Part shown: piece after piece, positions 1 to 64,000 of the stretch
How positions within the stretch are numbered: position 1 is the stretch's first letter
Layout of the letters: each line of letters starts with the position of its first letter
NCBI GenBank assembly: GCA_002281485.1
Contig: NCGF01000011.1
Location: 1 to 64,000, forward strand
Reading direction: 5' to 3'
DNA length: 64,000 nucleotides
Origin: Sphingomonas sp. 28-66-16
Lineage (GTDB): Bacteria; Pseudomonadota; Alphaproteobacteria; Sphingomonadales; Sphingomonadaceae
Notes under the pieces: model-generated
The model's database searches: none
Told to the model about the DNA's origin: nothing
Seen by the model: the letters and a program-made list of their open reading frames with translations, nothing else
Translations under genes and position numbers: made by a program

Positions 1-42
1 GAGAAGCTCGTTCGGAATCGCAGGCTCTTTGCGTCGGGACAT
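1..42 (-). CDS. IS256-family transposase, N-terminal 14 residues (partial)
   Basis: The minus strand from 42 to 1 encodes MSRRKEPAIPNELL, which matches the conserved opening of IS256-family (mutator-type) transposases, usually followed by a DQLLAG segment. An AGGAG ribosome binding site (50-54) sits 7 bases upstream of the ATG. The coding region runs off the left edge, so the DDE catalytic domain cannot be seen. The family call rests on recognising the N-terminus and could be settled by reading the adjacent DNA. Confidence 0.7.
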   Translation of the reverse strand, partial: MSRRKEPAIPNELL

Positions 43-101
43 ATGGGATCTCCTTTTTACCCATTATGCCCGCCCGCACACGGAAATCCTGACAGTCCCT
101 C
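1..101 (-). mobile_element. IS256-family element, left end only
   Basis: The first ~100 bases read on the minus strand as the end of an insertion sequence: a terminal segment beginning near 92-101 (ctgtcaggatttccgtgtgc on the minus strand), then a ribosome binding site and the first codons of an IS256-type transposase. The rest of the element lies left of the window. The outer boundary is placed where the downstream IS66 transposase frame becomes recognisable (about 99-102), so it is accurate only to several bases. The element appears to have inserted into the IS66 tnpC gene. Confidence 0.7.
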
Positions 102-1178
102 CAGGCCCCGGCACCGCCCAAGGCGATTGCCCGCGGTAAGGCCAGCTTCGCGACGCTCGCCTATGTGGTCGTGAACAAGTTCGACCATCATCTGCCGCTC
201 TACCGCCAGGCCGAGATGATGGCGGCACAGGGGATCGATATCGACCGTTCGACCCTGGCCGGTTGGGCGGGGCAAGCCGCAGCCCTGCTCGACCCGATCG
301 TGGCTCGCATCCGCGCGGAAGGACTGAAGGCGACCAAGATCCATGCTGACGACACGCCCGTGCCGATGCTCGACCCCGGCCGGGGCAAGACTGCCACCGC
401 GCGGCTATGGACCTATGTCGTCGATGACCGCGCCTCTGGTTCCGCGAACCCGGCGCTGGTCTGGTACCGGTTTACGCCTGATCGAACCGGCACCCATCCG
501 CAGACCGAGCTCAAGTCCTTCACCGGCCTGCTGCAAGCCGATGGCTATGCCGGATATGACAAGCTCTATGACGGCGGTAGGGTCCGCGAAGTCGCCTGCT
601 GGGCGCATTTTCGGCGCAAGATATTCGAGAACCACGCCACCAGCCCGACGCCGCTGACCATCGGCCTGCTCGAGCGGATCGCACAGCTTTACGTCCGCGA
701 GGCCGAGATTCGTGGGCAACCGCCCGACGTCCGCCGCCGACACCGGCAAGACCATAGTAAGCCGCTGGTCGAGGACCTGCGCATCGCCATCGACGATGCA
801 CTGCGCCGCCTGTCGCCCAAGTCGGCGATGGCCAAGGCGCTCAGCTATGGCCGCAAGCGCTGGATCGCACTGACCCGCTTCCTCGACGATGGTCGCGCCG
901 AGATCGACAACAACATCGCCGAACGCGCGATCCGCTCGATCGCGATCGGCCGCAAGAACTGGCTGTTCGCCGGATCGAAGACAGGCGGCGAACGTGCCGC
1001 CGCGATCTATTCGGTCATCGAGACGTGCAAGCTCAACGGCATCGAGCCACAGGCCTATATCGCCGACGTCATCGCCAAGATCGCCAGCGACTGGCCCGCC
1101 TCGCCCGCCTCGCGCTGGGACGAACTCATGCCGTGGAACTGGACAGCCGACCGCGCGCCTATCAGCATGGCGGCATGA
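102..1178 (+). pseudogene. tnpC: IS66-family transposase TnpC, 5'-truncated
   Basis: This would be the DDE transposase of the IS66 element. The frame is recognisable from about 102 (QAPAPPKAIARGK, then NKFDHHLPLYRQAEMM) and runs to TGA at 1176-1178. Roughly 360 residues remain of a protein normally about 510-530 long, so the N-terminal zinc-finger and leucine-zipper part is missing. The catalytic segments survive: HADDTPVPML, LQADGYAGYD, and the C-terminal DNNIAERAIR with the catalytic Glu. A stop codon in this frame at 90-92, plus the IS256 end immediately upstream, show that the gene is cut by the IS256 insertion. Its stop overlaps the ATG of the passenger gene at 1175. Confidence 0.85.
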
Positions 1179-1680
1179 CTGACCAGATCGCGCGGATTCG
1201 CATCACACTCAACGACATCGATCCTGCCATCTGGCGACGGATCGAGCTGCCCCTCACCAACAGCCTCAAGACGCTGCACCTCGCGATCCAGGCCGTCATG
1301 CTGTTTGAGAACTACCACCTGTTCCGCTTCGATGTCGGCGAGGCCAGCTACGGCATCCGCTTCGACGACGATTACATGGACCCGCCAACCCGCGACGCCG
1401 GCAATCTGCGCCTCGCAAAGCTCGTCGAACGCGGCATCACGGACTTCACCTACACCTATGATTTTGGCGATGACTGGCGGCACAGCATCGTGATCGAAGC
1501 AGTCCTGCCCGCCGATCCATGGCCAAGCCGCGCCATCCCGAACACAAATCCGTGCTCCAATGGTACGGGCGTCCCTTCGATCCCAACGACATCAGCCCGG
1601 ATGATATCAGCGCGCGAATGGCAACCCTCGCCAAGCGCCGCGCCTCCGGCAAAGCCGCCCACGCCAGTAAAAAGAACTGA
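1175..1680 (+). pseudogene. pRiA4b ORF-3-like IS passenger protein, internal deletion and frameshift
   Basis: The gene begins at 1175 (MTDQIARIRITLND), overlapping the tnpC stop as ATGA. It belongs to the plasmid pRiA4b ORF-3 / IS1096 TnpR-like family, often carried downstream of tnpC in IS66 elements. The family core is clear (AIWRRIELP, then FTYTYDFGDDWRH) up to about 1515. The expected segment leading to the family's EDVGG-like region is absent. The family's C-terminus instead resumes in another frame at 1519 (MAKPRHPEHKSVLQWYGRPF) and ends at TGA 1678-1680. A deletion of the order of 100 bp with a frame change explains this. The translated product would carry an unrelated tail, so the gene is probably inactive. 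Confidence 0.75.
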
Positions 1681-1727
1681 TGATCAAGGCGCCCCTCAGG
1701 CCACGCTTACGAAATTTAAGACCCTGA

Positions 1728-1775
1728 GGGCCGGCAGGTCAGATGGAAAGCCGGCGAGGCCTGACCTGCCGGCCC
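1728..1775. repeat. Perfect 15-bp inverted repeat, 18-nt loop
   Basis: Positions 1728-1742 (gggccggcaggtcag) and 1761-1775 (ctgacctgccggccc) are exact reverse complements separated by 18 bases. The hairpin lies between the IS66 right end and the 3' end of the PIN-domain gene (stop at 1835). It is a plausible terminator for the leftward operon, although no clear T-run follows the stem. A REP-like repeat or the remnant of another IS end are alternatives. Confidence 0.5.
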
Positions 1776-1834
1776 AGAACGATCGGCATCAATGACTATA
1801 AACCTACATTGGTCCGGTCAGCGATAGCGTTGCG

Positions 1835-4348
1835 TCATCCTGTCCTGCTTTCAGGAAGATTCTGCCCTTGGCGGGCTGCCTCCTGCAACCCGAGAATGAC
1901 AGCAATATCGAGCTCCAGCGACAAATCTCCCGTGGCAATATTCAAAAGCGTTTCCCAATCGCCCGTGTCGGCGGATTCGTAAGCATCGACGATGGCGGGC
2001 TGGTTGGGCCATTCGATCGATTCAGGGGCTGGCAATCGCGCAGCGATCTTCTCGAACAACTCCGCCAAATCCGGCCAAAGTCCCGCGAGGCGCCGAGCCG
2101 TAAGGCGCGCTGCATGGATGTTTGAATTGAATTGCCGCCTTGCCGCCAGGATGATCTGCCTGCTGATCGAGTCTTCAGCGCGCTTCTTGACTTTGGCCTG
2201 GGACGCCAATTTTGCGCAACCTTTCAGATCGATGGCGGCTTTGCGCAGCGCTCGCCCGGCGTCGGCGACTGCAACCTCGAGCGGCTTTAGTTTCGCCAGT
2301 TCACCAAAGGCAAACCACTCGCAGTAGGCAATTGAAAGTGCGGCACGCTCAGACAGTGCCCGCAATTCGCGTGCATATTCGACCGCAGCCCGGTGATGGG
2401 CGATACACTGTGTCAGCGTCGTCTCGGCAGCGATCATCCAGTCCCGCCACACGTCATCGTAGCTCAGATCGATCTCTGGGCGCGTACCGGCGATCCGGAA
2501 ACGGAGGGACTTTGCTCGCAGGTACAGGAATTCATAATATTCGTGTTCCAGCCGCTCCTTGTCGTCGTGATCGCCAGCCAAGCCCTCCTCGGCTGCCCGC
2601 GCAGCAAGATCGGCATAGCGATCCGCATCATTCCAACTCTCGAGGTTGAAAGCGAGAAGTGCAACAAGCGCGAATATGCGCTCCGGATGCTGGACAAGCG
2701 CATCCATCCTTTTGTGAAGATCGGAGGCGCTCATCGCCTTCAGCCACGCTACCATGCTGCTGTAATCCAGCGGGTCATTGCGGTTATCCGAAAATGAGAG
2801 ACGCACCTCGACCGCGGCGCGTTGCGAGGCCGCCCCCTCATCCGGCGTTCGCGCGAGAAATTCCTCCAGCGCATCCGCCATGAGCTGTAGCGAGAATTGA
2901 ACGCCCGCGCTCCGAGCAGACTCGAAACGTTTGTCAATCGCATTGGCCAGCGCTTGTGTACCAGCACCAACTGCCTCCGCGAGGAAGCGCTCTCGTTCCT
3001 TGTTAAGACGTTCGGCGACTAGACGAGGAAAGGCCTCCAACATCAGGCTCTCGATTTCGCTCAATTCGGCGACCAGCGCATCCAGGGAGGCCTCATTCTC
3101 TGCGACCCATTCGGGGTCACGCGCCTTCGGGAAAAAGTCGGCAAGGATCGCGACGATCGACTCAGGCGCGCGCTCGACCCGCAGCGCGAAGTCGTCGCGC
3201 GCTCGCCGACGCCATTCATTTTCTCCTGCCAGAAGACCGAGATTCAGAGGAACCATCGCGCCTTCGAGAACCTCCTGCAGACGCTTGAATGCCGCCTCAC
3301 GCGCCATTTGACTGTTTGCGCTCGTCGGATTGAAAACTGGGGCGAAATAGCTGATGGGCCGTACGAAGAGGAACCGCTGCTGGATGTCCTCTACGAACCG
3401 CTGCCGCGCTGCATCGAGCAAGGTCCGGTCCCCGGTCACGAAAACGATCCGGCGGTTCCAGCCCTCGGTCTGGCGATTGCCCCACGTGACCAGAGCGAGC
3501 GCATCGCAGTCCGCAGTGAGCGCAGCGTCCGTCTTGGGCTTGGATTGCCGCCCCTGCACGATCAGAGAAATGTAACGGCGCCAAATTTCGCTTTCCTCCC
3601 GGATCTCCTCCCAGTCCAATTCGGTCGGCTTAAGTAACCGCTCCAGGTCCATGTATTTGCCGGCGATCCGCGCGGATCGATAACGCACGACCTGATCGGA
3701 TGGCTCAAGGATCCAGTCCTGCGCCAAAAGCCGACAGGCTTCGCGCGATCGAATACCGATTGCACGGTCGGTAAACTCCTGTTGGGGCGCGTGCGCAAAC
3801 CCCGCAAGTGCCTCGGGAACCCAGCCTTGGCGTTCTGCAAGCTTTAGAAACGGCTCGCGTTCGGCATGCGGATCAAGGGAAAGCGCAGCGTTCAATTCCT
3901 TCAGACGCTTGAGCGCGAATTTGCCGAAATCCTCGTCCTTGCGAAGCCGCTGTGCGATATCCTTACCCCAGGCCACCATGTAACCGATCTGGTGCTCGGT
4001 TTCCTCATGATGAGCACGCGTCATGTACCATCTGCCTTGGCGCTGGCCGGGCAAAGCGCCGGAGAAGAGATATTCGGCCGCCAGCAGGCAGGCCTGGGTG
4101 TTAACATCGGTATCAGCCTGAGAATCCCCTTCCCAAAGCGGAGCGTGAAATACCTGAGCAAATCGCGGATTCTTATATGGCTCAAGAAACATCTGGATGA
4201 CGTTTGTGTCGAACACATAGGCGATCTCGCCATTTTGATCGGCATGGCCACCATCGTCGGAATTGCGGTCAATCGTTCGGGTGATGTCAATCACCGCGCC
4301 AAGTTTGCGCGTTAGTCGCTTAAGCGGCCGTTCGGACGCATCCCTCAT
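1835..4348 (-). CDS. Large PIN-domain protein, third gene of an unrecognised operon
   Basis: An 837-residue protein whose first ~340 residues look like a PIN-type nuclease. AYVFDTNVIQMFLEP places a first acidic residue at D47. RAHHEETEHQ gives E115/E116/E118. ALTADCDALALVTW gives D280/D282, and IVFVTGDRTLLDAA gives D307, the usual end of the PIN active site. PIN proteins are metal-dependent RNases, here likely the effector; that is inference. The remaining ~490 residues are mainly helical, with repeat-like segments near 600-700, and match no family I recognise. The start ATG overlaps the stop of the preceding gene as ATGA. PIN proteins of toxin-antitoxin pairs are about 130-150 residues, so this is not an ordinary VapC. 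Confidence 0.72.
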   Translation of the reverse strand: MRDASERPLKRLTRKLGAVIDITRTIDRNSDDGGHADQNGEIAYVFDTNVIQMFLEPYKNPRFAQVFHAPLWEGDSQADTDVNTQACLLAAEYLFSGALPGQRQGRWYMTRAHHEETEHQIGYMVAWGKDIAQRLRKDEDFGKFALKRLKELNAALSLDPHAEREPFLKLAERQGWVPEALAGFAHAPQQEFTDRAIGIRSREACRLLAQDWILEPSDQVVRYRSARIAGKYMDLERLLKPTELDWEEIREESEIWRRYISLIVQGRQSKPKTDAALTADCDALALVTWGNRQTEGWNRRIVFVTGDRTLLDAARQRFVEDIQQRFLFVRPISYFAPVFNPTSANSQMAREAAFKRLQEVLEGAMVPLNLGLLAGENEWRRRARDDFALRVERAPESIVAILADFFPKARDPEWVAENEASLDALVAELSEIESLMLEAFPRLVAERLNKERERFLAEAVGAGTQALANAIDKRFESARSAGVQFSLQLMADALEEFLARTPDEGAASQRAAVEVRLSFSDNRNDPLDYSSMVAWLKAMSASDLHKRMDALVQHPERIFALVALLAFNLESWNDADRYADLAARAAEEGLAGDHDDKERLEHEYYEFLYLRAKSLRFRIAGTRPEIDLSYDDVWRDWMIAAETTLTQCIAHHRAAVEYARELRALSERAALSIAYCEWFAFGELAKLKPLEVAVADAGRALRKAAIDLKGCAKLASQAKVKKRAEDSISRQIILAARRQFNSNIHAARLTARRLAGLWPDLAELFEKIAARLPAPESIEWPNQPAIVDAYESADTGDWETLLNIATGDLSLELDIAVILGLQEAARQGQNLPESRTG

Positions 4349-5241
4349 CCCCGCCGCCTGCGGTACTTGTCCATGTCCACGACCTTACTGAGCTCGTCGA
4401 GGACGTCGGTGCGCTTCTCGAGCTCACTCTCGGATTCCTGCGTTTCAGCGGCGCCTTGTTCGTCGATGGGCGCTTCATCCTCGGCAAAGCCGACAGCCCA
4501 GGGCACGGTGAGCTGCGCGAGTGCCGCACGCAGCGCCGCGCGAACGTTATCCTCCTGCCGCACTGTCGCGAGGCATCGGACTAGCTCATTGCTCGGAAAC
4601 TCATCGATCAACGCGAGCGCTATCGCCTTGGCATATAAGCCGTCATGAGGCTCAACTGTCAGCCCCGGCAAAATTCGCACGACCGTCCCAGGTAAATTTT
4701 CCAACCCACCAAAATCCTCGCGCGCAAAAATGAGCGCAAGTTCCGCCGCAAGGTTCGGCTCCAGCAAATCCAACTGCCACAGGGTGCGGCTTAGATCTTC
4801 GACTTCCGACTTACGAAATCGTGCGTCGGCCGCGCGTACCGAAAGATAGGCCAAATCCTGTTTCGAGCGCTGGGGAAGGTCGACCGAACGCGCAAGGAGC
4901 ATCATCGTCGCGCGATAGAGTCCCCGGCCGTGCAATCGGGTCGCAAGTTGCAGGGCGATGGCGGCGCCCCGCCAACCATCAAGATCGGGTGCCCAACTCC
5001 GCACTACCTCGACCGCAGCGTTCGCCGGAGCACCGCTTGGTTCGATCATCAGCACGCGGATCTGGTTGAATATCTCCCCTGCAGGACTCGAAGTTTCGGG
5101 ATCTACGAATAGGGGAGCGAACGCGCTGACTTTGCGGGCGACAGGGACCTGTGCGGTAAATGCGAGGAGGGCGCTGCGCAGCCACGACACCCATATGTCA
5201 GTTGACGCAGCGATCAGCTCCTCGCGGCTAACTTGAGTCAT
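4345..5241 (-). CDS. Unrecognised helical protein, second gene of the PIN operon
   Basis: A 298-residue protein with no family I can name. It is predicted soluble and mostly helical, with no signal peptide or membrane segment. It starts MTQVSREELIAASTDIWVSW and ends with an acidic stretch rich in Glu/Gln and a basic tail (DMDKYRRRRG). Its ATG overlaps the upstream gene's stop (5238-5241, ATGA), and its stop overlaps the PIN gene's start (4345-4348, ATGA), so the three genes are almost certainly translated together. A scaffold, sensor or regulator for the PIN protein is possible, but nothing in the sequence proves it. Confidence 0.65.
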   Translation of the reverse strand: MTQVSREELIAASTDIWVSWLRSALLAFTAQVPVARKVSAFAPLFVDPETSSPAGEIFNQIRVLMIEPSGAPANAAVEVVRSWAPDLDGWRGAAIALQLATRLHGRGLYRATMMLLARSVDLPQRSKQDLAYLSVRAADARFRKSEVEDLSRTLWQLDLLEPNLAAELALIFAREDFGGLENLPGTVVRILPGLTVEPHDGLYAKAIALALIDEFPSNELVRCLATVRQEDNVRAALRAALAQLTVPWAVGFAEDEAPIDEQGAAETQESESELEKRTDVLDELSKVVDMDKYRRRRG

Positions 5242-6197
5242 AGGCCGGTTGCCTTGGCAAGGTCGCGCAGCAAACTCACCGAGTCTGGAGCCCCAAGCGT
5301 CCTGAGATAATCCCCTTCGGCGTCGTCAAAGTCCGGATTGCTTAGGCGTCCGAGATATATGCAATGCTCGAAAGCCTCGATAGGAAGCACCGGTCTCACG
5401 CTCTCGGCAGCGCCGTGAGTATCGCGCGGGCTCGCTTTCGACCTTAGTTCGCCATCGAGCTCGTAGGTTCGCCCGTAGCGATCATCGATCGACCGCCTCG
5501 GCCAGTGCCTGAAACGCCGGTGGCCCCGCGCTTCGATCGCCGTTGGACCTGCCGGCCCCATTTGATCACCTGTCTTGGGATGCTCAAATCCGAGTTCCCC
5601 AATTGTTCGGCTGGTAACCATCGCGATAACTTCATCCCTGGCGTGGATATGAACCAAGCCAAGCAGACTAACCGCTCTTCTGGCGATCTCGACGCGGCGT
5701 GCGCGGGCGCACTTCCGTTCTCGCGCCTCTTCGCAAAGCGCCCTCATCTCGCCGGTGTAGGGTGTGAACCACATCGGCTTTCCAGGCAGCCCGACGGTAC
5801 CTCGACAACGACCGTCCGCGAACGCATCTACGATCCGGGGTGCGCGGACGCGTTTCCCTGTCCAAGCATCACCGAGTGCCCCATCCTCGCTTGCCTGAAT
5901 GGTCACGGCGCGAGAATCAAGGAACGCGGAAAGCGGTCCTGTTCGGAGATAGTGATCTTCCTCGCCGAAGAATTTTAGCGATTCCATATGTGCCAATCGC
6001 AATGCGGCACGATCCTTGTGTGCGCTTGCAGAGAAGCTGTCGATCATTCGCCGCAACCGGCGCTTTGCCGAGCCCAAGGCGATCTGGTGTTTGTCCACGC
6101 CAGCTAGAAGATTAGCGAAGCAAGCCCTAAGTTCAGCCTCGACCTCTTCCTGGGAAGGACCATTCGCCAGTGCCGTAGCAATCGCGTCAAGTGTCAT
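5238..6197 (-). CDS. Unrecognised protein, first gene of the PIN operon
   Basis: A 319-residue soluble protein that opens the operon. The start at 6197 is preceded by a purine-rich GGGGGAAG ribosome binding site. The N-terminal ~100 residues are helical and charged (EEVEAELRACFANLLAG). The middle contains an aromatic/Gly segment (GLPGKPMWFTPYTGEM) and a Cys/Arg-rich helix (EEARERKCARARRVEIARR). No catalytic motif that I recognise is visible. About 160 bases without a gene separate it from the toxin-antitoxin pair upstream, and they should hold the operon promoter, although I see no convincing -35/-10 boxes. Confidence 0.65.
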   Translation of the reverse strand: MTLDAIATALANGPSQEEVEAELRACFANLLAGVDKHQIALGSAKRRLRRMIDSFSASAHKDRAALRLAHMESLKFFGEEDHYLRTGPLSAFLDSRAVTIQASEDGALGDAWTGKRVRAPRIVDAFADGRCRGTVGLPGKPMWFTPYTGEMRALCEEARERKCARARRVEIARRAVSLLGLVHIHARDEVIAMVTSRTIGELGFEHPKTGDQMGPAGPTAIEARGHRRFRHWPRRSIDDRYGRTYELDGELRSKASPRDTHGAAESVRPVLPIEAFEHCIYLGRLSNPDFDDAEGDYLRTLGAPDSVSLLRDLAKATGL

Positions 6198-6359
6198 TCT
6201 TCCCCCAGCCCTGGACCTCGCTCATCCGCTTCTGTCTGATTGATGAGGGAACTGTCTAGCGATAACTGCGATTTCAATTACCTCCAATTTGGACCTAAGT
6301 GCGCGATACGATCCTAGAACTCTTGGCTCTTATTCAATGCGAGTAGCACAGATTGATTC

Positions 6360-6872
6360 CTACCCCTCGTCTTTTAGTGACTTTTCAATCACTTCAATGG
6401 GAATGATCAGCGAATAGGGGCTGCTTGGAGAAGGCTGAAAGCCGAAGTGGCCATAAAATTGTACAGCCTCGTCGTCGATGGCATGAACGAGCAATCCGCG
6501 AACGCCGACAAGTTCGGACACCTCGATCGTCCTTATCATCGCTTCTCTTAGCAGAAAGCTACCAAGACCCTGACCACTGTGATCGCTGTCTACTGCCAGA
6601 CGTCCAAGCAAGATGACCGGTACGAAGTCCGGTTGATTGCGTCGCATCTTTCGAGGCAGTTCGGTCAGGCCTAACCTACCAGATGCGAGCGCGTAATATG
6701 CGACTACAGTGTTGCCGCCATGAGTAACGACATAGGTGCGGGAAGCACTTCCCTCGTTCCCGAGTGCATGTTCACGCAGCCAGGCATCGAGCCTCACGTT
6801 GCCGCTCGAGAAGCTCGACACGACGTGATGCGACTCAATCCGGGCCGGGGGAGCGTAGAGCGGCTCTGGCAT
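6360..6872 (-). CDS. tacT: GNAT acetyltransferase toxin, TacT type
   Basis: A 170-residue GNAT-fold protein of the TacT/AtaT group, which blocks translation by acetylating the amino group of aminoacyl-tRNA. Family marks are the N-terminal SSFSSGNVRLDAWLREHAL, then ASRTYVV, and the acetyl-CoA loop GRLAVDSDHSGQGLGSFLLR. The start at MPEPLYAPP (6872) fits the family length and leaves 11 bases after the antitoxin stop; a start at 6893 would overlap the antitoxin by 10 bases. It is paired with a DUF1778 antitoxin, the usual partner. The pair sits on the accessory side of the tRNA-Lys scar, where it may stabilise the island. Confidence 0.86.
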   Translation of the reverse strand: MPEPLYAPPARIESHHVVSSFSSGNVRLDAWLREHALGNEGSASRTYVVTHGGNTVVAYYALASGRLGLTELPRKMRRNQPDFVPVILLGRLAVDSDHSGQGLGSFLLREAMIRTIEVSELVGVRGLLVHAIDDEAVQFYGHFGFQPSPSSPYSLIIPIEVIEKSLKDEG

Positions 6873-6883
6873 GATCGCCTCTG

Positions 6884-7192
6884 CTACTCCCACGGTGCCC
6901 TACCCGCCATGAGCTTGCGCAACGCCGGCACAGGCCTTGGGGGTTCATCAAGTAGCTTCATCAAAGCGACTGTCTGGACCTCGTCCAGTTCGAACATGCG
7001 CTGGTCGAGGACGACCTCCTCCGCGCGCGCAACGGCCGCCTCGAGGATGAACTCCGTACGAGACTTGTCGAGCGCGCGACGAGCGGCATCTATAAGCGCG
7101 CGCGTCTTCTCAGGCACGCGGATGCTCAGCATGTCAGAACTCGAACGTCGCTGTTCGCTTTCCTGTTCTAATTTCTTTGCGGCGGGAGGCAT
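6884..7192 (-). CDS. tacA: DUF1778 ribbon-helix-helix antitoxin, TacA type
   Basis: A 102-residue antitoxin. SSDMLSIRVPEKTRALIDAA is the ribbon-helix-helix DNA-binding segment, and KSRTEFILEAAVARAEEVVL is the dimerising helix typical of DUF1778. The C-terminal part should wrap and block the toxin's active site. It lies first in the two-gene operon, the standard order, with AAGGAC upstream of the ATG as ribosome binding site. Such antitoxins, alone or with the toxin, normally repress their own promoter. Confidence 0.87.
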   Translation of the reverse strand: MPPAAKKLEQESEQRRSSSDMLSIRVPEKTRALIDAARRALDKSRTEFILEAAVARAEEVVLDQRMFELDEVQTVALMKLLDEPPRPVPALRKLMAGRAPWE

Positions 7193-7644
7193 GACTCGTC
7201 CTTTCAGAGGCGCTGGCTGTGCAGGCTCGTCATGACAATGTCAATACGGAAGAATGGTTTCAAGAGCATTTACGTCGATGGGCCGAAAATGGAGTTGGAC
7301 CGCGAGCGAGCTGGCCACCCAAGGGACAAAGCTGTTGAGAGTTCGATATTGATTCTTCCCGGCTGAGCATCCTAGGAGATTCAGATGCTTGTCCCAGAGG
7401 TCGGGGCCCCTTCTGCCGCGGGAAAGCCGAATGACAGCTTTCCAGCGTAGTGGAGATTACCCTGAAAAGACCGAAAAATTGGAAGCAAAGCTCCTACGGA
7501 TACAAGCGTATTTCCACCATCGCCGATGTGGGTGGAATTGTGCCGTTATTCATCATTGCTGGTTATGGTTCGTTGTGAGCAATTGTCGGTATCTATTAAA
7601 CACGAATGCAGCTAAGTGATTGATATTGCTGTTAGAGTAACCGC
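7193..7644. other. Gene-poor stretch between toxin-antitoxin pair and tRNA scar
   Basis: About 450 bases with no convincing gene. Base composition is less G+C-rich than the flanking core genes. Apart from the antitoxin promoter region, the notable content lies just before the tRNA-Lys fragment: 7604-7610 (gaatgca) and gttagagtaac around 7631-7641 vaguely resemble the 5' acceptor strand and the D-arm of a tRNA. The left half could therefore be a degraded tRNA rather than unrelated DNA. Confidence 0.5.
7233..7244 (-). promoter_or_regulatory. Possible TacA operator overlapping a -35 box
   Basis: About 40 bases upstream of the antitoxin start, the minus strand reads TTGACATTGTCA. It contains a TTGACA -35-like hexamer and the inverted repeat TGACA-T-TGTCA (7233-7243). 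An inverted repeat over a promoter element fits autoregulation by a ribbon-helix-helix antitoxin. No convincing -10 box is seen at the right distance, so this is tentative. Confidence 0.35.
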
Positions 7645-7689
7645 CTCTTAATCAGCGGGTCCTTGGTTCGAGCCCAAGTGCGTCCACCA
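7645..7689 (+). other. tRNA-Lys(CUU) 3' half, probable attachment-site scar
   Basis: The 45 bases 7645-7689 form an exact tRNA 3' half. They comprise anticodon loop ctcttaa (anticodon CTT, Lys), descending anticodon strand tcagc, variable loop gggtc, T stem cttgg/ccaag with loop ttcgagc, acceptor strand tgcgtcc, discriminator a and encoded CCA. The matching 5' strands (ggacgca, gctga) are not found upstream. Elements that integrate with tyrosine recombinases in tRNA genes cross over near the anticodon loop or T-arm and leave this kind of fragment at their distal end. Accessory genes lie to the left and core genes to the right, so an intact tRNA-Lys and an integrase are expected left of the window. 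Confidence 0.75.
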
Positions 7690-7906
7690 TAACCACTAGA
7701 GATCTGCCGTTTTTGAAATGTGCAGGGCTTTGGCGAAAGAGCCCGGGTGACGTACGGGGCAGCGTTGCGCAGCACATCGGGCCGTTATCCTTGAACGGCG
7801 ATCAGATACCGCCGAAGTCGAGCTGTAGGCCTCCAGGGCCCGGCTGCTGGACCGCGTGGCACCACCGCCGGCGAGAATCGGCCGTGTCTGCGGCTTAGCC
7901 GGTTGC

Positions 7907-8227
7907 TCAGTCGCCGCGCCAGTCGAAGGGCAGCGGCGCTTCGCGGAAGGCGAAGCGATCGAGGTGGCGCGCGACCGCCCCCTTGAGCCCGTCGAGCTGC
8001 CCCGGCGCCGACGCGTCGATCCGCACCTCGAGCGCATCGCCCTTGGCATCGAACGTCACCAGCGCATCGGCGGGCCAGTCGGCGCCGCGGGCATCGCGCG
8101 GGAACGCGACGGTGCCGTGTTCGGGCGTGAAGGCCACGCTCAGAGTATGCTGCCAATGGTTGCACAGCTGCTGAAGATATTTGCGCGCGTTCGCCGTCGG
8201 TACGCGCGCGATTGCGGAGATTGTCAT
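7907..8227 (-). CDS. DUF2218 family protein
   Basis: A 106-residue protein of the DUF2218 family: start MTISAIARVPTANARKYLQQ, Trp/His core LCNHWQHTLSV, and end HLDRFAFREAPLPFDW. The start at 8227 is chosen because the family begins there and GGGGAC lies upstream. DUF2218 genes commonly accompany a PadR-like regulator and a siderophore-interacting flavin reductase, suggesting a link to iron handling. Here the PadR gene lies 87 bases upstream on the same strand, but no reductase gene is in view. The biochemical role is unknown. Confidence 0.8.
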   Translation of the reverse strand: MTISAIARVPTANARKYLQQLCNHWQHTLSVAFTPEHGTVAFPRDARGADWPADALVTFDAKGDALEVRIDASAPGQLDGLKGAVARHLDRFAFREAPLPFDWRGD

Positions 8228-8314
8228 TGTTCGTCCCCGATGGTTGCCGGCGGCGGGCACGATGCCCAACCGCCGGCGAAGGCGTTGCACGCGGGTGATG
8301 CTGCTCGTCCCGGG

Positions 8315-8920
8315 CTATAGCCGCTCGATCTTCTGCGCGGCGTCGTCGATCAGCGCCACGATCTGGTGAAGCGTTTCGGTATCGAGTTCGCCCCGGCCGA
8401 AGCGTTGCATCAGCACCAGCCCGAGATTGCCCATCGCCCGCTTGACCGACGCGCTGTCGGTGCGTTGCCGCTCGGCGCCCAGATCGGTCAGCCGCGCCAT
8501 CAGCGCCTCGACCTCCTCGGCCCGCTCGGCGAGATGGGCCGTGCCCGCCTCGGTCACCGCGAACAGTTTCTTGGCGCCATCGGCCTTCTGCTCCTCGATC
8601 AGCCCCATGTCGTCGAGCAGGGTGATCGTCGGATAGACGATGCCCGGGCTCGGCGCATAGGCACCGCCGGTGAGGTCCTCGATCTCGCGGATCAGGTCAT
8701 AGCCGTGGCGCGGCTGATCGGCGATCAGCTTGAGCAGGACGAGCCGTAATTCGCCGCCGTCGAACATCCGGCCGCGCCGGCCGCGCCCGCGTCCGCCCAT
8801 CTCCGCCGGATCGACTTCCCAGCTGACCGCAAACGGTCCCCAGCGACGCCCGCCGCCGCGCGGGCCGCAATGACGATTGCCATGCATATGGTACATTTTC
8901 GTTCTTTCTTTAACGTTCAT
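8315..8920 (-). CDS. PadR-family transcriptional regulator with His/Cys N-terminus
   Basis: A PadR winged-helix regulator: LRLVLLKLIADQPRHGYDL, then YAPSPGIVYPTITLLDDMGL, then the dimerising C-terminal coiled coil. The first ~50 residues are unusual: a His/Cys-containing stretch (MYHMHGNRHCGPRGGG) followed by Gly/Arg-rich linkers. E. coli YqjI, a metal-responsive PadR protein controlling a ferric reductase, also has a metal-binding N-terminal extension, so a metal sensor is plausible. Translation may start at 8920 or at the second Met (8896); neither has a strong ribosome binding site. It is divergent from rarA. Confidence 0.85.
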   Translation of the reverse strand: MNVKERTKMYHMHGNRHCGPRGGGRRWGPFAVSWEVDPAEMGGRGRGRRGRMFDGGELRLVLLKLIADQPRHGYDLIREIEDLTGGAYAPSPGIVYPTITLLDDMGLIEEQKADGAKKLFAVTEAGTAHLAERAEEVEALMARLTDLGAERQRTDSASVKRAMGNLGLVLMQRFGRGELDTETLHQIVALIDDAAQKIERL

Positions 8921-8929
8921 GATGGCACT

Positions 8930-8941
8930 AAGATATATCTT
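8930..8941. promoter_or_regulatory. 12-bp perfect palindrome, candidate PadR operator
   Basis: aagatatatctt at 8930-8941 is a perfect palindrome in the 77-bp divergent region between the PadR gene and rarA, 9 bases from the PadR start. PadR-type repressors, including YqjI, bind AT-rich inverted repeats in their own promoters. Autoregulation is therefore likely but inferred. Confidence 0.5.
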
Positions 8942-8997
8942 GGAAATAGGGACGGCAAGCCCTGCTGCAAAATTAATTTACGGGCCTATCTTGGGGC

Positions 8998-10311
8998 ATG
9001 GCTGACCTGTTCGCGTCCCCCGATCCCGATCCCGATACCGGCACCGAATCCGCCCCGCTGGCCGACCGGCTGCGCCCGGCCCAACTCGGCGAGGTGGTGG
9101 GACAGGATCACCTGACCGGGCCCGAAGGCGCGATCGGGCGGATGGTCGCCGCGCGCAAATTGTCGTCGATGATCCTGTGGGGACCGCCCGGCACCGGCAA
9201 GACGACGATCGCGCGCTTGCTGGCGGATGCCGTCGGGCTGCGCTTCGCGGCGATCTCGGCGGTGTTTTCGGGCGTCGCCGATTTGAAGAAGATGTTCGCC
9301 GAGGCGCGCGATCATGCCCGGATCGGGCAGCGCACCTTGTTGTTCGTCGACGAGATTCACCGCTTCAATCGCGCGCAGCAGGACGGCTTCCTGCCCTATG
9401 TCGAGGATGGCACGGTCACCCTGGTCGGGGCGACCACCGAAAACCCCTCGTTCGAACTCAACGCCGCGCTGCTCAGCCGGGCGCAGGTGCTGATCCTGCA
9501 CCGGCTCGACGCGGCGGCGCTCGGGCAATTGCTCGACCGTGCCGAAGCGATCGAGGGTCGCCCCCTGCCCCTCACCGCCGAAGCGCGCGACGCGATGATC
9601 GCGAGCGCCGATGGCGACGGGCGGTTCCTGCTCAACCAGGCCGAGACGCTCTATTCGGTCGACCTGCCCGAGCCGCTCGACCCGGCCGGGCTCGGCGCCT
9701 TCCTGCAACGCCGGGTGGCGGTGTATGACAAGGACCGCGAGGGGCATTACAATCTCATCTCCGCGCTTCACAAATCGATGCGCGGGTCGGACCCGCAGGC
9801 GTCGCTCTATTATCTGGCGCGGATGCTTACGGCGGGCGAGGAGCCGCTCTATGTGCTGCGCCGGATCGCGCGCTTTGCCAGCGAGGATATCGGGCTCGCT
9901 GATCCGCAGGCGCTGGTGCAATGCCTCGCCGCGAAGCATGCCTATGAATTTCTCGGCTCGCCCGAGGGGGAACTCGCGATCGCGCAGGCGTGCCTCTATT
10001 GCGCGACCGCGCCCAAATCGAACGCCGCGTACAAGGCGCAGAAGGCCGCCTGGAAATCGGCGCGCGAAACCGGGTCGCTGATGCCGCCGCAGAATATTCT
10101 CAACGCCCCGACCAAGCTGATGAAGGACATCGGCTATGGCAAGGGCTATGCCTATGATCATGATGTGGCGGAGGGGTTTTCGGGGTCCAATTACTGGCCG
10201 GCGGAGATGAAGGCGGAGACCTTCTATCGCCCGACCGACCGGGGCTTCGAAAAGCGCATCGCCGAACGCATCGCCTTTTGGGAGGGATTGAAGAATGCGG
10301 CTGACGATTAG
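8998..10311 (+). CDS. rarA: Replication-associated recombination protein A (MgsA/RarA)
   Basis: A 437-residue AAA+ ATPase that acts at stalled replication forks with single-stranded DNA-binding protein. Walker A is GPPGTGKTT (residues 62-70), Walker B is LLFVDEIH with D118/E119, and sensor 1 lies in GATTENPSFELN. The C-terminal tetramerisation domain shows MRGSDPQASLYYLARML and ASEDIGLADPQAL, both characteristic of RarA. Length is normal. The gene heads a rightward run, and its last codons overlap the next start by 17 bases. Confidence 0.95.
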   Translation: MADLFASPDPDPDTGTESAPLADRLRPAQLGEVVGQDHLTGPEGAIGRMVAARKLSSMILWGPPGTGKTTIARLLADAVGLRFAAISAVFSGVADLKKMFAEARDHARIGQRTLLFVDEIHRFNRAQQDGFLPYVEDGTVTLVGATTENPSFELNAALLSRAQVLILHRLDAAALGQLLDRAEAIEGRPLPLTAEARDAMIASADGDGRFLLNQAETLYSVDLPEPLDPAGLGAFLQRRVAVYDKDREGHYNLISALHKSMRGSDPQASLYYLARMLTAGEEPLYVLRRIARFASEDIGLADPQALVQCLAAKHAYEFLGSPEGELAIAQACLYCATAPKSNAAYKAQKAAWKSARETGSLMPPQNILNAPTKLMKDIGYGKGYAYDHDVAEGFSGSNYWPAEMKAETFYRPTDRGFEKRIAERIAFWEGLKNAADD

Positions 10312-11680
10312 GGCGACGACGGGGCTGGCGCTGGCCGCGCTGGCGATACTGGCCACGCCGGCGGCCGCGCAGCAAGCGCACGCACCAACCCGCTACGACA
10401 TGGCCGTCGCCGCCGGCTACAAGGCCGCCATCACCTGCAGCGCGGCGCTGATCGGAGGGCGGACCCAGGCGCAGATCGCCGAGGATGAGCTCCACGGCAT
10501 CTACCCCGAATATGACGCGATCGTGCACCGGCTCGACGCCCGGATCGATGTGCCGCAGGGCCGGGTCACGGTCGGCTATGGCGAGGGGATGCCGCCGCGG
10601 ATCGCGCAATGGTCGCCGGTCACCGGCTGCACGACCCTGCCGATCGGCACCGTCCCGGTGCCGCGCGTCGCTGGCGATCAAGCGATCACGCCGAGGCCGG
10701 TCGCCGCCAATCCCGCGCCCTGGCCGCTCGGCGATTCGCTGCCCCGTATCGCGATGATGCCCCTCCCGCCCGTCGCAGCGGCATTCGACGCGCTCAGCTA
10801 TGGCAAGGGCAGCAAGACCACCGGTGTCGTCGTGGTGCGCGGCAACCGCATCGTCGCCGAACGATATGCCGACGGCTTCGGCCCGTTCGTCGCCAACCGC
10901 ACCTGGTCGGTCGCCAAAAGCATCACCGGCACGCTGATCGGCATCGCCGTCGGTGAGGGCGCGATCAAGGTCGATCAGCCTGCGCCGATCGCCGCGTGGC
11001 ACAATGAGCGTGACCCTCGCCAACAGATCACGATCGACAATCTCATGCGGATGGCGAGCGGACTGCACAGCGACACCGCCGGCAACCGCACCGACGCGGT
11101 CTATTTCGGCGGTACCACGGTCGACGAGAATGTCGTGCAATGGCCGCTCGAGGCAAAACCCGGCACCCGCTTCCGCTATGCCAACAACGACATCCTGCTG
11201 GCGATGCTGTCGCTGCGGTCGGCGCTCGGTGAGGAGCGCTATCGCTATTTCCCGCGCGATGCGCTGTTCGACAAGATCGGCATGCATCACACCGTCGCCG
11301 AGACCGACTGGCACGGCAACTATATCGCCTCGAGCCAGATCTGGACGACCGCGCGCGACCTGGCGCGGTTCGGGATGCTATACCTCAACGACGGCGTCTG
11401 GAACGGCAGGCGAGTGCTGCCCGAAGGCTGGGTGAAGCGGATCAGCACGCCATCGGGCCCGCAACCGGCCGGCGCGTTCGGCTATGGCGCGACCTTCTGG
11501 CTGCTCGACAAATCGCCCGGCGTCCCTGCCGACGCCTATGGCGCGTTCGGCAACCGCGGCCAATATGTCGTCATCGTCCCGAGCCGGGGTATCGTCATCG
11601 TCCGGCGCGGCGAGGACCCGACCGGCGCGACGTTCGACATCGCCAGGTTCACCGCCGACATCTTGGCTGCGATGAAATGA
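10295..11680 (+). CDS. Exported serine hydrolase, class C beta-lactamase-like
   Basis: A 461-residue protein with a signal peptide (MRLTIRATTG to ATPAAAQ, cleaved near residue 26) and a C-terminal penicillin-binding-protein-like fold. The nucleophile motif is S205-V-A-K208 (TWSVAKSITG), and the second motif is Y295-A-N297 (FRYANND). This group includes esterases and peptidases as well as beta-lactamases, and the substrate cannot be told from sequence. The ~150-residue N-terminal region before the catalytic domain contains a Cys pair (C48, C112) that could form a disulfide. It overlaps rarA and the next gene (ATGA at 11677), so it is probably co-transcribed. Confidence 0.85.
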   Translation: MRLTIRATTGLALAALAILATPAAAQQAHAPTRYDMAVAAGYKAAITCSAALIGGRTQAQIAEDELHGIYPEYDAIVHRLDARIDVPQGRVTVGYGEGMPPRIAQWSPVTGCTTLPIGTVPVPRVAGDQAITPRPVAANPAPWPLGDSLPRIAMMPLPPVAAAFDALSYGKGSKTTGVVVVRGNRIVAERYADGFGPFVANRTWSVAKSITGTLIGIAVGEGAIKVDQPAPIAAWHNERDPRQQITIDNLMRMASGLHSDTAGNRTDAVYFGGTTVDENVVQWPLEAKPGTRFRYANNDILLAMLSLRSALGEERYRYFPRDALFDKIGMHHTVAETDWHGNYIASSQIWTTARDLARFGMLYLNDGVWNGRRVLPEGWVKRISTPSGPQPAGAFGYGATFWLLDKSPGVPADAYGAFGNRGQYVVIVPSRGIVIVRRGEDPTGATFDIARFTADILAAMK

Positions 11681-12039
11681 GCGCGCTGGCAATCGGCGAC
11701 TGGGACGAACTGGTCGCCTTCGCGCTTGGCTTGCCCGATACCCAGCTGGGGGTTCATTATGGCAAACCGGCGATCAAGATCGTCAGCAACGGCCGTGCCT
11801 TTGTATCGGGCAGCCGCGAAGCGGGCTCGTTCGTGCTGCAGATCGACCATGACACCAAGGCGCTCCTGCTCGAGACCGATCCCGACAGCTTCTGGCAGAC
11901 GCCGCATTATCATGGCTGGCCGGGCCTGCTCGTTCGTTATGGCAGCGTCGATCCCGATCGCGTCCGGGCGATGATCGAACGGGCGCGCGATCAGGCAGCG
12001 GCCAAGTGCCCGACCAAGCCCCGAAAAAGCCAGGCATGA
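11677..12039 (+). CDS. MmcQ/YjbR family protein
   Basis: A 120-residue protein of the MmcQ/YjbR family: a compact CyaY-like fold seen in many bacteria and annotated as DNA-binding, without a firm function. Recognisable segments are FALGLPDTQLGVHYGKPAIKI and the Trp-rich DSFWQTPHYHGWPGLLVRY. The ATG overlaps the hydrolase stop (11677-11680), and the stop overlaps the following gene, so it is translated as part of the chain. Confidence 0.82.
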   Translation: MSALAIGDWDELVAFALGLPDTQLGVHYGKPAIKIVSNGRAFVSGSREAGSFVLQIDHDTKALLLETDPDSFWQTPHYHGWPGLLVRYGSVDPDRVRAMIERARDQAAAKCPTKPRKSQA

Positions 12040-12896
12040 GGCGCTTCACGCGGTTTGCCGCGATCGACTGGTCCGGCGCCAGGGGCAAGCGCCATCGCGG
12101 CATCGCGGTGGCGCTTTGCGAGGCCGGGGATGCCGCGCCGCAACTGTTCGCCGCCCCGGATGGCGTGTGGTCGCGGACCGCGGTGCTCGACTGGCTGCGC
12201 GCCCGCGCTGGCGATCCGTTGCTGGTCGGGTTCGATTTCAGCTTCGCGCCGCCGCTGATCGAGCGCGGCGCCTATCTGCCCGGCGAGCCGACGCCCGCCA
12301 CTGCGCGCCCCTTCTGGGCGCATGTCGACACGGCAAGCGACGATGAGGATCTGGGCGCGGCCTCCTTCCTCGAAAACCGGCGCGGCCGACATTTCTATCT
12401 CGGCGCAGCCGACGGGACCAAGGCCGATTTCATGCATTTCCGCCGCTGTGAGGCGCAGTATAAGGCTGGCGGCGGCGGCAAGCCGTCAACCGTCTATGAC
12501 GCAATCGGCGCGGCGCAAGTGGCGAAAGCGAGCTTTGCCGGGATGCGCCTGCTCCACCATCTCGGCGCTGCGGTCCCGGTCTGGCCGTTCGACCCGGTGC
12601 CCGACCAGGGCGCCCTTGTCGTCGAGATCTACACCAGCATCGCCGCCCGCACGGCGGGTCTGCGCAAGGGCATCAGCAAGATGCGTGGTGCCGCCGCGCT
12701 CGACGCCGCGCTCACCCACCCAGCCATCGGCAGCCAGCCACACAGCCCGCTGGAGCGCTATGACGACCACGCCACCGATGCGATCCTGACCGCCGCCTGG
12801 CTGCGCGCGCATGCCGACCGAGCATCGCTCTGGCATCCACCCGCCCTTTCCGCCGAAATTGCGCAAAGCGAGGGCTGGACCTTCGGCGTCGTCTGA
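12036..12896 (+). CDS. DUF429-like protein with RNase H-type fold
   Basis: A 286-residue soluble protein. AAIDWSGARGKRHRG near the start, VGFDFSFAPP in the middle, and DDHATDAILTAAWLR near the end have the spacing of acidic residues seen in RNase H/Holliday-junction-resolvase-like proteins grouped under DUF429. The substrate is unknown. The start at 12036 (MRRFTRFAAIDW) is chosen over one 30 bases upstream because it forms an ATGA overlap with the preceding stop. The tRNA-Thr gene follows 29 bases after the stop. Confidence 0.65.
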   Translation: MRRFTRFAAIDWSGARGKRHRGIAVALCEAGDAAPQLFAAPDGVWSRTAVLDWLRARAGDPLLVGFDFSFAPPLIERGAYLPGEPTPATARPFWAHVDTASDDEDLGAASFLENRRGRHFYLGAADGTKADFMHFRRCEAQYKAGGGGKPSTVYDAIGAAQVAKASFAGMRLLHHLGAAVPVWPFDPVPDQGALVVEIYTSIAARTAGLRKGISKMRGAAALDAALTHPAIGSQPHSPLERYDDHATDAILTAAWLRAHADRASLWHPPALSAEIAQSEGWTFGVV

Positions 12897-12925
12897 CGCA
12901 TGGGAAGCCGCGTCATCATCGACAT

Positions 12926-13001
12926 GCCGGTTTAGCTCAGCTGGTAGAGCAGCGGTTTTGTAAACCGAAGGTCGCGGGTTCGATTCCTGCAACCGGCACC
13001 A
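12926..13001 (+). tRNA. tRNA-Thr (anticodon TGT)
   Basis: A complete 76-nt cloverleaf: acceptor gccggtt/aaccggc, D-arm gctc-agctggta-gagc, anticodon TGT at 12959-12961 in a ttTGTaa loop, T-arm gcggg-ttcgatt-cctgc, discriminator a and encoded CCA. It reads ACA threonine codons. The top pair of the anticodon stem is mismatched. No att-like duplicate of its 3' end is seen in the window. Confidence 0.95.
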
Positions 13002-13051
13002 ATCGCGACACCTCTTGCCGATCGATCGCCCAACCGCCGATAAGGGCGACC

Positions 13052-13765
13052 ATGATCAAGATCGCCAGTTACAATATGCACAAGGGGATCGGCACCGATC
13101 GCCAGCGCAATCCCGCCCGAACGCTCGAGGTGCTGCAGGAAATCGACGCCGACATCGTCGCGTTGCAGGAAGTAGACCGCCGTTTCGGCACCCGCGCCGG
13201 GGTGATTCCGCTCGCGATGATCGAGCGGCATACCTCGTGGCAGCCCGTCGCGTTCGGCGCTCGGCCCCACAGCCTCGGCTGGCACGGCAACACCTTGCTG
13301 ATCCGCAAAGACGCCATCATCGTCGATTGCGAACAGATCCATCTGCCCGCGCTCGAGCCGCGTGGCGCGATCGCGGCCGATATTCGAACGACCAGCGACG
13401 GCGTGGTCCGCGTGATCGGGATGCACCTCGATCTATCGGGGCTTTGGCGCCGGCGCCAGGCCCATGCGATCATCGCGCATGTGGCGTCGAGCGTGAAACA
13501 TTTGCCGACGATTCTGATGGGCGACCTCAACGAATGGAGCGCCACCGCCGGCTGTCTGCACGAATTCGCGCGTCATTATAGCGTCGCCGAGACCGGACCG
13601 AGCTTCCACGCACGCCGTCCGCTGGCGCGGCTCGACCGGATCATGGTATCGCGCGATCTGAAGGTCACGGCATGTGGCGTCCACCATAGCGCGAAGGCGC
13701 GGGTCGCGTCGGATCATTTGCCGATCTGGGCGACGATCGAGAGGGCTGGCGAGGGAGCTGGATGA
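13052..13765 (+). CDS. Endonuclease/exonuclease/phosphatase-family hydrolase
   Basis: A 237-residue metal-dependent hydrolase of the EEP superfamily (DNase I/APE1 fold). Conserved elements are SYNMHKGIG (Asn), ALQEVDRRFG (catalytic Glu), GMHLDLS (His), LMGDLNEW (Asp/Asn) and ASDHLPIWA (catalytic Asp-His). Members cleave DNA, inositol phosphates or sphingomyelin, and the sequence does not decide which. It has no signal peptide. Its stop overlaps the ATG of the patatin gene (ATGA at 13762), suggesting joint action on lipids or phosphodiesters, which is inference. Confidence 0.88.
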   Translation: MIKIASYNMHKGIGTDRQRNPARTLEVLQEIDADIVALQEVDRRFGTRAGVIPLAMIERHTSWQPVAFGARPHSLGWHGNTLLIRKDAIIVDCEQIHLPALEPRGAIAADIRTTSDGVVRVIGMHLDLSGLWRRRQAHAIIAHVASSVKHLPTILMGDLNEWSATAGCLHEFARHYSVAETGPSFHARRPLARLDRIMVSRDLKVTACGVHHSAKARVASDHLPIWATIERAGEGAG

Positions 13766-16059
13766 ACCGCGAGAAGGAACTGCGGCTCGCTTTGGTCTGC
13801 TATGGCGGGATCAGCCTTGCGGTCTATATGCACGGAATCTCCAAGGAGATTTGGCGCCTGGCCAAGGCGAGCTGCGCGTTCAACGGCGGGGTGGAGCCGG
13901 CCAGCGGCAGCCAGGGCGTCTATCGGGCGTTGCTCCAGGAAATCCAGAACGATCATCAGCTGCAGCTGCGGGTGCTGGTCGACATCATCGCCGGGGCGAG
14001 CGCAGGCGGGATCAACGGCGTGTTTCTCGCCCAGGCGATCTCCACGGGCCAATCGCTCGAGCCGCTCACCGATCTGTGGCTCGATTCGGCCGACGTCGAG
14101 GCGCTGATCGATCCCGGCCAGGCGCCGGGCCATCGCTTCGCCAAAATCTGGGCGGTGCCGCTTGCCTGGGCCGCGCAGCGCCGCGGCGGCGCGCGGATCG
14201 ATGCCCTCGTCGAATCCGATGCGCGATCCGAGGTGCGGGCCAAGCTCTCGCGCTTTGTCCGGTCGCGCTGGTTCGAGCCGCCCTTTGGCGGCGCCTTGTT
14301 CACCGGCCTGCTGATGGATGCGTTCGACGCGATGGCGGTCGCGCCCAAGGGGCCGCGGCTGCTGCCCGATGGCCAGCCGCTCGATCTGTTCGTGACCGTC
14401 ACCGATTTCACCGGCCATCCCGAACGGCTCGCGCTCAATTCGCCGCCCGAGGTGATGGAGACCGAACACCGGCTGATCTTCCCTTTCACCGATCACGGCC
14501 AGCGGGTCGAGACGCTCGCCCATGCCGGCGAACTCGCCTTTGCCGCACGCGCGACATCGAGTTTCCCGGGGGCGTTTCCGCCCTTTACCGTCGGCGAGCT
14601 TGATGGCGTGCTGGCCGCGCGCCAGATTGCGTGGCCGGGCCGGGCGGCGTTTCTGGCACGGGTGCTGCCGCGACAGTCGGCGGCCGATGCAGCCGCCAGC
14701 GCGGTGCTGATCGACGGATCGGTGCTGGTCAACGCGCCCTTCCGTCCGGCGATCGATGCGCTTCGCGAGCGACCCGCGAAGCGCCAGGTCGATCGGCGCT
14801 TCGTCTATATCGATCCCTATCCGGGCAAGAGGTACAGCGCGAACGCCAAGAGCGATGCCGTGCCGGGCTTCTTCCAGACGATCATCGGCGCGATCTCCGA
14901 ATTGCCCCGCCAGCAACCGATCCGCGACAATCTCGAAGCGATCGCCGAACGCTCGGCGCGGATCGAGCGGATGCGCGAGATCATCGCGGGGATCAGGCCC
15001 GAGGTGGAAAAACAGGTCGAGGCGCTGTTCGGCTATACGCTGTTCCTCGATCACCCCACCGTGGCGCGGCTCGCCAACTGGCGGCGCCGCGCTCAAAACG
15101 CCGCCGCCGCCAAGGCGGGCTATGGCTATGCTGCCTATGGCCATCTGAAGCTGGCCGGGGTGATCGAGAACATCGCGCAGCTGCTCTACACCATCGGCGG
15201 CGAGACGGGACCGCGCCGCTGGGCGCATATCCGCCGCCAACTCGCCGCAACGGTTCGCGCGCAAGGCATGGACGATATGGGGCCGACCTTTTCGGGCGGG
15301 ACCAACCCCCAGACGATCGCCTTTTTGCGCTCCTATGATTTCGGCTTTCGAATCCGCCGGCTGCGGCTGATGGCGCGTCGCCTCGCGGAGGTCGAAACGG
15401 GCTTCGACGAGGCCGAGATTCACCAGCTCCGCGAGGCGATCTACGCGTCGCTCGCGCAGTATCTCGATGCGAAGCGCACCGATCCGCATCTGGCGCTGCG
15501 CCGCGATGTCCGCGCCCTGCGCACCGATGCGGCGCCTCTGCTCGAAAAGCTCGCCCACTCGCTCAACCTCAAGCCGCTCGACGACGAGACCGAGGCGCGC
15601 CTGTCGAATGCACTGTCCGCCGCTTCCAAGGAGGTGCGCCGGACGATGCTGCTCACCTATCTGGGCTTTCCCTATTACGACGTGGCGACGCTGCCGCTGC
15701 TGCAGGGCGAGGGCCTCGACGAGTTCGACCCGATCAAGGTCGATCGGATCGCCCCCGACGATGCGACCGCAATCCGCGCCGGCGGCGCCGAGGCGACTCT
15801 CAAAGGCATTCAGTTCAACAGCTTCGGGGCTTTTTTCAGCCGGGCATATCGCGAAAACGACTATCTCTGGGGCCGGCTGCATGGCGCCGAGCGACTGATC
15901 GACATCGTCGTCTCGGCACTCCCTGCGACGATGCGGATGAAGCCCGGCCGCATCGCCGCGATCAAGCGGGACGCCTTCATCGCCATCCTCGACGAGGAAC
16001 AGCCCAAGCTCGCCCGCATTCAGCCGCTGATCGCGTCGTTGCGGCGCGAGATCGGCTGA
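13762..16059 (+). CDS. Patatin-like protein (TIGR03607/DUF3376 type)
   Basis: A 765-residue patatin-related protein. The N-terminal ~330 residues carry the phospholipase core: oxyanion segment LVCYGGISLAVYMHG, nucleophile elbow GASAGGING, and a later LIDGSVLVNAPF with the catalytic Asp (DGS replacing the usual DGG/DGA). The C-terminal ~430 residues match the long extension of the bacterial patatin group with DUF3376. Expected activity is acyl hydrolysis of membrane lipids. It has no signal peptide and its location is unclear. It is translationally coupled to the EEP hydrolase upstream. Confidence 0.88.
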   Translation: MNREKELRLALVCYGGISLAVYMHGISKEIWRLAKASCAFNGGVEPASGSQGVYRALLQEIQNDHQLQLRVLVDIIAGASAGGINGVFLAQAISTGQSLEPLTDLWLDSADVEALIDPGQAPGHRFAKIWAVPLAWAAQRRGGARIDALVESDARSEVRAKLSRFVRSRWFEPPFGGALFTGLLMDAFDAMAVAPKGPRLLPDGQPLDLFVTVTDFTGHPERLALNSPPEVMETEHRLIFPFTDHGQRVETLAHAGELAFAARATSSFPGAFPPFTVGELDGVLAARQIAWPGRAAFLARVLPRQSAADAAASAVLIDGSVLVNAPFRPAIDALRERPAKRQVDRRFVYIDPYPGKRYSANAKSDAVPGFFQTIIGAISELPRQQPIRDNLEAIAERSARIERMREIIAGIRPEVEKQVEALFGYTLFLDHPTVARLANWRRRAQNAAAAKAGYGYAAYGHLKLAGVIENIAQLLYTIGGETGPRRWAHIRRQLAATVRAQGMDDMGPTFSGGTNPQTIAFLRSYDFGFRIRRLRLMARRLAEVETGFDEAEIHQLREAIYASLAQYLDAKRTDPHLALRRDVRALRTDAAPLLEKLAHSLNLKPLDDETEARLSNALSAASKEVRRTMLLTYLGFPYYDVATLPLLQGEGLDEFDPIKVDRIAPDDATAIRAGGAEATLKGIQFNSFGAFFSRAYRENDYLWGRLHGAERLIDIVVSALPATMRMKPGRIAAIKRDAFIAILDEEQPKLARIQPLIASLRREIG

Positions 16060-16119
16060 GGCTGGCAAAACCGATATCGGCAGCCTACACCCGACGGCAA
16101 CGCCACGAAGGACAGCGCC

Positions 16120-16461
16120 GTGCAATTTCTGAAGACCCTCTTCTGGTTCCTGATGGCCGTGATCGCCGCGGTGTTCACGATCGGCAATTGGACGACCGTT
16201 CAGATCAGGCTCTGGGCAGGCCTGGTCGCCGATGTGAACCTGCCGCTGCTGTTGCTGCTCACCTTCCTGTCCGGCCTGTTTCCGGCGCTGCTCTATCATC
16301 ACGCGGTGAAATGGCGGCTCCGCCAGAAACTGGCGACGGCCGAGCGCGCGATCGCCGATCTGCGCGGGCCCATCGGCGCCCCCGCCCCCAGCGTCGCCGA
16401 ACCCGATACGCCGATCCCGCCGGCCTCCGTCCCCACCGCCGTGCCGCCCGGCGTCTCATGA
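16120..16461 (+). CDS. LapA/DUF1049-domain membrane protein
   Basis: A 113-residue inner-membrane protein starting at GTG 16120. Two hydrophobic helices (residues ~5-25 and ~42-62) flank the conserved NWTTVQIRLW segment of the DUF1049/LapA family. A cytoplasmic basic/coiled segment (KWRLRQKLATAERAIADL) and a Pro-rich tail follow. LapA-type proteins help control lipopolysaccharide assembly in enterobacteria; in a bacterium probably lacking LPS the role must differ. Its stop overlaps pyrF (ATGA at 16458), a pairing frequent in sphingomonads. Confidence 0.8.
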   Translation: MQFLKTLFWFLMAVIAAVFTIGNWTTVQIRLWAGLVADVNLPLLLLLTFLSGLFPALLYHHAVKWRLRQKLATAERAIADLRGPIGAPAPSVAEPDTPIPPASVPTAVPPGVS

Positions 16462-17132
16462 CCACCAGGATATTCGTCGCGCTCGATACCCCGGACATCG
16501 CTCGGGCACAGGCGATCGCGCACAAGGTCAGGCATCATGTCGGCGGGATCAAGCTCGGACTCGAATTCTTCATGGCCAATGGCCGCCACGGCGTTCGCGA
16601 AATGGCCGAACTCGGGCTGCCGATCTTTCTCGATCTCAAGTTGCACGATATTCCCAACACCGTCGCCAAGGCGATCCAGGCGCTGCGCGGACTCGATCCG
16701 GCAATCCTGACAGTCCACGCCGCCGGCGGCAGGGCGATGCTGGAAGACGCCAAGGCCGCCGCCCCGGCGGGCACCAAGGTCGTTGCCGTCACGACGCTGA
16801 CCAGCCTCGACGAGCGCGATCTGGCGTCGATCGGCGTCAAGGGCGATCCGCACGAGCAGGTGTTGCGGCTGACCGAGCTTGCCCGGTTGGCGGGGCTCGA
16901 CGGCGTGGTCTGCTCGGGCGACGAAGTGCGGGCGGCGCACAAGGGGTGGCCGAAGGGGTTCTTCGTCGTCCCCGGCGTCCGCCCTGCTGACAGCGCGGTC
17001 GGCGATCAGAAGCGGGTGGTGACGCCGCGTGCGGCGATCGACGCGGGCGCCTCGATCCTGGTTATCGGCCGTCCGATTACGGGCGCCGCCGATCCCGACC
17101 TCGCCGCGCGCGCGATCGAGGCGACGCTCTGA
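16458..17132 (+). CDS. pyrF: Orotidine 5'-phosphate decarboxylase
   Basis: A 224-residue TIM-barrel enzyme that converts OMP to UMP, the last step of pyrimidine synthesis. The catalytic segment DLKLHDIPNTV is intact, with the Asp-Lys-x-x-Asp array. The N-terminal substrate Asp lies in FVALDTPD, and phosphate binding is provided by VVPGVRP and IVIGRPIT. The start at 16458 matches the family and overlaps the upstream stop. In related bacteria trpF often follows; here the next gene is a convergent GNAT, so the tryptophan genes are elsewhere. Confidence 0.95.
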   Translation: MTTRIFVALDTPDIARAQAIAHKVRHHVGGIKLGLEFFMANGRHGVREMAELGLPIFLDLKLHDIPNTVAKAIQALRGLDPAILTVHAAGGRAMLEDAKAAAPAGTKVVAVTTLTSLDERDLASIGVKGDPHEQVLRLTELARLAGLDGVVCSGDEVRAAHKGWPKGFFVVPGVRPADSAVGDQKRVVTPRAAIDAGASILVIGRPITGAADPDLAARAIEATL

Positions 17133-17136
17133 GCGG

Positions 17137-17760
17137 TCAGGCCGGGCGGCGCATCGACCAGAAGCGCGGCCCGCCCTTGGGGACGGTCCAGTCGCCCGTG
17201 ACGACGAATCCCAACCCCTGGTAGAAGCCGATATTGCGTTCGAGCGGGGTTTCCAGATACGCCGGATAGCGACCGTCCACGGCGCGCTCGAGCCCGGCCC
17301 GCACGGCGCCACCACCAAACCCCCTGCCCTGATGAAGCGGATCGCAACCGGCGATGTGCAGATACCAGAACGGCTCGTCGGGCAGATGCGCGTCGATCGC
17401 GTTGGCGATCGCCATCCCCCGCCCGATCGCCGGACCGAAGGCGCCGATCATCGGCAAGAGGCTCGCGAGCATTTCGCCGATGCCGGTGCGCGCCTGCCCC
17501 GGTGCGCGCCACAGCGTCGTCGCCTCGCCCTTCGCCGTCACCAGCCGCATGCCGCGATCGGCATCGGCATCGAACAGCAGCGCGAACAGCCGTGGCAGGC
17601 GTTTCGCGCGCACCGAAGGATCGGGGAACATCCAGCCGATCGCCGGATCGTCGAAAAAGGCACGCGCCAGCATCGCCGTGATGGTCCGGCGCTGATCGCG
17701 ACGGGCGATCTGCACGTCGGCGCTCCCGCCGCGGGGGCCGTCGCGCCGCCCCTGCATCAT
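17137..17760 (-). CDS. GNAT-family N-acetyltransferase
   Basis: A 207-residue GNAT protein convergent with pyrF (4 bases between stops). DDPAIGWMFPDP near the N-terminus and the acetyl-CoA loop DPLHQGRGFGGGAVRAGLER define the family; LETPLERNIGFYQGLGF is the usual C-terminal strand-helix motif. It resembles proteins annotated as general small-molecule acetyltransferases, and the substrate is unknown. The first ~18 residues are Arg/Gly-rich, so a later start is possible. It lies just after clpX on the same strand. Confidence 0.85.
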   Translation of the reverse strand: MMQGRRDGPRGGSADVQIARRDQRRTITAMLARAFFDDPAIGWMFPDPSVRAKRLPRLFALLFDADADRGMRLVTAKGEATTLWRAPGQARTGIGEMLASLLPMIGAFGPAIGRGMAIANAIDAHLPDEPFWYLHIAGCDPLHQGRGFGGGAVRAGLERAVDGRYPAYLETPLERNIGFYQGLGFVVTGDWTVPKGGPRFWSMRRPA

Positions 17761-17790
17761 ATCAGCAGAGCCGCGCGCCGCATCGTCCGA

Positions 17791-19056
17791 TCAGGCGGCG
17801 CCGCCGGCCTTTTCCTTCTTGGCATAGACGCGGATCGGTTCCTTGCGGCCCTCGATCACATCCTTGTCGATCATCACCTGATCGACGCCGTCCATGCCGG
17901 GCAGATCGAACATCGTATCGAGCAATATGCCCTCGAGGATCGAACGCAGCCCGCGCGCGCCGGTCTTGCGATCGATCGCCTTCTTGGCGACCTGGACGAG
18001 CGCATCCTCGGTAAAGTCGAGCTGCACCGATTCCATGTCGAACAGCTTCTGATATTGCTTCACCAGCGCGTTCTTCGGCTCGGTGAGGATCGTCACCAGC
18101 GCCGGGACGTCGAGGTCCTCGAGCGTCGCGATCACCGGCAGGCGGCCGACGAACTCAGGGATCAGACCGAACTTGAGCAGATCCTCGGGCTCGACCGACT
18201 TGAGCGTTTCGCCGGTGCGGCGTTCCTCGGGGGCGGCGACATAGGCACCGAAACCGATCGACTTGCCCTGCAGGCGATCGCCGATGATCTTTTCGAGCCC
18301 CGAAAAGGCACCGCCGCAGATGAACAGGATGTTGGTCGTGTCGACCTGCAGGAATTCCTGCTGCGGATGCTTGCGCCCGCCCTGGGGCGGCACCGACGCG
18401 GTCGTGCCCTCCATCAGCTTGAGCAGCGCCTGCTGGACGCCCTCGCCGCTCACGTCGCGGGTGATCGAGGGATTCTCGGCCTTGCGGCTGATCTTGTCGA
18501 TCTCGTCGATATAGACGATGCCGCGCTGCGCCCGCTCGACATTATAGTCGGATGCCTGGAGCAGCTTGAGGATGATGTTCTCGACATCCTCGCCGACATA
18601 GCCCGCCTCGGTCAGCGTCGTCGCGTCGGCCATGGTGAAGGGCACGTCGAGAATGCGCGCCAGAGTCTGGGCAAGCAGCGTCTTGCCGCACCCGGTCGGT
18701 CCGACGAGCAGGATGTTCGACTTGGCGAGCTCGACATCGGCGCCCTTCTGGCCGTGGTTGAGGCGCTTGTAGTGATTGTGCACCGCCACCGAGAGCACGC
18801 GCTTGGCGCGCTTCTGGCCGATCACATAATCGTCGAGCACATCGCAGATTTCCTGCGGCGTCGGCACCCCGCCATCCTTCTTGGAGACGAGGGCGGACTT
18901 GGTCTCTTCGCGGATGATGTCGTTGCACAACTCGACGCATTCATCGCAGATGAACACCGTCGGTCCCGCGATCAGCTTCCGAACCTCGTGCTGCGATTTG
19001 CCGCAGAACGAGCAATAGAGCGTGCTCTTCGAGTCGCCGCCGCTAAGCTTCGTCAT
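17791..19056 (-). CDS. clpX: ATP-dependent protease ATPase subunit ClpX
   Basis: A 421-residue AAA+ unfoldase that selects substrates and feeds them to ClpP. The N-terminal zinc-binding domain has C15, C18, C37 and C40 (CSFCGK ... FICDEC). Walker A is [11 protein letters not shown], Walker B is VYIDEIDKI, and the pore loop lies in GYVGEDVEN. The ClpP-docking IGF loop reads IGFGAYV. Length is normal. In alphaproteobacteria ClpXP degrades CtrA, which links this gene to the divL-like kinase at 39062. It follows clpP with a 90-base gap. Confidence 0.97.
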
Positions 19057-19146
19057 TCAATCCATCCTTCGCGCCTTGAACGCGCGCGTTCGTTGGACGG
19101 CCATAGTAGACCGTCCTGCTTCAATCCTACAATCACCAAAATCGGG

Positions 19147-19815
19147 TTATGCAGCGGGGAGCGCCGGTGCCGATTCGTCAGCGATTGCCGGGCGTCGATC
19201 ATAGACCTCATCGACGATCCCGAAGGTCTTGGCCTCGTCGGCCGACAGGAACTTGTCGCGGTCCATCGCCAGCTCGATCGTGTCGAGCGTCTGGCCGGTA
19301 TATTTGGCGTAGAGCTCGTTGAGCCGATGCCGGATGCGCAGGATTTCCTTGGCCTGGATCTCGATATCGGTCGCCATGCCCTGGGCGCCGCCCGAAGGCT
19401 GGTGGATCATGATCCGGGCGTTGGTGAGCGCGACGCGCATGCCGGGTTCGCCGGCCGAGAGCAGGAAGCTGCCCATCGATGCCGCCTGGCCGAGGCAGAG
19501 CGTGGCCACGCGCGGCCGGATATACTGCATCGTATCATGGATCGCCATGCCCGCCGTGACGACCCCGCCCGGCGAGTTGATGTACATGTAAATGTCCTTC
19601 TTCGGATTTTCCGACTCGAGGAACAACAGCTGGGCGGTGATGACCGAGGCCATATGATCCTCGACCTGGCCGGTCACGAAGATGATGCGTTCGCGCAGCA
19701 GCCGCGAATAAATGTCGAAGCTGCGCTCGCCACGGTTCGATTGCTCGATGACGATCGGCACCAGGCCATCGGTGATGTGCTTGTTGAAGTCGCCGGTCTC
19801 AAACGGATTATGCAT
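19147..19815 (-). CDS. clpP: ATP-dependent Clp protease proteolytic subunit
   Basis: A 222-residue serine protease forming the tetradecameric barrel. The nucleophile is Ser113 in [11 protein letters not shown], His138 is in [10 protein letters not shown], and the Asp lies in the MDRDKFLSA segment. The C-terminal Ala-rich tail is slightly longer than in E. coli. The start at 19815 lies inside the last codons of the glycosyltransferase gene (8-base overlap), so its translation is probably coupled to that gene as well as to any promoter of its own. Confidence 0.97.
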
Positions 19816-20833
19816 GGTCGCTCTCAGGTCCTTTTGCGTCGCAGCCTACATCGGCCTTGCACGTAGGGACTTCAAGCCCTGATGCCATCGCCGCGCCCGG
19901 CGCTGGATACGCCAGATAGGAAAGCCGCCGCACCTCGCGCCGCCCGCGCACGACGGTATCGAGGATCAACCCGGTAAAGCCACACAGCGCCGCGAGGATC
20001 ATCAGCCCGGTCACCAGCACCGCGGTGGGCAGGCGCGGCACCAGCCCGGTCTGCATATAGGTCATGGCGAGCGGCGCGGCGAGCAGCACCGCGCCCAGCG
20101 CCAGCAACCCGCCGATCGCGCCGAAGAACAGCATCGGTCGTTCGATCCGGTACAGCATGATGATCGTCCGCAGGATGCGAAAGCCGTCGCCATAGGTGTT
20201 GAGTTTCGACACCGATCCTTCGGGCCGGGCGAAATAGGGCGTGGCGATCTCGGCCACCGGCATGCGCAGTTCGAGGGCATGAACGCTGATCTCGGTCTCG
20301 ATCTCGAAGCCGCCCGAGAGCACCGGAAAGCTCTTCACGAAACGGCGCGAGAACACCCGATACCCCGAGAGAATGTCGGTAAAGCTCCGGCCGAACAGCT
20401 GCGTCAGCATACCCGTCAGCAAGGCGTTGCCGAACTGATGCCCGGCCCGATAGGCGGCGTCGGCCTGCGATGTGCGCGCGCCGACGACCATGTCGAGTTG
20501 TTCGGCGATCAGCCGCGCGACCAGCGCCGGCGCCGAGGCGGCGTCATAGGTCGCGTCACCATCGGCCATCACATAGATATCGGCGTCGACATCGGCGAAC
20601 ATCCGGCGGACGACGTTGCCCTTGCCCTGCATCCGTTCGCTGCGCACCACCGCCCCGGCGGCACGCGCGACGTCCATCGTCCGATCGCGGCTGTTATTGT
20701 CGTAGACATAGATCGCGGCGCCCGGCAGCGCCGCGCGAAAACCCGCAATCGTCTGCGCGATCGCGGCTTCTTCGTTGTAGCAAGGCAGCACGACCGCGAT
20801 GCGGGGCGCGCCGCCTGTTCCCGTCACGTCCAC
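19808..20833 (-). CDS. Family 2 glycosyltransferase, membrane-anchored
   Basis: A 341-residue GT-A glycosyltransferase of the dolichyl-phosphate-sugar-synthase type. [16 protein letters not shown] begins the nucleotide-binding fold, the metal-binding DXD region is MADGDATYD, and the acceptor loop is [12 protein letters not shown]. Two C-terminal transmembrane helices (about 230-250 and 268-290) anchor it. Such enzymes load a sugar onto undecaprenyl phosphate or a membrane lipid. It sits between tig and clpP, where many bacteria have nothing, and overlaps the clpP start by 8 bases. Confidence 0.88.
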
Positions 20834-20844
20834 CCCTGCGCTCC

Positions 20845-20876
20845 TGCCATTTCCCTGCCGTAACAGGGAAATGGCA
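20845..20876. repeat. 13-bp perfect hairpin between tig and the glycosyltransferase gene
   Basis: 20845-20857 (tgccatttccctg) pairs exactly with 20864-20876 (cagggaaatggca) around a 6-nt loop. It lies 12 bases past the tig stop and 11 before the glycosyltransferase start. The stem is followed by no T-run on the minus strand, so it may be a weak terminator, an RNA-processing or stability element, or a REP-like repeat. No second copy is seen in the window. Confidence 0.5.
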
Positions 20877-20888
20877 CAAACCGGTTAA

Positions 20889-22502
20889 TCAGTCGTCTGC
20901 CTTCTTGGCAGCCGCCTTTTTGGCCGGCTTCTTGGCGGGTGCCGGCACGGTTTCACCGGCAGCTTCCGGCTCGGCGGCCTTGGCCTTCTTTGCGGCCGGC
21001 TTCTTGGCGGCCGGCGCCGCAGCTGCTGCCTCGGTGGTCGCCGCAGGTGCAGCCTCTTGCGGGGCCGGATCGGCAGCCTTCTTCGCCTTCGCCTTCTTCG
21101 CCTTCGGCTTGGCCTCATGATCGTGATCGTGATCATGGTCGTGGTCGTGATGATGGGTACCGGTGGCGAAACCATCTTCCGATTCGATCGCCGCCTCAAG
21201 CTCTTCGCGGGTCACCGTGCGCTCGACCACTTCGGCCTTTTCGAACAGCCAGTCGACCACCTTGTCCTCATAGAGCGGCGCGCGCAGCTGTGCGGCTGCC
21301 ATCGGCTCCTGGCGGACATACTCGATGAATCGGGTACGCTCCTCGGGGCTGTATTGCTGCGCGGCCTGCGCGATCAGCCGGTTCATTTCCTGCTGGCTGA
21401 CCTCGATGCCGTTCGCCTGGCCGATCTCGGACAGCAACAAGCCCAGCCGCACGCGGCGTTCGGCGATCGCGCGATAATCGTCGCGTTCGGATTCCATTTC
21501 GGCGATCGCCGCGGCAGGATCGGCCTCGTGCGTCGCCTCATGTTCGAGCTGCGCCCAGATCTGGTTGAACTCGGCGTCGACCATCGACGGCGGGACCGGG
21601 AAATCATGGCCCTCGGCGAGCTGGTCGAGCAGCTTGCGCTTCATGTGCGTGCGCGTCAGCCCGGCATGTTCCTGCTCGATCTGCCCCCTGAGCAGACCGC
21701 GGAGCTGCTCGAGGCTTTCGAGGCCGAGCGAGGTGGCGAGCGCCTCGTCGATCGCCGCTTCCGCCGCGACGCGCACGTCCTTGATCACCAGATCGAAGGT
21801 CGCGGCCTTGCCCTTGAGCTCTTCGGCGGCATAATCATCGGGGAAGGACACGTTGATCTGGCGCTCGTCGCCCTTCTTGACGCCGATCACCTGATCCTCG
21901 AAGCCCGGAATGAGCCGGCCCGATCCGATCTCGACCGACATGTCTTCGCCGGTGCCGCCATCGAAAGCGACGCCATCGACCTTGCCGACGAAATCCATCA
22001 CCACGAGATCCCCCGTAGCCGCTGCATGGCCTTCTTCGGCATCGTCATAGCGCTTCTGCTGATCGGCAAAGCGCTGCAGCTGGGCATCGACGGCGGCGTC
22101 CTCGACCGCGACGATCAGCTTTTCGAGCTTGATCGCGTCGATCGACGGAGTCGGCACGTCGGGAAGCACCTCGAGCTCGACCTTGATGTCGGCATCCTGG
22201 CCCGGCTCGTAATCGCCTTCGAGCGAGACCGAAGGCTGCATCGCGGGACGCAGCTGTTGCTCGCTGATCAACTGCTGGATGCCGTCCTGGATCGAGGTGT
22301 TGAGCGCATCCTGGGTGATCGCGGGACCATGCATCTTGCGGACGAGATTGGTCGGCACCTTGCCGGGGCGAAAGCCGGGCATCCGGATCTGCGGCGCGAC
22401 GCGTTTCAGCTCGGCATCGACGCGAGCTTCGATATCCTTGGCGGTGATCTTGAGCGTGTAGGCGCGCTTGAGGCCTTCGTTCAACGTCTCGACAGTCTGC
22501 AT
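20889..22502 (-). CDS. tig: Trigger factor with long His/Asp and Lys/Ala tail
   Basis: A ribosome-associated chaperone and prolyl isomerase. The ribosome-binding signature appears as MPGFRPGKVPTNLVRK (residues ~40-55), followed by the FKBP-type domain and the helical chaperone domain. The conserved body ends near residue 445. It is followed by a tract alternating His and Asp (GTHHHDHDHDHDHDH) and then about 75 residues rich in Lys, Ala and Pro, like histone H1 tails. Total length is 537 against roughly 430-450 in E. coli. The tail may bind metal or nucleic acid, which is inference. Confidence 0.95.
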   Translation of the reverse strand: MQTVETLNEGLKRAYTLKITAKDIEARVDAELKRVAPQIRMPGFRPGKVPTNLVRKMHGPAITQDALNTSIQDGIQQLISEQQLRPAMQPSVSLEGDYEPGQDADIKVELEVLPDVPTPSIDAIKLEKLIVAVEDAAVDAQLQRFADQQKRYDDAEEGHAAATGDLVVMDFVGKVDGVAFDGGTGEDMSVEIGSGRLIPGFEDQVIGVKKGDERQINVSFPDDYAAEELKGKAATFDLVIKDVRVAAEAAIDEALATSLGLESLEQLRGLLRGQIEQEHAGLTRTHMKRKLLDQLAEGHDFPVPPSMVDAEFNQIWAQLEHEATHEADPAAAIAEMESERDDYRAIAERRVRLGLLLSEIGQANGIEVSQQEMNRLIAQAAQQYSPEERTRFIEYVRQEPMAAAQLRAPLYEDKVVDWLFEKAEVVERTVTREELEAAIESEDGFATGTHHHDHDHDHDHDHEAKPKAKKAKAKKAADPAPQEAAPAATTEAAAAAPAAKKPAAKKAKAAEPEAAGETVPAPAKKPAKKAAAKKADD

Positions 22503-22599
22503 GGTTCTTCTTCAATCTCTCTTGTTGAGCGCCCCCTTCGCTTCGCTCGGGAGCCGCCAAGCCGTGGCCGTCCCCCGGACGCCCACGAGTCTTGGTGGC

Positions 22600-22684
22600 T
22601 GGTGCGGGCGAAGGGACTCGAACCCCCACATCTTGCGATGGCAGGACCTAAACCTGCTGCGTCTACCAGTTCCGCCACGCCCGC
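22600..22684 (-). tRNA. tRNA-Leu (anticodon TAG)
   Basis: An 85-nt class II tRNA on the minus strand: acceptor GCGGGCG/CGCCCGC, D-arm with GGTAGACGC, anticodon TAG (complement at 22648-22650) in the loop TTTAGGT, a long variable arm (GCCATCGCAAGATGT region), T-arm GGGGG-TTCGAGT-CCCTT, and encoded CCA. It reads CUA. It lies between the serine protease gene and tig. Confidence 0.94.
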
Positions 22685-22797
22685 CCGGATGTCATGGGGA
22701 CACCGCCGTTCGGCGAGCGTCTATAGCAGCGATGCGCGGCGGGGCAAGCCAGTGCGGCGCGCAACCGCGTCGCGGTAGTCGTTGGATCGTCGCCACG

Positions 22798-24105
22798 TCA
22801 TCGATCGTGCGGCGCCGGCGCCGGGGTGATCGCCAGAAATTCGAGCGCCTCGGCGGCGGGAATGAAGAAATTGACGCCTTGCGGGGCATCGTCGATCCGC
22901 AGCCCAGAAACCGCCATCCCCACCAGCGCCGCCGTTTCGTCGATCAGCGGCCCGCCGCTGTTGCCCGGCGCCACTGAAACGTCGCTCTGGATGAAGCTGT
23001 AGCCATCGATCACCCGCCGCGCCGAGACGATGCCGCGCGTGACCGAATTCTGCATCGACTTGTCGAGCGGCGCGCCGATCGCGAGCACGGTGGTGCCGAC
23101 CGAAGGAATCGAGTCGCGCAGCTTGATCGGCGCACGCCGTCGCGACTCTCCCTTGATCAGCGCGACGTCGCGGCCGCGATCGCTGCGGACGACTTCGCCC
23201 AATGTCTCGAGCCCGTCGGACCAGCGCAGCTTCACATAGGTCGCGCTGCCGACGACGTGGTGGTTGGTCAGGAAATAGCCGTCGCTCGAGATCAGGAAGC
23301 CGCTGCCATGCCCGGCGCCCGACTGGACGAGCACGGTCGCGCCGACCGCCTCGCCGATCTTGCCGACGCCCGCGCTCGGCAACGCCATCGCCAGCGGTGC
23401 CAGTCCGCTGCCCGGCCGGCGGGCGATGGTGAGGTCGGTCGGTTCGCCGACCAGCAACCGCTGGAGGAGCCCCGAAGCCGCGAGCGCGCGGACATTTTCG
23501 GCAAAGGCGGCGAGCACCAGCGCCTCGACCCCGCCCCACAGCGCCTTTTTCTGCTCGGCGCCGGTGCGCGTCGAAAAAGTGGCGACCACCTTGCGATCGA
23601 GCCGGTTGTAGATTTGCCAATCGACCGCGAGCGTGGCTTCGCCCTTGGCGGTCGAGCTGTCGCCCAGCCCGACATGCGGCAGGCACGCCTCGACCCGAAG
23701 CGCCTTGATCGCGCCCCCCACCAGATATTCGGCGCGCCGATCGCCGCCATCGTCGAACAGGTCGCCGCTCTGGCCGACGACGTCGAAGCCCAGCCCGCGC
23801 AATTCCTCCTTGAAGGCGGTGTCGAAATCGTCGAGCGCGATGCCGCCGCGCCCGCCACGCCAGCGCAGCACGCTGCCGGGCAGGCACAGGAGGCCGACCT
23901 TGAAATGGCCGAAGGGTTCGTTGCGGGCGAGCTTGATCGTCAGGCGCACCAGCTGCACCGGGCGGGTCCGGGTGCCCTCGGCCAGCGGCGCAACCGGCGG
24001 AACGGCGGGGCTGCCGAGCTTCTGCGCCGGCGCCGGACAGGCGCCGGCCGCGACCATCATCGCCAGCGCAATCGCGCCACCTCCCCGCATCCGCCTGTCT
24101 CCCAT
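22798..24105 (-). CDS. Exported trypsin-like serine protease with unrecognised N-terminal domain
   Basis: A 435-residue protein. A signal peptide (AIALAMMVAAGACPAPAQ) suggests export; translation could begin at MGDRR (24105) or MRGGG (24090). Residues ~30-225 form a domain I do not recognise, with conserved-looking aromatic and Asp clusters (LDDFDTAFKEELRGLGFDVV). The C-terminal half is a chymotrypsin-fold protease of the DegP/HtrA class, with His in LTNHHVVG, Asp in GRDVALIK and Ser in VAPGNSGGPLID. No PDZ domain follows, unlike DegP. It may act in periplasmic quality control. Confidence 0.86.
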   Translation of the reverse strand: MGDRRMRGGGAIALAMMVAAGACPAPAQKLGSPAVPPVAPLAEGTRTRPVQLVRLTIKLARNEPFGHFKVGLLCLPGSVLRWRGGRGGIALDDFDTAFKEELRGLGFDVVGQSGDLFDDGGDRRAEYLVGGAIKALRVEACLPHVGLGDSSTAKGEATLAVDWQIYNRLDRKVVATFSTRTGAEQKKALWGGVEALVLAAFAENVRALAASGLLQRLLVGEPTDLTIARRPGSGLAPLAMALPSAGVGKIGEAVGATVLVQSGAGHGSGFLISSDGYFLTNHHVVGSATYVKLRWSDGLETLGEVVRSDRGRDVALIKGESRRRAPIKLRDSIPSVGTTVLAIGAPLDKSMQNSVTRGIVSARRVIDGYSFIQSDVSVAPGNSGGPLIDETAALVGMAVSGLRIDDAPQGVNFFIPAAEALEFLAITPAPAPHDR

Positions 24106-24225
24106 CGGCGCCCGTTGCAGCGGCCACCGAATTTCCAGAGATCAGCCGAGCAGACAAGGCGCCAGACGGACACAATCATCCGTAATGGCGCGGTCTTGGT
24201 GGCACGAACGCGTTGTCGAAGGCGC

Positions 24226-26961
<2,736 letters not shown>

Positions 26962-27070
26962 AGAGAATTCCTGATGATTGCTGGCCGGGCATCGCCTGCA
27001 ATCGCGGCGATGTCGGCAAAAGGGAGATCAAGGACGCGGCCTCGGCCGCATCGTCGACAGGGACTGCTGC

Positions 27071-27328
27071 TTATTCGCGCCGGCGACCGGCATAAAGCGG
27101 CTCGCGCACGGCCGGGGCGAGACCAGGCTCTGCTGCCGGCCGGGCGACCGCAACGAGCGTCGCCAGCGGCGTCTCAGGACGGCTGGTGCGCGCCGGCACA
27201 GCGATCGGGATCGCGCAAGTTTCGGCCGCACCCTGACACAGCACCTGCGGCGCCAGCACCCGGCCGCCATGCGCGGCAACGCCGGTCACGGCGGACAGCA
27301 GCGCCGACAGGAGCAGCAGCAGGTTCAC
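27071..27328 (-). CDS. Small exported protein of unknown function
   Basis: An 85-residue predicted secreted protein: a strong signal peptide (MNLLLLLSALLSAVTGVAA), then a short mature part with two Cys residues (QVLCQGAAETCAIPIAV) that could form a disulfide, and a basic end (GRRRE). Similar small proteins upstream of secA in sphingomonads are familiar to me, but I know no function. Codon use suits a real gene. It lies 110 bases upstream of secA on the same strand. Confidence 0.55.
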   Translation of the reverse strand: MNLLLLLSALLSAVTGVAAHGGRVLAPQVLCQGAAETCAIPIAVPARTSRPETPLATLVAVARPAAEPGLAPAVREPLYAGRRRE

Positions 27329-27406
27329 AGGGCGTCGATCCTCATCACTCGCGCGACATAGGCATTACGAGGCGGGGCGTCCACCATCATGCGTACCGTG
27401 TCCTGC

Positions 27407-27892
27407 CTATTCGACCGGCTCGGTACCGGCGACCAGTGCCCAGCGCATCGCCGAGCGGAACTTGCCGGCGATCGGCTTGCCGGATGCGTCGACCGCCGGC
27501 TTGAACCGGCCGTTGGCGATCAACTGGCTGCAGGTGGTCGAATCGAGCAGTTCCGAGCCGCTCGATTCGATGATGTTGCACGCGAGGATCCGCCCGCGAT
27601 TGTCGATATCGAGCGAAAAAGCGGTCCGGCCCTCCTGCGATGCCGCCTTGGCGGCGGGCGGATAGGAGTCGGCGGGGAACCAGCTCCCGGGATTGCCGAT
27701 CGGTGTGGGGGGCGAGCCGCCGGGGGCCGGCGTCGGTGTCGCGGCCGCTGCGGGCTTCGCGGTCGGCTGCGTCGCCACGGCAACCGCCTTCTTGGCGGCG
27801 GGCGGCTTCTTGATCGGGGCGGCCATCGCCGATGTGGCGATCGATCCTGCCAGAGCGATGATGATTGCCGTCTTGCGTTCGAACGCCTTCAC
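27407..27892 (-). CDS. TonB C-terminal-domain protein
   Basis: A 161-residue exported protein: signal sequence (TAIIIALAGSIATSAMA), a Lys/Ala/Pro-rich linker (residues ~25-65) that could span the periplasm, and a compact C-terminal domain of TonB type (GRTAFSLDIDNRGRILACNI, then LIANGRFKPAVDASGKP). The Cys pair (C104, C119) probably forms a disulfide. A cleaved signal rather than an uncleaved anchor would make it unlike energy-transducing TonB. It may serve TonB-dependent receptors such as the one at 41595. Confidence 0.78.
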   Translation of the reverse strand: MKAFERKTAIIIALAGSIATSAMAAPIKKPPAAKKAVAVATQPTAKPAAAATPTPAPGGSPPTPIGNPGSWFPADSYPPAAKAASQEGRTAFSLDIDNRGRILACNIIESSGSELLDSTTCSQLIANGRFKPAVDASGKPIAGKFRSAMRWALVAGTEPVE

Positions 27893-27934
27893 TCTAACAC
27901 CCCCGCTGTCGATCCGCCCCTTTACTAACCAGAG

Positions 27935-29173
27935 ATGCCCGGCATGTCATCCTCCCGCTCCCCGCTCGCCCCCGATCGCTTCCCCGATCTGCCCGCCATC
28001 GACGGCGTTTCGTTGCGCGTGGCGCGGGCCGGTTACAAGGATTGGGGGCGCTGCGACCTGACGCTGGCGATCCTCGATCCGGGCACCCACGTCGCCGGGG
28101 TGACGACGCAAAGCCGCTGTCCGTCGCCCGAGGTCGACTGGTGTCGGGCAGCGCTGACGCTTGGCCAGGCGCGCGCGCTCGTCGTCAACGCCGGCAATGC
28201 CAATGCCTTTACCGGCCATCGCGGCCGGGTCGCGGTCGAGGCGATCGCGGCGCGCGTCTCGGGCCATCTGGGATGCCAGCCCTCCGACGTGTTCGTCGCC
28301 TCGACCGGAGTGATCGGCACCGCGCTGCCCATCCCCAAGGCCGAAGCCGGGCTCGACGCCGCCTTCGCCGCGTCTCCCTGCGGCTGGGAAGATGCCGCGC
28401 TGACGATCGGCACGACCGACACCTTCCCAAAGGGCGCCATGACGCGCGCGATCGTCGATGGGCGCACCGTGACGCTCGTCGGGATCATCAAGGGATCAGG
28501 CATGATCGCCCCCGACATGGCGACGATGCTGGGGTTCATCTTCACCGAGGCCGCCGTCGCGCCCGAGTTTCTGCAGGGGGCGCTGTCCGCCGCGAACCAG
28601 CGCAGCTTTTCGTGCATCACCGTCGATAGCGACACCTCGACCAGCGACACCGTGCTCGCCTTTGCCACCGGCAAAGCCGGCAACGCCCCGATTGTCTCTG
28701 CCGACGATTCCGGCGCAGACGCCTTCGTGGCCGCGCTCGAGGAGCTTTGCCTGAGGCTTGCCCATCTCGTCGTCCGCGACGGCGAAGGCGCGTCAAAATT
28801 CATCGCCGTTGAGGTCACCGGCGCCGACAGCGACGCCAGCGCGCGGCGGATCGGGCTGTCGATCGCCAATTCGCCGCTGGTGAAGACCGCGATCGCCGGC
28901 GAGGACGCCAATTGGGGCCGCGTCGTCATGGCCGTGGGCAAGGCCGGCGAACCCGCCGACCGTGACAAGCTGTCGATCCGCTTCGGCGAAACCCAGGTGG
29001 CGCGCGAAGGGCTCGCGGTCGAAGGCTATGACGAGGCCCCGGTCGCCGCGCATCTGAAGGGGCAGGAGATCGACATCGGCGTCGATCTCGGCATCGGCGA
29101 CGGCCAGGCGACGGTTTGGACGTGCGATCTGACGCACGGCTATATCTCGATCAACGCCGATTACAGGAGCTGA
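27935..29173 (+). CDS. argJ: Glutamate N-acetyltransferase / amino-acid acetyltransferase
   Basis: A bifunctional arginine-pathway enzyme that makes N-acetylglutamate and recycles the acetyl group from N-acetylornithine. It is an N-terminal nucleophile enzyme that cleaves itself before Thr197 in IAPDMATMLGFIF, and the motif is intact. KGSGM just upstream forms the oxyanion site. Length (412) is normal. The start could be 27935 or the ATG at 27944; no strong ribosome binding site decides. It is divergent from the TonB-domain gene, with a 42-base gap. Confidence 0.95.
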   Translation: MPGMSSSRSPLAPDRFPDLPAIDGVSLRVARAGYKDWGRCDLTLAILDPGTHVAGVTTQSRCPSPEVDWCRAALTLGQARALVVNAGNANAFTGHRGRVAVEAIAARVSGHLGCQPSDVFVASTGVIGTALPIPKAEAGLDAAFAASPCGWEDAALTIGTTDTFPKGAMTRAIVDGRTVTLVGIIKGSGMIAPDMATMLGFIFTEAAVAPEFLQGALSAANQRSFSCITVDSDTSTSDTVLAFATGKAGNAPIVSADDSGADAFVAALEELCLRLAHLVVRDGEGASKFIAVEVTGADSDASARRIGLSIANSPLVKTAIAGEDANWGRVVMAVGKAGEPADRDKLSIRFGETQVAREGLAVEGYDEAPVAAHLKGQEIDIGVDLGIGDGQATVWTCDLTHGYISINADYRS

Positions 29174-29177
29174 CCCG

Positions 29178-30083
29178 ATGACCGACCCGATCCTCCATCA
29201 CTATCCGATGTCGCCCTATGCCGAGCTCGTCCGGCGCGCGCTGGGGATCAAGGGGCTGGCGTGGCGATCGGTGATCATCCCCAATGTTGCGCCGAAGCCC
29301 GAGCTGACGCCGCTCACCGGCGGCTATCGCAAGACGCCGGTGCTTCAGATCGGCGCCGACATTTATTGCGACACCGCGATCATCATCGACGTAATCGAAG
29401 CGGCCCACCCCTCGCCCACCCTGTTCCCCGCCCCGCTCGGCCGTGCGGGAACGCTGATCGCGCTCCAGGCCGGCGGCGCCACCTTCAGCCAGGCGGTGGG
29501 ATCGGCGATGGCGGGGTTCTTGGACAGGATGGGCGAGGATTTCATCGAGGATCGCAAGAAGCTGTTCGGGATGAACCGTGAGCGGATGGCGCAGATGGCG
29601 CCGCATCTGATTGCCCAGTATCGCGGGTGGCTGGCGCGGCTCGACGATGCGCTGGCCGACGGCCGCGCCTTCCTCGGGGGCGACTCACCAGGCTATGCCG
29701 ACTGCGCGGCGGGCATGAACGTCTGGTTTCAGGGCAATTTCGGGCTGCTGGAGAGCCGCCTCGCGCCTTTCCCGCACGTTGCGGCCTGGTTCGCGCGGCT
29801 CGCCGCGATCGGCCATGGCAACCCGGTCGAGATGGGCGCGCAGGACGCGCTCGATGTCGCGCAGGCGGCAGCGCCGGTCGTCACGGCCGATATCGAGGCC
29901 GATTGCGGTTTCGTGCTCGGTCAGCAGGTCGTGGTGCGCACCGAAGACCCGGGCGCGGACCCCGTCGCCGGGGCGCTACTCAGGTGCACGCCGCGCACGA
30001 TTTCGATCACGCGCGAAGACCCGCGGGTCGGGACCGTCGCGATCCACTTCCCGCGGATCGGCCAAATGCTCAGCCCTGCGTAA
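29178..30083 (+). CDS. Glutathione S-transferase family protein
   Basis: A 301-residue protein with an N-terminal thioredoxin-like GST domain (HHYPMSPYAELVRRAL, then KTPVLQIGADIYCDTAIIIDVIE) and a C-terminal helical domain (DALADGRAFLGGDSPGYADC). An extra ~75 residues at the end form a beta-rich segment not found in standard GSTs. The substrate is unknown. It starts 4 bases after argJ, and its end overlaps the convergent trxA gene by 14 bases. Confidence 0.83.
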   Translation: MTDPILHHYPMSPYAELVRRALGIKGLAWRSVIIPNVAPKPELTPLTGGYRKTPVLQIGADIYCDTAIIIDVIEAAHPSPTLFPAPLGRAGTLIALQAGGATFSQAVGSAMAGFLDRMGEDFIEDRKKLFGMNRERMAQMAPHLIAQYRGWLARLDDALADGRAFLGGDSPGYADCAAGMNVWFQGNFGLLESRLAPFPHVAAWFARLAAIGHGNPVEMGAQDALDVAQAAAPVVTADIEADCGFVLGQQVVVRTEDPGADPVAGALLRCTPRTISITREDPRVGTVAIHFPRIGQMLSPA

Positions 30084-30423
30084 CGGCGGCTGCACCCGGC
30101 GTCGTGAGCGCGCCTTCGAGCCATGCCTTGAGCTGGCTCTTCGGCGCTGCGCGGCTGAAACGCGCGACTTCCTCGCCGCCCTTGAACAGCACGAGATTCG
30201 GGATCGTGCGGATGCCGAAGCGGGTCGCCGCCTCGGGCGCGTCGTCGAGATTGGCCTTGGTGATCGTCACCTGCTCGGCGAGTTCGTCGGATATCTCCTC
30301 GAGGCTCGGCCCGATCACCTTGCACGGCCCGCACCATTCGGCCCAGAAATCGACCAGCACGGGCTTGTCGGCATTGAGGACGTCGGCTTCGAAGCTCGAA
30401 TCGGTAATTGCGATGGTCGCCAT
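30070..30423 (-). CDS. trxA: Thioredoxin
   Basis: A 117-residue thioredoxin, the cytoplasmic protein-disulfide reductant. The active site is WCGPC (C31 and C34), with the cis-Pro region TIPNLVLFKGGE. The start at 30423 is fixed by the AAGGAG ribosome binding site just upstream and by family length; an in-frame upstream extension is unlikely to be translated. The gene lies 119 bases after addA, and its 3' end overlaps the convergent GST gene by 14 bases. Confidence 0.96.
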   Translation of the reverse strand: MATIAITDSSFEADVLNADKPVLVDFWAEWCGPCKVIGPSLEEISDELAEQVTITKANLDDAPEAATRFGIRTIPNLVLFKGGEEVARFSRAAPKSQLKAWLEGALTTPGAAAVTQG

Positions 30424-30542
30424 TGATAATCTCCTTGGCCACCAGATAAGCGCGCGACGGGCTGGCCTCAAGCGTCTCGGGCAAAGCTTTGCTGATCGGC
30501 ACGAAAGGGCGGCTTCGCGGCACCCGCGTCGGCGCCGGACGA

Positions 30543-33500
30543 TCACTCGGGCAGATCGAACAGCACCGGGCCTGCCGTGTAGAGCAACGACGCGACGACC
30601 CTGCGCCCCGGGAAAATCACGCGGAGAGCCGCTGCATAGGCCGCCATCTGCCGCCGGTGATAGGGCGGGATCGCCTCGATCGTGGCGGGCGCGCGGCGGC
30701 CGGTCTTGAAATCGATCACCCGCACCAGCGCCTCGGTCACGAGCAGGCGATCGACCGTTCCCGAAACGACCAAGCCCTCGTCGATCACCGCCGCAATCGG
30801 CGCCTCGGCGAGCGTGCCGGGGCCAAACAGCGCCGCATAGTCTGGATGATCGAGCACCGTGATCACGCTCCCGGCGATATCGGCACGAAGCGCGGCATCG
30901 GCGACGCCACCCGCGCTGGCCAGCCAGCGATCGGCGGCAGCGGCGCGCTGGTCGCCCGGCACCGCCGGCAAGCGCTCGAACAGGGCATGGATCAGCCGCC
31001 CGCGCTCGGCCGCGTCGCGCAGGGCGGGGGTCGGCGGCGGATCGGCGACGCCATCATCGCCGAGCGACGACGGCGCGAGCGGTCTCGGCGGGCGCGCCTC
31101 GACGGGCGCGGGCTGGGTCGCCCAGACGGGCACCGAATCGGCGATCGTCGGGGCTGGCGCCGCTTTGGCCGAGGCGCCCACCGGTCGCTGCGGCACGCGC
31201 CCGACGAAATGCCGCTCGTCGCTGCCCGCCGGCACGCCGAGCACGGCGAACGCGCGGTCGGCGGCGGCATACCAGCTCGCCGCCGGGGGCACGCCCTTGG
31301 CGCGCGGCCCGAGCGCCCCGGCGATCACCAGCCGCTCCTCCGCCCGCGTCGCCGCGACATAGAAGAGCCGCCAATGTTCCTCGAGCTCGCGCGCCGCCGC
31401 TTCGTCGACCAGCGTCGCCAGCGGTCCGCCACGTTCGCCGGCGCGCGGACGGAAGATCGGCACCGCCTCGGCGAGCCCGTCGGGCGCCCAGCCGAGGATC
31501 GAGCGCGGGGTCATGCTCGGGTCGACCGTCGCGTCGGCGAGCAATACCAGCGGCGCCTGCAGCCCCTTGGCGCCGTGCACCGTCATCACCCGCACGGCAT
31601 CGAGCGGGGCCGAGGGATCGCGCTTGATCTCGACCTCGCCGCGATCGAACCAGTCGAGAAACGCCTGGAGCGACGGCGTCGCCACCGTTTCGAAATCGAG
31701 CGCGGCGTTGAGCAGTTCCTCGATCGGATCGCGCGCTTCCTGGCCCAGCCGGCGGATCAGCTTGCGCCGCCCGTCGAGGGGTCCCGACAGCATTTCCTCG
31801 AGCAGCTGGTAAGGCGTCGCGATATCGGCCCGGGCCAGCAGCGCCACCATCGGCGCCAGCCGCTCGGCGGGCTGGGTCGCGCGCAGGTGTCGCCACAGGC
31901 TGACGCGGTCGCGCGGCGCGGCGGCGGCGAGCAGGTCGTCCTGCGACCAGCCGATCAGCGGCGAGACCAGCAGGCAGGCGAGCGACAGATCGTCGTCGGG
32001 CTGGAGCGTGAAGCGGATCGCGGCGAGCAGATCCTGCACCGCGAGCGGCGCGTTGAGCCGCAGCCGGTCGACCCCCGCCACCGGCACGCCCTCGGCATAG
32101 AGCCGCGCGACGATCAGCGAGGCGAGATCGCCGCGCCGCTTGACGAGGATCATCACATCCTCGGGGCGGAGCGCCCTTCCCTTGCTGGTCAGCATCAGCG
32201 GATCGGCGGGATCGAGCCAGCCCTTGATCTGGCGCGCGATTTTGGTGGCAAGGGCGCGCGTGGTGTCGCCGATCCAGTCCTCCTCATCGGCGTCGCCTGC
32301 ATCGTCGACGGTGGCGGGCCAAAGCGTCACGGTGCCCGGGCCCGGCACTTCGCTCGCATGGGCGACGAGCGTGTCGATCGGGCCGAGCCCCGGCGGATCG
32401 ATCACGTCGATCGCTGCATCGACGAATTCGAGCACCGCGCGGGTCGATCGGAAGGAGTGGGTCAGCGACAATCGCTCGAACGGCGTCCCCTGATCGGTCG
32501 CGGGATCATAGGCCTCGAGCGCCCTGGCGAGAAAATCGCGCTCGGCCTTGGCGAAATAGAGCGGGCTGGTGCCCTGAAAGCCGAAGATCGCCTGTTTGAA
32601 GTCGCCGACCACGAACAGCGTGCGCATCCGCTCGCCGCGCGCGCCGAGCCCGGTGAAGAATTCGGCGGCGAGCGCGTTGATGATGTCCCATTGACGCGGA
32701 TTGGTATCCTGCGCCTCGTCGACGAGGATGTGATCGGTGTTCTGATCGAGCGTATAGCGCACCCACTCGCCCATCCCCGGCTGCTCGAGCAGGCCGACCG
32801 CCGCGCGGATCAGATCGTCGAAGTCGACCGCGCCGATCCGTCGCTTGGCAAGCGCATAGGCCGCGGCATAGAGCCGCCCGACCTCGAGCCCCTCGGCGAG
32901 CAGGTCGCCATAAGCCGCCACCGTCGCCATCCCGAGCAGTTCGACGCAGCGTTCGCCGACGCTTTTCGCCAGTTCGGGATAATCGAAATCGGCGGCGACC
33001 AGCTTCGGTCGTTCGGCGCGGGGCTCGTTCTTCTGGGTGAAGACGATCCTGAGCAGATCGCCGAGCATCGTCGCGCGGTCGCCCGGGGTCGCCTCGATCC
33101 AGCATTCGGCGACGTCGGCGTCGTTGTTGCCGGTCTTGGTGCCCCACGCCCGGTTGGCGGCGGCGATCCGCTGCACCGCGTCGACGTCGAAGCCATCGTC
33201 GCTGCAGCCCTTGGCGATCGCCTCGGCGATGTCGCCGGCGGGGAGATCGAGCGCGCGGCGGATGAACGGCGCGATCCCGGTCGGCAGCGACGCCATCGCC
33301 CCCGGCGCGCGGGCGCAGGCGTGCAGAAACGCCTCGGCCCCGCCCTCGCCCAGCCGCAGGCTGAGCCGGCCGATCGACTCGATCACGCCGATCCGCCCCT
33401 CGCGCTCGGCATCGACGAGCATCTCGGCGAGCGCCTGCCGCGCCATCACCGCTTCCTCGCGCGCCTCGATCAGGCGGAAGCCCGGCGCGAGCCCCGCCTC

Positions 33501-33932
33501 GGCCGGGAAGCCCGCGAGCAGGCTCTGGCAGAAACTGTGGATCGTCAGGATGCGGATGCCGCCCCCCGGGGCATCGAGCAAGCGCGCGAACAAGGTGCGC
33601 GCGCGCTCGATCAGGCGCGGATCGCGATGATCCTCGCCCAGCGCAAACAGGTCCTTCTTCAGGTCCGCCTCGGGCATCCGCACCCACTCCGCGAGCCGGC
33701 TCGAAATGCGCGTCGCCATTTCGGCGGCGCCTGCCTTGGTGAAGGTCAGGCACAGGATCGCGGCAGGATCGGTGCCGCGCAGCAGCAGGCGATAGACCCG
33801 CGCGGTCAGCACCTGGGTCTTGCCGGTCCCTGCCGAAGCCGACAACCAGACATGGCTGTGCGGCCCGCTCGCCCGCGCCTGATCGCCCTTCAGCTGGGGC
33901 AGATGGCCGCGACTAGGACCGCTCACGGCCAT
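30543..33932 (-). CDS. addA: Double-strand break repair helicase-nuclease AddA
   Basis: A 1129-residue UvrD-type helicase with a C-terminal RecB-like nuclease, working with AddB in recombination repair. Walker A is SASAGTGKTQVL (around residues 31-42), and helicase motif II is HILVDEAQDTNP. The nuclease motif near the end reads VDRLLVTEALVRVIDFKTG. It overlaps addB by 20 bases. This AddAB type replaces RecBCD in alphaproteobacteria. Confidence 0.96.
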   Translation of the reverse strand: MAVSGPSRGHLPQLKGDQARASGPHSHVWLSASAGTGKTQVLTARVYRLLLRGTDPAAILCLTFTKAGAAEMATRISSRLAEWVRMPEADLKKDLFALGEDHRDPRLIERARTLFARLLDAPGGGIRILTIHSFCQSLLAGFPAEAGLAPGFRLIEAREEAVMARQALAEMLVDAEREGRIGVIESIGRLSLRLGEGGAEAFLHACARAPGAMASLPTGIAPFIRRALDLPAGDIAEAIAKGCSDDGFDVDAVQRIAAANRAWGTKTGNNDADVAECWIEATPGDRATMLGDLLRIVFTQKNEPRAERPKLVAADFDYPELAKSVGERCVELLGMATVAAYGDLLAEGLEVGRLYAAAYALAKRRIGAVDFDDLIRAAVGLLEQPGMGEWVRYTLDQNTDHILVDEAQDTNPRQWDIINALAAEFFTGLGARGERMRTLFVVGDFKQAIFGFQGTSPLYFAKAERDFLARALEAYDPATDQGTPFERLSLTHSFRSTRAVLEFVDAAIDVIDPPGLGPIDTLVAHASEVPGPGTVTLWPATVDDAGDADEEDWIGDTTRALATKIARQIKGWLDPADPLMLTSKGRALRPEDVMILVKRRGDLASLIVARLYAEGVPVAGVDRLRLNAPLAVQDLLAAIRFTLQPDDDLSLACLLVSPLIGWSQDDLLAAAAPRDRVSLWRHLRATQPAERLAPMVALLARADIATPYQLLEEMLSGPLDGRRKLIRRLGQEARDPIEELLNAALDFETVATPSLQAFLDWFDRGEVEIKRDPSAPLDAVRVMTVHGAKGLQAPLVLLADATVDPSMTPRSILGWAPDGLAEAVPIFRPRAGERGGPLATLVDEAAARELEEHWRLFYVAATRAEERLVIAGALGPRAKGVPPAASWYAAADRAFAVLGVPAGSDERHFVGRVPQRPVGASAKAAPAPTIADSVPVWATQPAPVEARPPRPLAPSSLGDDGVADPPPTPALRDAAERGRLIHALFERLPAVPGDQRAAAADRWLASAGGVADAALRADIAGSVITVLDHPDYAALFGPGTLAEAPIAAVIDEGLVVSGTVDRLLVTEALVRVIDFKTGRRAPATIEAIPPYHRRQMAAYAAALRVIFPGRRVVASLLYTAGPVLFDLPE

Positions 33933-36885
33933 ACCATTCGTCGAGCCGCATCAGCTGGTCGTAATCGGCATAGGGCGCATATTCGGGCACCAGCTTGGCG
34001 GTGAACGGTTCGTCGCCGGTCAGCCACAGCGCCGCCGCGTCGCTGAAATGCCGCGCGGCGACGCCGGTAAAGTCTTCGGGCGCGATCCCGTTGCCCCTGC
34101 CCGCGACATCGACCGGCGTCGATATCTTGCCGAAGCCGTCGCCCGATCGCGCCAGCGACCAATATTCGAACCCGGTAGCGGTGCCCCTGATCCCCTCGAA
34201 GCCCGCGCCTTCGGCGATCAGACCGAGCAGCCCGAGCTGCAGGCTGAAGCCGGCCGCGACTGCCCTGGTCGACGGTGCCTTGCCCGTTTTGTAGTCGACG
34301 ATCACCAGGCCGCCATCGGCCAGCCGGTCGAGCCTGTCGGCCTTGCCGGTCAGCTCGACCCCGGCAATCGCGATCGTGCCCGATCGATCGACCGCGATGA
34401 TCTCGCGCCCGGCGTCGCCGAGCGCGAGGGTCTTGTCGAGCACCCAGCCGATCGCCTCGATCAGGCGCGGCTGCCAGAGCGCCCGGAGCATCGGATGGGT
34501 GCGCGCATCGCCGAGCATCGCCAGCGCGCGCGGCACCAGCCGGTCGGGCGCGGCGCCATCCTCGGTCACCCAGGCTTCGAGGATCGCATGCACCGCCGTC
34601 CCGCGCCACGCCGCGCTCGGATCGGCATCGACCGGATCGAGCGGGGCCAAGCCAAGCACTTTGCGCGCATAAAAGGCGAACGGATCGGCCTTGAGGCGAT
34701 CGACCTCGGTCACCGAGATACGCCCGGGGCGAAGCGCCAGCGGCGGTGACGGGTGAGGGCGCGCCGCCGGCAGATGCGCGCCGGGATCGTCGAGCGCGCG
34801 GGTCCAGTGTTCGATCGCGCCGGCGCGGCGCAGCCCGCCCGACATCGCTTCGAGCCGCAGCCAGAAGCGCGAGGCGATCGCCGGCGATTGCGCGTCGCGG
34901 CGGGCTCGGGTGAGCAGCACCTCGGGTGCCCCGAGAGCGCTCGCCAGATCATGCGCCGCGAGCCCGATCCGGCGATCGAGCGCGGGCAGCCCGAGTTCCT
35001 GGCGAATGCGCGGTGCAAGCCACGGATCGGGGGCGGCCTGCGCCGGCCACACACCCTCGTTGAGCCCGCCGAGGATCATCAGGTCGGCGGTCTGCAGCCG
35101 CGCTTCGATGAGCCCGTAGATCGCCAGCCGGGGGTGCCCGCCCTGCGGCGCGCGCACCGCGACCTCATCGAGCAGCGTACGCAGCAATGCCGGCAGGCTG
35201 TCGGGGTCGACCAAGGCCGGGCCGGCCTCGGCCTCGATTTCGAGATCGGCGAGCAACGCTGCGGCCGCCCGCCCCGCCGCCCCGCTCCACAACGCATCGC
35301 CGCACAGCGCCTGCGCGGTTTCGCGCAGCGCCGCGATCATCCCGACGAGCGGTTGCGGCCCGCGCTCGAAAACGGCCGCGATCGGTTCCAGCAACGCCTG
35401 CACTTGCGGCCACCAGCGCGCGGCGGCGGCGCGGACGGCGGCGTCGCGCGCCTCATCGTCGCCAAGATGCGCGGCGATGCCGTCGAGCCCCGGCGCCGGC
35501 CGCGGCCCGCGCAAGGCGCGATCGAGCGCGCGCGCGCCTTCGAGCCAGTCCTGCCGGGCGTCGCCGAACCGGACCAGCGGATGCTTGAGCAGCGCGAACA
35601 GCGCAAGCGGCGCGAACGACTGGGCGGCGGCTTCGGCCAGCGCGGTCAGCAGCGTTCCCGAGGGCAGGATCGACAGCGGGCGCCCGGCGCTGTCGTCGAT
35701 GTCGATCCCCCAGCGCCCGAGATGCGCCGCCACGCGCCTGGCGAGCTTGCGATCGGGGGTGACCAGGGCCGCCGTCCTGCCCGGCGTCTCGAGCGCCTCG
35801 CGCAGCGCCAGCGCGATCGCCTGCGCCTCTTCGGCGGGGGTGGCGAGTTCGGCGACGCGGACGCCGGCCAGTTGCCGCGCCTCGGCGGGCAGGCTCGTCC
35901 ATTTGGCGGTGAAGTCGGCGGGCGCGAACGCATTGGCGATCGCCCGCGCCCGTGCTGCGGTGGCGTCATGGCCGCCGCCGTCGCGCCACTGCGCCACCTC
36001 GCCGCGATTGACGCCCATCCGGTCGAGCAGCAGCTTCAGCTGGAATTGCGGGTGGGTTTCGATCGCGCGCGCGCGCCGGCCGGTCACCAGGTCGGGCCCA
36101 TGCGGGCCGAGCGCCTGCCATTCGGCCTCGTCCATCATCGTCGCCAGATCGGGAAACACCACCAGCCCGTCGGGCAATTCGGCGACCACGCGCAACAGCC
36201 GCGCAATCGCGGGGGCCGCCGCGGTGATCCCGGCGGCGCAGACGAAGCCCTCGGGCGGCGCCGCGCGCCAACGGTCGCCGAGCCGGCCGAGCAGCCGCGT
36301 CCGGCGCTCGGCAAGGTCGATCTGACCGCGATCGGCGAGCGCCCGTGGCCAGCGATCGAGCAGCAGCTGAAATATCGCCAGCGCGCGTTGCCAATGCTCG
36401 GACAACCCCTCGGCAACGCTGAGATGAGACAGGCGCGCCGGATCGACCTGCTCGACGAGCAACTGATCGAGCGTACGCGCAAGATCGCCTGCCAGCCGCA
36501 CCGCCTCGGCCGCGTCGATCGGCACGCCGCCCGCCGCGCGCTCCTCGCTCACCAGCCGCGCGAGGATCATTCGGCGCGCCAGCGGCGCGACCGCAGGCGG
36601 GACCGGCTCGGCAGCGTCGGCAGGATCGATCGCGGCGGCCAGTGCCTCTTCGGGATCGGCGTCGCCGATCGCGACCAGCCGGGGCAGCAACAACCCGCCG
36701 CCGCTCGCGCGGACGAAAGCATCGGTGATCGTCCGCTTGGCGCGATTGTTGGGGAGCAGCACCGTCCCGCGCGCCAGCCGCAGCGGATCGCCCCGGTAGC
36801 GCCGGATCAGGCCGGCGGCGAGCGCATCGGCAAACGCCCGGTGCGCGGGGATCGTGTAAAGATGCGGGCCGCCCCGCTCAGCCAT
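33913..36885 (-). CDS. addB: Double-strand break repair protein AddB
   Basis: A 990-residue partner of AddA. It has a degenerate helicase-like N-terminal part (TVLLPNNRAKRTITDAFVR) and a C-terminal PD-(D/E)XK nuclease with TGKADRLDRL and VIVDYKTGKAPS. The start MAERGGPHLYTIPAHRAF (36885) overlaps the murU stop by 8 bases; an upstream in-frame extension within murU is unlikely. It forms the AddAB heterodimer that processes DNA ends for RecA. Confidence 0.94.
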   Translation of the reverse strand: MAERGGPHLYTIPAHRAFADALAAGLIRRYRGDPLRLARGTVLLPNNRAKRTITDAFVRASGGGLLLPRLVAIGDADPEEALAAAIDPADAAEPVPPAVAPLARRMILARLVSEERAAGGVPIDAAEAVRLAGDLARTLDQLLVEQVDPARLSHLSVAEGLSEHWQRALAIFQLLLDRWPRALADRGQIDLAERRTRLLGRLGDRWRAAPPEGFVCAAGITAAAPAIARLLRVVAELPDGLVVFPDLATMMDEAEWQALGPHGPDLVTGRRARAIETHPQFQLKLLLDRMGVNRGEVAQWRDGGGHDATAARARAIANAFAPADFTAKWTSLPAEARQLAGVRVAELATPAEEAQAIALALREALETPGRTAALVTPDRKLARRVAAHLGRWGIDIDDSAGRPLSILPSGTLLTALAEAAAQSFAPLALFALLKHPLVRFGDARQDWLEGARALDRALRGPRPAPGLDGIAAHLGDDEARDAAVRAAAARWWPQVQALLEPIAAVFERGPQPLVGMIAALRETAQALCGDALWSGAAGRAAAALLADLEIEAEAGPALVDPDSLPALLRTLLDEVAVRAPQGGHPRLAIYGLIEARLQTADLMILGGLNEGVWPAQAAPDPWLAPRIRQELGLPALDRRIGLAAHDLASALGAPEVLLTRARRDAQSPAIASRFWLRLEAMSGGLRRAGAIEHWTRALDDPGAHLPAARPHPSPPLALRPGRISVTEVDRLKADPFAFYARKVLGLAPLDPVDADPSAAWRGTAVHAILEAWVTEDGAAPDRLVPRALAMLGDARTHPMLRALWQPRLIEAIGWVLDKTLALGDAGREIIAVDRSGTIAIAGVELTGKADRLDRLADGGLVIVDYKTGKAPSTRAVAAGFSLQLGLLGLIAEGAGFEGIRGTATGFEYWSLARSGDGFGKISTPVDVAGRGNGIAPEDFTGVAARHFSDAAALWLTGDEPFTAKLVPEYAPYADYDQLMRLDEWYGRERS

Positions 36886-37636
36886 CGGCGAGGATGGCCT
36901 CGGTCCGGGCGATTGCGGCCGGGGTGCCAACGTCGAACCACAGCCCCTGATGCACGACGCCAAAGGCACGCCCGGCGGCAATCGCACGGTCCCAGAACAG
37001 ATTGGTCGAGAACGGCCCCTCGGGCCAGTCGGCGATCAGCCGCGGCGACAGGATCTGGACGCCGGTCCACACGAACGGGGCAAGCCGCGCGCGGCGGCGG
37101 CGGCCGGTGATCCGGCCATGGGCATCGAGGTGGAAGTCGCCCTGCCCGGCATGGCAGTGCGCGCGCGCGAGCGGGATCATTAGCAGCAGCGCGTCCATCG
37201 TCGCGTCGTCCCACCGCGCCGCCAGCGAACCGATCGCGTCGATCGGCCCGTCGATCCACAGATTGTCGCTGTTGACCGCGACGAAAGGCTTGTCGCCGAT
37301 CAGATGGCGTGCCTGGACGAGCCCGCCACCGGTTTCCATCAGCTGCGCGCGCTCGTCCGAAATGACGATCTCGATGCCGTTGACCCGCTTGCGCAGATGC
37401 GCCTCGAGCGCATCGGCGAGATAATGGACGTTGACGATCGCCCGCTTCACTCCCGCCGCCCGCAGGCGATCGAGGACATGATCGAGCAGCGGCTTGCCGG
37501 CGACCTCGACGAGCGGCTTGGGCCGCGTGGCCGTCAGCGGGCGCATCCGCTTGCCCAGCCCCGCCGCCATGATCATCGCCGTTTCGGGCACGAGCCCGCC
37601 CGAATCGGGCCGGATGGCGAGCGTCCGCGTGGTCAC
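36878..37636 (-). CDS. murU: N-acetylmuramate 1-phosphate uridylyltransferase
   Basis: A 252-residue nucleotidyltransferase: MAAGLGKRMRPLTATRPKPL is the sugar-nucleotidyltransferase signature, and VNSDNLWIDG carries the metal-binding Asp. Next to amgK it makes UDP-MurNAc from MurNAc 1-phosphate, the peptidoglycan recycling bypass that lets cells evade fosfomycin. The start is a GTG at 37636, overlapping the amgK stop (GTGA); MIMAAGLG follows about 20 residues later. Assignment rests on the pairing with amgK. Confidence 0.87.
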   Translation of the reverse strand: MTTRTLAIRPDSGGLVPETAMIMAAGLGKRMRPLTATRPKPLVEVAGKPLLDHVLDRLRAAGVKRAIVNVHYLADALEAHLRKRVNGIEIVISDERAQLMETGGGLVQARHLIGDKPFVAVNSDNLWIDGPIDAIGSLAARWDDATMDALLLMIPLARAHCHAGQGDFHLDAHGRITGRRRRARLAPFVWTGVQILSPRLIADWPEGPFSTNLFWDRAIAAGRAFGVVHQGLWFDVGTPAAIARTEAILADG

Positions 37637-38601
37637 GCCGCGCCGATCAGCATCGGATCGCCGCGCCGATCGGGCGGGATCGTCGCCGCGAACCACGCCG
37701 CCACCGGCGCCAGCGCGGGGTGCGCCAGATCGCGCTCGAGATAGCCCCAGACGCGCGGGCACAGGCTCGGGTAACGCGGCTTGCCGTCACGCTGCCAGAG
37801 CCGGGTGAAGATACCGATGATCTTGGCGTTCCGCTGGGCACCGAGGATATGATAGGCAGCGTCGAAATCGGCGCCCGCGCCAGTCGCTTGGATGTAGCGA
37901 TCGATCATCGCCGCCTCGATCGCCGGCTCGACGTCGCGGCGGGCATCCTGCAGCAGCGAGACGAGGTCATAGGCGGCATGGCCCGCCAGAGCGTCCTGGA
38001 AATCGAGCAGGCCAAGTCCGCGCGCGCCGATCAGCATCAGGTTCTCGGCATGATAATCGCGCAGCACGGTGACCGGCCGCTGCGGCAGGGCGAGATCGAA
38101 CACGGCGTCCCACGCAGCGCGATAGCCGGCGACATCGGCCTCGATCCCGACCGCCGGACAATACCATTCGGTCATGAGGGCCGCCTCGCGGTGCAGAACG
38201 GCGCGGTCATAGGCGGCGAGCGGGGCGTGATCGTGGCGGTGGAGGTCGACCAGCAGGTCGACCGCGATGGTATAGAGCCCCAGCGCCGCGTCGGGATCGG
38301 CATCGATCGCCTCGCGCATGCGATCATCGCCGAAATCCTCGATCAGCACGAGGCCATGGGCGAGATCGGCAGCAAGGATTGCCGGCGCGGCGAATCCGCG
38401 CTCATGGAGCCAGGTCGCGATGTCGATGAACGGGCGCGGGTCCTCGTGCGGTGGCGGTGCATCCATCAGCACGGCGCGGCGGGCGCCCTCGGCGACCCGG
38501 AAATAGCGGCGGAACGAGGCGTCGCCGGCGAGCGGGGCGATGCTCGATCCAGCCCAACCGCTGGCGGCGAGGAAATCATCGGCGGCGGTGGGGGGGTTCA
38601 T
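37633..38601 (-). CDS. amgK: N-acetylmuramate/N-acetylglucosamine anomeric kinase
   Basis: A 322-residue aminoglycoside-phosphotransferase-fold kinase. The catalytic loop is LRDYHAENLML, and the metal-binding segment is GLGLLDFQDALAG. AmgK phosphorylates MurNAc at C1 in cell-wall recycling, and MurU next to it uses the product. The start at 38601 (MNPPTAADDF) is chosen because it forms an ATGA overlap with the tsaE stop. The operon order tsaE-amgK-murU is familiar in alphaproteobacteria. Confidence 0.88.
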   Translation of the reverse strand: MNPPTAADDFLAASGWAGSSIAPLAGDASFRRYFRVAEGARRAVLMDAPPPHEDPRPFIDIATWLHERGFAAPAILAADLAHGLVLIEDFGDDRMREAIDADPDAALGLYTIAVDLLVDLHRHDHAPLAAYDRAVLHREAALMTEWYCPAVGIEADVAGYRAAWDAVFDLALPQRPVTVLRDYHAENLMLIGARGLGLLDFQDALAGHAAYDLVSLLQDARRDVEPAIEAAMIDRYIQATGAGADFDAAYHILGAQRNAKIIGIFTRLWQRDGKPRYPSLCPRVWGYLERDLAHPALAPVAAWFAATIPPDRRGDPMLIGAA

Positions 38602-39065
38602 AACCGGGACCATCGCGCCTTCCATGGCGGCGGGACGTGCGCTGTCAAGATACGACCGCCCGTCGGCGCCATCGCGAACGACAGCCGAAGCGCATCGGGC
38701 CAGACGTCCGCCCCCGCGCGTTCGGGCCATTCGACCAGCAGCAGGGTCTCGCCGCCGGCTTCGTCGAGCCCCAGTTCCTCGATCTCGGCCGGATCGTCGA
38801 TCCGGTAGAGATCGACGTGGAGCACGGGGATCGTCGTTTCCGGGGGGGCATAGGGCTGAACGATCGCGAAGCTCGGCGACGGTGCTTCGCCCGGCAGGCC
38901 AAGCGCGGCGAGCAGACCGCGCGCAAGGCTGGTCTTGCCTGCCCCGAGCGGCCCCGCGAGCGTCACCACATCGCCTGGCGCCACCAGTGCGGCGAGCCGG
39001 GTGCCTAGATCGTGGGTGGCGGCGGCATCGGCGAGGTCGATTGCCGCCTCGGCGCTCGCTGTCAT
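38598..39065 (-). CDS. tsaE: tRNA threonylcarbamoyladenosine biosynthesis ATPase
   Basis: A 155-residue P-loop protein needed with TsaB and TsaD to make t6A37 in tRNAs that read ANN codons. The P-loop is GPLGAGKTSLARG, followed by SPSFAIVQPY and the Walker B-like HVDLYRI. The C-terminal VEWPERAG is characteristic of the family. The start at 39065 overlaps the upstream kinase stop as ATGA, and its own stop overlaps amgK. Confidence 0.94.
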   Translation of the reverse strand: MTASAEAAIDLADAAATHDLGTRLAALVAPGDVVTLAGPLGAGKTSLARGLLAALGLPGEAPSPSFAIVQPYAPPETTIPVLHVDLYRIDDPAEIEELGLDEAGGETLLLVEWPERAGADVWPDALRLSFAMAPTGGRILTAHVPPPWKARWSRL

Positions 39066-41419
39066 GGTCGTGTGCGCGGCAGGCTGACGGTGATCAGCGT
39101 GCCCTGCCCGCGCTCCGATACCAGCGCGATCGTGCCCCCATGCGCCTCGACGAATTGCTTGGCGAGCGGCAGCCCGAGCCCGAGCGCGCGTTCGCCGCTG
39201 CGCGTGATGCCGGGCTCGGCGAAGCGATCGAACGCCTTGGCGATCGCCTTGGCGCTCATCCCGCGGCCATTGTCCGAAACGACGATCCGCGCGGCATCGG
39301 CGGTGCCGTCGAGATGCAGCAACACCCTGCCCCCCTTGGCGGTGCCCGATATCGCGTGGCGCAGCAGATTGTCGATCACCTGCCCCAGCCTTTTGGTATC
39401 GCCCGGCACGCTGCCCGCGGTCGGGAGGCACTCGAGCGCGAAATCGAGATGGCGCGCCGCGATCATGTCGCCCAGCTTTTCCGCCACCGCGCGCGCCAGC
39501 GGTTCGAGCGCGACGTCGGCCCGCTCGACGGGCGGCTGCGCGCCATCGCTCTGCGTCAGATCGAGCACATCGTCGACCAGGCCGCTCAAGCGTTCGACCG
39601 ATTCGAGGATCGCCGCGACATACTCGGTGGCCGTTGGCGGCAGCGCGCCGCCATAGCCGCCCTTCAGCATCTCGGCGAAGCCGCTGATCGACGTCAGCGG
39701 GGTGCGCAGTTCATAGCTCATATTGGCGACGAACGCGGTCTTGACCCGGTCGGCGGCCTCCAGAGCCACGTTGCGGTCGCGCAGGGCATGCTCGATCTTG
39801 CGGCTGTCGGTGACGTCGATCATCGTGAACAGCGCGTTGCCGTCGGGGAGCGGTACGGCGGCGAACTCGAAATGCCGGCCGTCGACAAAGGCAAGATTGC
39901 CGCCCCGCTGAATGCGCTCGACCGTGGCCGATCGGACCAGTTCGCTGATCAGCACCGATTTGCCGGCACTCGCGAGCTTGGCTGCGGCCGCCGTGGCGAG
40001 CACGTCGACGCGCGGATGACTGGCCAGAAACTCCTCCTCGAACCCCCAGGTCAGCCGGAAGCGGTTGTTCCAGAGCTGCAGCCGCCCGTCGGCCGCAAAC
40101 ACGCCGAGCGCCTCGAACAGATTGTCGAAGGTGGCGGTGCGCACGCGCAACAGCGTGTCGCGCGCGCTGGCGAGCTGGAACTGTTCGGTCTGGTCCTCGA
40201 AGATCAGCAGCAACCCGCCATCGGGCAGCGGTTGCGCGACGACGCGCAGATGCATGCCCGCAGGCAGGTGCCATTGCTCCTCGATCTGGGCATCCGCCGT
40301 CAGGAACCAGTCGCGCCGCTCGGCCTTCCAGCTTGGAAAGTCGCGGACTTCGGGCAGGCGGTTGGCCTCGCGCATGCGTTCGAGCACGCGATCGAATTCG
40401 GGCCGGTCGGCCAGCCATTCGGCGCGCATCGCGAACATCCGCCGGAACGGCTGGTTGCAGAACACCATCGCCCGATCGGCGCCGAACTGGACGACCCCCG
40501 CCGACAGCCGGTCGAGCAGCGCGCGCTGCGCCTCGGCAAAGCGCTTGATCCCCGATCGAGCCTGCTCGAGCTCGTCGATATCGACCGCGAACCCCGCCAC
40601 GCCGCCGGTCGGCAACGGCACGTTGAACACCCGCAGCATCCGCCGCGCCCCCTTTATCGTCGCCGGCAAGGCCTGCATCTGCGGCCGGTTCGAATCGCGG
40701 GCGGCGACGGCGCTCGCCAGCGGGCCGCCGGTGCCCGCGCCTTCCACCAGTTCGAGCCCGCGCGCGACGACATCCTCGGCATTGCTTGCTTCGACGGCGG
40801 CAACATAGGCTGAATTGACGATCATCAGCCGCATGTCGGGCGCGCGGTACCACATCGGCATCGGCGCTGCCTCGATCAGCCCGGTCAACGCATCATATGC
40901 CGTTTGAATGCGCGCATTTTCCGCTGCCAGTCTGGTGATGTCCGCGTCGCTGTCGGTCGCATCGAACACCCACAACACCACTCCGCCGGGCGCCTGCATC
41001 GCGCGCGCGGCCCGCTGGCCGTGAATCATCAGCGCGCGCGACGACCCCTGCGCACGGACCGTTCGAGTGAAGGCGCGGGCCGATTTCTGCGTGGTTGCGA
41101 TGTCGTCGCTCAGGCCGGCAAGGTCAGCGGCGGCAAGGCCCGTCGTTGCAGCGCCAAGGTCAGCTAGATAGCGCACCGGTGTGTCGAGCCCGAACCAGCG
41201 GGCAAGCCGATCGGGCATGTCGATCCGGCCATCGGCGCGGACGATCATCGCCACCGCGGGCGCCGATTCGATCAAGGCTTCGAGCCGGCCATTGCTGTCG
41301 GCCAGCATCCGGCTGCCACCCCGCGCGCGCAGGCCGAGGTAAAGCGTCCATCCGGCCACTCCGACCAGCAGTGCCAGGACGGCGCCCGCGATCACGCTCG
41401 CGAAGGTCGATAAGGCCAT
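39062..41419 (-). CDS. divL: DivL-like sensor pseudokinase with Tyr in the H-box
   Basis: A 785-residue membrane sensor kinase-like protein: an N-terminal transmembrane helix (about residues 2-25 from the start at 41419), several PAS-type sensor regions, a dimerisation helix, and a GHKL ATPase domain (VVSDNGRGMSAKAI, then GERALGLGLPLAKQF). The H-box reads NMSYELRTPL, so Tyr (codon 39713-39715, residue 569) replaces the phospho-accepting His. This is the hallmark of Caulobacter DivL, which controls the CckA-CtrA cell-cycle pathway. The downstream tsaE-amgK-murU order also agrees with the DivL locus. A start at 41452 is possible but adds residues before the helix. Confidence 0.85.
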   Translation of the reverse strand: MALSTFASVIAGAVLALLVGVAGWTLYLGLRARGGSRMLADSNGRLEALIESAPAVAMIVRADGRIDMPDRLARWFGLDTPVRYLADLGAATTGLAAADLAGLSDDIATTQKSARAFTRTVRAQGSSRALMIHGQRAARAMQAPGGVVLWVFDATDSDADITRLAAENARIQTAYDALTGLIEAAPMPMWYRAPDMRLMIVNSAYVAAVEASNAEDVVARGLELVEGAGTGGPLASAVAARDSNRPQMQALPATIKGARRMLRVFNVPLPTGGVAGFAVDIDELEQARSGIKRFAEAQRALLDRLSAGVVQFGADRAMVFCNQPFRRMFAMRAEWLADRPEFDRVLERMREANRLPEVRDFPSWKAERRDWFLTADAQIEEQWHLPAGMHLRVVAQPLPDGGLLLIFEDQTEQFQLASARDTLLRVRTATFDNLFEALGVFAADGRLQLWNNRFRLTWGFEEEFLASHPRVDVLATAAAAKLASAGKSVLISELVRSATVERIQRGGNLAFVDGRHFEFAAVPLPDGNALFTMIDVTDSRKIEHALRDRNVALEAADRVKTAFVANMSYELRTPLTSISGFAEMLKGGYGGALPPTATEYVAAILESVERLSGLVDDVLDLTQSDGAQPPVERADVALEPLARAVAEKLGDMIAARHLDFALECLPTAGSVPGDTKRLGQVIDNLLRHAISGTAKGGRVLLHLDGTADAARIVVSDNGRGMSAKAIAKAFDRFAEPGITRSGERALGLGLPLAKQFVEAHGGTIALVSERGQGTLITVSLPRTRP

Positions 41420-41534
41420 CATCGCTCCCGCTGATAGCGGGGCATGACGCAATTCCCAATGGGCTGGCGCGCCCCCCGCAGATTAAGCACCGTTGCGGAT
41501 GATGCGTTACAGCAGGGACGCCACGGATCGCCGT

Positions 41535-41566
41535 AAAAAAAGCGGGACCGGCACTGCCGATCCCGC
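41535..41566 (-). terminator. Intrinsic terminator after the TonB-dependent receptor gene
   Basis: On the minus strand a GC-rich hairpin (GCGGGATCGGC, loop, GCCGGTCCCGC; 41542-41566, one imperfect pair) is followed by seven T residues (41535-41541). It lies 29 bases past the receptor stop and upstream of divL, so it should separate the receptor transcript from the divL operon. Confidence 0.85.
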
Positions 41567-41594
41567 CCAAATCATCCACCGGTGATCCAGCGCG

Positions 41595-44500
41595 TCAGAA
41601 TTTAACCGATGCCGAGACCCGGAAGTTTCGACCGAAAACTCCGTCGAAATAGGTCACCGTGCCGCCATTCGCGGGGACCGGGAAAGGTGCGCCGGTATCG
41701 AACAGATTGTTGACGACAAATTGCAGCGTCAGCTTCTTGTCGATCGTCGTACCGATCGAGGAGTTGAAATAGCTGGTCGATCCCACGTCCGGATATTCAT
41801 AGGCGTTGGGCGCGGCATCGGGATCGTTCTTGGTCGCCCCATAATATTGCCACTGACCGGTCCAGAAGAACCCCTTGTTGCGGTAAGCGACGTTGACCGT
41901 CGCCTTGTGTGGCGAATAGCCGATCGAGTTGCGCAGCGTCGTCAGATCACCCGCACCGACGCGCACCTCGAGCTTGTCGATATATTGATACGACCCGTTG
42001 AACGACACCGAACTCGACGCGCCGAGAAACGGCGTATTCCGTTCATAGGTCAGCTGCGCGATGACCCCGCGAAACTGACGCGAAGCCGCATTGGCATAGC
42101 CGGTTTGAATGAAGGTGATCTGGCCGGCGGCGTCACGCGTGAAATTGGAACAAAGCGTCGTTGGATAGGTGTTGTTGTCATAGCAGCCCTGCAGCACCTG
42201 ATCGGCATCAAGCGCCTCGATCGCCCCGCGCAAACGGACATTGACCCAGTCGGCAGTAATGCTCAGCCCCGGAATCATCGGCGGCTGGAGGATCGCGCCG
42301 AATGTGGTCGCATCCGAAATCTCGTTCCGAAGACCGGTATTCCCAGACAGCGAACCCCGCGTGGTGAAATCGACGATATTCGACTGGAAGTTGGTCGGCA
42401 GACCGGCAGCGGCGCAGTTCGCCTGCCGAACGGCGGGATTGGGGCCCGACGTCAAGAAACGCGAATCGCATGGATCGTTCGCCGTTGTGAAGATCGCACT
42501 GGTCGGGTTGAACAGTTCGGTCACCGCCGGTGCCCGCACGGCGCGGGTATAGTTGGCGCGAAACGCCAGGCCCTTGACGACTTCCCAGCGGAGGTCACCG
42601 GTATAGGTCCAGTCGCTGCCGGCCAGAGAATTGTCGATGTACCGCGCCGCGCCATGGAGTTCGAGCGCGCGTATCGCCGGGATCCCGACATCGGCATCGA
42701 TCAGCGGGACGCGCAGTTCGGTGAAGAACTCGTCGGTGTTGAAGCTGCCGGCGACCGCGTCGATCGGTATCGAGCGGCCGAACTGCGTCCGGTTGGTCGG
42801 ATCGGTCGGATCGACCTCACCGAAATAGAACAGGCCGGGATTGAAGTCGGCCGATTCGTTGCGGTGCTCATAACCCGCCACGAACCCGACATCGCCGCCC
42901 CACACCCTGAACAGGTTGGTGGAGAAGTTGGCGTTGATCACCCATTGCTCGTTGATTTCCCGCGGATCGGCCGTGGTCGTCACATAGTCACGCGCAGCCT
43001 GGGAAATCTGCTGTCCAAAGGGATTGATCGGCGCACAGGTGCTGCTGATCGTGGCGATGTTGGCGTTGGTGTAGCCAGGCGCGCAGACGATATTGCCGCT
43101 ACCGTCGCGGACCGCGTTCAGCGCATTGGCGAAATTCTGCTGAACCAGAACGCGCTCGCTGCCCTGGGTGGTCGACCGACCGTAATTGCCCGATATTTCG
43201 AAGCTGATATCGCGGCCGAGCGCGCGGAAGCTGCCGTCTGCGCCGCCGACGAAGCGGTAGAGTTCGACGGTCGACGCCCCCGCCCCCGACACGAGATCGG
43301 TATTCGCGCGGCCAAGATAGAAGGTGCCGGGTGCCGCATCGGTTGCCGGATTGCTGGCGAGTGAAGCGATGATCGTCTGTCGAGCGGCAGCGTTGAGATA
43401 GGGATTGTCTACACTCAGGATGAGGTTGCCATCGGGTGCGCCCGCAACGTCGAACAGGCCGGTATTGTAGACCGGCTGATCACGGAGCTGCTCTCCGCGG
43501 CTATTCGCATACCAAGCCTCGCCGAACAGGCGGATGTTATCGGTGAGCTTGAACTCGCCGACTGCCGTGGCGAGATAGCGCCGCACCGGGCTCAGCAGAT
43601 TGCCGGGCAGGACGAACCCGTTGCCGCCGTTGAAATTGATCAGGTTGCCCGTCTGCTGGCCGAAGTCGATCGGTACGAGATTGCCGGTGATGTCAAAGCC
43701 GAGCGGCTGCCCCGCCGCGTTGGTCACACTCGGCTGGCCGCCAAAGGCCGCAGCTTGCGCGGGCGACAGCGGGAATCCGATGCTGTCATTGACCAGAGGC
43801 ACCCCATACTGGCTGAGCGCGGGGATGCGGCGATCGGTAATATAGGTGTTTCTGAACGGCGATGCGGGATCGAGCGGTGTTGTGAAGAAGCTGTTGAGCC
43901 CGGGCCGCTCAGCATTCGTCAGGCCGTCCTGCTGGTTATATTCACCGGCAATGGTGATGTTGCCGCGGCCTCCAGCGAAATTGAAGCCGGCGAGGCCACG
44001 AACGCGGAAATCGGCACCGTCACCGCGTTCGGAAATGCCATATTGGGTGTCGAGCTGAAGCCCGGAAAAGTTCCGCTTGGTGATGACGTTGATCGTGCCG
44101 GCGATCGCATCCGAGCCATAGATCGGCGCGCCGCCGATGGCGATTGTCTCGACGCGATCCACCAGGATCGTCGGCAGCACGTTGAAGTCGACCTGCGAGC
44201 CGGCACCCGTCGGTCCGAAGATCGAAGCGCTGTTCGAACTCACGAAACGACGACCATTGACGACCGTCAGTGTGCGCTGGTCACCAAGGCCGAAGAAATT
44301 CTGGAAACTCTGGCCCGACCCGAACGCGCCGGCCTGCCCGCCGACGCGGCTGCTGCCAGGCACGCCGAACGACGGCAGCGACTTGAGCGCGTCGGCGACG
44401 TTGGTGTAGCCGCGCTCGTCGATGAACTTGCTGTCGATCACCAGCGTCGGCTGGCCCGACTCCAGGTTGGGACGCGGGATACGCGATCCGGTGACGACGA

Positions 44501-44690
44501 TGTCGCCACCGGCATTGGGGGCCTGATCGGCCTTGATCGGCGCTTCGTCGCCGACGACGCTGACCGCCGGACCGTTGCCTCCGGTCGACTGAGCCGACGC
44601 TGGCGCCGCAAATGCAGCAAGCGAAAGCGCGAGGATCGATGCGCTGATCGTCAGATCCCGTGCGCGTGCGTTAGATGGCTGATTACGCAT
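41595..44690 (-). CDS. TonB-dependent outer-membrane receptor
   Basis: A 1031-residue outer-membrane receptor. A signal peptide (ISASILALSLAAFAAPASA) is followed by a TonB-box-like GGDIVVTGSRIPRP, the plug domain (NVADALKSLPSFGVPGSS, then TLTVVNGRRFVSSN), and a long beta-barrel ending in Phe (FRVSASVKF), as outer-membrane proteins do. The start MRNQPSNAR (44690) has an AGGGGTG ribosome binding site. The substrate is unknown: the plug resembles sphingomonad receptors for carbohydrates or other organics more than for siderophores. No transport partner genes adjoin it. Confidence 0.9.
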   Translation of the reverse strand: MRNQPSNARARDLTISASILALSLAAFAAPASAQSTGGNGPAVSVVGDEAPIKADQAPNAGGDIVVTGSRIPRPNLESGQPTLVIDSKFIDERGYTNVADALKSLPSFGVPGSSRVGGQAGAFGSGQSFQNFFGLGDQRTLTVVNGRRFVSSNSASIFGPTGAGSQVDFNVLPTILVDRVETIAIGGAPIYGSDAIAGTINVITKRNFSGLQLDTQYGISERGDGADFRVRGLAGFNFAGGRGNITIAGEYNQQDGLTNAERPGLNSFFTTPLDPASPFRNTYITDRRIPALSQYGVPLVNDSIGFPLSPAQAAAFGGQPSVTNAAGQPLGFDITGNLVPIDFGQQTGNLINFNGGNGFVLPGNLLSPVRRYLATAVGEFKLTDNIRLFGEAWYANSRGEQLRDQPVYNTGLFDVAGAPDGNLILSVDNPYLNAAARQTIIASLASNPATDAAPGTFYLGRANTDLVSGAGASTVELYRFVGGADGSFRALGRDISFEISGNYGRSTTQGSERVLVQQNFANALNAVRDGSGNIVCAPGYTNANIATISSTCAPINPFGQQISQAARDYVTTTADPREINEQWVINANFSTNLFRVWGGDVGFVAGYEHRNESADFNPGLFYFGEVDPTDPTNRTQFGRSIPIDAVAGSFNTDEFFTELRVPLIDADVGIPAIRALELHGAARYIDNSLAGSDWTYTGDLRWEVVKGLAFRANYTRAVRAPAVTELFNPTSAIFTTANDPCDSRFLTSGPNPAVRQANCAAAGLPTNFQSNIVDFTTRGSLSGNTGLRNEISDATTFGAILQPPMIPGLSITADWVNVRLRGAIEALDADQVLQGCYDNNTYPTTLCSNFTRDAAGQITFIQTGYANAASRQFRGVIAQLTYERNTPFLGASSSVSFNGSYQYIDKLEVRVGAGDLTTLRNSIGYSPHKATVNVAYRNKGFFWTGQWQYYGATKNDPDAAPNAYEYPDVGSTSYFNSSIGTTIDKKLTLQFVVNNLFDTGAPFPVPANGGTVTYFDGVFGRNFRVSASVKF

Positions 44691-45265
44691 AAATGAACAC
44701 CCCTGAAAAAATTGAATGCTGCTCCATTTTTGCGAACTTTGAGCAGTCAAGCAATTGTTAAATTGACATTAATTCATCGTTGTGTTATATTTATCACACT
44801 CGTTTTATCGTGGCCAGGCCGCTTCAGCCCAGCGGATTAAATCCAACCCGGCCCCTAAATTCCAATCACCGGCTAACGGATCGACCGTCGGATGCTTGCC
44901 GTCATTGCCGAGCTCCTGTCAGTCCTGAAGCGGCGCCAACCACTTGGATATCGTCTTCAAAAGCTGGACACAATTCAGCAATAAAGCCTTTGGGCTGCAT
45001 GTTGCATGTCTGAAACATCTCAAGAATTTTTCGCGCGAGATGGAACTTTTTTGTCCGATGCCAGCGCGGCACGGCTTGAGCGTGCGAGCGGCGCCGAACC
45101 CGTCGACGGCCGGCGCCGACGGGTCAACAAAGATACTGATATTACAGAATGATAAGATCAAATCCGCGGCTCAAGGCCAAGCATCGATCTTTGTCGGGCC
45201 CGATCAGCGCAATCGATCGCCGTTGGCTATCGCAGCCCGCGAGACGTTGGAAAATTGGAGAAAAA
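44691..45265. other. Long intergenic region between the receptor and ahcY genes
   Basis: About 575 bases with no gene I can support. The part next to the receptor (44700-44820) is A+T-rich and should hold its promoter, but I cannot fix -35/-10 boxes. The part next to ahcY leads into its terminator. A conserved sRNA or a decayed gene cannot be excluded; the reading frames here show no recognisable protein. Confidence 0.5.
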
Positions 45266-45301
45266 TTAAAAGGGGGCCGCGTCCCTACGAACGCGGCCCC
45301 C
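45260..45301 (-). terminator. Intrinsic terminator of ahcY
   Basis: An 11-bp perfect stem, 45272-45282 (gggggccgcgt) with 45291-45301 (acgcggccccc), and an 8-nt loop. On the minus strand it is followed by TTTTAATTTTT. It lies 29 bases past the original ahcY stop at 45331. The frameshifted reading frame runs through this hairpin, which shows that frame is not the native one. Confidence 0.9.
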
Positions 45302-45330
45302 GATGCTGTCAACCCGGAATGGGTTAGACC

Positions 45331-46594
45331 TCAGTAACGATAATGGTCGGGCTTGAACGGCCCCTCGACCGGCACGCCGATATAATCGGCCTGCTTCTTG
45401 GTAAGTGACAAACGACGGATGGCCCGTTGCGTTCCCAAGATTCACGAGGCGACCCTTGGAAAGAATGATAATCTGCTTTCCGTCGGGGAACTCGACGAGA
45501 TCGACCTGCGGCTTCACCTCGGTCCATTTGTAGTTCGACAGCGCCGAAATCTGGATCTCGCTGTCGAAATGGCCGATGTTGCAGACGATCGCCATGTTCT
45601 TCATCGCCGCCATGTGATCGGCGGTGATGACGTCGGCATTGCCGGTGGCAGTGACGAAAATGTCCGAGCGGGTGACCGCTTCTTCCATCGTCACGACCTC
45701 GAAACCCTCCATCGCCGCCTGCAGCGCGCAGATCGGGTCGATCTCGGTAACGAGGACGCGCGCGCCGCCGTTGCGGAGCGACTGGGCCGAGCCCTTGCCG
45801 ACATCGCCGAAGCCGGCGACGGTCGCGACCTTGCCGGCCAGCATCACATCGGTGCCGCGACGAATCGCGTCGACCAGCGATTCCTTGCAGCCATAGAGAT
45901 TGTCAAACTTCGACTTGGTGACGCTGTCGTTGACGTTGATCGCGGGGAACGGGAGCTCGCCCTTCTTGGCAATCGCGTAGAGGCGGTGAACGCCGGTGGT
46001 GGTCTCTTCCGACACGCCCTTGATGTTCTTGACGGTCTCCGTGAGATAGCCGGGCTTCCTGGCGATGAATTCCTTCACCGCGCGCTGCATCTCGACTTCT
46101 TCCTCATTCTCGGGCTCGGGGAAGCTGTGACCGGCTTCCAGCTTGGCGCCCCAGAGCGCGAACATCGTCGCGTCGCCACCGTCGTCGAGGATCATGTTGC
46201 AGGTCTGACCGGTGCCGTCATCCCAGTTGAAAATGTCGCCGACGTAATTCCAATAATCGGCGAGGCTCTCGCCCTTGATCGCGAACACCGGCACGCCGGT
46301 CGCGGCGATCGCGGCAGCGGCATGGTCCTGCGTCGAATAGATGTTGCAGGTGGCCCAGCGGACCTGCGCGCCGAGCGCGGTCAGCGTTTCGATGAGCACG
46401 GCGGTCTGGATCGTCATGTGGAGCGATCCGGTGATGCGTGCGCCGGTCAGCGGCTTCGAATCGCCGAATTCCTCGCGCAGCGCCATCAGGCCGGGCATTT
46501 CGGTTTCGGCGATGTTGATTTCCTTGCGGCCGAAATCGGCAAGGCTGATGTCGGCAACGACATAGTCGGTGCGCTCGAGAACGTTGGTGGCCAC
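45331..46594 (-). pseudogene. ahcY: Adenosylhomocysteinase, 3' internal deletion and frameshift
   Basis: The enzyme hydrolyses S-adenosylhomocysteine to adenosine and homocysteine, NAD-dependently. Residues 1-396 are normal up to [14 protein letters not shown], including NAD-binding [13 protein letters not shown] and the active-site [16 protein letters not shown]. Then about 50 family residues (those beginning MSASFTNQ) are missing. The normal C-terminus ([20 protein letters not shown], then HYRY) resumes at 45405 in another frame and stops at 45331. The translated frame instead continues to 45266 through the terminator. The C-terminal tail completes the neighbour subunit's NAD site, so the product should be inactive. 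An assembly or sequencing error is the main alternative. Confidence 0.85.
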
Positions 46595-46679
46595 TGGAAA
46601 TCTCCCGGGAGTGAACTGAGACGAGCGCGCGGATGCGTTCGATCACGCCGCCCTTAGCCATTTGGCGCCCCGAGATCAA

Positions 46680-46699
46680 ATATAAAGATATCTTTATAT
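46680..46699. promoter_or_regulatory. 20-bp perfect palindrome upstream of ahcY
   Basis: atataaagatatctttatat at 46680-46699 is a perfect palindrome 85 bases upstream of the ahcY start and 13 past the yqgE stop. It is strongly A+T-rich in a G+C-rich setting. From memory it resembles the operator of ArsR-type regulators (SahR/SamR group) that control methionine and S-adenosylhomocysteine genes in proteobacteria. That link is inference. Confidence 0.6.
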
Positions 46700-46712
46700 A
46701 TCATGCGCCGGG

Positions 46713-47273
46713 TCAGGCGGTTCCCGACTGGCTCGACAGCAGCCGCGGATCGACGCCGGCGCTTTCGAGCGCGCACGCCCAGCGATCGCAGGCAGCCGAG
46801 GCGAACATCACCGCCGGATCCATCTCGATCGAAAGCCAGCCGGGACGGGCGAGTTCGGCATCGAGCTGCCCTTCCGACCAGCCCGCATAGCCAAGCGCCA
46901 CCAGCCACCGCGACGGCCCCTTGCCCGCAGCGATCGCCCGCAGCACGTCGAGCGTCCCCGACAGCGACCAGCGACCGGCGACATCGATGGTGTCCTGCCC
47001 ACCCCAATCCGCCGAATGCACGACGAAACCCCGCCCCGGCTCCACGGGGCCGCCCAGCAGGATCGGAGCATCGGGCGCGCCGTGCGAGTCGATATCGAAT
47101 TGATGGAGCAGCTCGTGCAACCGCAGATCCTCGATCTCGGCGCCGATGCCGATCCCCATCGCACCCTCGCGATCATGGGCGCACATCGCGATCACCGCGC
47201 GATCGAACCTGGGATCGCCGATACCGGGCATTGCCAGAAGAAACTGACCGGTCAGGAAAGCCGCGTCGCTCAT
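46713..47273 (-). CDS. yqgE: YqgE/AlgH family protein (DUF179)
   Basis: A 186-residue cytoplasmic protein of the UPF0301/YqgE-AlgH family. Segments FLTGQFLLAMPGIGDPRFDR, AIDDLxx-like EDLRLHELL, ILLGGPVEPGRGFVVH and LGYAGWSEGQLDAEL are family marks. The molecular role is not established. The start at 47273 fits the family; an upstream in-frame extension is not translated in relatives. It is transcribed toward ahcY, which has its own regulatory palindrome. Confidence 0.9.
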   Translation of the reverse strand: MSDAAFLTGQFLLAMPGIGDPRFDRAVIAMCAHDREGAMGIGIGAEIEDLRLHELLHQFDIDSHGAPDAPILLGGPVEPGRGFVVHSADWGGQDTIDVAGRWSLSGTLDVLRAIAAGKGPSRWLVALGYAGWSEGQLDAELARPGWLSIEMDPAVMFASAACDRWACALESAGVDPRLLSSQSGTA

Positions 47274-47421
47274 TGCACGGACTATAGGCCAGACGTCGCG
47301 CCCGCCAAAGCCCTGTCCTCGACCGCGCGGAATTATTCGACGGCCCCGTCTGGACCGCTTCAATCTTGGCTGATCCTCCCCTAGATGGGCGTCACCCGAA
47401 CCAGCAGAAGGATGCCGAGCG

Positions 47422-47904
47422 ATGACGATCAAGGTTGGCGACAAGCTCCCCCATGTCACTTTCACCAAGCCCACCGAGCATGGCCCCGAGGCGGTCGACA
47501 GCGATAGCTATTTCAAGGGCCGCAAGGTCGCGTTGTTCTCGGTCCCCGGCGCCTTCACGCCGACCTGCTCGGCCAAGCATCTGCCCGGCTTCGTCGACAA
47601 GGCCGCCGAGTTCAAGGCAAAGGGCGTCGACGAAATCGCCTGCACCGCCGTCAACGACGCCTTCGTCCTCGGCGCGTGGAGCACGAGTGCCGCTGCCGGC
47701 GACAAGGTGACGATGCTGGCCGACGGCAATGCCGCCTTTGCCGAGGCGGTCGGCCTGACGATGGACGGCAGCAAGTTCGGCATGGGAACACGCGGCCAGC
47801 GTTTCTCGATGCTCGTCGATGACGGTGTCGTCACCCAGCTCAACATCGAAGGCCCCGGCGAATTCAAGGTGAGCTCGGCCGAGCATATGCTCGAGTCGAT
47901 GTGA
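47422..47904 (+). CDS. Peroxiredoxin, Prx5 type
   Basis: A 160-residue thiol peroxidase that reduces hydrogen peroxide and organic peroxides. The peroxidatic Cys49 is in VPGAFTPTCSAKHLPGF, with the conserved Thr/Pro and later Arg (GTRGQRFSML). Only this Cys and C75 (IACTAVND) are present, so resolution probably depends on glutathione or thioredoxin. It is divergent from yqgE, with a 148-base spacer. Confidence 0.93.
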   Translation: MTIKVGDKLPHVTFTKPTEHGPEAVDSDSYFKGRKVALFSVPGAFTPTCSAKHLPGFVDKAAEFKAKGVDEIACTAVNDAFVLGAWSTSAAAGDKVTMLADGNAAFAEAVGLTMDGSKFGMGTRGQRFSMLVDDGVVTQLNIEGPGEFKVSSAEHMLESM

Positions 47905-48029
47905 TGGCCTTGGCGGCGGGCACGGGCGGATTAAGCGCCCGGCCCGCCGCATTGCGCTTGACCGGGGGAACCCGCGCGTCGTCTCGTCGTTCTGACAGCA
48001 ATGCCGATTCCGCCCAAGGAGCAACGCCC

Positions 48030-48305
48030 ATGACCGAGACCCCCACCAAGCCCGACGAGACGATCAAGCCGATCGCCGAAACCGTCGTCAATGCTGCCGA
48101 ACACGCAGTTGAGGAGGGCAAGTCCTTCCTCGAGCGCGCCCAGGAAGTCATCGAAGAGGCCGTCGAATCCACCGTCGATGCGATCAAGGAGCGCCCCCTT
48201 GCCGCCGCCGCCATTGCCGGGGGCGTGGCTGTCGCCGCCGCTGGCGCGGCCTATGGTGTCAGCAGGCTGCGCGAGACCGAAGAGACGCCGGCCAAGGCCA
48301 AATAG
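48030..48305 (+). CDS. Small membrane-anchored protein, YqjD/ElaB-like
   Basis: A 91-residue protein starting at 48030 with AAGGAG nine bases upstream. The N-terminal ~55 residues form an acidic amphipathic helix (ETVVNAAEHAVEEGKSFLER, then VIEEAVESTVDAIKERP). One C-terminal transmembrane helix follows (LAAAAIAGGVAVAAAGAAYG). The layout resembles YqjD/ElaB/DUF883 proteins that tether ribosomes or respond to stress, but identity is too weak for a firm call. A terminator follows. Confidence 0.7.
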   Translation: MTETPTKPDETIKPIAETVVNAAEHAVEEGKSFLERAQEVIEEAVESTVDAIKERPLAAAAIAGGVAVAAAGAAYGVSRLRETEETPAKAK

Positions 48306-48335
48306 GCCCGTTTGACTCCAAACGTCGCCGTGATG

Positions 48336-48363
48336 CCGGGCTGGTGCTTGCCAGCCCGGTTTG
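48336..48363 (+). terminator. Terminator-like hairpin after the small membrane protein gene
   Basis: 48336-48344 (ccgggctgg) pairs with 48351-48359 (ccagcccgg) around a 6-nt loop and is followed by ttt on the plus strand. It lies 30 bases past the gene's stop and just before amn. Confidence 0.65.
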
Positions 48364-48382
48364 GCTCGATTAGCGGCGTTGC

Positions 48383-49837
48383 ATGAGCAATGCCGCCGCC
48401 ATCGTCGCCGAGTTAGACCGGCTTTATTCAGACGCGGTCGCCCGCCTTCAGGCAGCGCTGACCGCCTATCTCGACGATGGTACCGTCCCGCCGCCCGAGT
48501 CGCGGACCGACGGATCGTTCGCCTATCCCGAAATCAGGTTATTCTATCGCGGCGGCGCCGAACGGCCCGCCCCGCTGCGGTCTTTCGGACGGCTGGTGAC
48601 GCCTGGCGAATACAAGATCAGCGTTACCAAGCCGGCGCTGTTTGCCGGCTATCTGACCGAGCAGTTGACCCTGCTGATCGAGGATTATGACGTCGAGGTT
48701 CAGGCGGTGGTGGGCCGGCAGGAAATCCCTTTCCCCTATGTCCTCGATCCCGGCCACGCGTTGAGCCTCGACGCCGTCTCGGCGAGCGAACTGGCGCGTT
48801 TCTTTCCCGCGACCGAGCTTGCCCATATCGGCGACGAAATCGCCGACGGGCTGTGGGACAACCCCATGCAGGTGCGACCGCTCGCGCTGTTCGACGGGCT
48901 GCGCACCGATTTTTCGCTGGCGCGCTTGCGCCATTACACCGGCACCCCGCCCGAGCACGTCCAGCGCTATGTGCTGTTTACCAACTATCATCGCTATGTC
49001 GACGAATTCGTCCGCTGGGCCTTCGCGCAACTGGGCCCCGACTCAGACGGCAACCCCAGCCGCTTCACCGCGCTGTCGGGCGCAGGCGGTGTACTCGTCA
49101 AGGCGGGCGACGATATCGAGGCGGTGCTGGCCGATTCGAGCGCCTGGCGACGCCATCAGATGCCGGCTTATCATCTGATCGCCGATGATCGCACGGGCAT
49201 CACCCTGGTCAATATCGGGGTCGGACCATCGAATGCGAAGACGATCTGCGACCATCTCGCGGTCGTCCGGCCCGAGGCGTGGCTGATGATCGGCCATTGC
49301 GGCGGGCTGCGGCCCAGCCAACGGATCGGCGACTATGTTCTCGCCCACGCCTATCTGCGCGACGATCACGTCCTCGATGACGTCCTGCCGCCCGAAATCC
49401 CGATCCCGGCCATCGCCGAAGTCCAGCTGGCGATGGCGCGCGCGGCCGAGATCGTCTCGGGCCAGTCGGGGGAGGAGCTCAAGCGTCGGCTGCGGACCGG
49501 CACGATCGTCACCACCGACGATCGCAACTGGGAACTGCGCTACTCGAAATCGGCGCTGCGCTTCTCGCTTTCGCGTGCGGTCGGCATCGACATGGAATCG
49601 GCGACGATCGCCGCGCAGGGATATCGTTTTCGCGTGCCCTATGGAACGTTGCTGTGCGTGTCGGACAAGCCGCTGCACGGCGAACTCAAGCTCCCCGGCC
49701 AGGCCAATCGTTTCTACGAACGCGCGATCGCCGAACATATGAAGATCGGCATCGAGGCATGCGAGCAATTACGGCGCGAGGGGGCAAAGCTCCACAGTCG
49801 CAAGCTCCGCGCCTTCAACGAGCCACCGTTCCGCTAG
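48383..49837 (+). CDS. amn: AMP nucleosidase
   Basis: A 484-residue enzyme that splits AMP into adenine and ribose 5-phosphate, adjusting adenylate pools. The C-terminal nucleoside-phosphorylase-fold half has NIGVGPSNAKTICDHL, MIGHCGGLRPSQRIGDYVLA and the catalytic VGIDMESATIAAQGYRFRVPY. The N-terminal half is the Amn-specific regulatory domain. Length is normal. It starts after a terminator-like hairpin, so it probably has its own promoter. Confidence 0.94.
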   Translation: MSNAAAIVAELDRLYSDAVARLQAALTAYLDDGTVPPPESRTDGSFAYPEIRLFYRGGAERPAPLRSFGRLVTPGEYKISVTKPALFAGYLTEQLTLLIEDYDVEVQAVVGRQEIPFPYVLDPGHALSLDAVSASELARFFPATELAHIGDEIADGLWDNPMQVRPLALFDGLRTDFSLARLRHYTGTPPEHVQRYVLFTNYHRYVDEFVRWAFAQLGPDSDGNPSRFTALSGAGGVLVKAGDDIEAVLADSSAWRRHQMPAYHLIADDRTGITLVNIGVGPSNAKTICDHLAVVRPEAWLMIGHCGGLRPSQRIGDYVLAHAYLRDDHVLDDVLPPEIPIPAIAEVQLAMARAAEIVSGQSGEELKRRLRTGTIVTTDDRNWELRYSKSALRFSLSRAVGIDMESATIAAQGYRFRVPYGTLLCVSDKPLHGELKLPGQANRFYERAIAEHMKIGIEACEQLRREGAKLHSRKLRAFNEPPFR

Positions 49838-49924
49838 ATGCCGGAAGGGGTGGCGTTCACTCTGCCCGGTTGCGGGCGGGGGCGGCGTGCTATAGCGATA
49901 AGGCACCAAATCAGGAGTAAAGCT

Positions 49925-51754
49925 TTGTCGAAATTCCCGCTGCTCAGTCTGTCGATCGTCACGCTGATGTTGGCGGCGGCCCCAGGGGCCGCGCTGGCGC
50001 AGTTGCCGCCGCAGCCGGCGGTGGCGGGCGACAGCGCCGAGGATGCCAAGCTCAAGGCGTTGTTCCATGCGAGCGACGAAGCCGAGCTGAAGCGCAATCC
50101 GATTTCGGGGATCTTCCGCGGCGACCTGCGTTATGCCGATCATCTCGGCAACTATCTTACCGATGCCTATCTTGCCGCCGAGCGACAGGCGAACGAGTCC
50201 GATCTCGCCCAACTCAAGCAGATCGACCGGTCCAGGCTCACCAGGGTCGACCAGCTCGCTTATGATGTGTTCAAGAACCGCATCGAGATCGGGCTGCGCG
50301 GCTTCGCCCCCAATCTTCTGAAAATCCAGAATGATCTGCCGATCGATCATTTTTTCGGGTTCCAGACTTTCTATCCCGAATTCGCCTCGGGAATCGGTGC
50401 GGCGCCGTTCAAGACGCTGGTCGATTATGAGAATAATCTGAAGCGCAACGCCGAATATGCGGCGATTCTCGACCGCGCGATCGGGCATTTCCGCGATGGG
50501 ATCAAGGACGGCATCGTCCAGCCGAAGCTGGTGGTGCGCAACATGATCGGCCAGTTCGACAATCTGCTCAAGGAAGGGGTCGAGGAATCGACCTTTTACG
50601 GACCGGTAAAGAAATTCCCCGACACGATATCGGCGGCCGATCAGGCGCGGCTCCGCACCGCCTATGCAACACAGATCCGCGACGTGATCATGCCCGCCGA
50701 ACGACGCATGCGCGACTTTCTTGCCGACACGTATCTGCCGGTAGCCCGCGATAGCGTCGGGCTGTCGGCGCTGCCCGGCGGGGCGGCGCTCTACGACTAT
50801 AAGATCGAAAGTAACACCACGTTGCCGCTCAAGGCCGAGGCAGTCCACGACCTCGGGCTGGCCGAGGTCAAGCGGATCCTCGCAGAGATGGAAATCCAGA
50901 AGCAGAAGACCGGCTTCAAGGGGACCCTGCCCGAATTCTTCACCTTTCTGCGAACCGACAAGCAGTTCCAGCCGACCTCCGCCGAACAGCTGCACGATCT
51001 CTATGCCGGGATCGAAAAGCGCATCTACCAGCGCATTCCCGAGCAATTCTCGCTCGTGCCGAAGACGTCTCTCGAGGTTCGCCCGGTGCCCGCCTTCAAG
51101 GAGAAGACCGAGGCGGGCGGCTCGTATCAGGGCGGCACCCCCGACGGAAGCCGGCCCGGCGTGTTCTACTACAACACCTATGATCTGCCCTCGCGTTACA
51201 TGTGGGAGGCCGAGACTTTGTTCCTCCACGAAGGCGTGCCTGGGCATCATTTCCAGATCAGTCTCGCGCAGGAGAACACCGCCCTCCCCGCCTTCATGCG
51301 GTTCGGCGGGGACACCGCCTATGTCGAGGGTTGGGCCCTTTACGCCGAGTCGCTCTGGCATGAGCTGGGCATGGAAACCGACCCCTATCAGCGGATGGGT
51401 GGCCTGAACGACGAGATGCTGCGCGCGATGCGGCTCGTCGTCGATACCGGCATCCATGCCAAGGGTTGGACCCGCGATCAGGCGATCGACTATATGCTCG
51501 CCAATTCGCCGATGGCGCGAACCGACGCGACCGCCGAGGTGGAGCGCTATATCGCCATTCCGGGGCAGGCGCTCGCTTACAAGATCGGCCAGCTGACGAT
51601 CAGCCGGCTCAAGGCCAAGGCAAAGGCCGAGCTTGGCGACCGTTTCGATCCGCGCGCCTTCCACGCTCAGGTGCTCGACACCGGCTCGCTGCCGATGCCC
51701 GTGCTCGAAAGCAAGATCGAGGGCTGGATTGCCAGGAGCAAGGCCAAGTCTTGA
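49925..51754 (+). CDS. DUF885 family exported protein, putative metallopeptidase
   Basis: A 609-residue protein of the DUF885 family. The start is taken as TTG at 49925: it is in frame, has AGGAG 7 bases upstream, and gives a proper signal peptide (SLSIVTLMLAAAPGAALA). The ATG at 49838 would put a basic stretch before it. The metal-binding core HEGVPGHHFQISLAQ and later YVEGWALYAESLWHELGME resemble gluzincin-type peptidases, with His-Glu in both helices. Many relatives are lipoproteins or periplasmic. The substrate is unknown. Confidence 0.85.
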   Translation: MSKFPLLSLSIVTLMLAAAPGAALAQLPPQPAVAGDSAEDAKLKALFHASDEAELKRNPISGIFRGDLRYADHLGNYLTDAYLAAERQANESDLAQLKQIDRSRLTRVDQLAYDVFKNRIEIGLRGFAPNLLKIQNDLPIDHFFGFQTFYPEFASGIGAAPFKTLVDYENNLKRNAEYAAILDRAIGHFRDGIKDGIVQPKLVVRNMIGQFDNLLKEGVEESTFYGPVKKFPDTISAADQARLRTAYATQIRDVIMPAERRMRDFLADTYLPVARDSVGLSALPGGAALYDYKIESNTTLPLKAEAVHDLGLAEVKRILAEMEIQKQKTGFKGTLPEFFTFLRTDKQFQPTSAEQLHDLYAGIEKRIYQRIPEQFSLVPKTSLEVRPVPAFKEKTEAGGSYQGGTPDGSRPGVFYYNTYDLPSRYMWEAETLFLHEGVPGHHFQISLAQENTALPAFMRFGGDTAYVEGWALYAESLWHELGMETDPYQRMGGLNDEMLRAMRLVVDTGIHAKGWTRDQAIDYMLANSPMARTDATAEVERYIAIPGQALAYKIGQLTISRLKAKAKAELGDRFDPRAFHAQVLDTGSLPMPVLESKIEGWIARSKAKS

Positions 51755-51793
51755 TCGCCGCTCGCGCGTAAAGGGCGTCGGCAGCGCTTCTGG

Positions 51794-51819
51794 CCCTGAT
51801 CGATCTCGACAGATCAGGG
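51794..51819. terminator. Hairpin after the DUF885 gene
   Basis: 51794-51801 (ccctgatc) pairs with 51812-51819 (gatcaggg), with a 10-nt loop. It lies 40 bases after the DUF885 stop and before the DUF1801 gene. No T-run follows, so termination is only possible. Confidence 0.35.
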
Positions 51820-51842
51820 TCGGCGGTGGCAAACTTGCGGCG

Positions 51843-52246
51843 ATGACCGCGCTCTCTCTTCTGCCGTCGGCGATCAGGCACGACGCCGCCGTCGACGCGT
51901 GGTTCGATGCCGATGACGGTGCGGTGCGACGCCACGCCCGGCGATGGTTCGATCGCCTGCGCGCCTGCGGCCCGGATGTCTTCGAACTGATCCATGACGG
52001 TCATCCGACGGCCTGTGTCGGCGATGCCGCCTTCGGCTATGTCGACGCCTTTTCGGCGCATGCCAATATCGGCTTCTTTCACGGCGCCAGTCTGCCCGAT
52101 CCGGCTCGCTCGAGGGAAGCGGCAAGCGGATGCGCCACGTGAAGCTGCGGCTCGATCGGCCGGTCGATCCGACCGCGCTCGATGCCCTGATCGACGCCGC
52201 CTATCGCGACATCCGTTGGCGCCGCGACGCCGCCGCCCCTTCGTAA
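51843..52246 (+). pseudogene. DUF1801-domain protein, single-base frameshift
   Basis: The reading frame from 51843 (MTALSLLPSAIRHDAAVDAW) matches a DUF1801 protein through NIGFFHGASLPDPA, then turns to nonsense and stops at 52142. The family's C-terminus continues in the frame one base back from about 52110 (LEGSGKRMRHVKLRLDRPVD, then LIDAAYRDIR) and ends at TAA 52244-52246. One missing base near 52106-52110 restores a ~135-residue protein. DUF1801 proteins have an unknown role. A sequencing error is possible; otherwise this is a fresh pseudogene. Confidence 0.8.
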
Positions 52247-52264
52247 GACAAAGGAATTTGACCG

Positions 52265-52636
52265 ATGTATGTCTGTGGGCTTGTCATCCCGGTCGCGGAA
52301 GAAAAACGCGAGGCTTATCGCGTCTGGGCAGAGAAGGGGGCCGCCTTTTTCAGGGAATATGGCTGCCTCGAAATTGTCGAGTCCTGGGAAGATTTCATTC
52401 CGGATGGCGATCAGACTGATTTTCGGCAAGCCGTGGCCGCCCAACCGGGGGAAAAGATCGTCTTCACGTGGCAGATCTGGCCCGACAAGGCATTCTTCGA
52501 AGCCGCCGAGGAGAAAATGCATCACGATGCGCGGATGGATAATGCCGGCGAACCGCCCTTCGACGCGAAGCGGCTGATCCTCGGTTGCTTTCAGCCGTTG
52601 GTGGCGAGCGGTCGCCCCCAAGAGACGAACGCCTGA
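52265..52636 (+). CDS. DUF1428 family protein
   Basis: A 123-residue protein of DUF1428 (YbaA-like), a dimeric ferredoxin-like alpha/beta barrel fold. MYVCGLVIPV starts the first strand; YGCLEIVESWEDFIPDGD, FTWQIWPDKAFFEAAEEKM and FDAKRLILGCFQPLV are family marks. The function is not known. It starts 18 bases after the frameshifted DUF1801 gene, so both may be one transcript. Confidence 0.9.
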   Translation: MYVCGLVIPVAEEKREAYRVWAEKGAAFFREYGCLEIVESWEDFIPDGDQTDFRQAVAAQPGEKIVFTWQIWPDKAFFEAAEEKMHHDARMDNAGEPPFDAKRLILGCFQPLVASGRPQETNA

Positions 52637-52695
52637 CTTCAATCGCTGCGCGCGGTGGCCGCAGAAGCGAAACAGGTAGCGACGCGAACCCGCGA

Positions 52696-53172
52696 TCAGC
52701 CGCGCGGCGGGTCAGCGATCATCGCGGTGAAACTTGCCTCGGCCATGACGACGCCATCGACCAGCGCCCTACCGGCAAACTTGCAGACACTTGACCGCTT
52801 CTGAACGAAGTCGACCTCGAGCCTCAACAACACGCCTGGTTCGACAGGCTTGCGGAATTTCGCGCCTTCGATCGCCATGAAATAGACGAGCTTACCCGAA
52901 CCGGCGAGGCCCAGACTCTCGACCGCGAGCACCCCGGCCGCCTGGGCGAGCGCTTCGACGATCAGCACGCCGGGCATGATCGGGCGACCAGGGAAATGCC
53001 CCTGAAAAAAGCCTTCGTTGATCGTCACCGCCTTGATTGCCGTGATCGACCGGTCGAGTATCAGCGACTCGACCCGATCGACCAGCAGCATCGGATAACG
53101 GTGCGGCAGCGCCGCCATTACACGCCCGATATCGAGCGCATAAGGCGTCGCTGCCGTCACGGAGTCGTTCAC
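52696..53172 (-). CDS. fabZ: 3-hydroxyacyl-ACP dehydratase FabZ
   Basis: A 158-residue hot-dog-fold enzyme of fatty-acid elongation. Catalytic His59 lies in [15 protein letters not shown] and Glu73 in [10 protein letters not shown]. The ATG overlaps the ompH stop (4 bases). In LPS-producing bacteria lpxD lies before fabZ and lpxA after it; here fabZ directly follows ompH and ends the cluster. Confidence 0.96.
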
Positions 53173-53807
53173 CGGGTCTGCGGCTGCGACTTGGCGGGCT
53201 GTGCGGGCGCCGTCCCGGCTGGCGGGGCGGCAGCCTGTTGCTGCTGGGGCGGCGTGATCGAGACGGTCGTCGTCGTCGCATTCAACTGCTGCATCGCCAC
53301 CGCCGTGATATCGTTGGCGGGATCGAAGGCCAGTACCGAGCCGCGCGGCACGACGGCACCAGCCTTGCGGTCCTTGCGTATCTTTTCGGCGATCGGGATC
53401 AGCTTGTCGAGGATCTGATATTTCACATATTGGTCGGCATACTGGATTTCCTGGCGCATCTCGTCGAACGCCGACTTCGAATCGTTGAGCGTCTGGCGTG
53501 CCTGAGCCAGGCTGGCCTCGTTGGCCGGTGGCAAAGAGCCATCGGGCTTGGCGACCTTCTTGGCGGCTTCGACCTGCTCGTTCCAGCCCTTGACGGCCGT
53601 TTCGAGCGTCGACTGGACGCTCTTCAGCTTGGCGCCGTATTTGGCTTCGAGCTGGGTGCCGCCGCTCTTGGCCGCGACGCTGTCCTTATAAAGCTGGTCG
53701 ACATCGACCACCAGCGTCACCGACTGCGCATAGGCCGCTTGCGGTGCCAGCGCCATGCCGGCGACGAGCGCCACCGCCATGCCGGCGGCTTTGAAAAATG
53801 TCTTCAT
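53169..53807 (-). CDS. OmpH/Skp-family periplasmic chaperone
   Basis: A 212-residue exported protein: a signal peptide ([20 protein letters not shown]), then a beta/coiled-coil body typical of OmpH/Skp ([20 protein letters not shown]), which holds unfolded outer-membrane proteins for BamA. The C-terminal Pro/Gln/Ala-rich tail (about 45 residues) is longer than in E. coli Skp. Its start overlaps the bamA stop by one base (TGATG), and its stop overlaps fabZ. Confidence 0.87.
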
Positions 53808-56560
53808 CAGAATTGGGTCCCTACATTGAAAGTGATGAGCTTGTCGTCGTCACCAAACTGCTTGAGAAGCGCATGGGCGACGTTGATCCGGAGCGGCCCG
53901 AACGGCGAGTTCCAGTTGACCCCGACGCCGATGGTGAGCCGGGGCGACGCCGAGTTACCGACAAACCGCTCGAGGAACGGCGCGATGGTGTTGGTCGCCG
54001 CCGTGTTCGTGGTGGTTCCCGTACACGTTCCCCCGAGCGTCGCCGAATAGCCGGTCGTACAAGTCGTCAGCAAGCCCGCATTCACCGTATCCTCGGTGCC
54101 GACGATATAAAGCGGTCGACCGGTCGTGTCGAGCAACGGCTGGATCAGCGGCAGGACGGTCACCGCACCGGTGGTGGCGTCCACCGATGTCGGGAAGGTC
54201 GCGGTCGGCAGTGGCCGGGTCACCCCGAACAGCGCGCCGAAATCCATGAAGATCGACGGCCGAAGCCCAAGCTCGCGCGCGCCAGCCCCCAACGGGATTT
54301 CGAGTTCGACACGCCCGAGATAATAGGCCCGGCCACCCAGCGCGTCGTCGACGATCTGGCGACGGTCGGTGATCAGGATCTGGTTGCCGTTCGCATCGGT
54401 CGAATAGGGCAGACGCTGGACGCGCGGGCCCACGCCGCGAATGTCGAACCCGCGGAACTGCGGCTCGCCGAGATAATAGCGGTCGTTGATCCGGACGGCG
54501 TCGATACCGGGGCCCCGGCTGCTTTCGAGCGGGAAGATATAGGCGCCTTCGAGCCCGACCGAGAAGATGAAGCCCTTGCCGACGTTCCAGTATTTGTCGG
54601 CCTCGAACCGCGAGCGAAGATAGCGGACATCGCCACCGAGGCCGGCGAAATCTTGGCTGAGGATCACGCGGTGGCCGCCGGTCGGCCGCAATCGGCTGTT
54701 GAGGCTGTCGTAGATCAGCGAGTAGCCGACCGACGACGTCACCCGGTTGCCGATCGCGTCGCAGAGATAGCGACCGGCCTTCAGCGGATCGCACACCCCG
54801 TTGGTAAAATAGGTGGCCTGATCAAGACCGACCTGATCGTAGTTCAGTCCGTAGCGGCCCGACAGCGACCAATATTCGGTGAGCGGGATACCGACCCTGA
54901 TCTGGAACCCGGTCGAGACCTGCGAATAGGTGGTCTGTCGCGTGTTACCGATGAAGTTGAAGGAATTATAGTCGCGCCTGAAGATATCGCCACCGATCGC
55001 GATATTGCGGTCGAACAGATAGGGTTCGGTGAACCCGAGCTCGAGCGACTTCGAATAGCTCGAATAATTGGCGCTCGCCCGCAATTCCTGGCCCTTGCCC
55101 CGGAAATTGCGCTGCCGGATCGATGCCGTGACGATGAACTGCTCGAGGCTCGAGAAGCCGACCGAGAGATTGAGTTCGCCGGTCGATTTTTCCTCGACAT
55201 TGGTTTCGAGCACGACGCGGTCGGGTGCCGATCCGGGCTTTTGCTGGATTTCAAGCTTATCCTGGAAAAAGCCGAGCGAGTTGATCCTGTCCTGCGATCG
55301 CTTGACCTGGAAGCTGTTGAAGGCGTCGCCCTCGGTCAGGCGGATTTCGCGGCGGATCACCTTGTCCTGCGTCACCGTATTGCCGTTGATGTCGATACGC
55401 TCGACATAGGTGCGCTGTGCCTCGGCGATGTGGAAATTGATCGACATCGTCAGCGCATCGGCGTCACGCTGGAACTCGGGGTTCACTTCGGCAAAGGCAT
55501 AGCCGAACAGACCGGCGGCCTGGTTGATCCCCTCGACCGAATCCTCGACCTTCTTGGCGTTGTACCAGTCGCCCTTCTTGGCAACCAGGCCGGCGGCGAG
55601 CTTCTTGTTGTCGAAATCGCGGATATCACTGTCGACGGTGATGTCGCCGAAATGATAGCGCTTCCCCTCTTCGACGACATAGGTGATGATGAAATCGCGC
55701 TTGTCGGGCGTGAGTTCGGCCACTGCCGAGGTCACTTTGAAATCGGCATAGCCTTCGGTCAGATAGAATTGGCGAAGCTTCTGCTGGTCATAGGCCAGAC
55801 GGTCCTGATCATAGCTGGTATTCGAACTCAGCATCGTCAGCAGGCTCGCCTGCTTGGTCGCCATCTGGGCGCGCAGCTTGCCGTCCGAGAATTTCTCGTT
55901 GCCGATGATGTTGATCTGGCGAACCTTGGATTTCGGCCCTTCGTTGATCTCGAAGATGACATCGACGCGATTCTGGTCGAGCGCGACCATCTTGGGCGAA
56001 ACCGACGCCGCGAAACGACCCTGCCGCCGATAAAGCTCGATGATCCGGCCGATATCGAGGCGAACCGCCGAACGCGTGAAAATCTGCCGCGGCGCGAGCT
56101 TGATTTCCTTCTGGATCTTGTCGGACTTGAGCCGCTTGTTGCCCTCGAGCAGCACGCGGTTGATGATCGGGTTCTCGCGGATCCGCAGCACGAGATCGCC
56201 GGTCTGTACCCCGTCGATCGCGACGTCGGCGAACAGGTCGCTCGCCAGCAGATCCTTGATCGCCTGATCGAGCGATTCATTGTTGAACGTTTGCCCGATC
56301 CGCAGCTTGGTATACGAAAGCACGGTCTCCGGCTCGATCCGCTGCGATCCTTCGACACGCAGCGACTTGATCACCTTGACCGCGGGATCGGGCGCGACGG
56401 GCACCACTGCCGCCGGCTGGGGGGTCGCCGGCGTCTGCTCGGGCGTCGCCGGCGCAGTTTGCGCCAGGGCCAGGCCGGGCATGCCCGCGAGGACGGTGCC
56501 GGCCATCAGCAACGCCACGGCACGCGTGCCGAATTTATAACCCTTGGTCGTTGTCACCAT
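53807..56560 (-). CDS. bamA: Outer-membrane assembly factor BamA
   Basis: A 917-residue Omp85 protein that inserts beta-barrel proteins. After the signal peptide and a Pro/Ala-rich linker, five POTRA repeats are visible from about residue 60 (IKSLRVEGSQRIEPETVLSY, then DLFADVAIDGVQTGDLVLRI). The 16-strand barrel contains the conserved surface-antigen motif region and ends in Phe (FNVGTQF). An inserted Thr/Gly-rich loop near residue 840 is unusual in composition. It is 58 bases after rseP. Confidence 0.96.
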   Translation of the reverse strand: MVTTTKGYKFGTRAVALLMAGTVLAGMPGLALAQTAPATPEQTPATPQPAAVVPVAPDPAVKVIKSLRVEGSQRIEPETVLSYTKLRIGQTFNNESLDQAIKDLLASDLFADVAIDGVQTGDLVLRIRENPIINRVLLEGNKRLKSDKIQKEIKLAPRQIFTRSAVRLDIGRIIELYRRQGRFAASVSPKMVALDQNRVDVIFEINEGPKSKVRQINIIGNEKFSDGKLRAQMATKQASLLTMLSSNTSYDQDRLAYDQQKLRQFYLTEGYADFKVTSAVAELTPDKRDFIITYVVEEGKRYHFGDITVDSDIRDFDNKKLAAGLVAKKGDWYNAKKVEDSVEGINQAAGLFGYAFAEVNPEFQRDADALTMSINFHIAEAQRTYVERIDINGNTVTQDKVIRREIRLTEGDAFNSFQVKRSQDRINSLGFFQDKLEIQQKPGSAPDRVVLETNVEEKSTGELNLSVGFSSLEQFIVTASIRQRNFRGKGQELRASANYSSYSKSLELGFTEPYLFDRNIAIGGDIFRRDYNSFNFIGNTRQTTYSQVSTGFQIRVGIPLTEYWSLSGRYGLNYDQVGLDQATYFTNGVCDPLKAGRYLCDAIGNRVTSSVGYSLIYDSLNSRLRPTGGHRVILSQDFAGLGGDVRYLRSRFEADKYWNVGKGFIFSVGLEGAYIFPLESSRGPGIDAVRINDRYYLGEPQFRGFDIRGVGPRVQRLPYSTDANGNQILITDRRQIVDDALGGRAYYLGRVELEIPLGAGARELGLRPSIFMDFGALFGVTRPLPTATFPTSVDATTGAVTVLPLIQPLLDTTGRPLYIVGTEDTVNAGLLTTCTTGYSATLGGTCTGTTTNTAATNTIAPFLERFVGNSASPRLTIGVGVNWNSPFGPLRINVAHALLKQFGDDDKLITFNVGTQF

Positions 56561-56618
56561 TCCACCCCAAACGGATAAATTATGCCCTGCACGGCGCGAT
56601 TGCCCTGCCCGAAGCGGA

Positions 56619-57761
56619 TCAACCTATCAACCCGGCCAGCCGGTTCCAGAGCCCCAACGACCCAAGATCGTTGAATGTCACCAGCACCATCAGTCCCAAA
56701 ACTGCCGCCAGCCCTCCCCGGAATGCCCATTCCTGCACGCTGGGATCAAGCGGTCGACGGCGTACCGCCTCGATCGCGTAGAACAGCAAATGGCCGCCAT
56801 CGAGAACCGGGACTGGCAACAAATTGATGAATCCAAGATTAATCGACACCAGCGCGATCAGGAACACGAACTGCGACGCGCCGAGCGCCATCTGCTCGCC
56901 CGATACCTTGGCGATGCTGAGCGGGCCACCCAATTCCTTGACCGAGCGACGACCCGAAATGATCTGGCCGATCACGTCGCCCATCATCCCCAGTATCTCG
57001 CCGGTCTTTCGAACCGCGACGACCGGGGCTTCGATCGGGCTGACCGGCACGAAGCGGGCGGCGGTGTTGCCAATTCCCAGCCGGCCGATTCGCGGTTCGT
57101 TGCCGAAGCGGTCACGCTCGATCACCGTGCCGACCACTACGTCGCGCGCGAGCGGGGTGCCGCCGCGTTCGAAATCGATCCGGACCGACTGGCCCGGGCG
57201 AATCTGGACGTAGCGGATCATGTCCTGGAAGGTGTCGACCGGCCGGCCGCCAAGCGCGGTGATCCGGTCGCCCGGCCGAAGGCCCGCCGCCTGCGCCGCG
57301 CTCCCCGGGGCCACCGAACCGACCACGGCGGGGGTGCGCAGATCGCCGAACGCGATCGCGAAACCGCTGAGGATGACGATCGCAATGAGAAAATTGGTGA
57401 CCGGACCTGCCGCCACGATGATCGCCCGTTGCCAGATCGCCTTGGCCTGAAAAGTGCGCGCGCGCTCCTCGGGCGGCAGCATGATCCATTCGGGATCGGC
57501 CCGGCTCGACGGGTCCATGTCGCCGGCGAATTTCACATAGCCGCCCAGCGGGATCCAGCCGAACTTCCAGCGGGTGCCGCGCGAATCGCTGACGCCGAAC
57601 ACCTCCCGCCCGAATCCGATCGAGAATTCATCGGCCTTCACACCAAAAATCCGCCCGGCAAGATAATGGCCGAGCTCGTGCAGGAACACGAGCGGACCGA
57701 TCACCAGCGCAAAGGCGAGCAGGGTCAAGAACAGGCCGGGGGTCTCGCTCAAGCGACGCAA
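56619..57761 (-). CDS. rseP: RIP metalloprotease RseP
   Basis: A 380-residue inner-membrane site-2 protease that cleaves anti-sigma factors and signal-peptide remnants. The zinc site HELGH (H28-H32) sits in the first helix, and the second motif LPVPVLDGGHLLFY is near residue 330. A PDZ domain lies between (VVGSVAPGSAAQAAGLRPGD). It overlaps dxr by 13 bases. Order is normal for the cluster. Confidence 0.95.
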   Translation of the reverse strand: MRRLSETPGLFLTLLAFALVIGPLVFLHELGHYLAGRIFGVKADEFSIGFGREVFGVSDSRGTRWKFGWIPLGGYVKFAGDMDPSSRADPEWIMLPPEERARTFQAKAIWQRAIIVAAGPVTNFLIAIVILSGFAIAFGDLRTPAVVGSVAPGSAAQAAGLRPGDRITALGGRPVDTFQDMIRYVQIRPGQSVRIDFERGGTPLARDVVVGTVIERDRFGNEPRIGRLGIGNTAARFVPVSPIEAPVVAVRKTGEILGMMGDVIGQIISGRRSVKELGGPLSIAKVSGEQMALGASQFVFLIALVSINLGFINLLPVPVLDGGHLLFYAIEAVRRRPLDPSVQEWAFRGGLAAVLGLMVLVTFNDLGSLGLWNRLAGLIG

Positions 57762-58906
57762 TCCTTCACACGCTCACTCGCCAGACGCCGGGCTTCGGCA
57801 TCGACGGCCAGCACGCCGTCGAGCGTCTCCGGCGCCACCGGATCGTAGCCCGCCAGTGTATCGGCGACGATTGCGGCAATTTCGAGGAAGCCAATGCGCC
57901 CGGCGAGAAATGCTGCCACCGCGACTTCGTTGGCGGCATTGAGAATGGCCGGCCGGGCGCCGCCCGCGTCGAGCGCCTCGCGCGCGAGCCTGAGCGCGGG
58001 GAAGCGCACCGGATCGGGCGCTTCGAAATCGAGCTGGCCGATCGCGACCAGATCGAGCGGCGCCATCGGCGTCGCCATCCGATCGGGCCAGGCGAGGCAA
58101 TAGGCGATCGGCGTGCGCATATCGGGCGGCCCGAGCTGGGCGAGCATCGATCCGTCGACATAATCGACCAGCGAATGGATCACCGACTGGCGGTGAAGGA
58201 TGATCTCGATCCGATCGTGATCGATCGGAAACAGCCGCGCGGCTTCGATCAGCTCGAGGCCCTTGTTCATCAACGTCGCCGAATCGACCGAAATCTTGGC
58301 GCCCATCGACCAATTGGGATGCGCGACCGCCTGGGCCGGCGTCATCGCCCGCATCTCGGCGAGGCTCTTGTCGCGAAACGGCCCGCCGCTCGCGGTCAGG
58401 ATGATCCGGCGGACGCTTTCCGGACGCTCGAAATCGAAGCATTGAAAGATCGCATTATGCTCCGAATCGCACGGCAACAGCGTGGCGCCATGCACCCGCG
58501 CCGCTTCGAGGATGACGTCGCCCGCCGACACCAGCGGCTCCTTGTTGGCGAGCACCACCGTCCCGCCCTGAGCAATCGCGGCCATCACCGGCGGCAGCCC
58601 CGCGCAGCCGACGATCGCGCCCATTGTCCAGTCGGCGCCCATGGCAGCCGTCTCGCAAACGGCATCGGCGCCGCCTGCGCACTCGATGCCGGTCCCGGCG
58701 AGCGCCGTGCGCAGATCGCCAAGGCAGCTTCCGTCGGCAACGACCGCACGGCGGGCGTTGGTCCGGATCGCGGCAGCGGCGAGCTTGTCGACGTCGCAAT
58801 TGGCGGTCAGCGCCAGCACGTCGAACTTGTCGGGCTCGCGCTCGATCAGGTCGAGCGTCGAGCTCCCGACGGAGCCCGTCGCGCCCAAAATCGTTATCGT
58901 CTTCAT
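57749..58906 (-). CDS. dxr: 1-deoxy-D-xylulose 5-phosphate reductoisomerase
   Basis: A 385-residue enzyme of the MEP isoprenoid pathway. ITILGATGSVGSSTLDLI binds NADPH; LANKEPLVSAG and LPCDSEHNAIFQ hold the metal and substrate residues. Length is normal. It supplies isoprenoids for UppS (undecaprenyl diphosphate), encoded three genes upstream. Its start overlaps the cdsA stop by 4 bases. Confidence 0.96.
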   Translation of the reverse strand: MKTITILGATGSVGSSTLDLIEREPDKFDVLALTANCDVDKLAAAAIRTNARRAVVADGSCLGDLRTALAGTGIECAGGADAVCETAAMGADWTMGAIVGCAGLPPVMAAIAQGGTVVLANKEPLVSAGDVILEAARVHGATLLPCDSEHNAIFQCFDFERPESVRRIILTASGGPFRDKSLAEMRAMTPAQAVAHPNWSMGAKISVDSATLMNKGLELIEAARLFPIDHDRIEIILHRQSVIHSLVDYVDGSMLAQLGPPDMRTPIAYCLAWPDRMATPMAPLDLVAIGQLDFEAPDPVRFPALRLAREALDAGGARPAILNAANEVAVAAFLAGRIGFLEIAAIVADTLAGYDPVAPETLDGVLAVDAEARRLASERVKDCVA

Positions 58907-59703
58907 CCGAACAACCCTCGTATCTGCGGCAACACCACCAATATCGCCGCCAGCGGCGCCACTGGCACCACCCCGTCCAGCCGGTCAAGCAGACCGCCAT
59001 GGCCCGGCAACATCGTCCCGCTGTCCTTCACCCCCGCGCGCCGCTTTAGCCAACTTTCGAAAAGATCGCCCGCCTGCGCCAAAATAGCCAGCACCGGTGT
59101 CGCCAAGGTGAGCCGCCAAGGCAAGCCATAGACGAGATGCATCACAATCGCGAACGTGCTCGCAAGCGCCACACCGCCGATCAAACCCGCCCAGGTCTTG
59201 TTGGGGCTGATCAGCGGCGCCAGCTTGGGGCCGCCGATCGCTCGCCCCGCAAAATAGGCGCCGATGTCGCACAGCCAGACGAGTCCCAGCGCCCAGAAGC
59301 AGAAGATCAGCCCCAGGGTCTGCTCCCTGATCAACAGCAGCCCCAGCACCGGCAACGCGCCATAGACGAGCCCGAGCGCCAGCATCGGCTGGCGAGTCAC
59401 GATGACGATGAAAAACGCCGCGGCGCCGATCAGGCCAAGCGCGAAGAAATTGGGGCCCGCCGCCAGCGGGCACATGATCGCCAGCGGGACCGACACCGCC
59501 AGCATCATCATCTTCTTGATATGGGGGGTCGCCCCGCCGAGATTGGCCCATTCGGCGACCGCGCCCAGCGACAGCAGCACCGTGAAAAGCCAGAAGACGA
59601 GGCCGCCGGTCCACAAGGTCGCCAGCGCAGCGCTCGCCATCGCCAGCCCGACGATCGCCCGGGTCGCCAACTCGGATCGTCCGTTCGCGGGAAGTTCGGT
59701 CAC
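58903..59703 (-). CDS. cdsA: Phosphatidate cytidylyltransferase
   Basis: A 266-residue integral membrane enzyme that makes CDP-diacylglycerol for phospholipid synthesis. The CDP-alcohol-transferase-like signature SxxKRRAGVKDSGTMLPGHGG reads SWLKRRAGVKDSGTMLPGHG and is followed by GLLDRLDGV. Several membrane helices precede it. The start is the GTG at 59703 (MTELPANGRSEL), which overlaps the uppS stop; the upstream in-frame Arg-rich stretch belongs to uppS sequence. Confidence 0.94.
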   Translation of the reverse strand: MTELPANGRSELATRAIVGLAMASAALATLWTGGLVFWLFTVLLSLGAVAEWANLGGATPHIKKMMMLAVSVPLAIMCPLAAGPNFFALGLIGAAAFFIVIVTRQPMLALGLVYGALPVLGLLLIREQTLGLIFCFWALGLVWLCDIGAYFAGRAIGGPKLAPLISPNKTWAGLIGGVALASTFAIVMHLVYGLPWRLTLATPVLAILAQAGDLFESWLKRRAGVKDSGTMLPGHGGLLDRLDGVVPVAPLAAILVVLPQIRGLFG

Positions 59704-60440
59704 AGGCCCCCGAAACGGCGCTGCCGTCGGCCGAAATGCGCGACGGCGTCGGCGAGCGCGGCTTCGTCGAAATCGGGCCACAAGGTGTCGACGAACAGCA
59801 ACTCGGCATACGCCGCCTGCCAGAGCAGGAAATTGGAAAGGCGGTGCTCGCCCGAGGTCCGGATCAGCAGATCGAGCGGCGGCAGATCGCGCGTGTCGAG
59901 CGCCGCTTCGATCGCGGCCTCGTCGATTGCCTCGAGCGGCATCTCGCCGTCGCGCACCCGGGTCGCGAGCGTGCGGGCTACGGCGGCCAGTTCGGCCTGC
60001 GAGCCATAGTTGAGCGCGATCACGAGGATCGATCCGTCATTGTGCGCCGTACGCGCCAGCGCGTCATCGACGAGCGCGACGATGTCCTTCGAGAAGCGAT
60101 GATAATTGCCGATCACGCGCAACTGGACGTTCTCGCGCACCAGCTCGTCGAGATCGCTGCGGATGAAGTGCCGGAGCAACCCCATCAGGTCGCTTACTTC
60201 CTCTTCGGGCCGGCGCCAGTTTTCGGAGGAGAAGGCATAGAGGGTCAGCGCCTCGATCCCGAGCGTGCGCGCCGCTTTGGTGATCCTGCGTACCGCCTCG
60301 ACCCCCTGGCGATGCCCCGCGAGCCGCGGCAGAAAGCGCTGCTTCGCCCAGCGGCCATTGCCGTCCATGATGATCGCGACATGGCGCGGCAGCACCTCGC
60401 CCGCCATGCCCGTTGCGGGTGCCTTGGCGGGCATGGGCAT
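59700..60440 (-). CDS. uppS: Undecaprenyl diphosphate synthase
   Basis: A 246-residue cis-prenyltransferase that makes the lipid carrier for peptidoglycan and glycans. The catalytic VAIIMDGNGRWAKQR is near residue 18, LYAFSSENWRRP follows, and LLIRTSGEHRLSNFLLWQ lies near the end. The start at 60440 overlaps the frr stop by one base (TGATG). Length is normal. Confidence 0.95.
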   Translation of the reverse strand: MPMPAKAPATGMAGEVLPRHVAIIMDGNGRWAKQRFLPRLAGHRQGVEAVRRITKAARTLGIEALTLYAFSSENWRRPEEEVSDLMGLLRHFIRSDLDELVRENVQLRVIGNYHRFSKDIVALVDDALARTAHNDGSILVIALNYGSQAELAAVARTLATRVRDGEMPLEAIDEAAIEAALDTRDLPPLDLLIRTSGEHRLSNFLLWQAAYAELLFVDTLWPDFDEAALADAVAHFGRRQRRFGGL

Positions 60441-60997
60441 CACTTGCCCAGGATTTCCTTTTCCTTGGCGCTGGCAGCGGCGTCGATATCGGCGATCGTG
60501 CTGTCGGTGAGCTTCTGGACTTCGGTCTCGTGGCGCTTGCGCTCGTCCTCGCCGAAGACGTTCTTCTTCTCGTCGATCTTGAGGCTCTCCATCCCGTCGC
60601 GGCGTACGTTGCGCGCGGCGATTCGGGCCTTTTCGGCATATTGGCCGGCGAGCTTGGCGAGTTCCTTGCGGCGATCCTCGGTGAGATCGGGGATCGGAAT
60701 TCGGAGCGTGGTGCCGTCGACGATCGGGTTGAGGCCGAGCCCGGCCGAGCGGATCGCCTTGTCGCACGGGCCGACATTCGATTTGTCCCACACCTGCACC
60801 GAAAGCATCCGCGATTCGGGGGCCGAGACGGTCGCGACCTGATTGAGCGGCATGTGCGACCCGTAAACCTCGACCGTCACCGGATCGAGCAGCGAGATCG
60901 AGGCGCGCCCGGTGCGCAACCCGGCGAGATCGCCCTTCAGCGCTTCGACGCTGCCGGCCATCCGGCGTTCGAGATCGGCCTTGTCGTATGCGGCCAT
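60440..60997 (-). CDS. frr: Ribosome recycling factor
   Basis: A 185-residue factor that splits post-termination ribosomes with [23 protein letters not shown] and [20 protein letters not shown] are the two signature regions. It is one base after pyrH and one base overlapped with uppS, the usual operon spacing. Confidence 0.96.
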
Positions 60998-60998
60998 G

Positions 60999-61736
60999 TC
61001 AGTTCTCCGTCATGTCGGTGATGTTGCGGACGATGGTCGACGTCCCCTCGCCAGCCAGCACCGAGGCGAGATTGCCTTCGCCGCGAATGTTGAAGACGAG
61101 GATCGGAATGTCGTTTTCGCGGCAAAGCGCCACCGCGGCCGCGTCCATGACCTTCAGATTATCGGCCAGCACCCGATCGAAGGTCAACGTCTCGTAGCGC
61201 GTGGCGGTTGCGACCTTCTTGGGATCGGCATCGTAGACGCCGTCGACGCTGGTTCCCTTGAAAAGCGCGTCGCAGCTCATTTCGGCGGCGCGCAGCGCAG
61301 CGGCGGTATCGGTGGTGAAGAACGGGTTGCCGGTACCGGCGGCGAAAATCACGATCCGCCCCTTCTCCATATGCCGAATCGCGCGGCGCCGGATATAGGG
61401 CTCGCAGACGCTGGCCATCGGGATCGCCGACTGGACGCGGGTTTCGATGCCGATGCGCTCGAGCGCGTTCTGGACGGCGATCGCGTTCATCACCGTGGCG
61501 AGCATACCCATATAATCGGCGCTGGTGCGATCGAACCCCTTGGCTGCGGCGGCCAGCCCGCGAAAGATGTTGCCCCCGCCGACGACCAGGCAAAGCTCAT
61601 GCCCTGCCCCCTTCGCGGCCGCGATCTCCCCGGCGACGCGATCGACCGTGGCGGGATCGATTCCGAACTGCCCCGGCCCCATCAGGACCTCGCCCGAAAG
61701 CTTGAGAAGAATGCGCTTGAAATGCGGGATGGTCAT
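60999..61736 (-). CDS. pyrH: Uridylate kinase
   Basis: A 245-residue amino-acid-kinase-fold enzyme that phosphorylates UMP to [15 protein letters not shown] binds phosphate, [10 protein letters not shown] is the nucleotide loop, and [14 protein letters not shown] is the allosteric/UMP segment. The start [13 protein letters not shown] (61736) fits the family; an in-frame upstream extension is not part of it. It links to pyrF at 16458 by pathway only. Confidence 0.95.
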
Positions 61737-61877
61737 GAATCCAACTTGAACTGGGCGGGGCGGCGGCGACCTTACTGGCCCCCTGCCAGCGTGCCAAGCA
61801 TTGATCCCGAGTAACCCGACCGCCTCTGTGGCGCAGACGACGAAACGTGCCGGGACACGACGTGAATCGGTCGCGAC

Positions 61878-61899
61878 GGCAGGGGGCACGCCCCCTGCC
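61878..61899 (-). terminator. 9-bp hairpin just after tsf
   Basis: 61878-61886 (ggcaggggg) pairs with 61891-61899 (ccccctgcc), loop cacg. It begins 8 bases past the tsf stop in the direction of transcription. There is no T-run, so it may attenuate read-through from rpsB-tsf into pyrH rather than stop it. Confidence 0.45.
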
Positions 61900-61906
61900 C
61901 GCCCGA

Positions 61907-62830
61907 TCAGTTGAGGCCGGCGGCAGCCGCGACTTCGGCGGCGAAATCGCTGGTTTCGCGTTCGATGCCCTCGCCCAGCTGGAAGCGGACATAGTCGGTC
62001 AGCGTGATCGACGTGCCGGCATCCTTGGCCGCCTTGGCAACGACGTCGGCGATCGGCGTCTTGCCGTCCATCACGAACAGCTGGCTGAGCAGCGCGTTTT
62101 CCTTGGCGAACTTCTTGATCGCGCCATCGACCATCTTGGCGATGATATCGGCGGGCTTGCCGCTCTCGGCTGCCCGCTCGGTCGCGATCGCGCGCTCGCG
62201 CTCGATCACGTCCTGGTCGAGGCCGGTCTCGTCGAGCGCGAGCGGGAAGGCTGCCGCGATGTGCATCGCGATCTGCTTGCCAAGCGGGGCAAGCACGTCT
62301 TCGCCGGCATCGCTCTCGAGCGCGACGAGCACGCCGATCTTGCCAAGCCCTGGGGCGGCGGCGTTGTGAACGTACGGCACGACCGCACCCTGGGTCACCT
62401 CCAGGCGGCGCGCGCGGCGCAGCGTCTGGTTCTCGCCGATCGTCGCGATGTTGTTGGTCAGCACTTCCTCGACGGTCTTGCCGCCGAGATGCGCTGCCTT
62501 GATCACGTCGAGATCGTCGCCGAGTTCGAGCGCGACCGAGGTCACGTCGCGGACGAACGTCTGGAACTGCTCGTTCTTGGCGACGAAATCGGTTTCCGAA
62601 TTGACTTCGACGGCGGCGCCCCTGGTGCCCGACACCTCGACCCCGATCAGGCCCTCAGCGGCGGTGCGGCTCGACTTCTTGGCAGCGGCAGCGAGGCCCT
62701 TGGTGCGCAGCCAATCCATGGCGGCATCCATGTCGCCCTGAGTCTCGGCAAGCGCCTTCTTGCAATCCATCATGCCCGCGCCACTCTTTTCGCGCAGATC
62801 CTTGACGGCGGCGGCTGTGATCTCGGCCAT
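61907..62830 (-). CDS. tsf: Elongation factor Ts
   Basis: A 307-residue guanine-nucleotide exchange factor for EF-Tu. The N-terminal [20 protein letters not shown] and [19 protein letters not shown] are signature segments. Length is normal. It follows rpsB after 88 bases that include a GC-rich hairpin, a common attenuator position, and precedes pyrH by 170 bases. Confidence 0.97.
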
Positions 62831-62918
62831 GTCTTACTTCCTCTTTATCGTCGTATATGGATGCGGGCGGGGGAAGGCCTGTGCCCTACCCCGCCCATAT
62901 TTCAGTTCGGAGACGCGA

Positions 62919-63761
62919 TCAGGCGTCGAGCTGCTGCTCGCCGGCGGCGGCAGTCTCGGGCATGGTCGCGGCGGCAACCATTTCCGGGTCGGCGGCAACC
63001 TCAGCGGGCGCGGCGAGCGCCTCTTCGGCCGGCGGCTCGTCCATCGAGCCGAGATCACGGCCGCTCGCTGCCTGCTGCTGCTGGCCACCACGGGTCGCCG
63101 CGATCGCGATCGCTTCGCAATAGAGGCGGATCGCGCGGCTGGCGTCGTCGTTCGCGGGGACCGGGAAGGCGATACCATCGGGCGAGACGTTCGAATCGAG
63201 GATCGCAACGACCGGGATACCCAGCGTGTTGGCTTCCTTGATCGCCAGCTCTTCCTTGTTGGCGTCGATCACGAACATCACGTCCGGGATGCCGCCCATG
63301 TCGCGGATGCCGCCGAGCGACAGATCGAGCTTGTCCTTTTCGCGCGTGAGCTGGAGCACTTCCTTCTTGGTGAGGCCGGTAGTGTCGCCCGACAGCTGCT
63401 CTTCGAGCGTCTTCAGCCGCTTAATCGACCCCGAGATCGTCTTCCAGTTGGTGAGCATGCCGCCCAGCCAACGGTGATTGACGAAATGCTGGCCCGAACG
63501 GCGCGCGGCGTCGGCTACGGCTTCCTGCGCCTGGCGCTTGGTGCCCACGAACAGCACCTTGCCGCCCGAGGCGGTCGAGGCGGCGACGAATTCGAGCGCG
63601 CGCGCGAACAGCGGTACCGTCTGGCTGAGATCGAGAATATGGACGCCGTTGCGGTCGCCAAAGATATAGGGCTTCATTTTCGGATTCCAGCGGTGAGTCT
63701 GGTGGCCGAAATGCGCGCCTGTTTCGAGCAATTGCTGCATCGTGACGACTGGTGCCGCCAT
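62919..63761 (-). CDS. rpsB: 30S ribosomal protein S2
   Basis: A 280-residue ribosomal protein. [20 protein letters not shown] and [16 protein letters not shown] are diagnostic. The start [10 protein letters not shown] (63761) is chosen from the family; the upstream codons are not part of it. The C-terminal ~45-residue Ala/Glu-rich tail is longer than in E. coli. It begins the leftward translation/envelope cluster. Confidence 0.97.
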
Positions 63762-63945
63762 AGGTAATTCCTTTCCGGTTGTGCCTCTGGGAAGCGAGTA
63801 ATCCGGGAAACCCGGACACCGGCTATATGTGCTTCCCATGCGGTGTGAAGGCGCGCGCTTTAGCCCAAGGCCCTGCCGAGTTCAAGGGGCCTATCGGCGG
63901 CCGCAAGCGCGCGGAAACATTTACAGAACATTTTCTTCAAGGCCG

Positions 63946-63975
63946 TTGACAAACGGAACATTAATCGAACATAAA
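63946..63975 (+). promoter_or_regulatory. Rightward promoter with a LexA box
   Basis: TTGACA at 63946-63951 is followed, 17-18 bases later, by a -10-like acataa/cataaa (63969-63975). The spacer contains GAAC-N7-GAAC (63956-63970), the alphaproteobacterial LexA operator on this strand. A rightward SOS-controlled gene should begin beyond 64000. It is divergent from rpsB. Confidence 0.6.
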
Positions 63976-64000
63976 ACGATCACATCGTGTTTCGAGAAAC

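Follow-up and report, generated by a model that had tools for sequence, protein, structure and literature searches.

A mobile three-gene operon with a PIN-like protein and an exchangeable first gene as a candidate defence-type system

Layout and surroundings of the operon

What might three tightly packed genes without recognizable family do when they travel together at the end of a mobile element? The question is raised by an operon near the start of a 64,000-nucleotide stretch of Sphingomonas sp. 28-66-16 DNA (contig NCGF01000011.1), hereafter the window. On the minus strand, g1 (5238..6197, 319 aa), g2 (4345..5241, 298 aa) and g3 (1835..4348, 837 aa) follow one another with 4-base overlaps at both junctions. 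This open reading frame listing agrees with the three leftward genes (319, 298 and 837 codons) and short overlaps described in a prior sequence-only reading, and conserved relatives of all three back their status as coding genes. The first gene, g1, carries the motifs R..LGL, PT, WG.T.DL, and DG.PE; g2, the middle component, is helical by inspection and has an invariant W20 and F41; and in g3 a PIN-like N-terminal region is followed by a long C-terminal one, which gives a weak TPR-like signal.

The proteins match no known family, as that reading had also claimed for g1 and g2: searches of Pfam, NCBIfam, and PADLOC gave nothing convincing (in PADLOC, g1, g2, and g3 of the window all stay without match), and the libraries scanned held no housekeeping family for any of them. 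Our literature search, which covered few subscription papers, found no paper on such a trio. For g1, matches in Pfam and NCBIfam were below threshold and at chance level, a profile search of solved structures gave no match, and the conserved residues of the window-type protein (alignment A4, in which the L025 row begins one codon upstream of its ATG) fit no known active site. A structure model of g1 was discarded for its mean pLDDT of 34. Similarly, g2 of the window has no match in Pfam, NCBIfam, or PADLOC, its family gave only chance-level Pfam matches among 13 relatives, and its profile search of solved structures yielded chance-level matches only; the g2 alignment includes the second gene of L022, placed there by eye.

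The surroundings point to a mobile element. Over all their 45 bases, positions 7645..7689 (plus strand) are identical to an intact tRNA-Lys(CTT) that lies on a different contig of this genome. The identity upholds the earlier proposal of a tRNA-Lys scar, i.e., a copy of the tRNA 3' end left as the attachment site closing the element. Genes judged by eye to be integrase-like and conjugation-like lie beside the 45-base tRNA-Lys repeat on the other contig, and the window trio looks to be at the end of an apparently conjugative element integrated in tRNA-Lys. Two further neighbors named from the sequence were also found: a TacAT-like pair (6360..7192, minus strand), upstream of the trio on the same strand, with matches to a GNAT toxin and a TacA1 antitoxin, and an IS66-type element (1..1710, plus strand), which runs off the contig start and ends in an inverted repeat (1699-1710). 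Both Sphingomonas operons adjoin an IS66 end, with the g3 stop 124 bases away in the window and 147 in L004. In L004 nothing of the insertion sequence is missing: it has a repeat at each end and an 8-base duplication (GGGGAAGC) on either side, so the operon lies outside it, which rules out IS66 as the carrier. Elsewhere, the L022 trio has an adjoining integrase, the L003 and L045 trios are on plasmids, and a helicase gene resembling those of restriction systems lies upstream of the L045 trio.

The position of the trio, at one end of an integrated element and adjoining a TacAT pair, would suit an element-maintenance or stress system, such as an addiction module of the conjugative element, with no role in defence. 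We regard this as quite improbable, since relatives share a domain with Lamassu defence systems (see below) and one of them is near the restriction-type helicase gene; moreover, the trio proteins are far larger than the usual partners in type II toxin-antitoxin systems.

The trio in other genomes

Whether the three genes co-occur elsewhere had been set beforehand as a test of the sequence-only reading. We collected 16 intact g3-family genes, window included, and every one is the third gene of a co-directional trio. With the start codons as chosen, mostly the first possible codon, intergenic gaps range from -61 to +45 bases, so that the overlaps of -61, -58, and -35 may be overstated. Genes 1 and 2 are window-type in twelve trios. 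Gene 1 of three more (L003, L021, and L045) instead carries a Lamassu LmuA-type domain (PADLOC LmuA, E values of 3e-46, 5e-46, and 6e-39, respectively), matched over about the first 250-300 of the 827 profile positions, while in the last one (L022) gene 1 has no family assignment. Since g3 is third in all 16 trios while gene 1 differs, the PIN-like protein appears to be the constant core and gene 1 an exchangeable slot. Three candidates were dropped from the collection as chance or incomplete matches: G033, whose g2 match (E = 0.007) had no trio among its open reading frames; G950, whose g3 match (E = 6.5e-4) showed no trio; and G874, which is incomplete, with only a C-terminal g3 remnant.

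The trio is sporadic, being found in 2 of 100 relatives and 4 of 397 genomes of the family, with its own genome counted in both. Among 48 genomes, intact g3 is present in eight, strong g1 (E < 1e-70) in nine, and both in eight, for a hypergeometric probability of ~2e-8 that is indicative only because the genomes are related. Distance correlations of 0.66-0.75 may likewise mostly reflect shared ancestry. That these genes are an ordinary metabolic or housekeeping operon acquired by chance is very hard to reconcile with this sporadic presence, the mobile context, and the changing gene 1, and we give it hardly any weight. Taken together, these findings support the view that the three genes are inherited together as an undescribed unit, that this unit has a mobile-element context, and that g3 carries a PIN-like set of acidic residues.

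The proposal that this is a candidate defence system is retained in part. An undescribed co-inherited unit, its mobile context, and relatives sharing a Lamassu component all favor it, but the roles given to the individual proteins are not supported. The first two proteins had been taken to sense or restrain an RNase effector; gene 1 turns out to be an exchangeable slot that holds a Lamassu effector domain in three relatives. For the same reason, an output role for gene 1 is no less likely than a sensor role, and g3, the PIN-like protein, could be a core or trigger rather than a restrained toxin.

The PIN-like region and C-terminal arm of g3

The acidic set of the PIN superfamily is D, E, D, (D), and the PIN-like region of g3 (3314..4243, minus strand, residues 36-345) fits this pattern. 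In the alignment of intact proteins, D47, E116, and D280, all among the positions named in the earlier reading, are kept in 16/16. E118 and D282, named alongside them, are not invariant, and D307 is kept in 10/16 proteins (nine of 15 tabulated rows, plus L045 taken from its alignment). Loss of D307 in the remaining six means that catalysis may be lost in some members.

Likeness to known PIN domains is faint at the level of profiles. With hhalign against a 19-sequence PF01850 alignment, g3 gave a weak match to VapC-type domains, with the D47 and E116 motifs in register, at 8-11% uncut, versus 0.1% for a reversed control run in local mode only. None of the 15 family members scanned matched a Pfam PIN profile, PF01850 included, and PF18476 (PIN_8), considered as a possible bridge, was of no use, with one short match in 115 genomes. 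The N-terminal region may fold as a PIN domain and be catalytically active. Resemblance to VapBC ends with the weak profile match: g3, at 837 residues, contains a large insert and carries an extended C-terminal arm, and its two partner genes (298 and 319 aa) are unrelated, with no match to VapB or any other family. The arm (2069..2716, minus strand, about residues 545-760), with W572, R616, R663, E667, and N743, shows a weak TPR-like match to HOP/STIP1 (best E values of 0.036-0.14). Profile searches of solved structures with g3 returned weak coiled-coil, TPR, and chance matches and nothing else.

The invariant acidic residues would also be expected if g3 were a killing RNase, with g1 and g2 sensing the invader and restraining g3, and cleavage of tRNA or mRNA aborting infection. 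An exchangeable gene 1 would be compatible with this since sensors, too, are often exchanged between systems. In the available text of PMC13092281, PIN ribonuclease domains are essential in DS-3 and DS-5 (DefensePredictor), validated defence systems of one and two proteins, respectively, which lends this explanation support and likens the trio to small defence units that need a PIN-type nuclease. The comparison is by description only, DS-3 being one protein with a split PIN and DS-5 a PIN protein with a DUF5830 protein, as opposed to three genes here. However, a Lamassu effector domain in gene 1 of three relatives would mean two effectors there, and 6/16 g3 proteins lack the fourth acidic residue; on balance, a killing RNase seems a doubtful explanation.

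Likeness to Lamassu and possible function

An exchangeable effector first, a middle component second, and a large protein third is an arrangement that the trio shares with Lamassu/ABC-three-component (ABC-3C) systems, ABC-3C being reportedly the subject of Krishnan et al. 2020. At Lamassu loci we observed the order LmuA-LmuC-LmuB, and a Rhizobium homolog (L046) has the full set, with PADLOC E values of 2e-268 for LmuA, 1e-74 for LmuC, and 0 for LmuB. While gene 1 of L003, L021, and L045 shares the LmuA-type effector domain, the trio differs from Lamassu in that 1) the g1 of the window itself is not LmuA, with PADLOC matching 0/12 window-type g1 proteins, 2) LmuB has no PADLOC match in the five g3 proteins compared (window, L045, L022, L003, and L021, out of 16), and 3) LmuC has none in the middle proteins of three loci (window, L045, and L021). 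The LmuA-type effector domain is of the FAD/NAD(P)-binding kind. According to the available text of PMC10586767, which also gives the composition of these systems, sensing in Lamassu-type systems is ascribed to LmuB, an SMC-like ATPase.

These comparisons make it likely that the trio is a defence-type three-component system, very probably directed against phages or plasmids. Our best explanation overall, which we hold to be somewhat probable, is a mobile three-component conflict system with a PIN-like core and g1 as its output, although the specific assignment of g1 as output and the PIN-like protein as core or trigger is, on sequence grounds, tentative and falls a little short of an even chance. 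We infer a defence function, the formation of a complex, and which part senses and which kills. The core would be g3, in which a PIN-like nuclease carries a long arm, helical and partly TPR-like; g2 would act as the middle adaptor; and g1 would be the output component docked on the g2-g3 pair, which would keep it inactive. An infection signal, most simply RNA or another nucleic acid, would engage the PIN-like site and thereby free or activate g1, so that the infected cell is harmed or stopped. Searches for a direct phage link count against this explanation: none of 50,697 phage records matches g3 of the window, and viral contigs scanned with g3 alone and with A1 gave no confirmed match.

The three relatives with LmuA combine invariant PIN-type residues with a gene 1 of effector type, which could also indicate two layers, with g3 cleaving the nucleic acid of the invader and g1 acting as a further effector that can be exchanged. 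Against this, the conserved residues of window-type g1 match no known active site and it bears no independent sign of being an enzyme, which makes two layers unlikely. Within the preferred conflict-system explanation, a more ambitious version, possible but speculative, is an undescribed PIN-three-component architecture, in which an RNA-engaging PIN-like/TPR-like sensor replaces the Lamassu SMC ATPase and drives exchangeable outputs, some shared with Lamassu. If true, the same effector domain would be found on a PIN-like core instead of an SMC protein, implying that in bacterial immunity the modules for effector and core are recombined even where the cores are unrelated; three so far unannotated protein families would gain a testable function; and Lamassu would offer a natural comparison, with the same output and a different trigger.

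By eye, and judging from a motif only, the middle protein of L021 resembles what we take to be a decayed trypsin-like protein; Pfam gave no match for it. Nuclease-protease pairs have also been acquired by unrelated antiviral immune systems, according to the available text of PMC12799240. Finally, three loci that were left out of the trio set count against the preferred explanation because they have g1 or g1-g2 without g3: L064 has a g1-g2 pair, and in L065 and L066, g1-like domains adjoin TPR-like or helical proteins.

The gene trio and its distribution

The sequence-only reading had described three leftward, overlapping genes of 319, 298 and 837 residues, and this was borne out: g1 runs from 6197 to 5238, g2 from 5241 to 4345 and g3, which encodes the large PIN-like protein, from 4348 to 1835, with a 4-base overlap at both the g1/g2 and g2/g3 junctions. 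Profile searches of each protein found no known family, as that reading had held for g1 and g2, with no convincing match in Pfam, NCBIfam or PADLOC, a library of defence-system profiles. The only matches, a TMEM132 domain for g3 (E 0.018) and a dehydrogenase for g1 (E 0.14), fell far under the cut-off, and searches of an open-licence paper library gave no trio of this kind. The three families are undescribed in the libraries scanned, and the trio is laid out like the Lamassu defence system, with which its relatives also have a module in common.

Counting the window's own genome, g3 turned up in 2 of 100 near relatives, 4 of 397 genomes of the family and 6 of 398 genomes of the phylum (two of these six already known). 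With a three-row profile, 1 of the 385 class genomes searched had it, the own genome only. In another class of the phylum, a ten-row profile matched 10 of 48 genomes: eight carry an intact g3 (nine loci), one carries a remnant, and one match was judged to be due to chance. A one-genome-per-species scan with two short patterns, which miss distant relatives, returned only the contig of genome G004, a relative from the same genus that has the trio, again and nothing further. Among 72,556 plasmid records, g3 was found directly on Asticcacaulis plasmid pASEM-1, a second g3 on a plasmid of Ruegeria sp. YS9 was reached via gene 1 (g3 profile E 5e-37), and further g3 queries gave nothing more. Window g3 had no match in phage records, and g3 was confirmed in none of the viral contigs in two scans. 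The total is 16 intact g3 genes, including the window.

The three genes do co-occur elsewhere, g3 being the third of three co-directional genes in 16/16 intact loci, with intergenic gaps of -61 to +45 bases for the start codons that we chose. Window-type g1 is present in 12 loci (the window, L004, L020, L023-L026 and L038-L042), all of which also have window-type g2. Since identity to the window is 17-23% for g1 and 11-19% for g2, both families are diverse. In the well-sampled other class, 9 of 48 genomes have a strong window-type g1, with an intact g3 adjoining in 8 of the 9. The exceptions, in which g3 was not detected, are L064, with g1 and a longer g2, and L065 and L066. In these last two (L065:131-1003 and L066:6276-10289), a g1-like domain lies beside a large TPR-like or helical protein without a PIN-like partner, an arrangement that is possibly a second type of system using g1.

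An exchangeable gene 1 and Lamassu

In three loci, the g1 position is occupied by a protein matching PADLOC profile PDLC03858 for LmuA, the Lamassu effector, over about the first 250-300 of its 827 positions: 533 aa in L021 (genome G723, same genus as the window; 5e-46), 604 aa in L003 (the Asticcacaulis plasmid; 3e-46) and 575 aa in L045 (the Ruegeria plasmid; 6e-39). Those of L021 and L003, the two scanned in Pfam, are FAD/NAD(P)-binding, and a homologue in Rhizobium sp. ZX09 is a member of a full Lamassu system comprising LmuA, the middle component LmuC and the SMC-like ATPase LmuB (PADLOC). The window-type g2 profile finds none of the middle proteins of L021, L003 and L045. Gene 1 of L022 is of yet another, third kind and matches no family; gene 2 of this locus (419 aa) was placed in the g2 alignment by eye. 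Since gene 1 beside g3 may be of window, LmuA or L022 type, g3 is constant and gene 1 changes. This parallels Lamassu, in which, according to a review (PMC10586767), LmuB stays and LmuA varies.

The middle protein of L021 (7274-8089) appears by eye to be a decayed trypsin-like protein (PGDAGG) and has no match in Pfam or PADLOC. L003 and L045 have an extra small gene 3' of g3 (L003:10650-11150 and L045:11150-11644), alike in size (166 and 164 aa).

The PIN-like region and a possible mechanism

Of the acidic residues named for a PIN-like site in g3, D47, E116 and D280 are invariant in 16/16 members, whereas D307 is kept in 10/16, with S or A in its place in the other six (L026, L038-L042). These four residues follow the order of the PIN acidic set. 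For comparison, we used a 19-sequence PF01850 PIN alignment built from related genomes: sequences were extracted for 22 of 25 loci, and three rows in a wrong frame were left out. In local mode, the uncut g3 region matched it weakly, with 8.3% probability and best at the E116 motif, versus 0.1% for the reversed region and 0.1% each for two C-terminal g3 pieces, g1 and g2. In global mode, the uncut region, whose control is a local-mode one, reached 11.1%, with D47 and E116 in register and the last motif out of it. When the helical insert was removed, the RIVFVTGD strand also landed on LVTAN, with 15.1% in global mode (control 0.6%). From its sequence, the N-terminal region of g3 is predicted to be PIN-like and may adopt a PIN fold. 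The C-terminal half has five residues invariant in 15 members (W572, R616, R663, E667 and N743), and its TPR-like similarity to HOP is weak (best E 0.036).

The main rival explanation, which is that of the sequence-only reading, is that the PIN-like protein may itself be the RNase that kills, with g1 and g2 restraining it. DS-3 and DS-5 show that a defence unit can have a PIN protein as its essential nuclease (PMC13092281). The mechanism that we propose is release of g1: g2 and g3 would hold g1 and, upon an infection signal, would let it go, and the PIN-like site of g3 may be the part that meets nucleic acid. This proposal is backed by analogy with Lamassu, via the common effector domain.

Mobile-element context

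The own genome is in 51 contigs, and the window begins at base 1 of contig C50. The suspected tRNA-Lys scar is genuine: 45 bases of a tRNA-Lys 3' end at 7645-7689 are identical to those of an intact tRNA-Lys(CTT) on contig C42. The TacAT pair reported near the trio was also confirmed. Directly behind the intact tRNA-Lys lies a gene for a 364 aa tyrosine-integrase-like protein, followed by Trb/TraG conjugation-like genes, all named by eye; this run (L069:1049-14386, on C42) is probably the other end of the trio-carrying element. On the simplest reading, the trio and the TacAT pair lie at the far end of a putative integrative and conjugative element split over contigs.

Elsewhere, the L003 and L045 trios are on plasmids, the latter near a helicase gene resembling those of restriction systems, while the trio is beside an integrase in L022, near a Fic gene in L040 and beside an ADP-ribosylglycohydrolase in L041. 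IS66-type elements of the same kind are found at L004:6858-9949 and window:1-1710, 147 and 124 bases past the g3 stop, next to two Sphingomonas operons that are only about a quarter identical to each other. Beside the trio of genome G660, L020:11186-15118 holds what is possibly another conflict unit: a metallo-beta-lactamase-fold protein, part of which matches LmuA (E 9e-13), and an ORF of 820 aa that belongs to no known family and in which a HEXXH-like motif was seen by eye.
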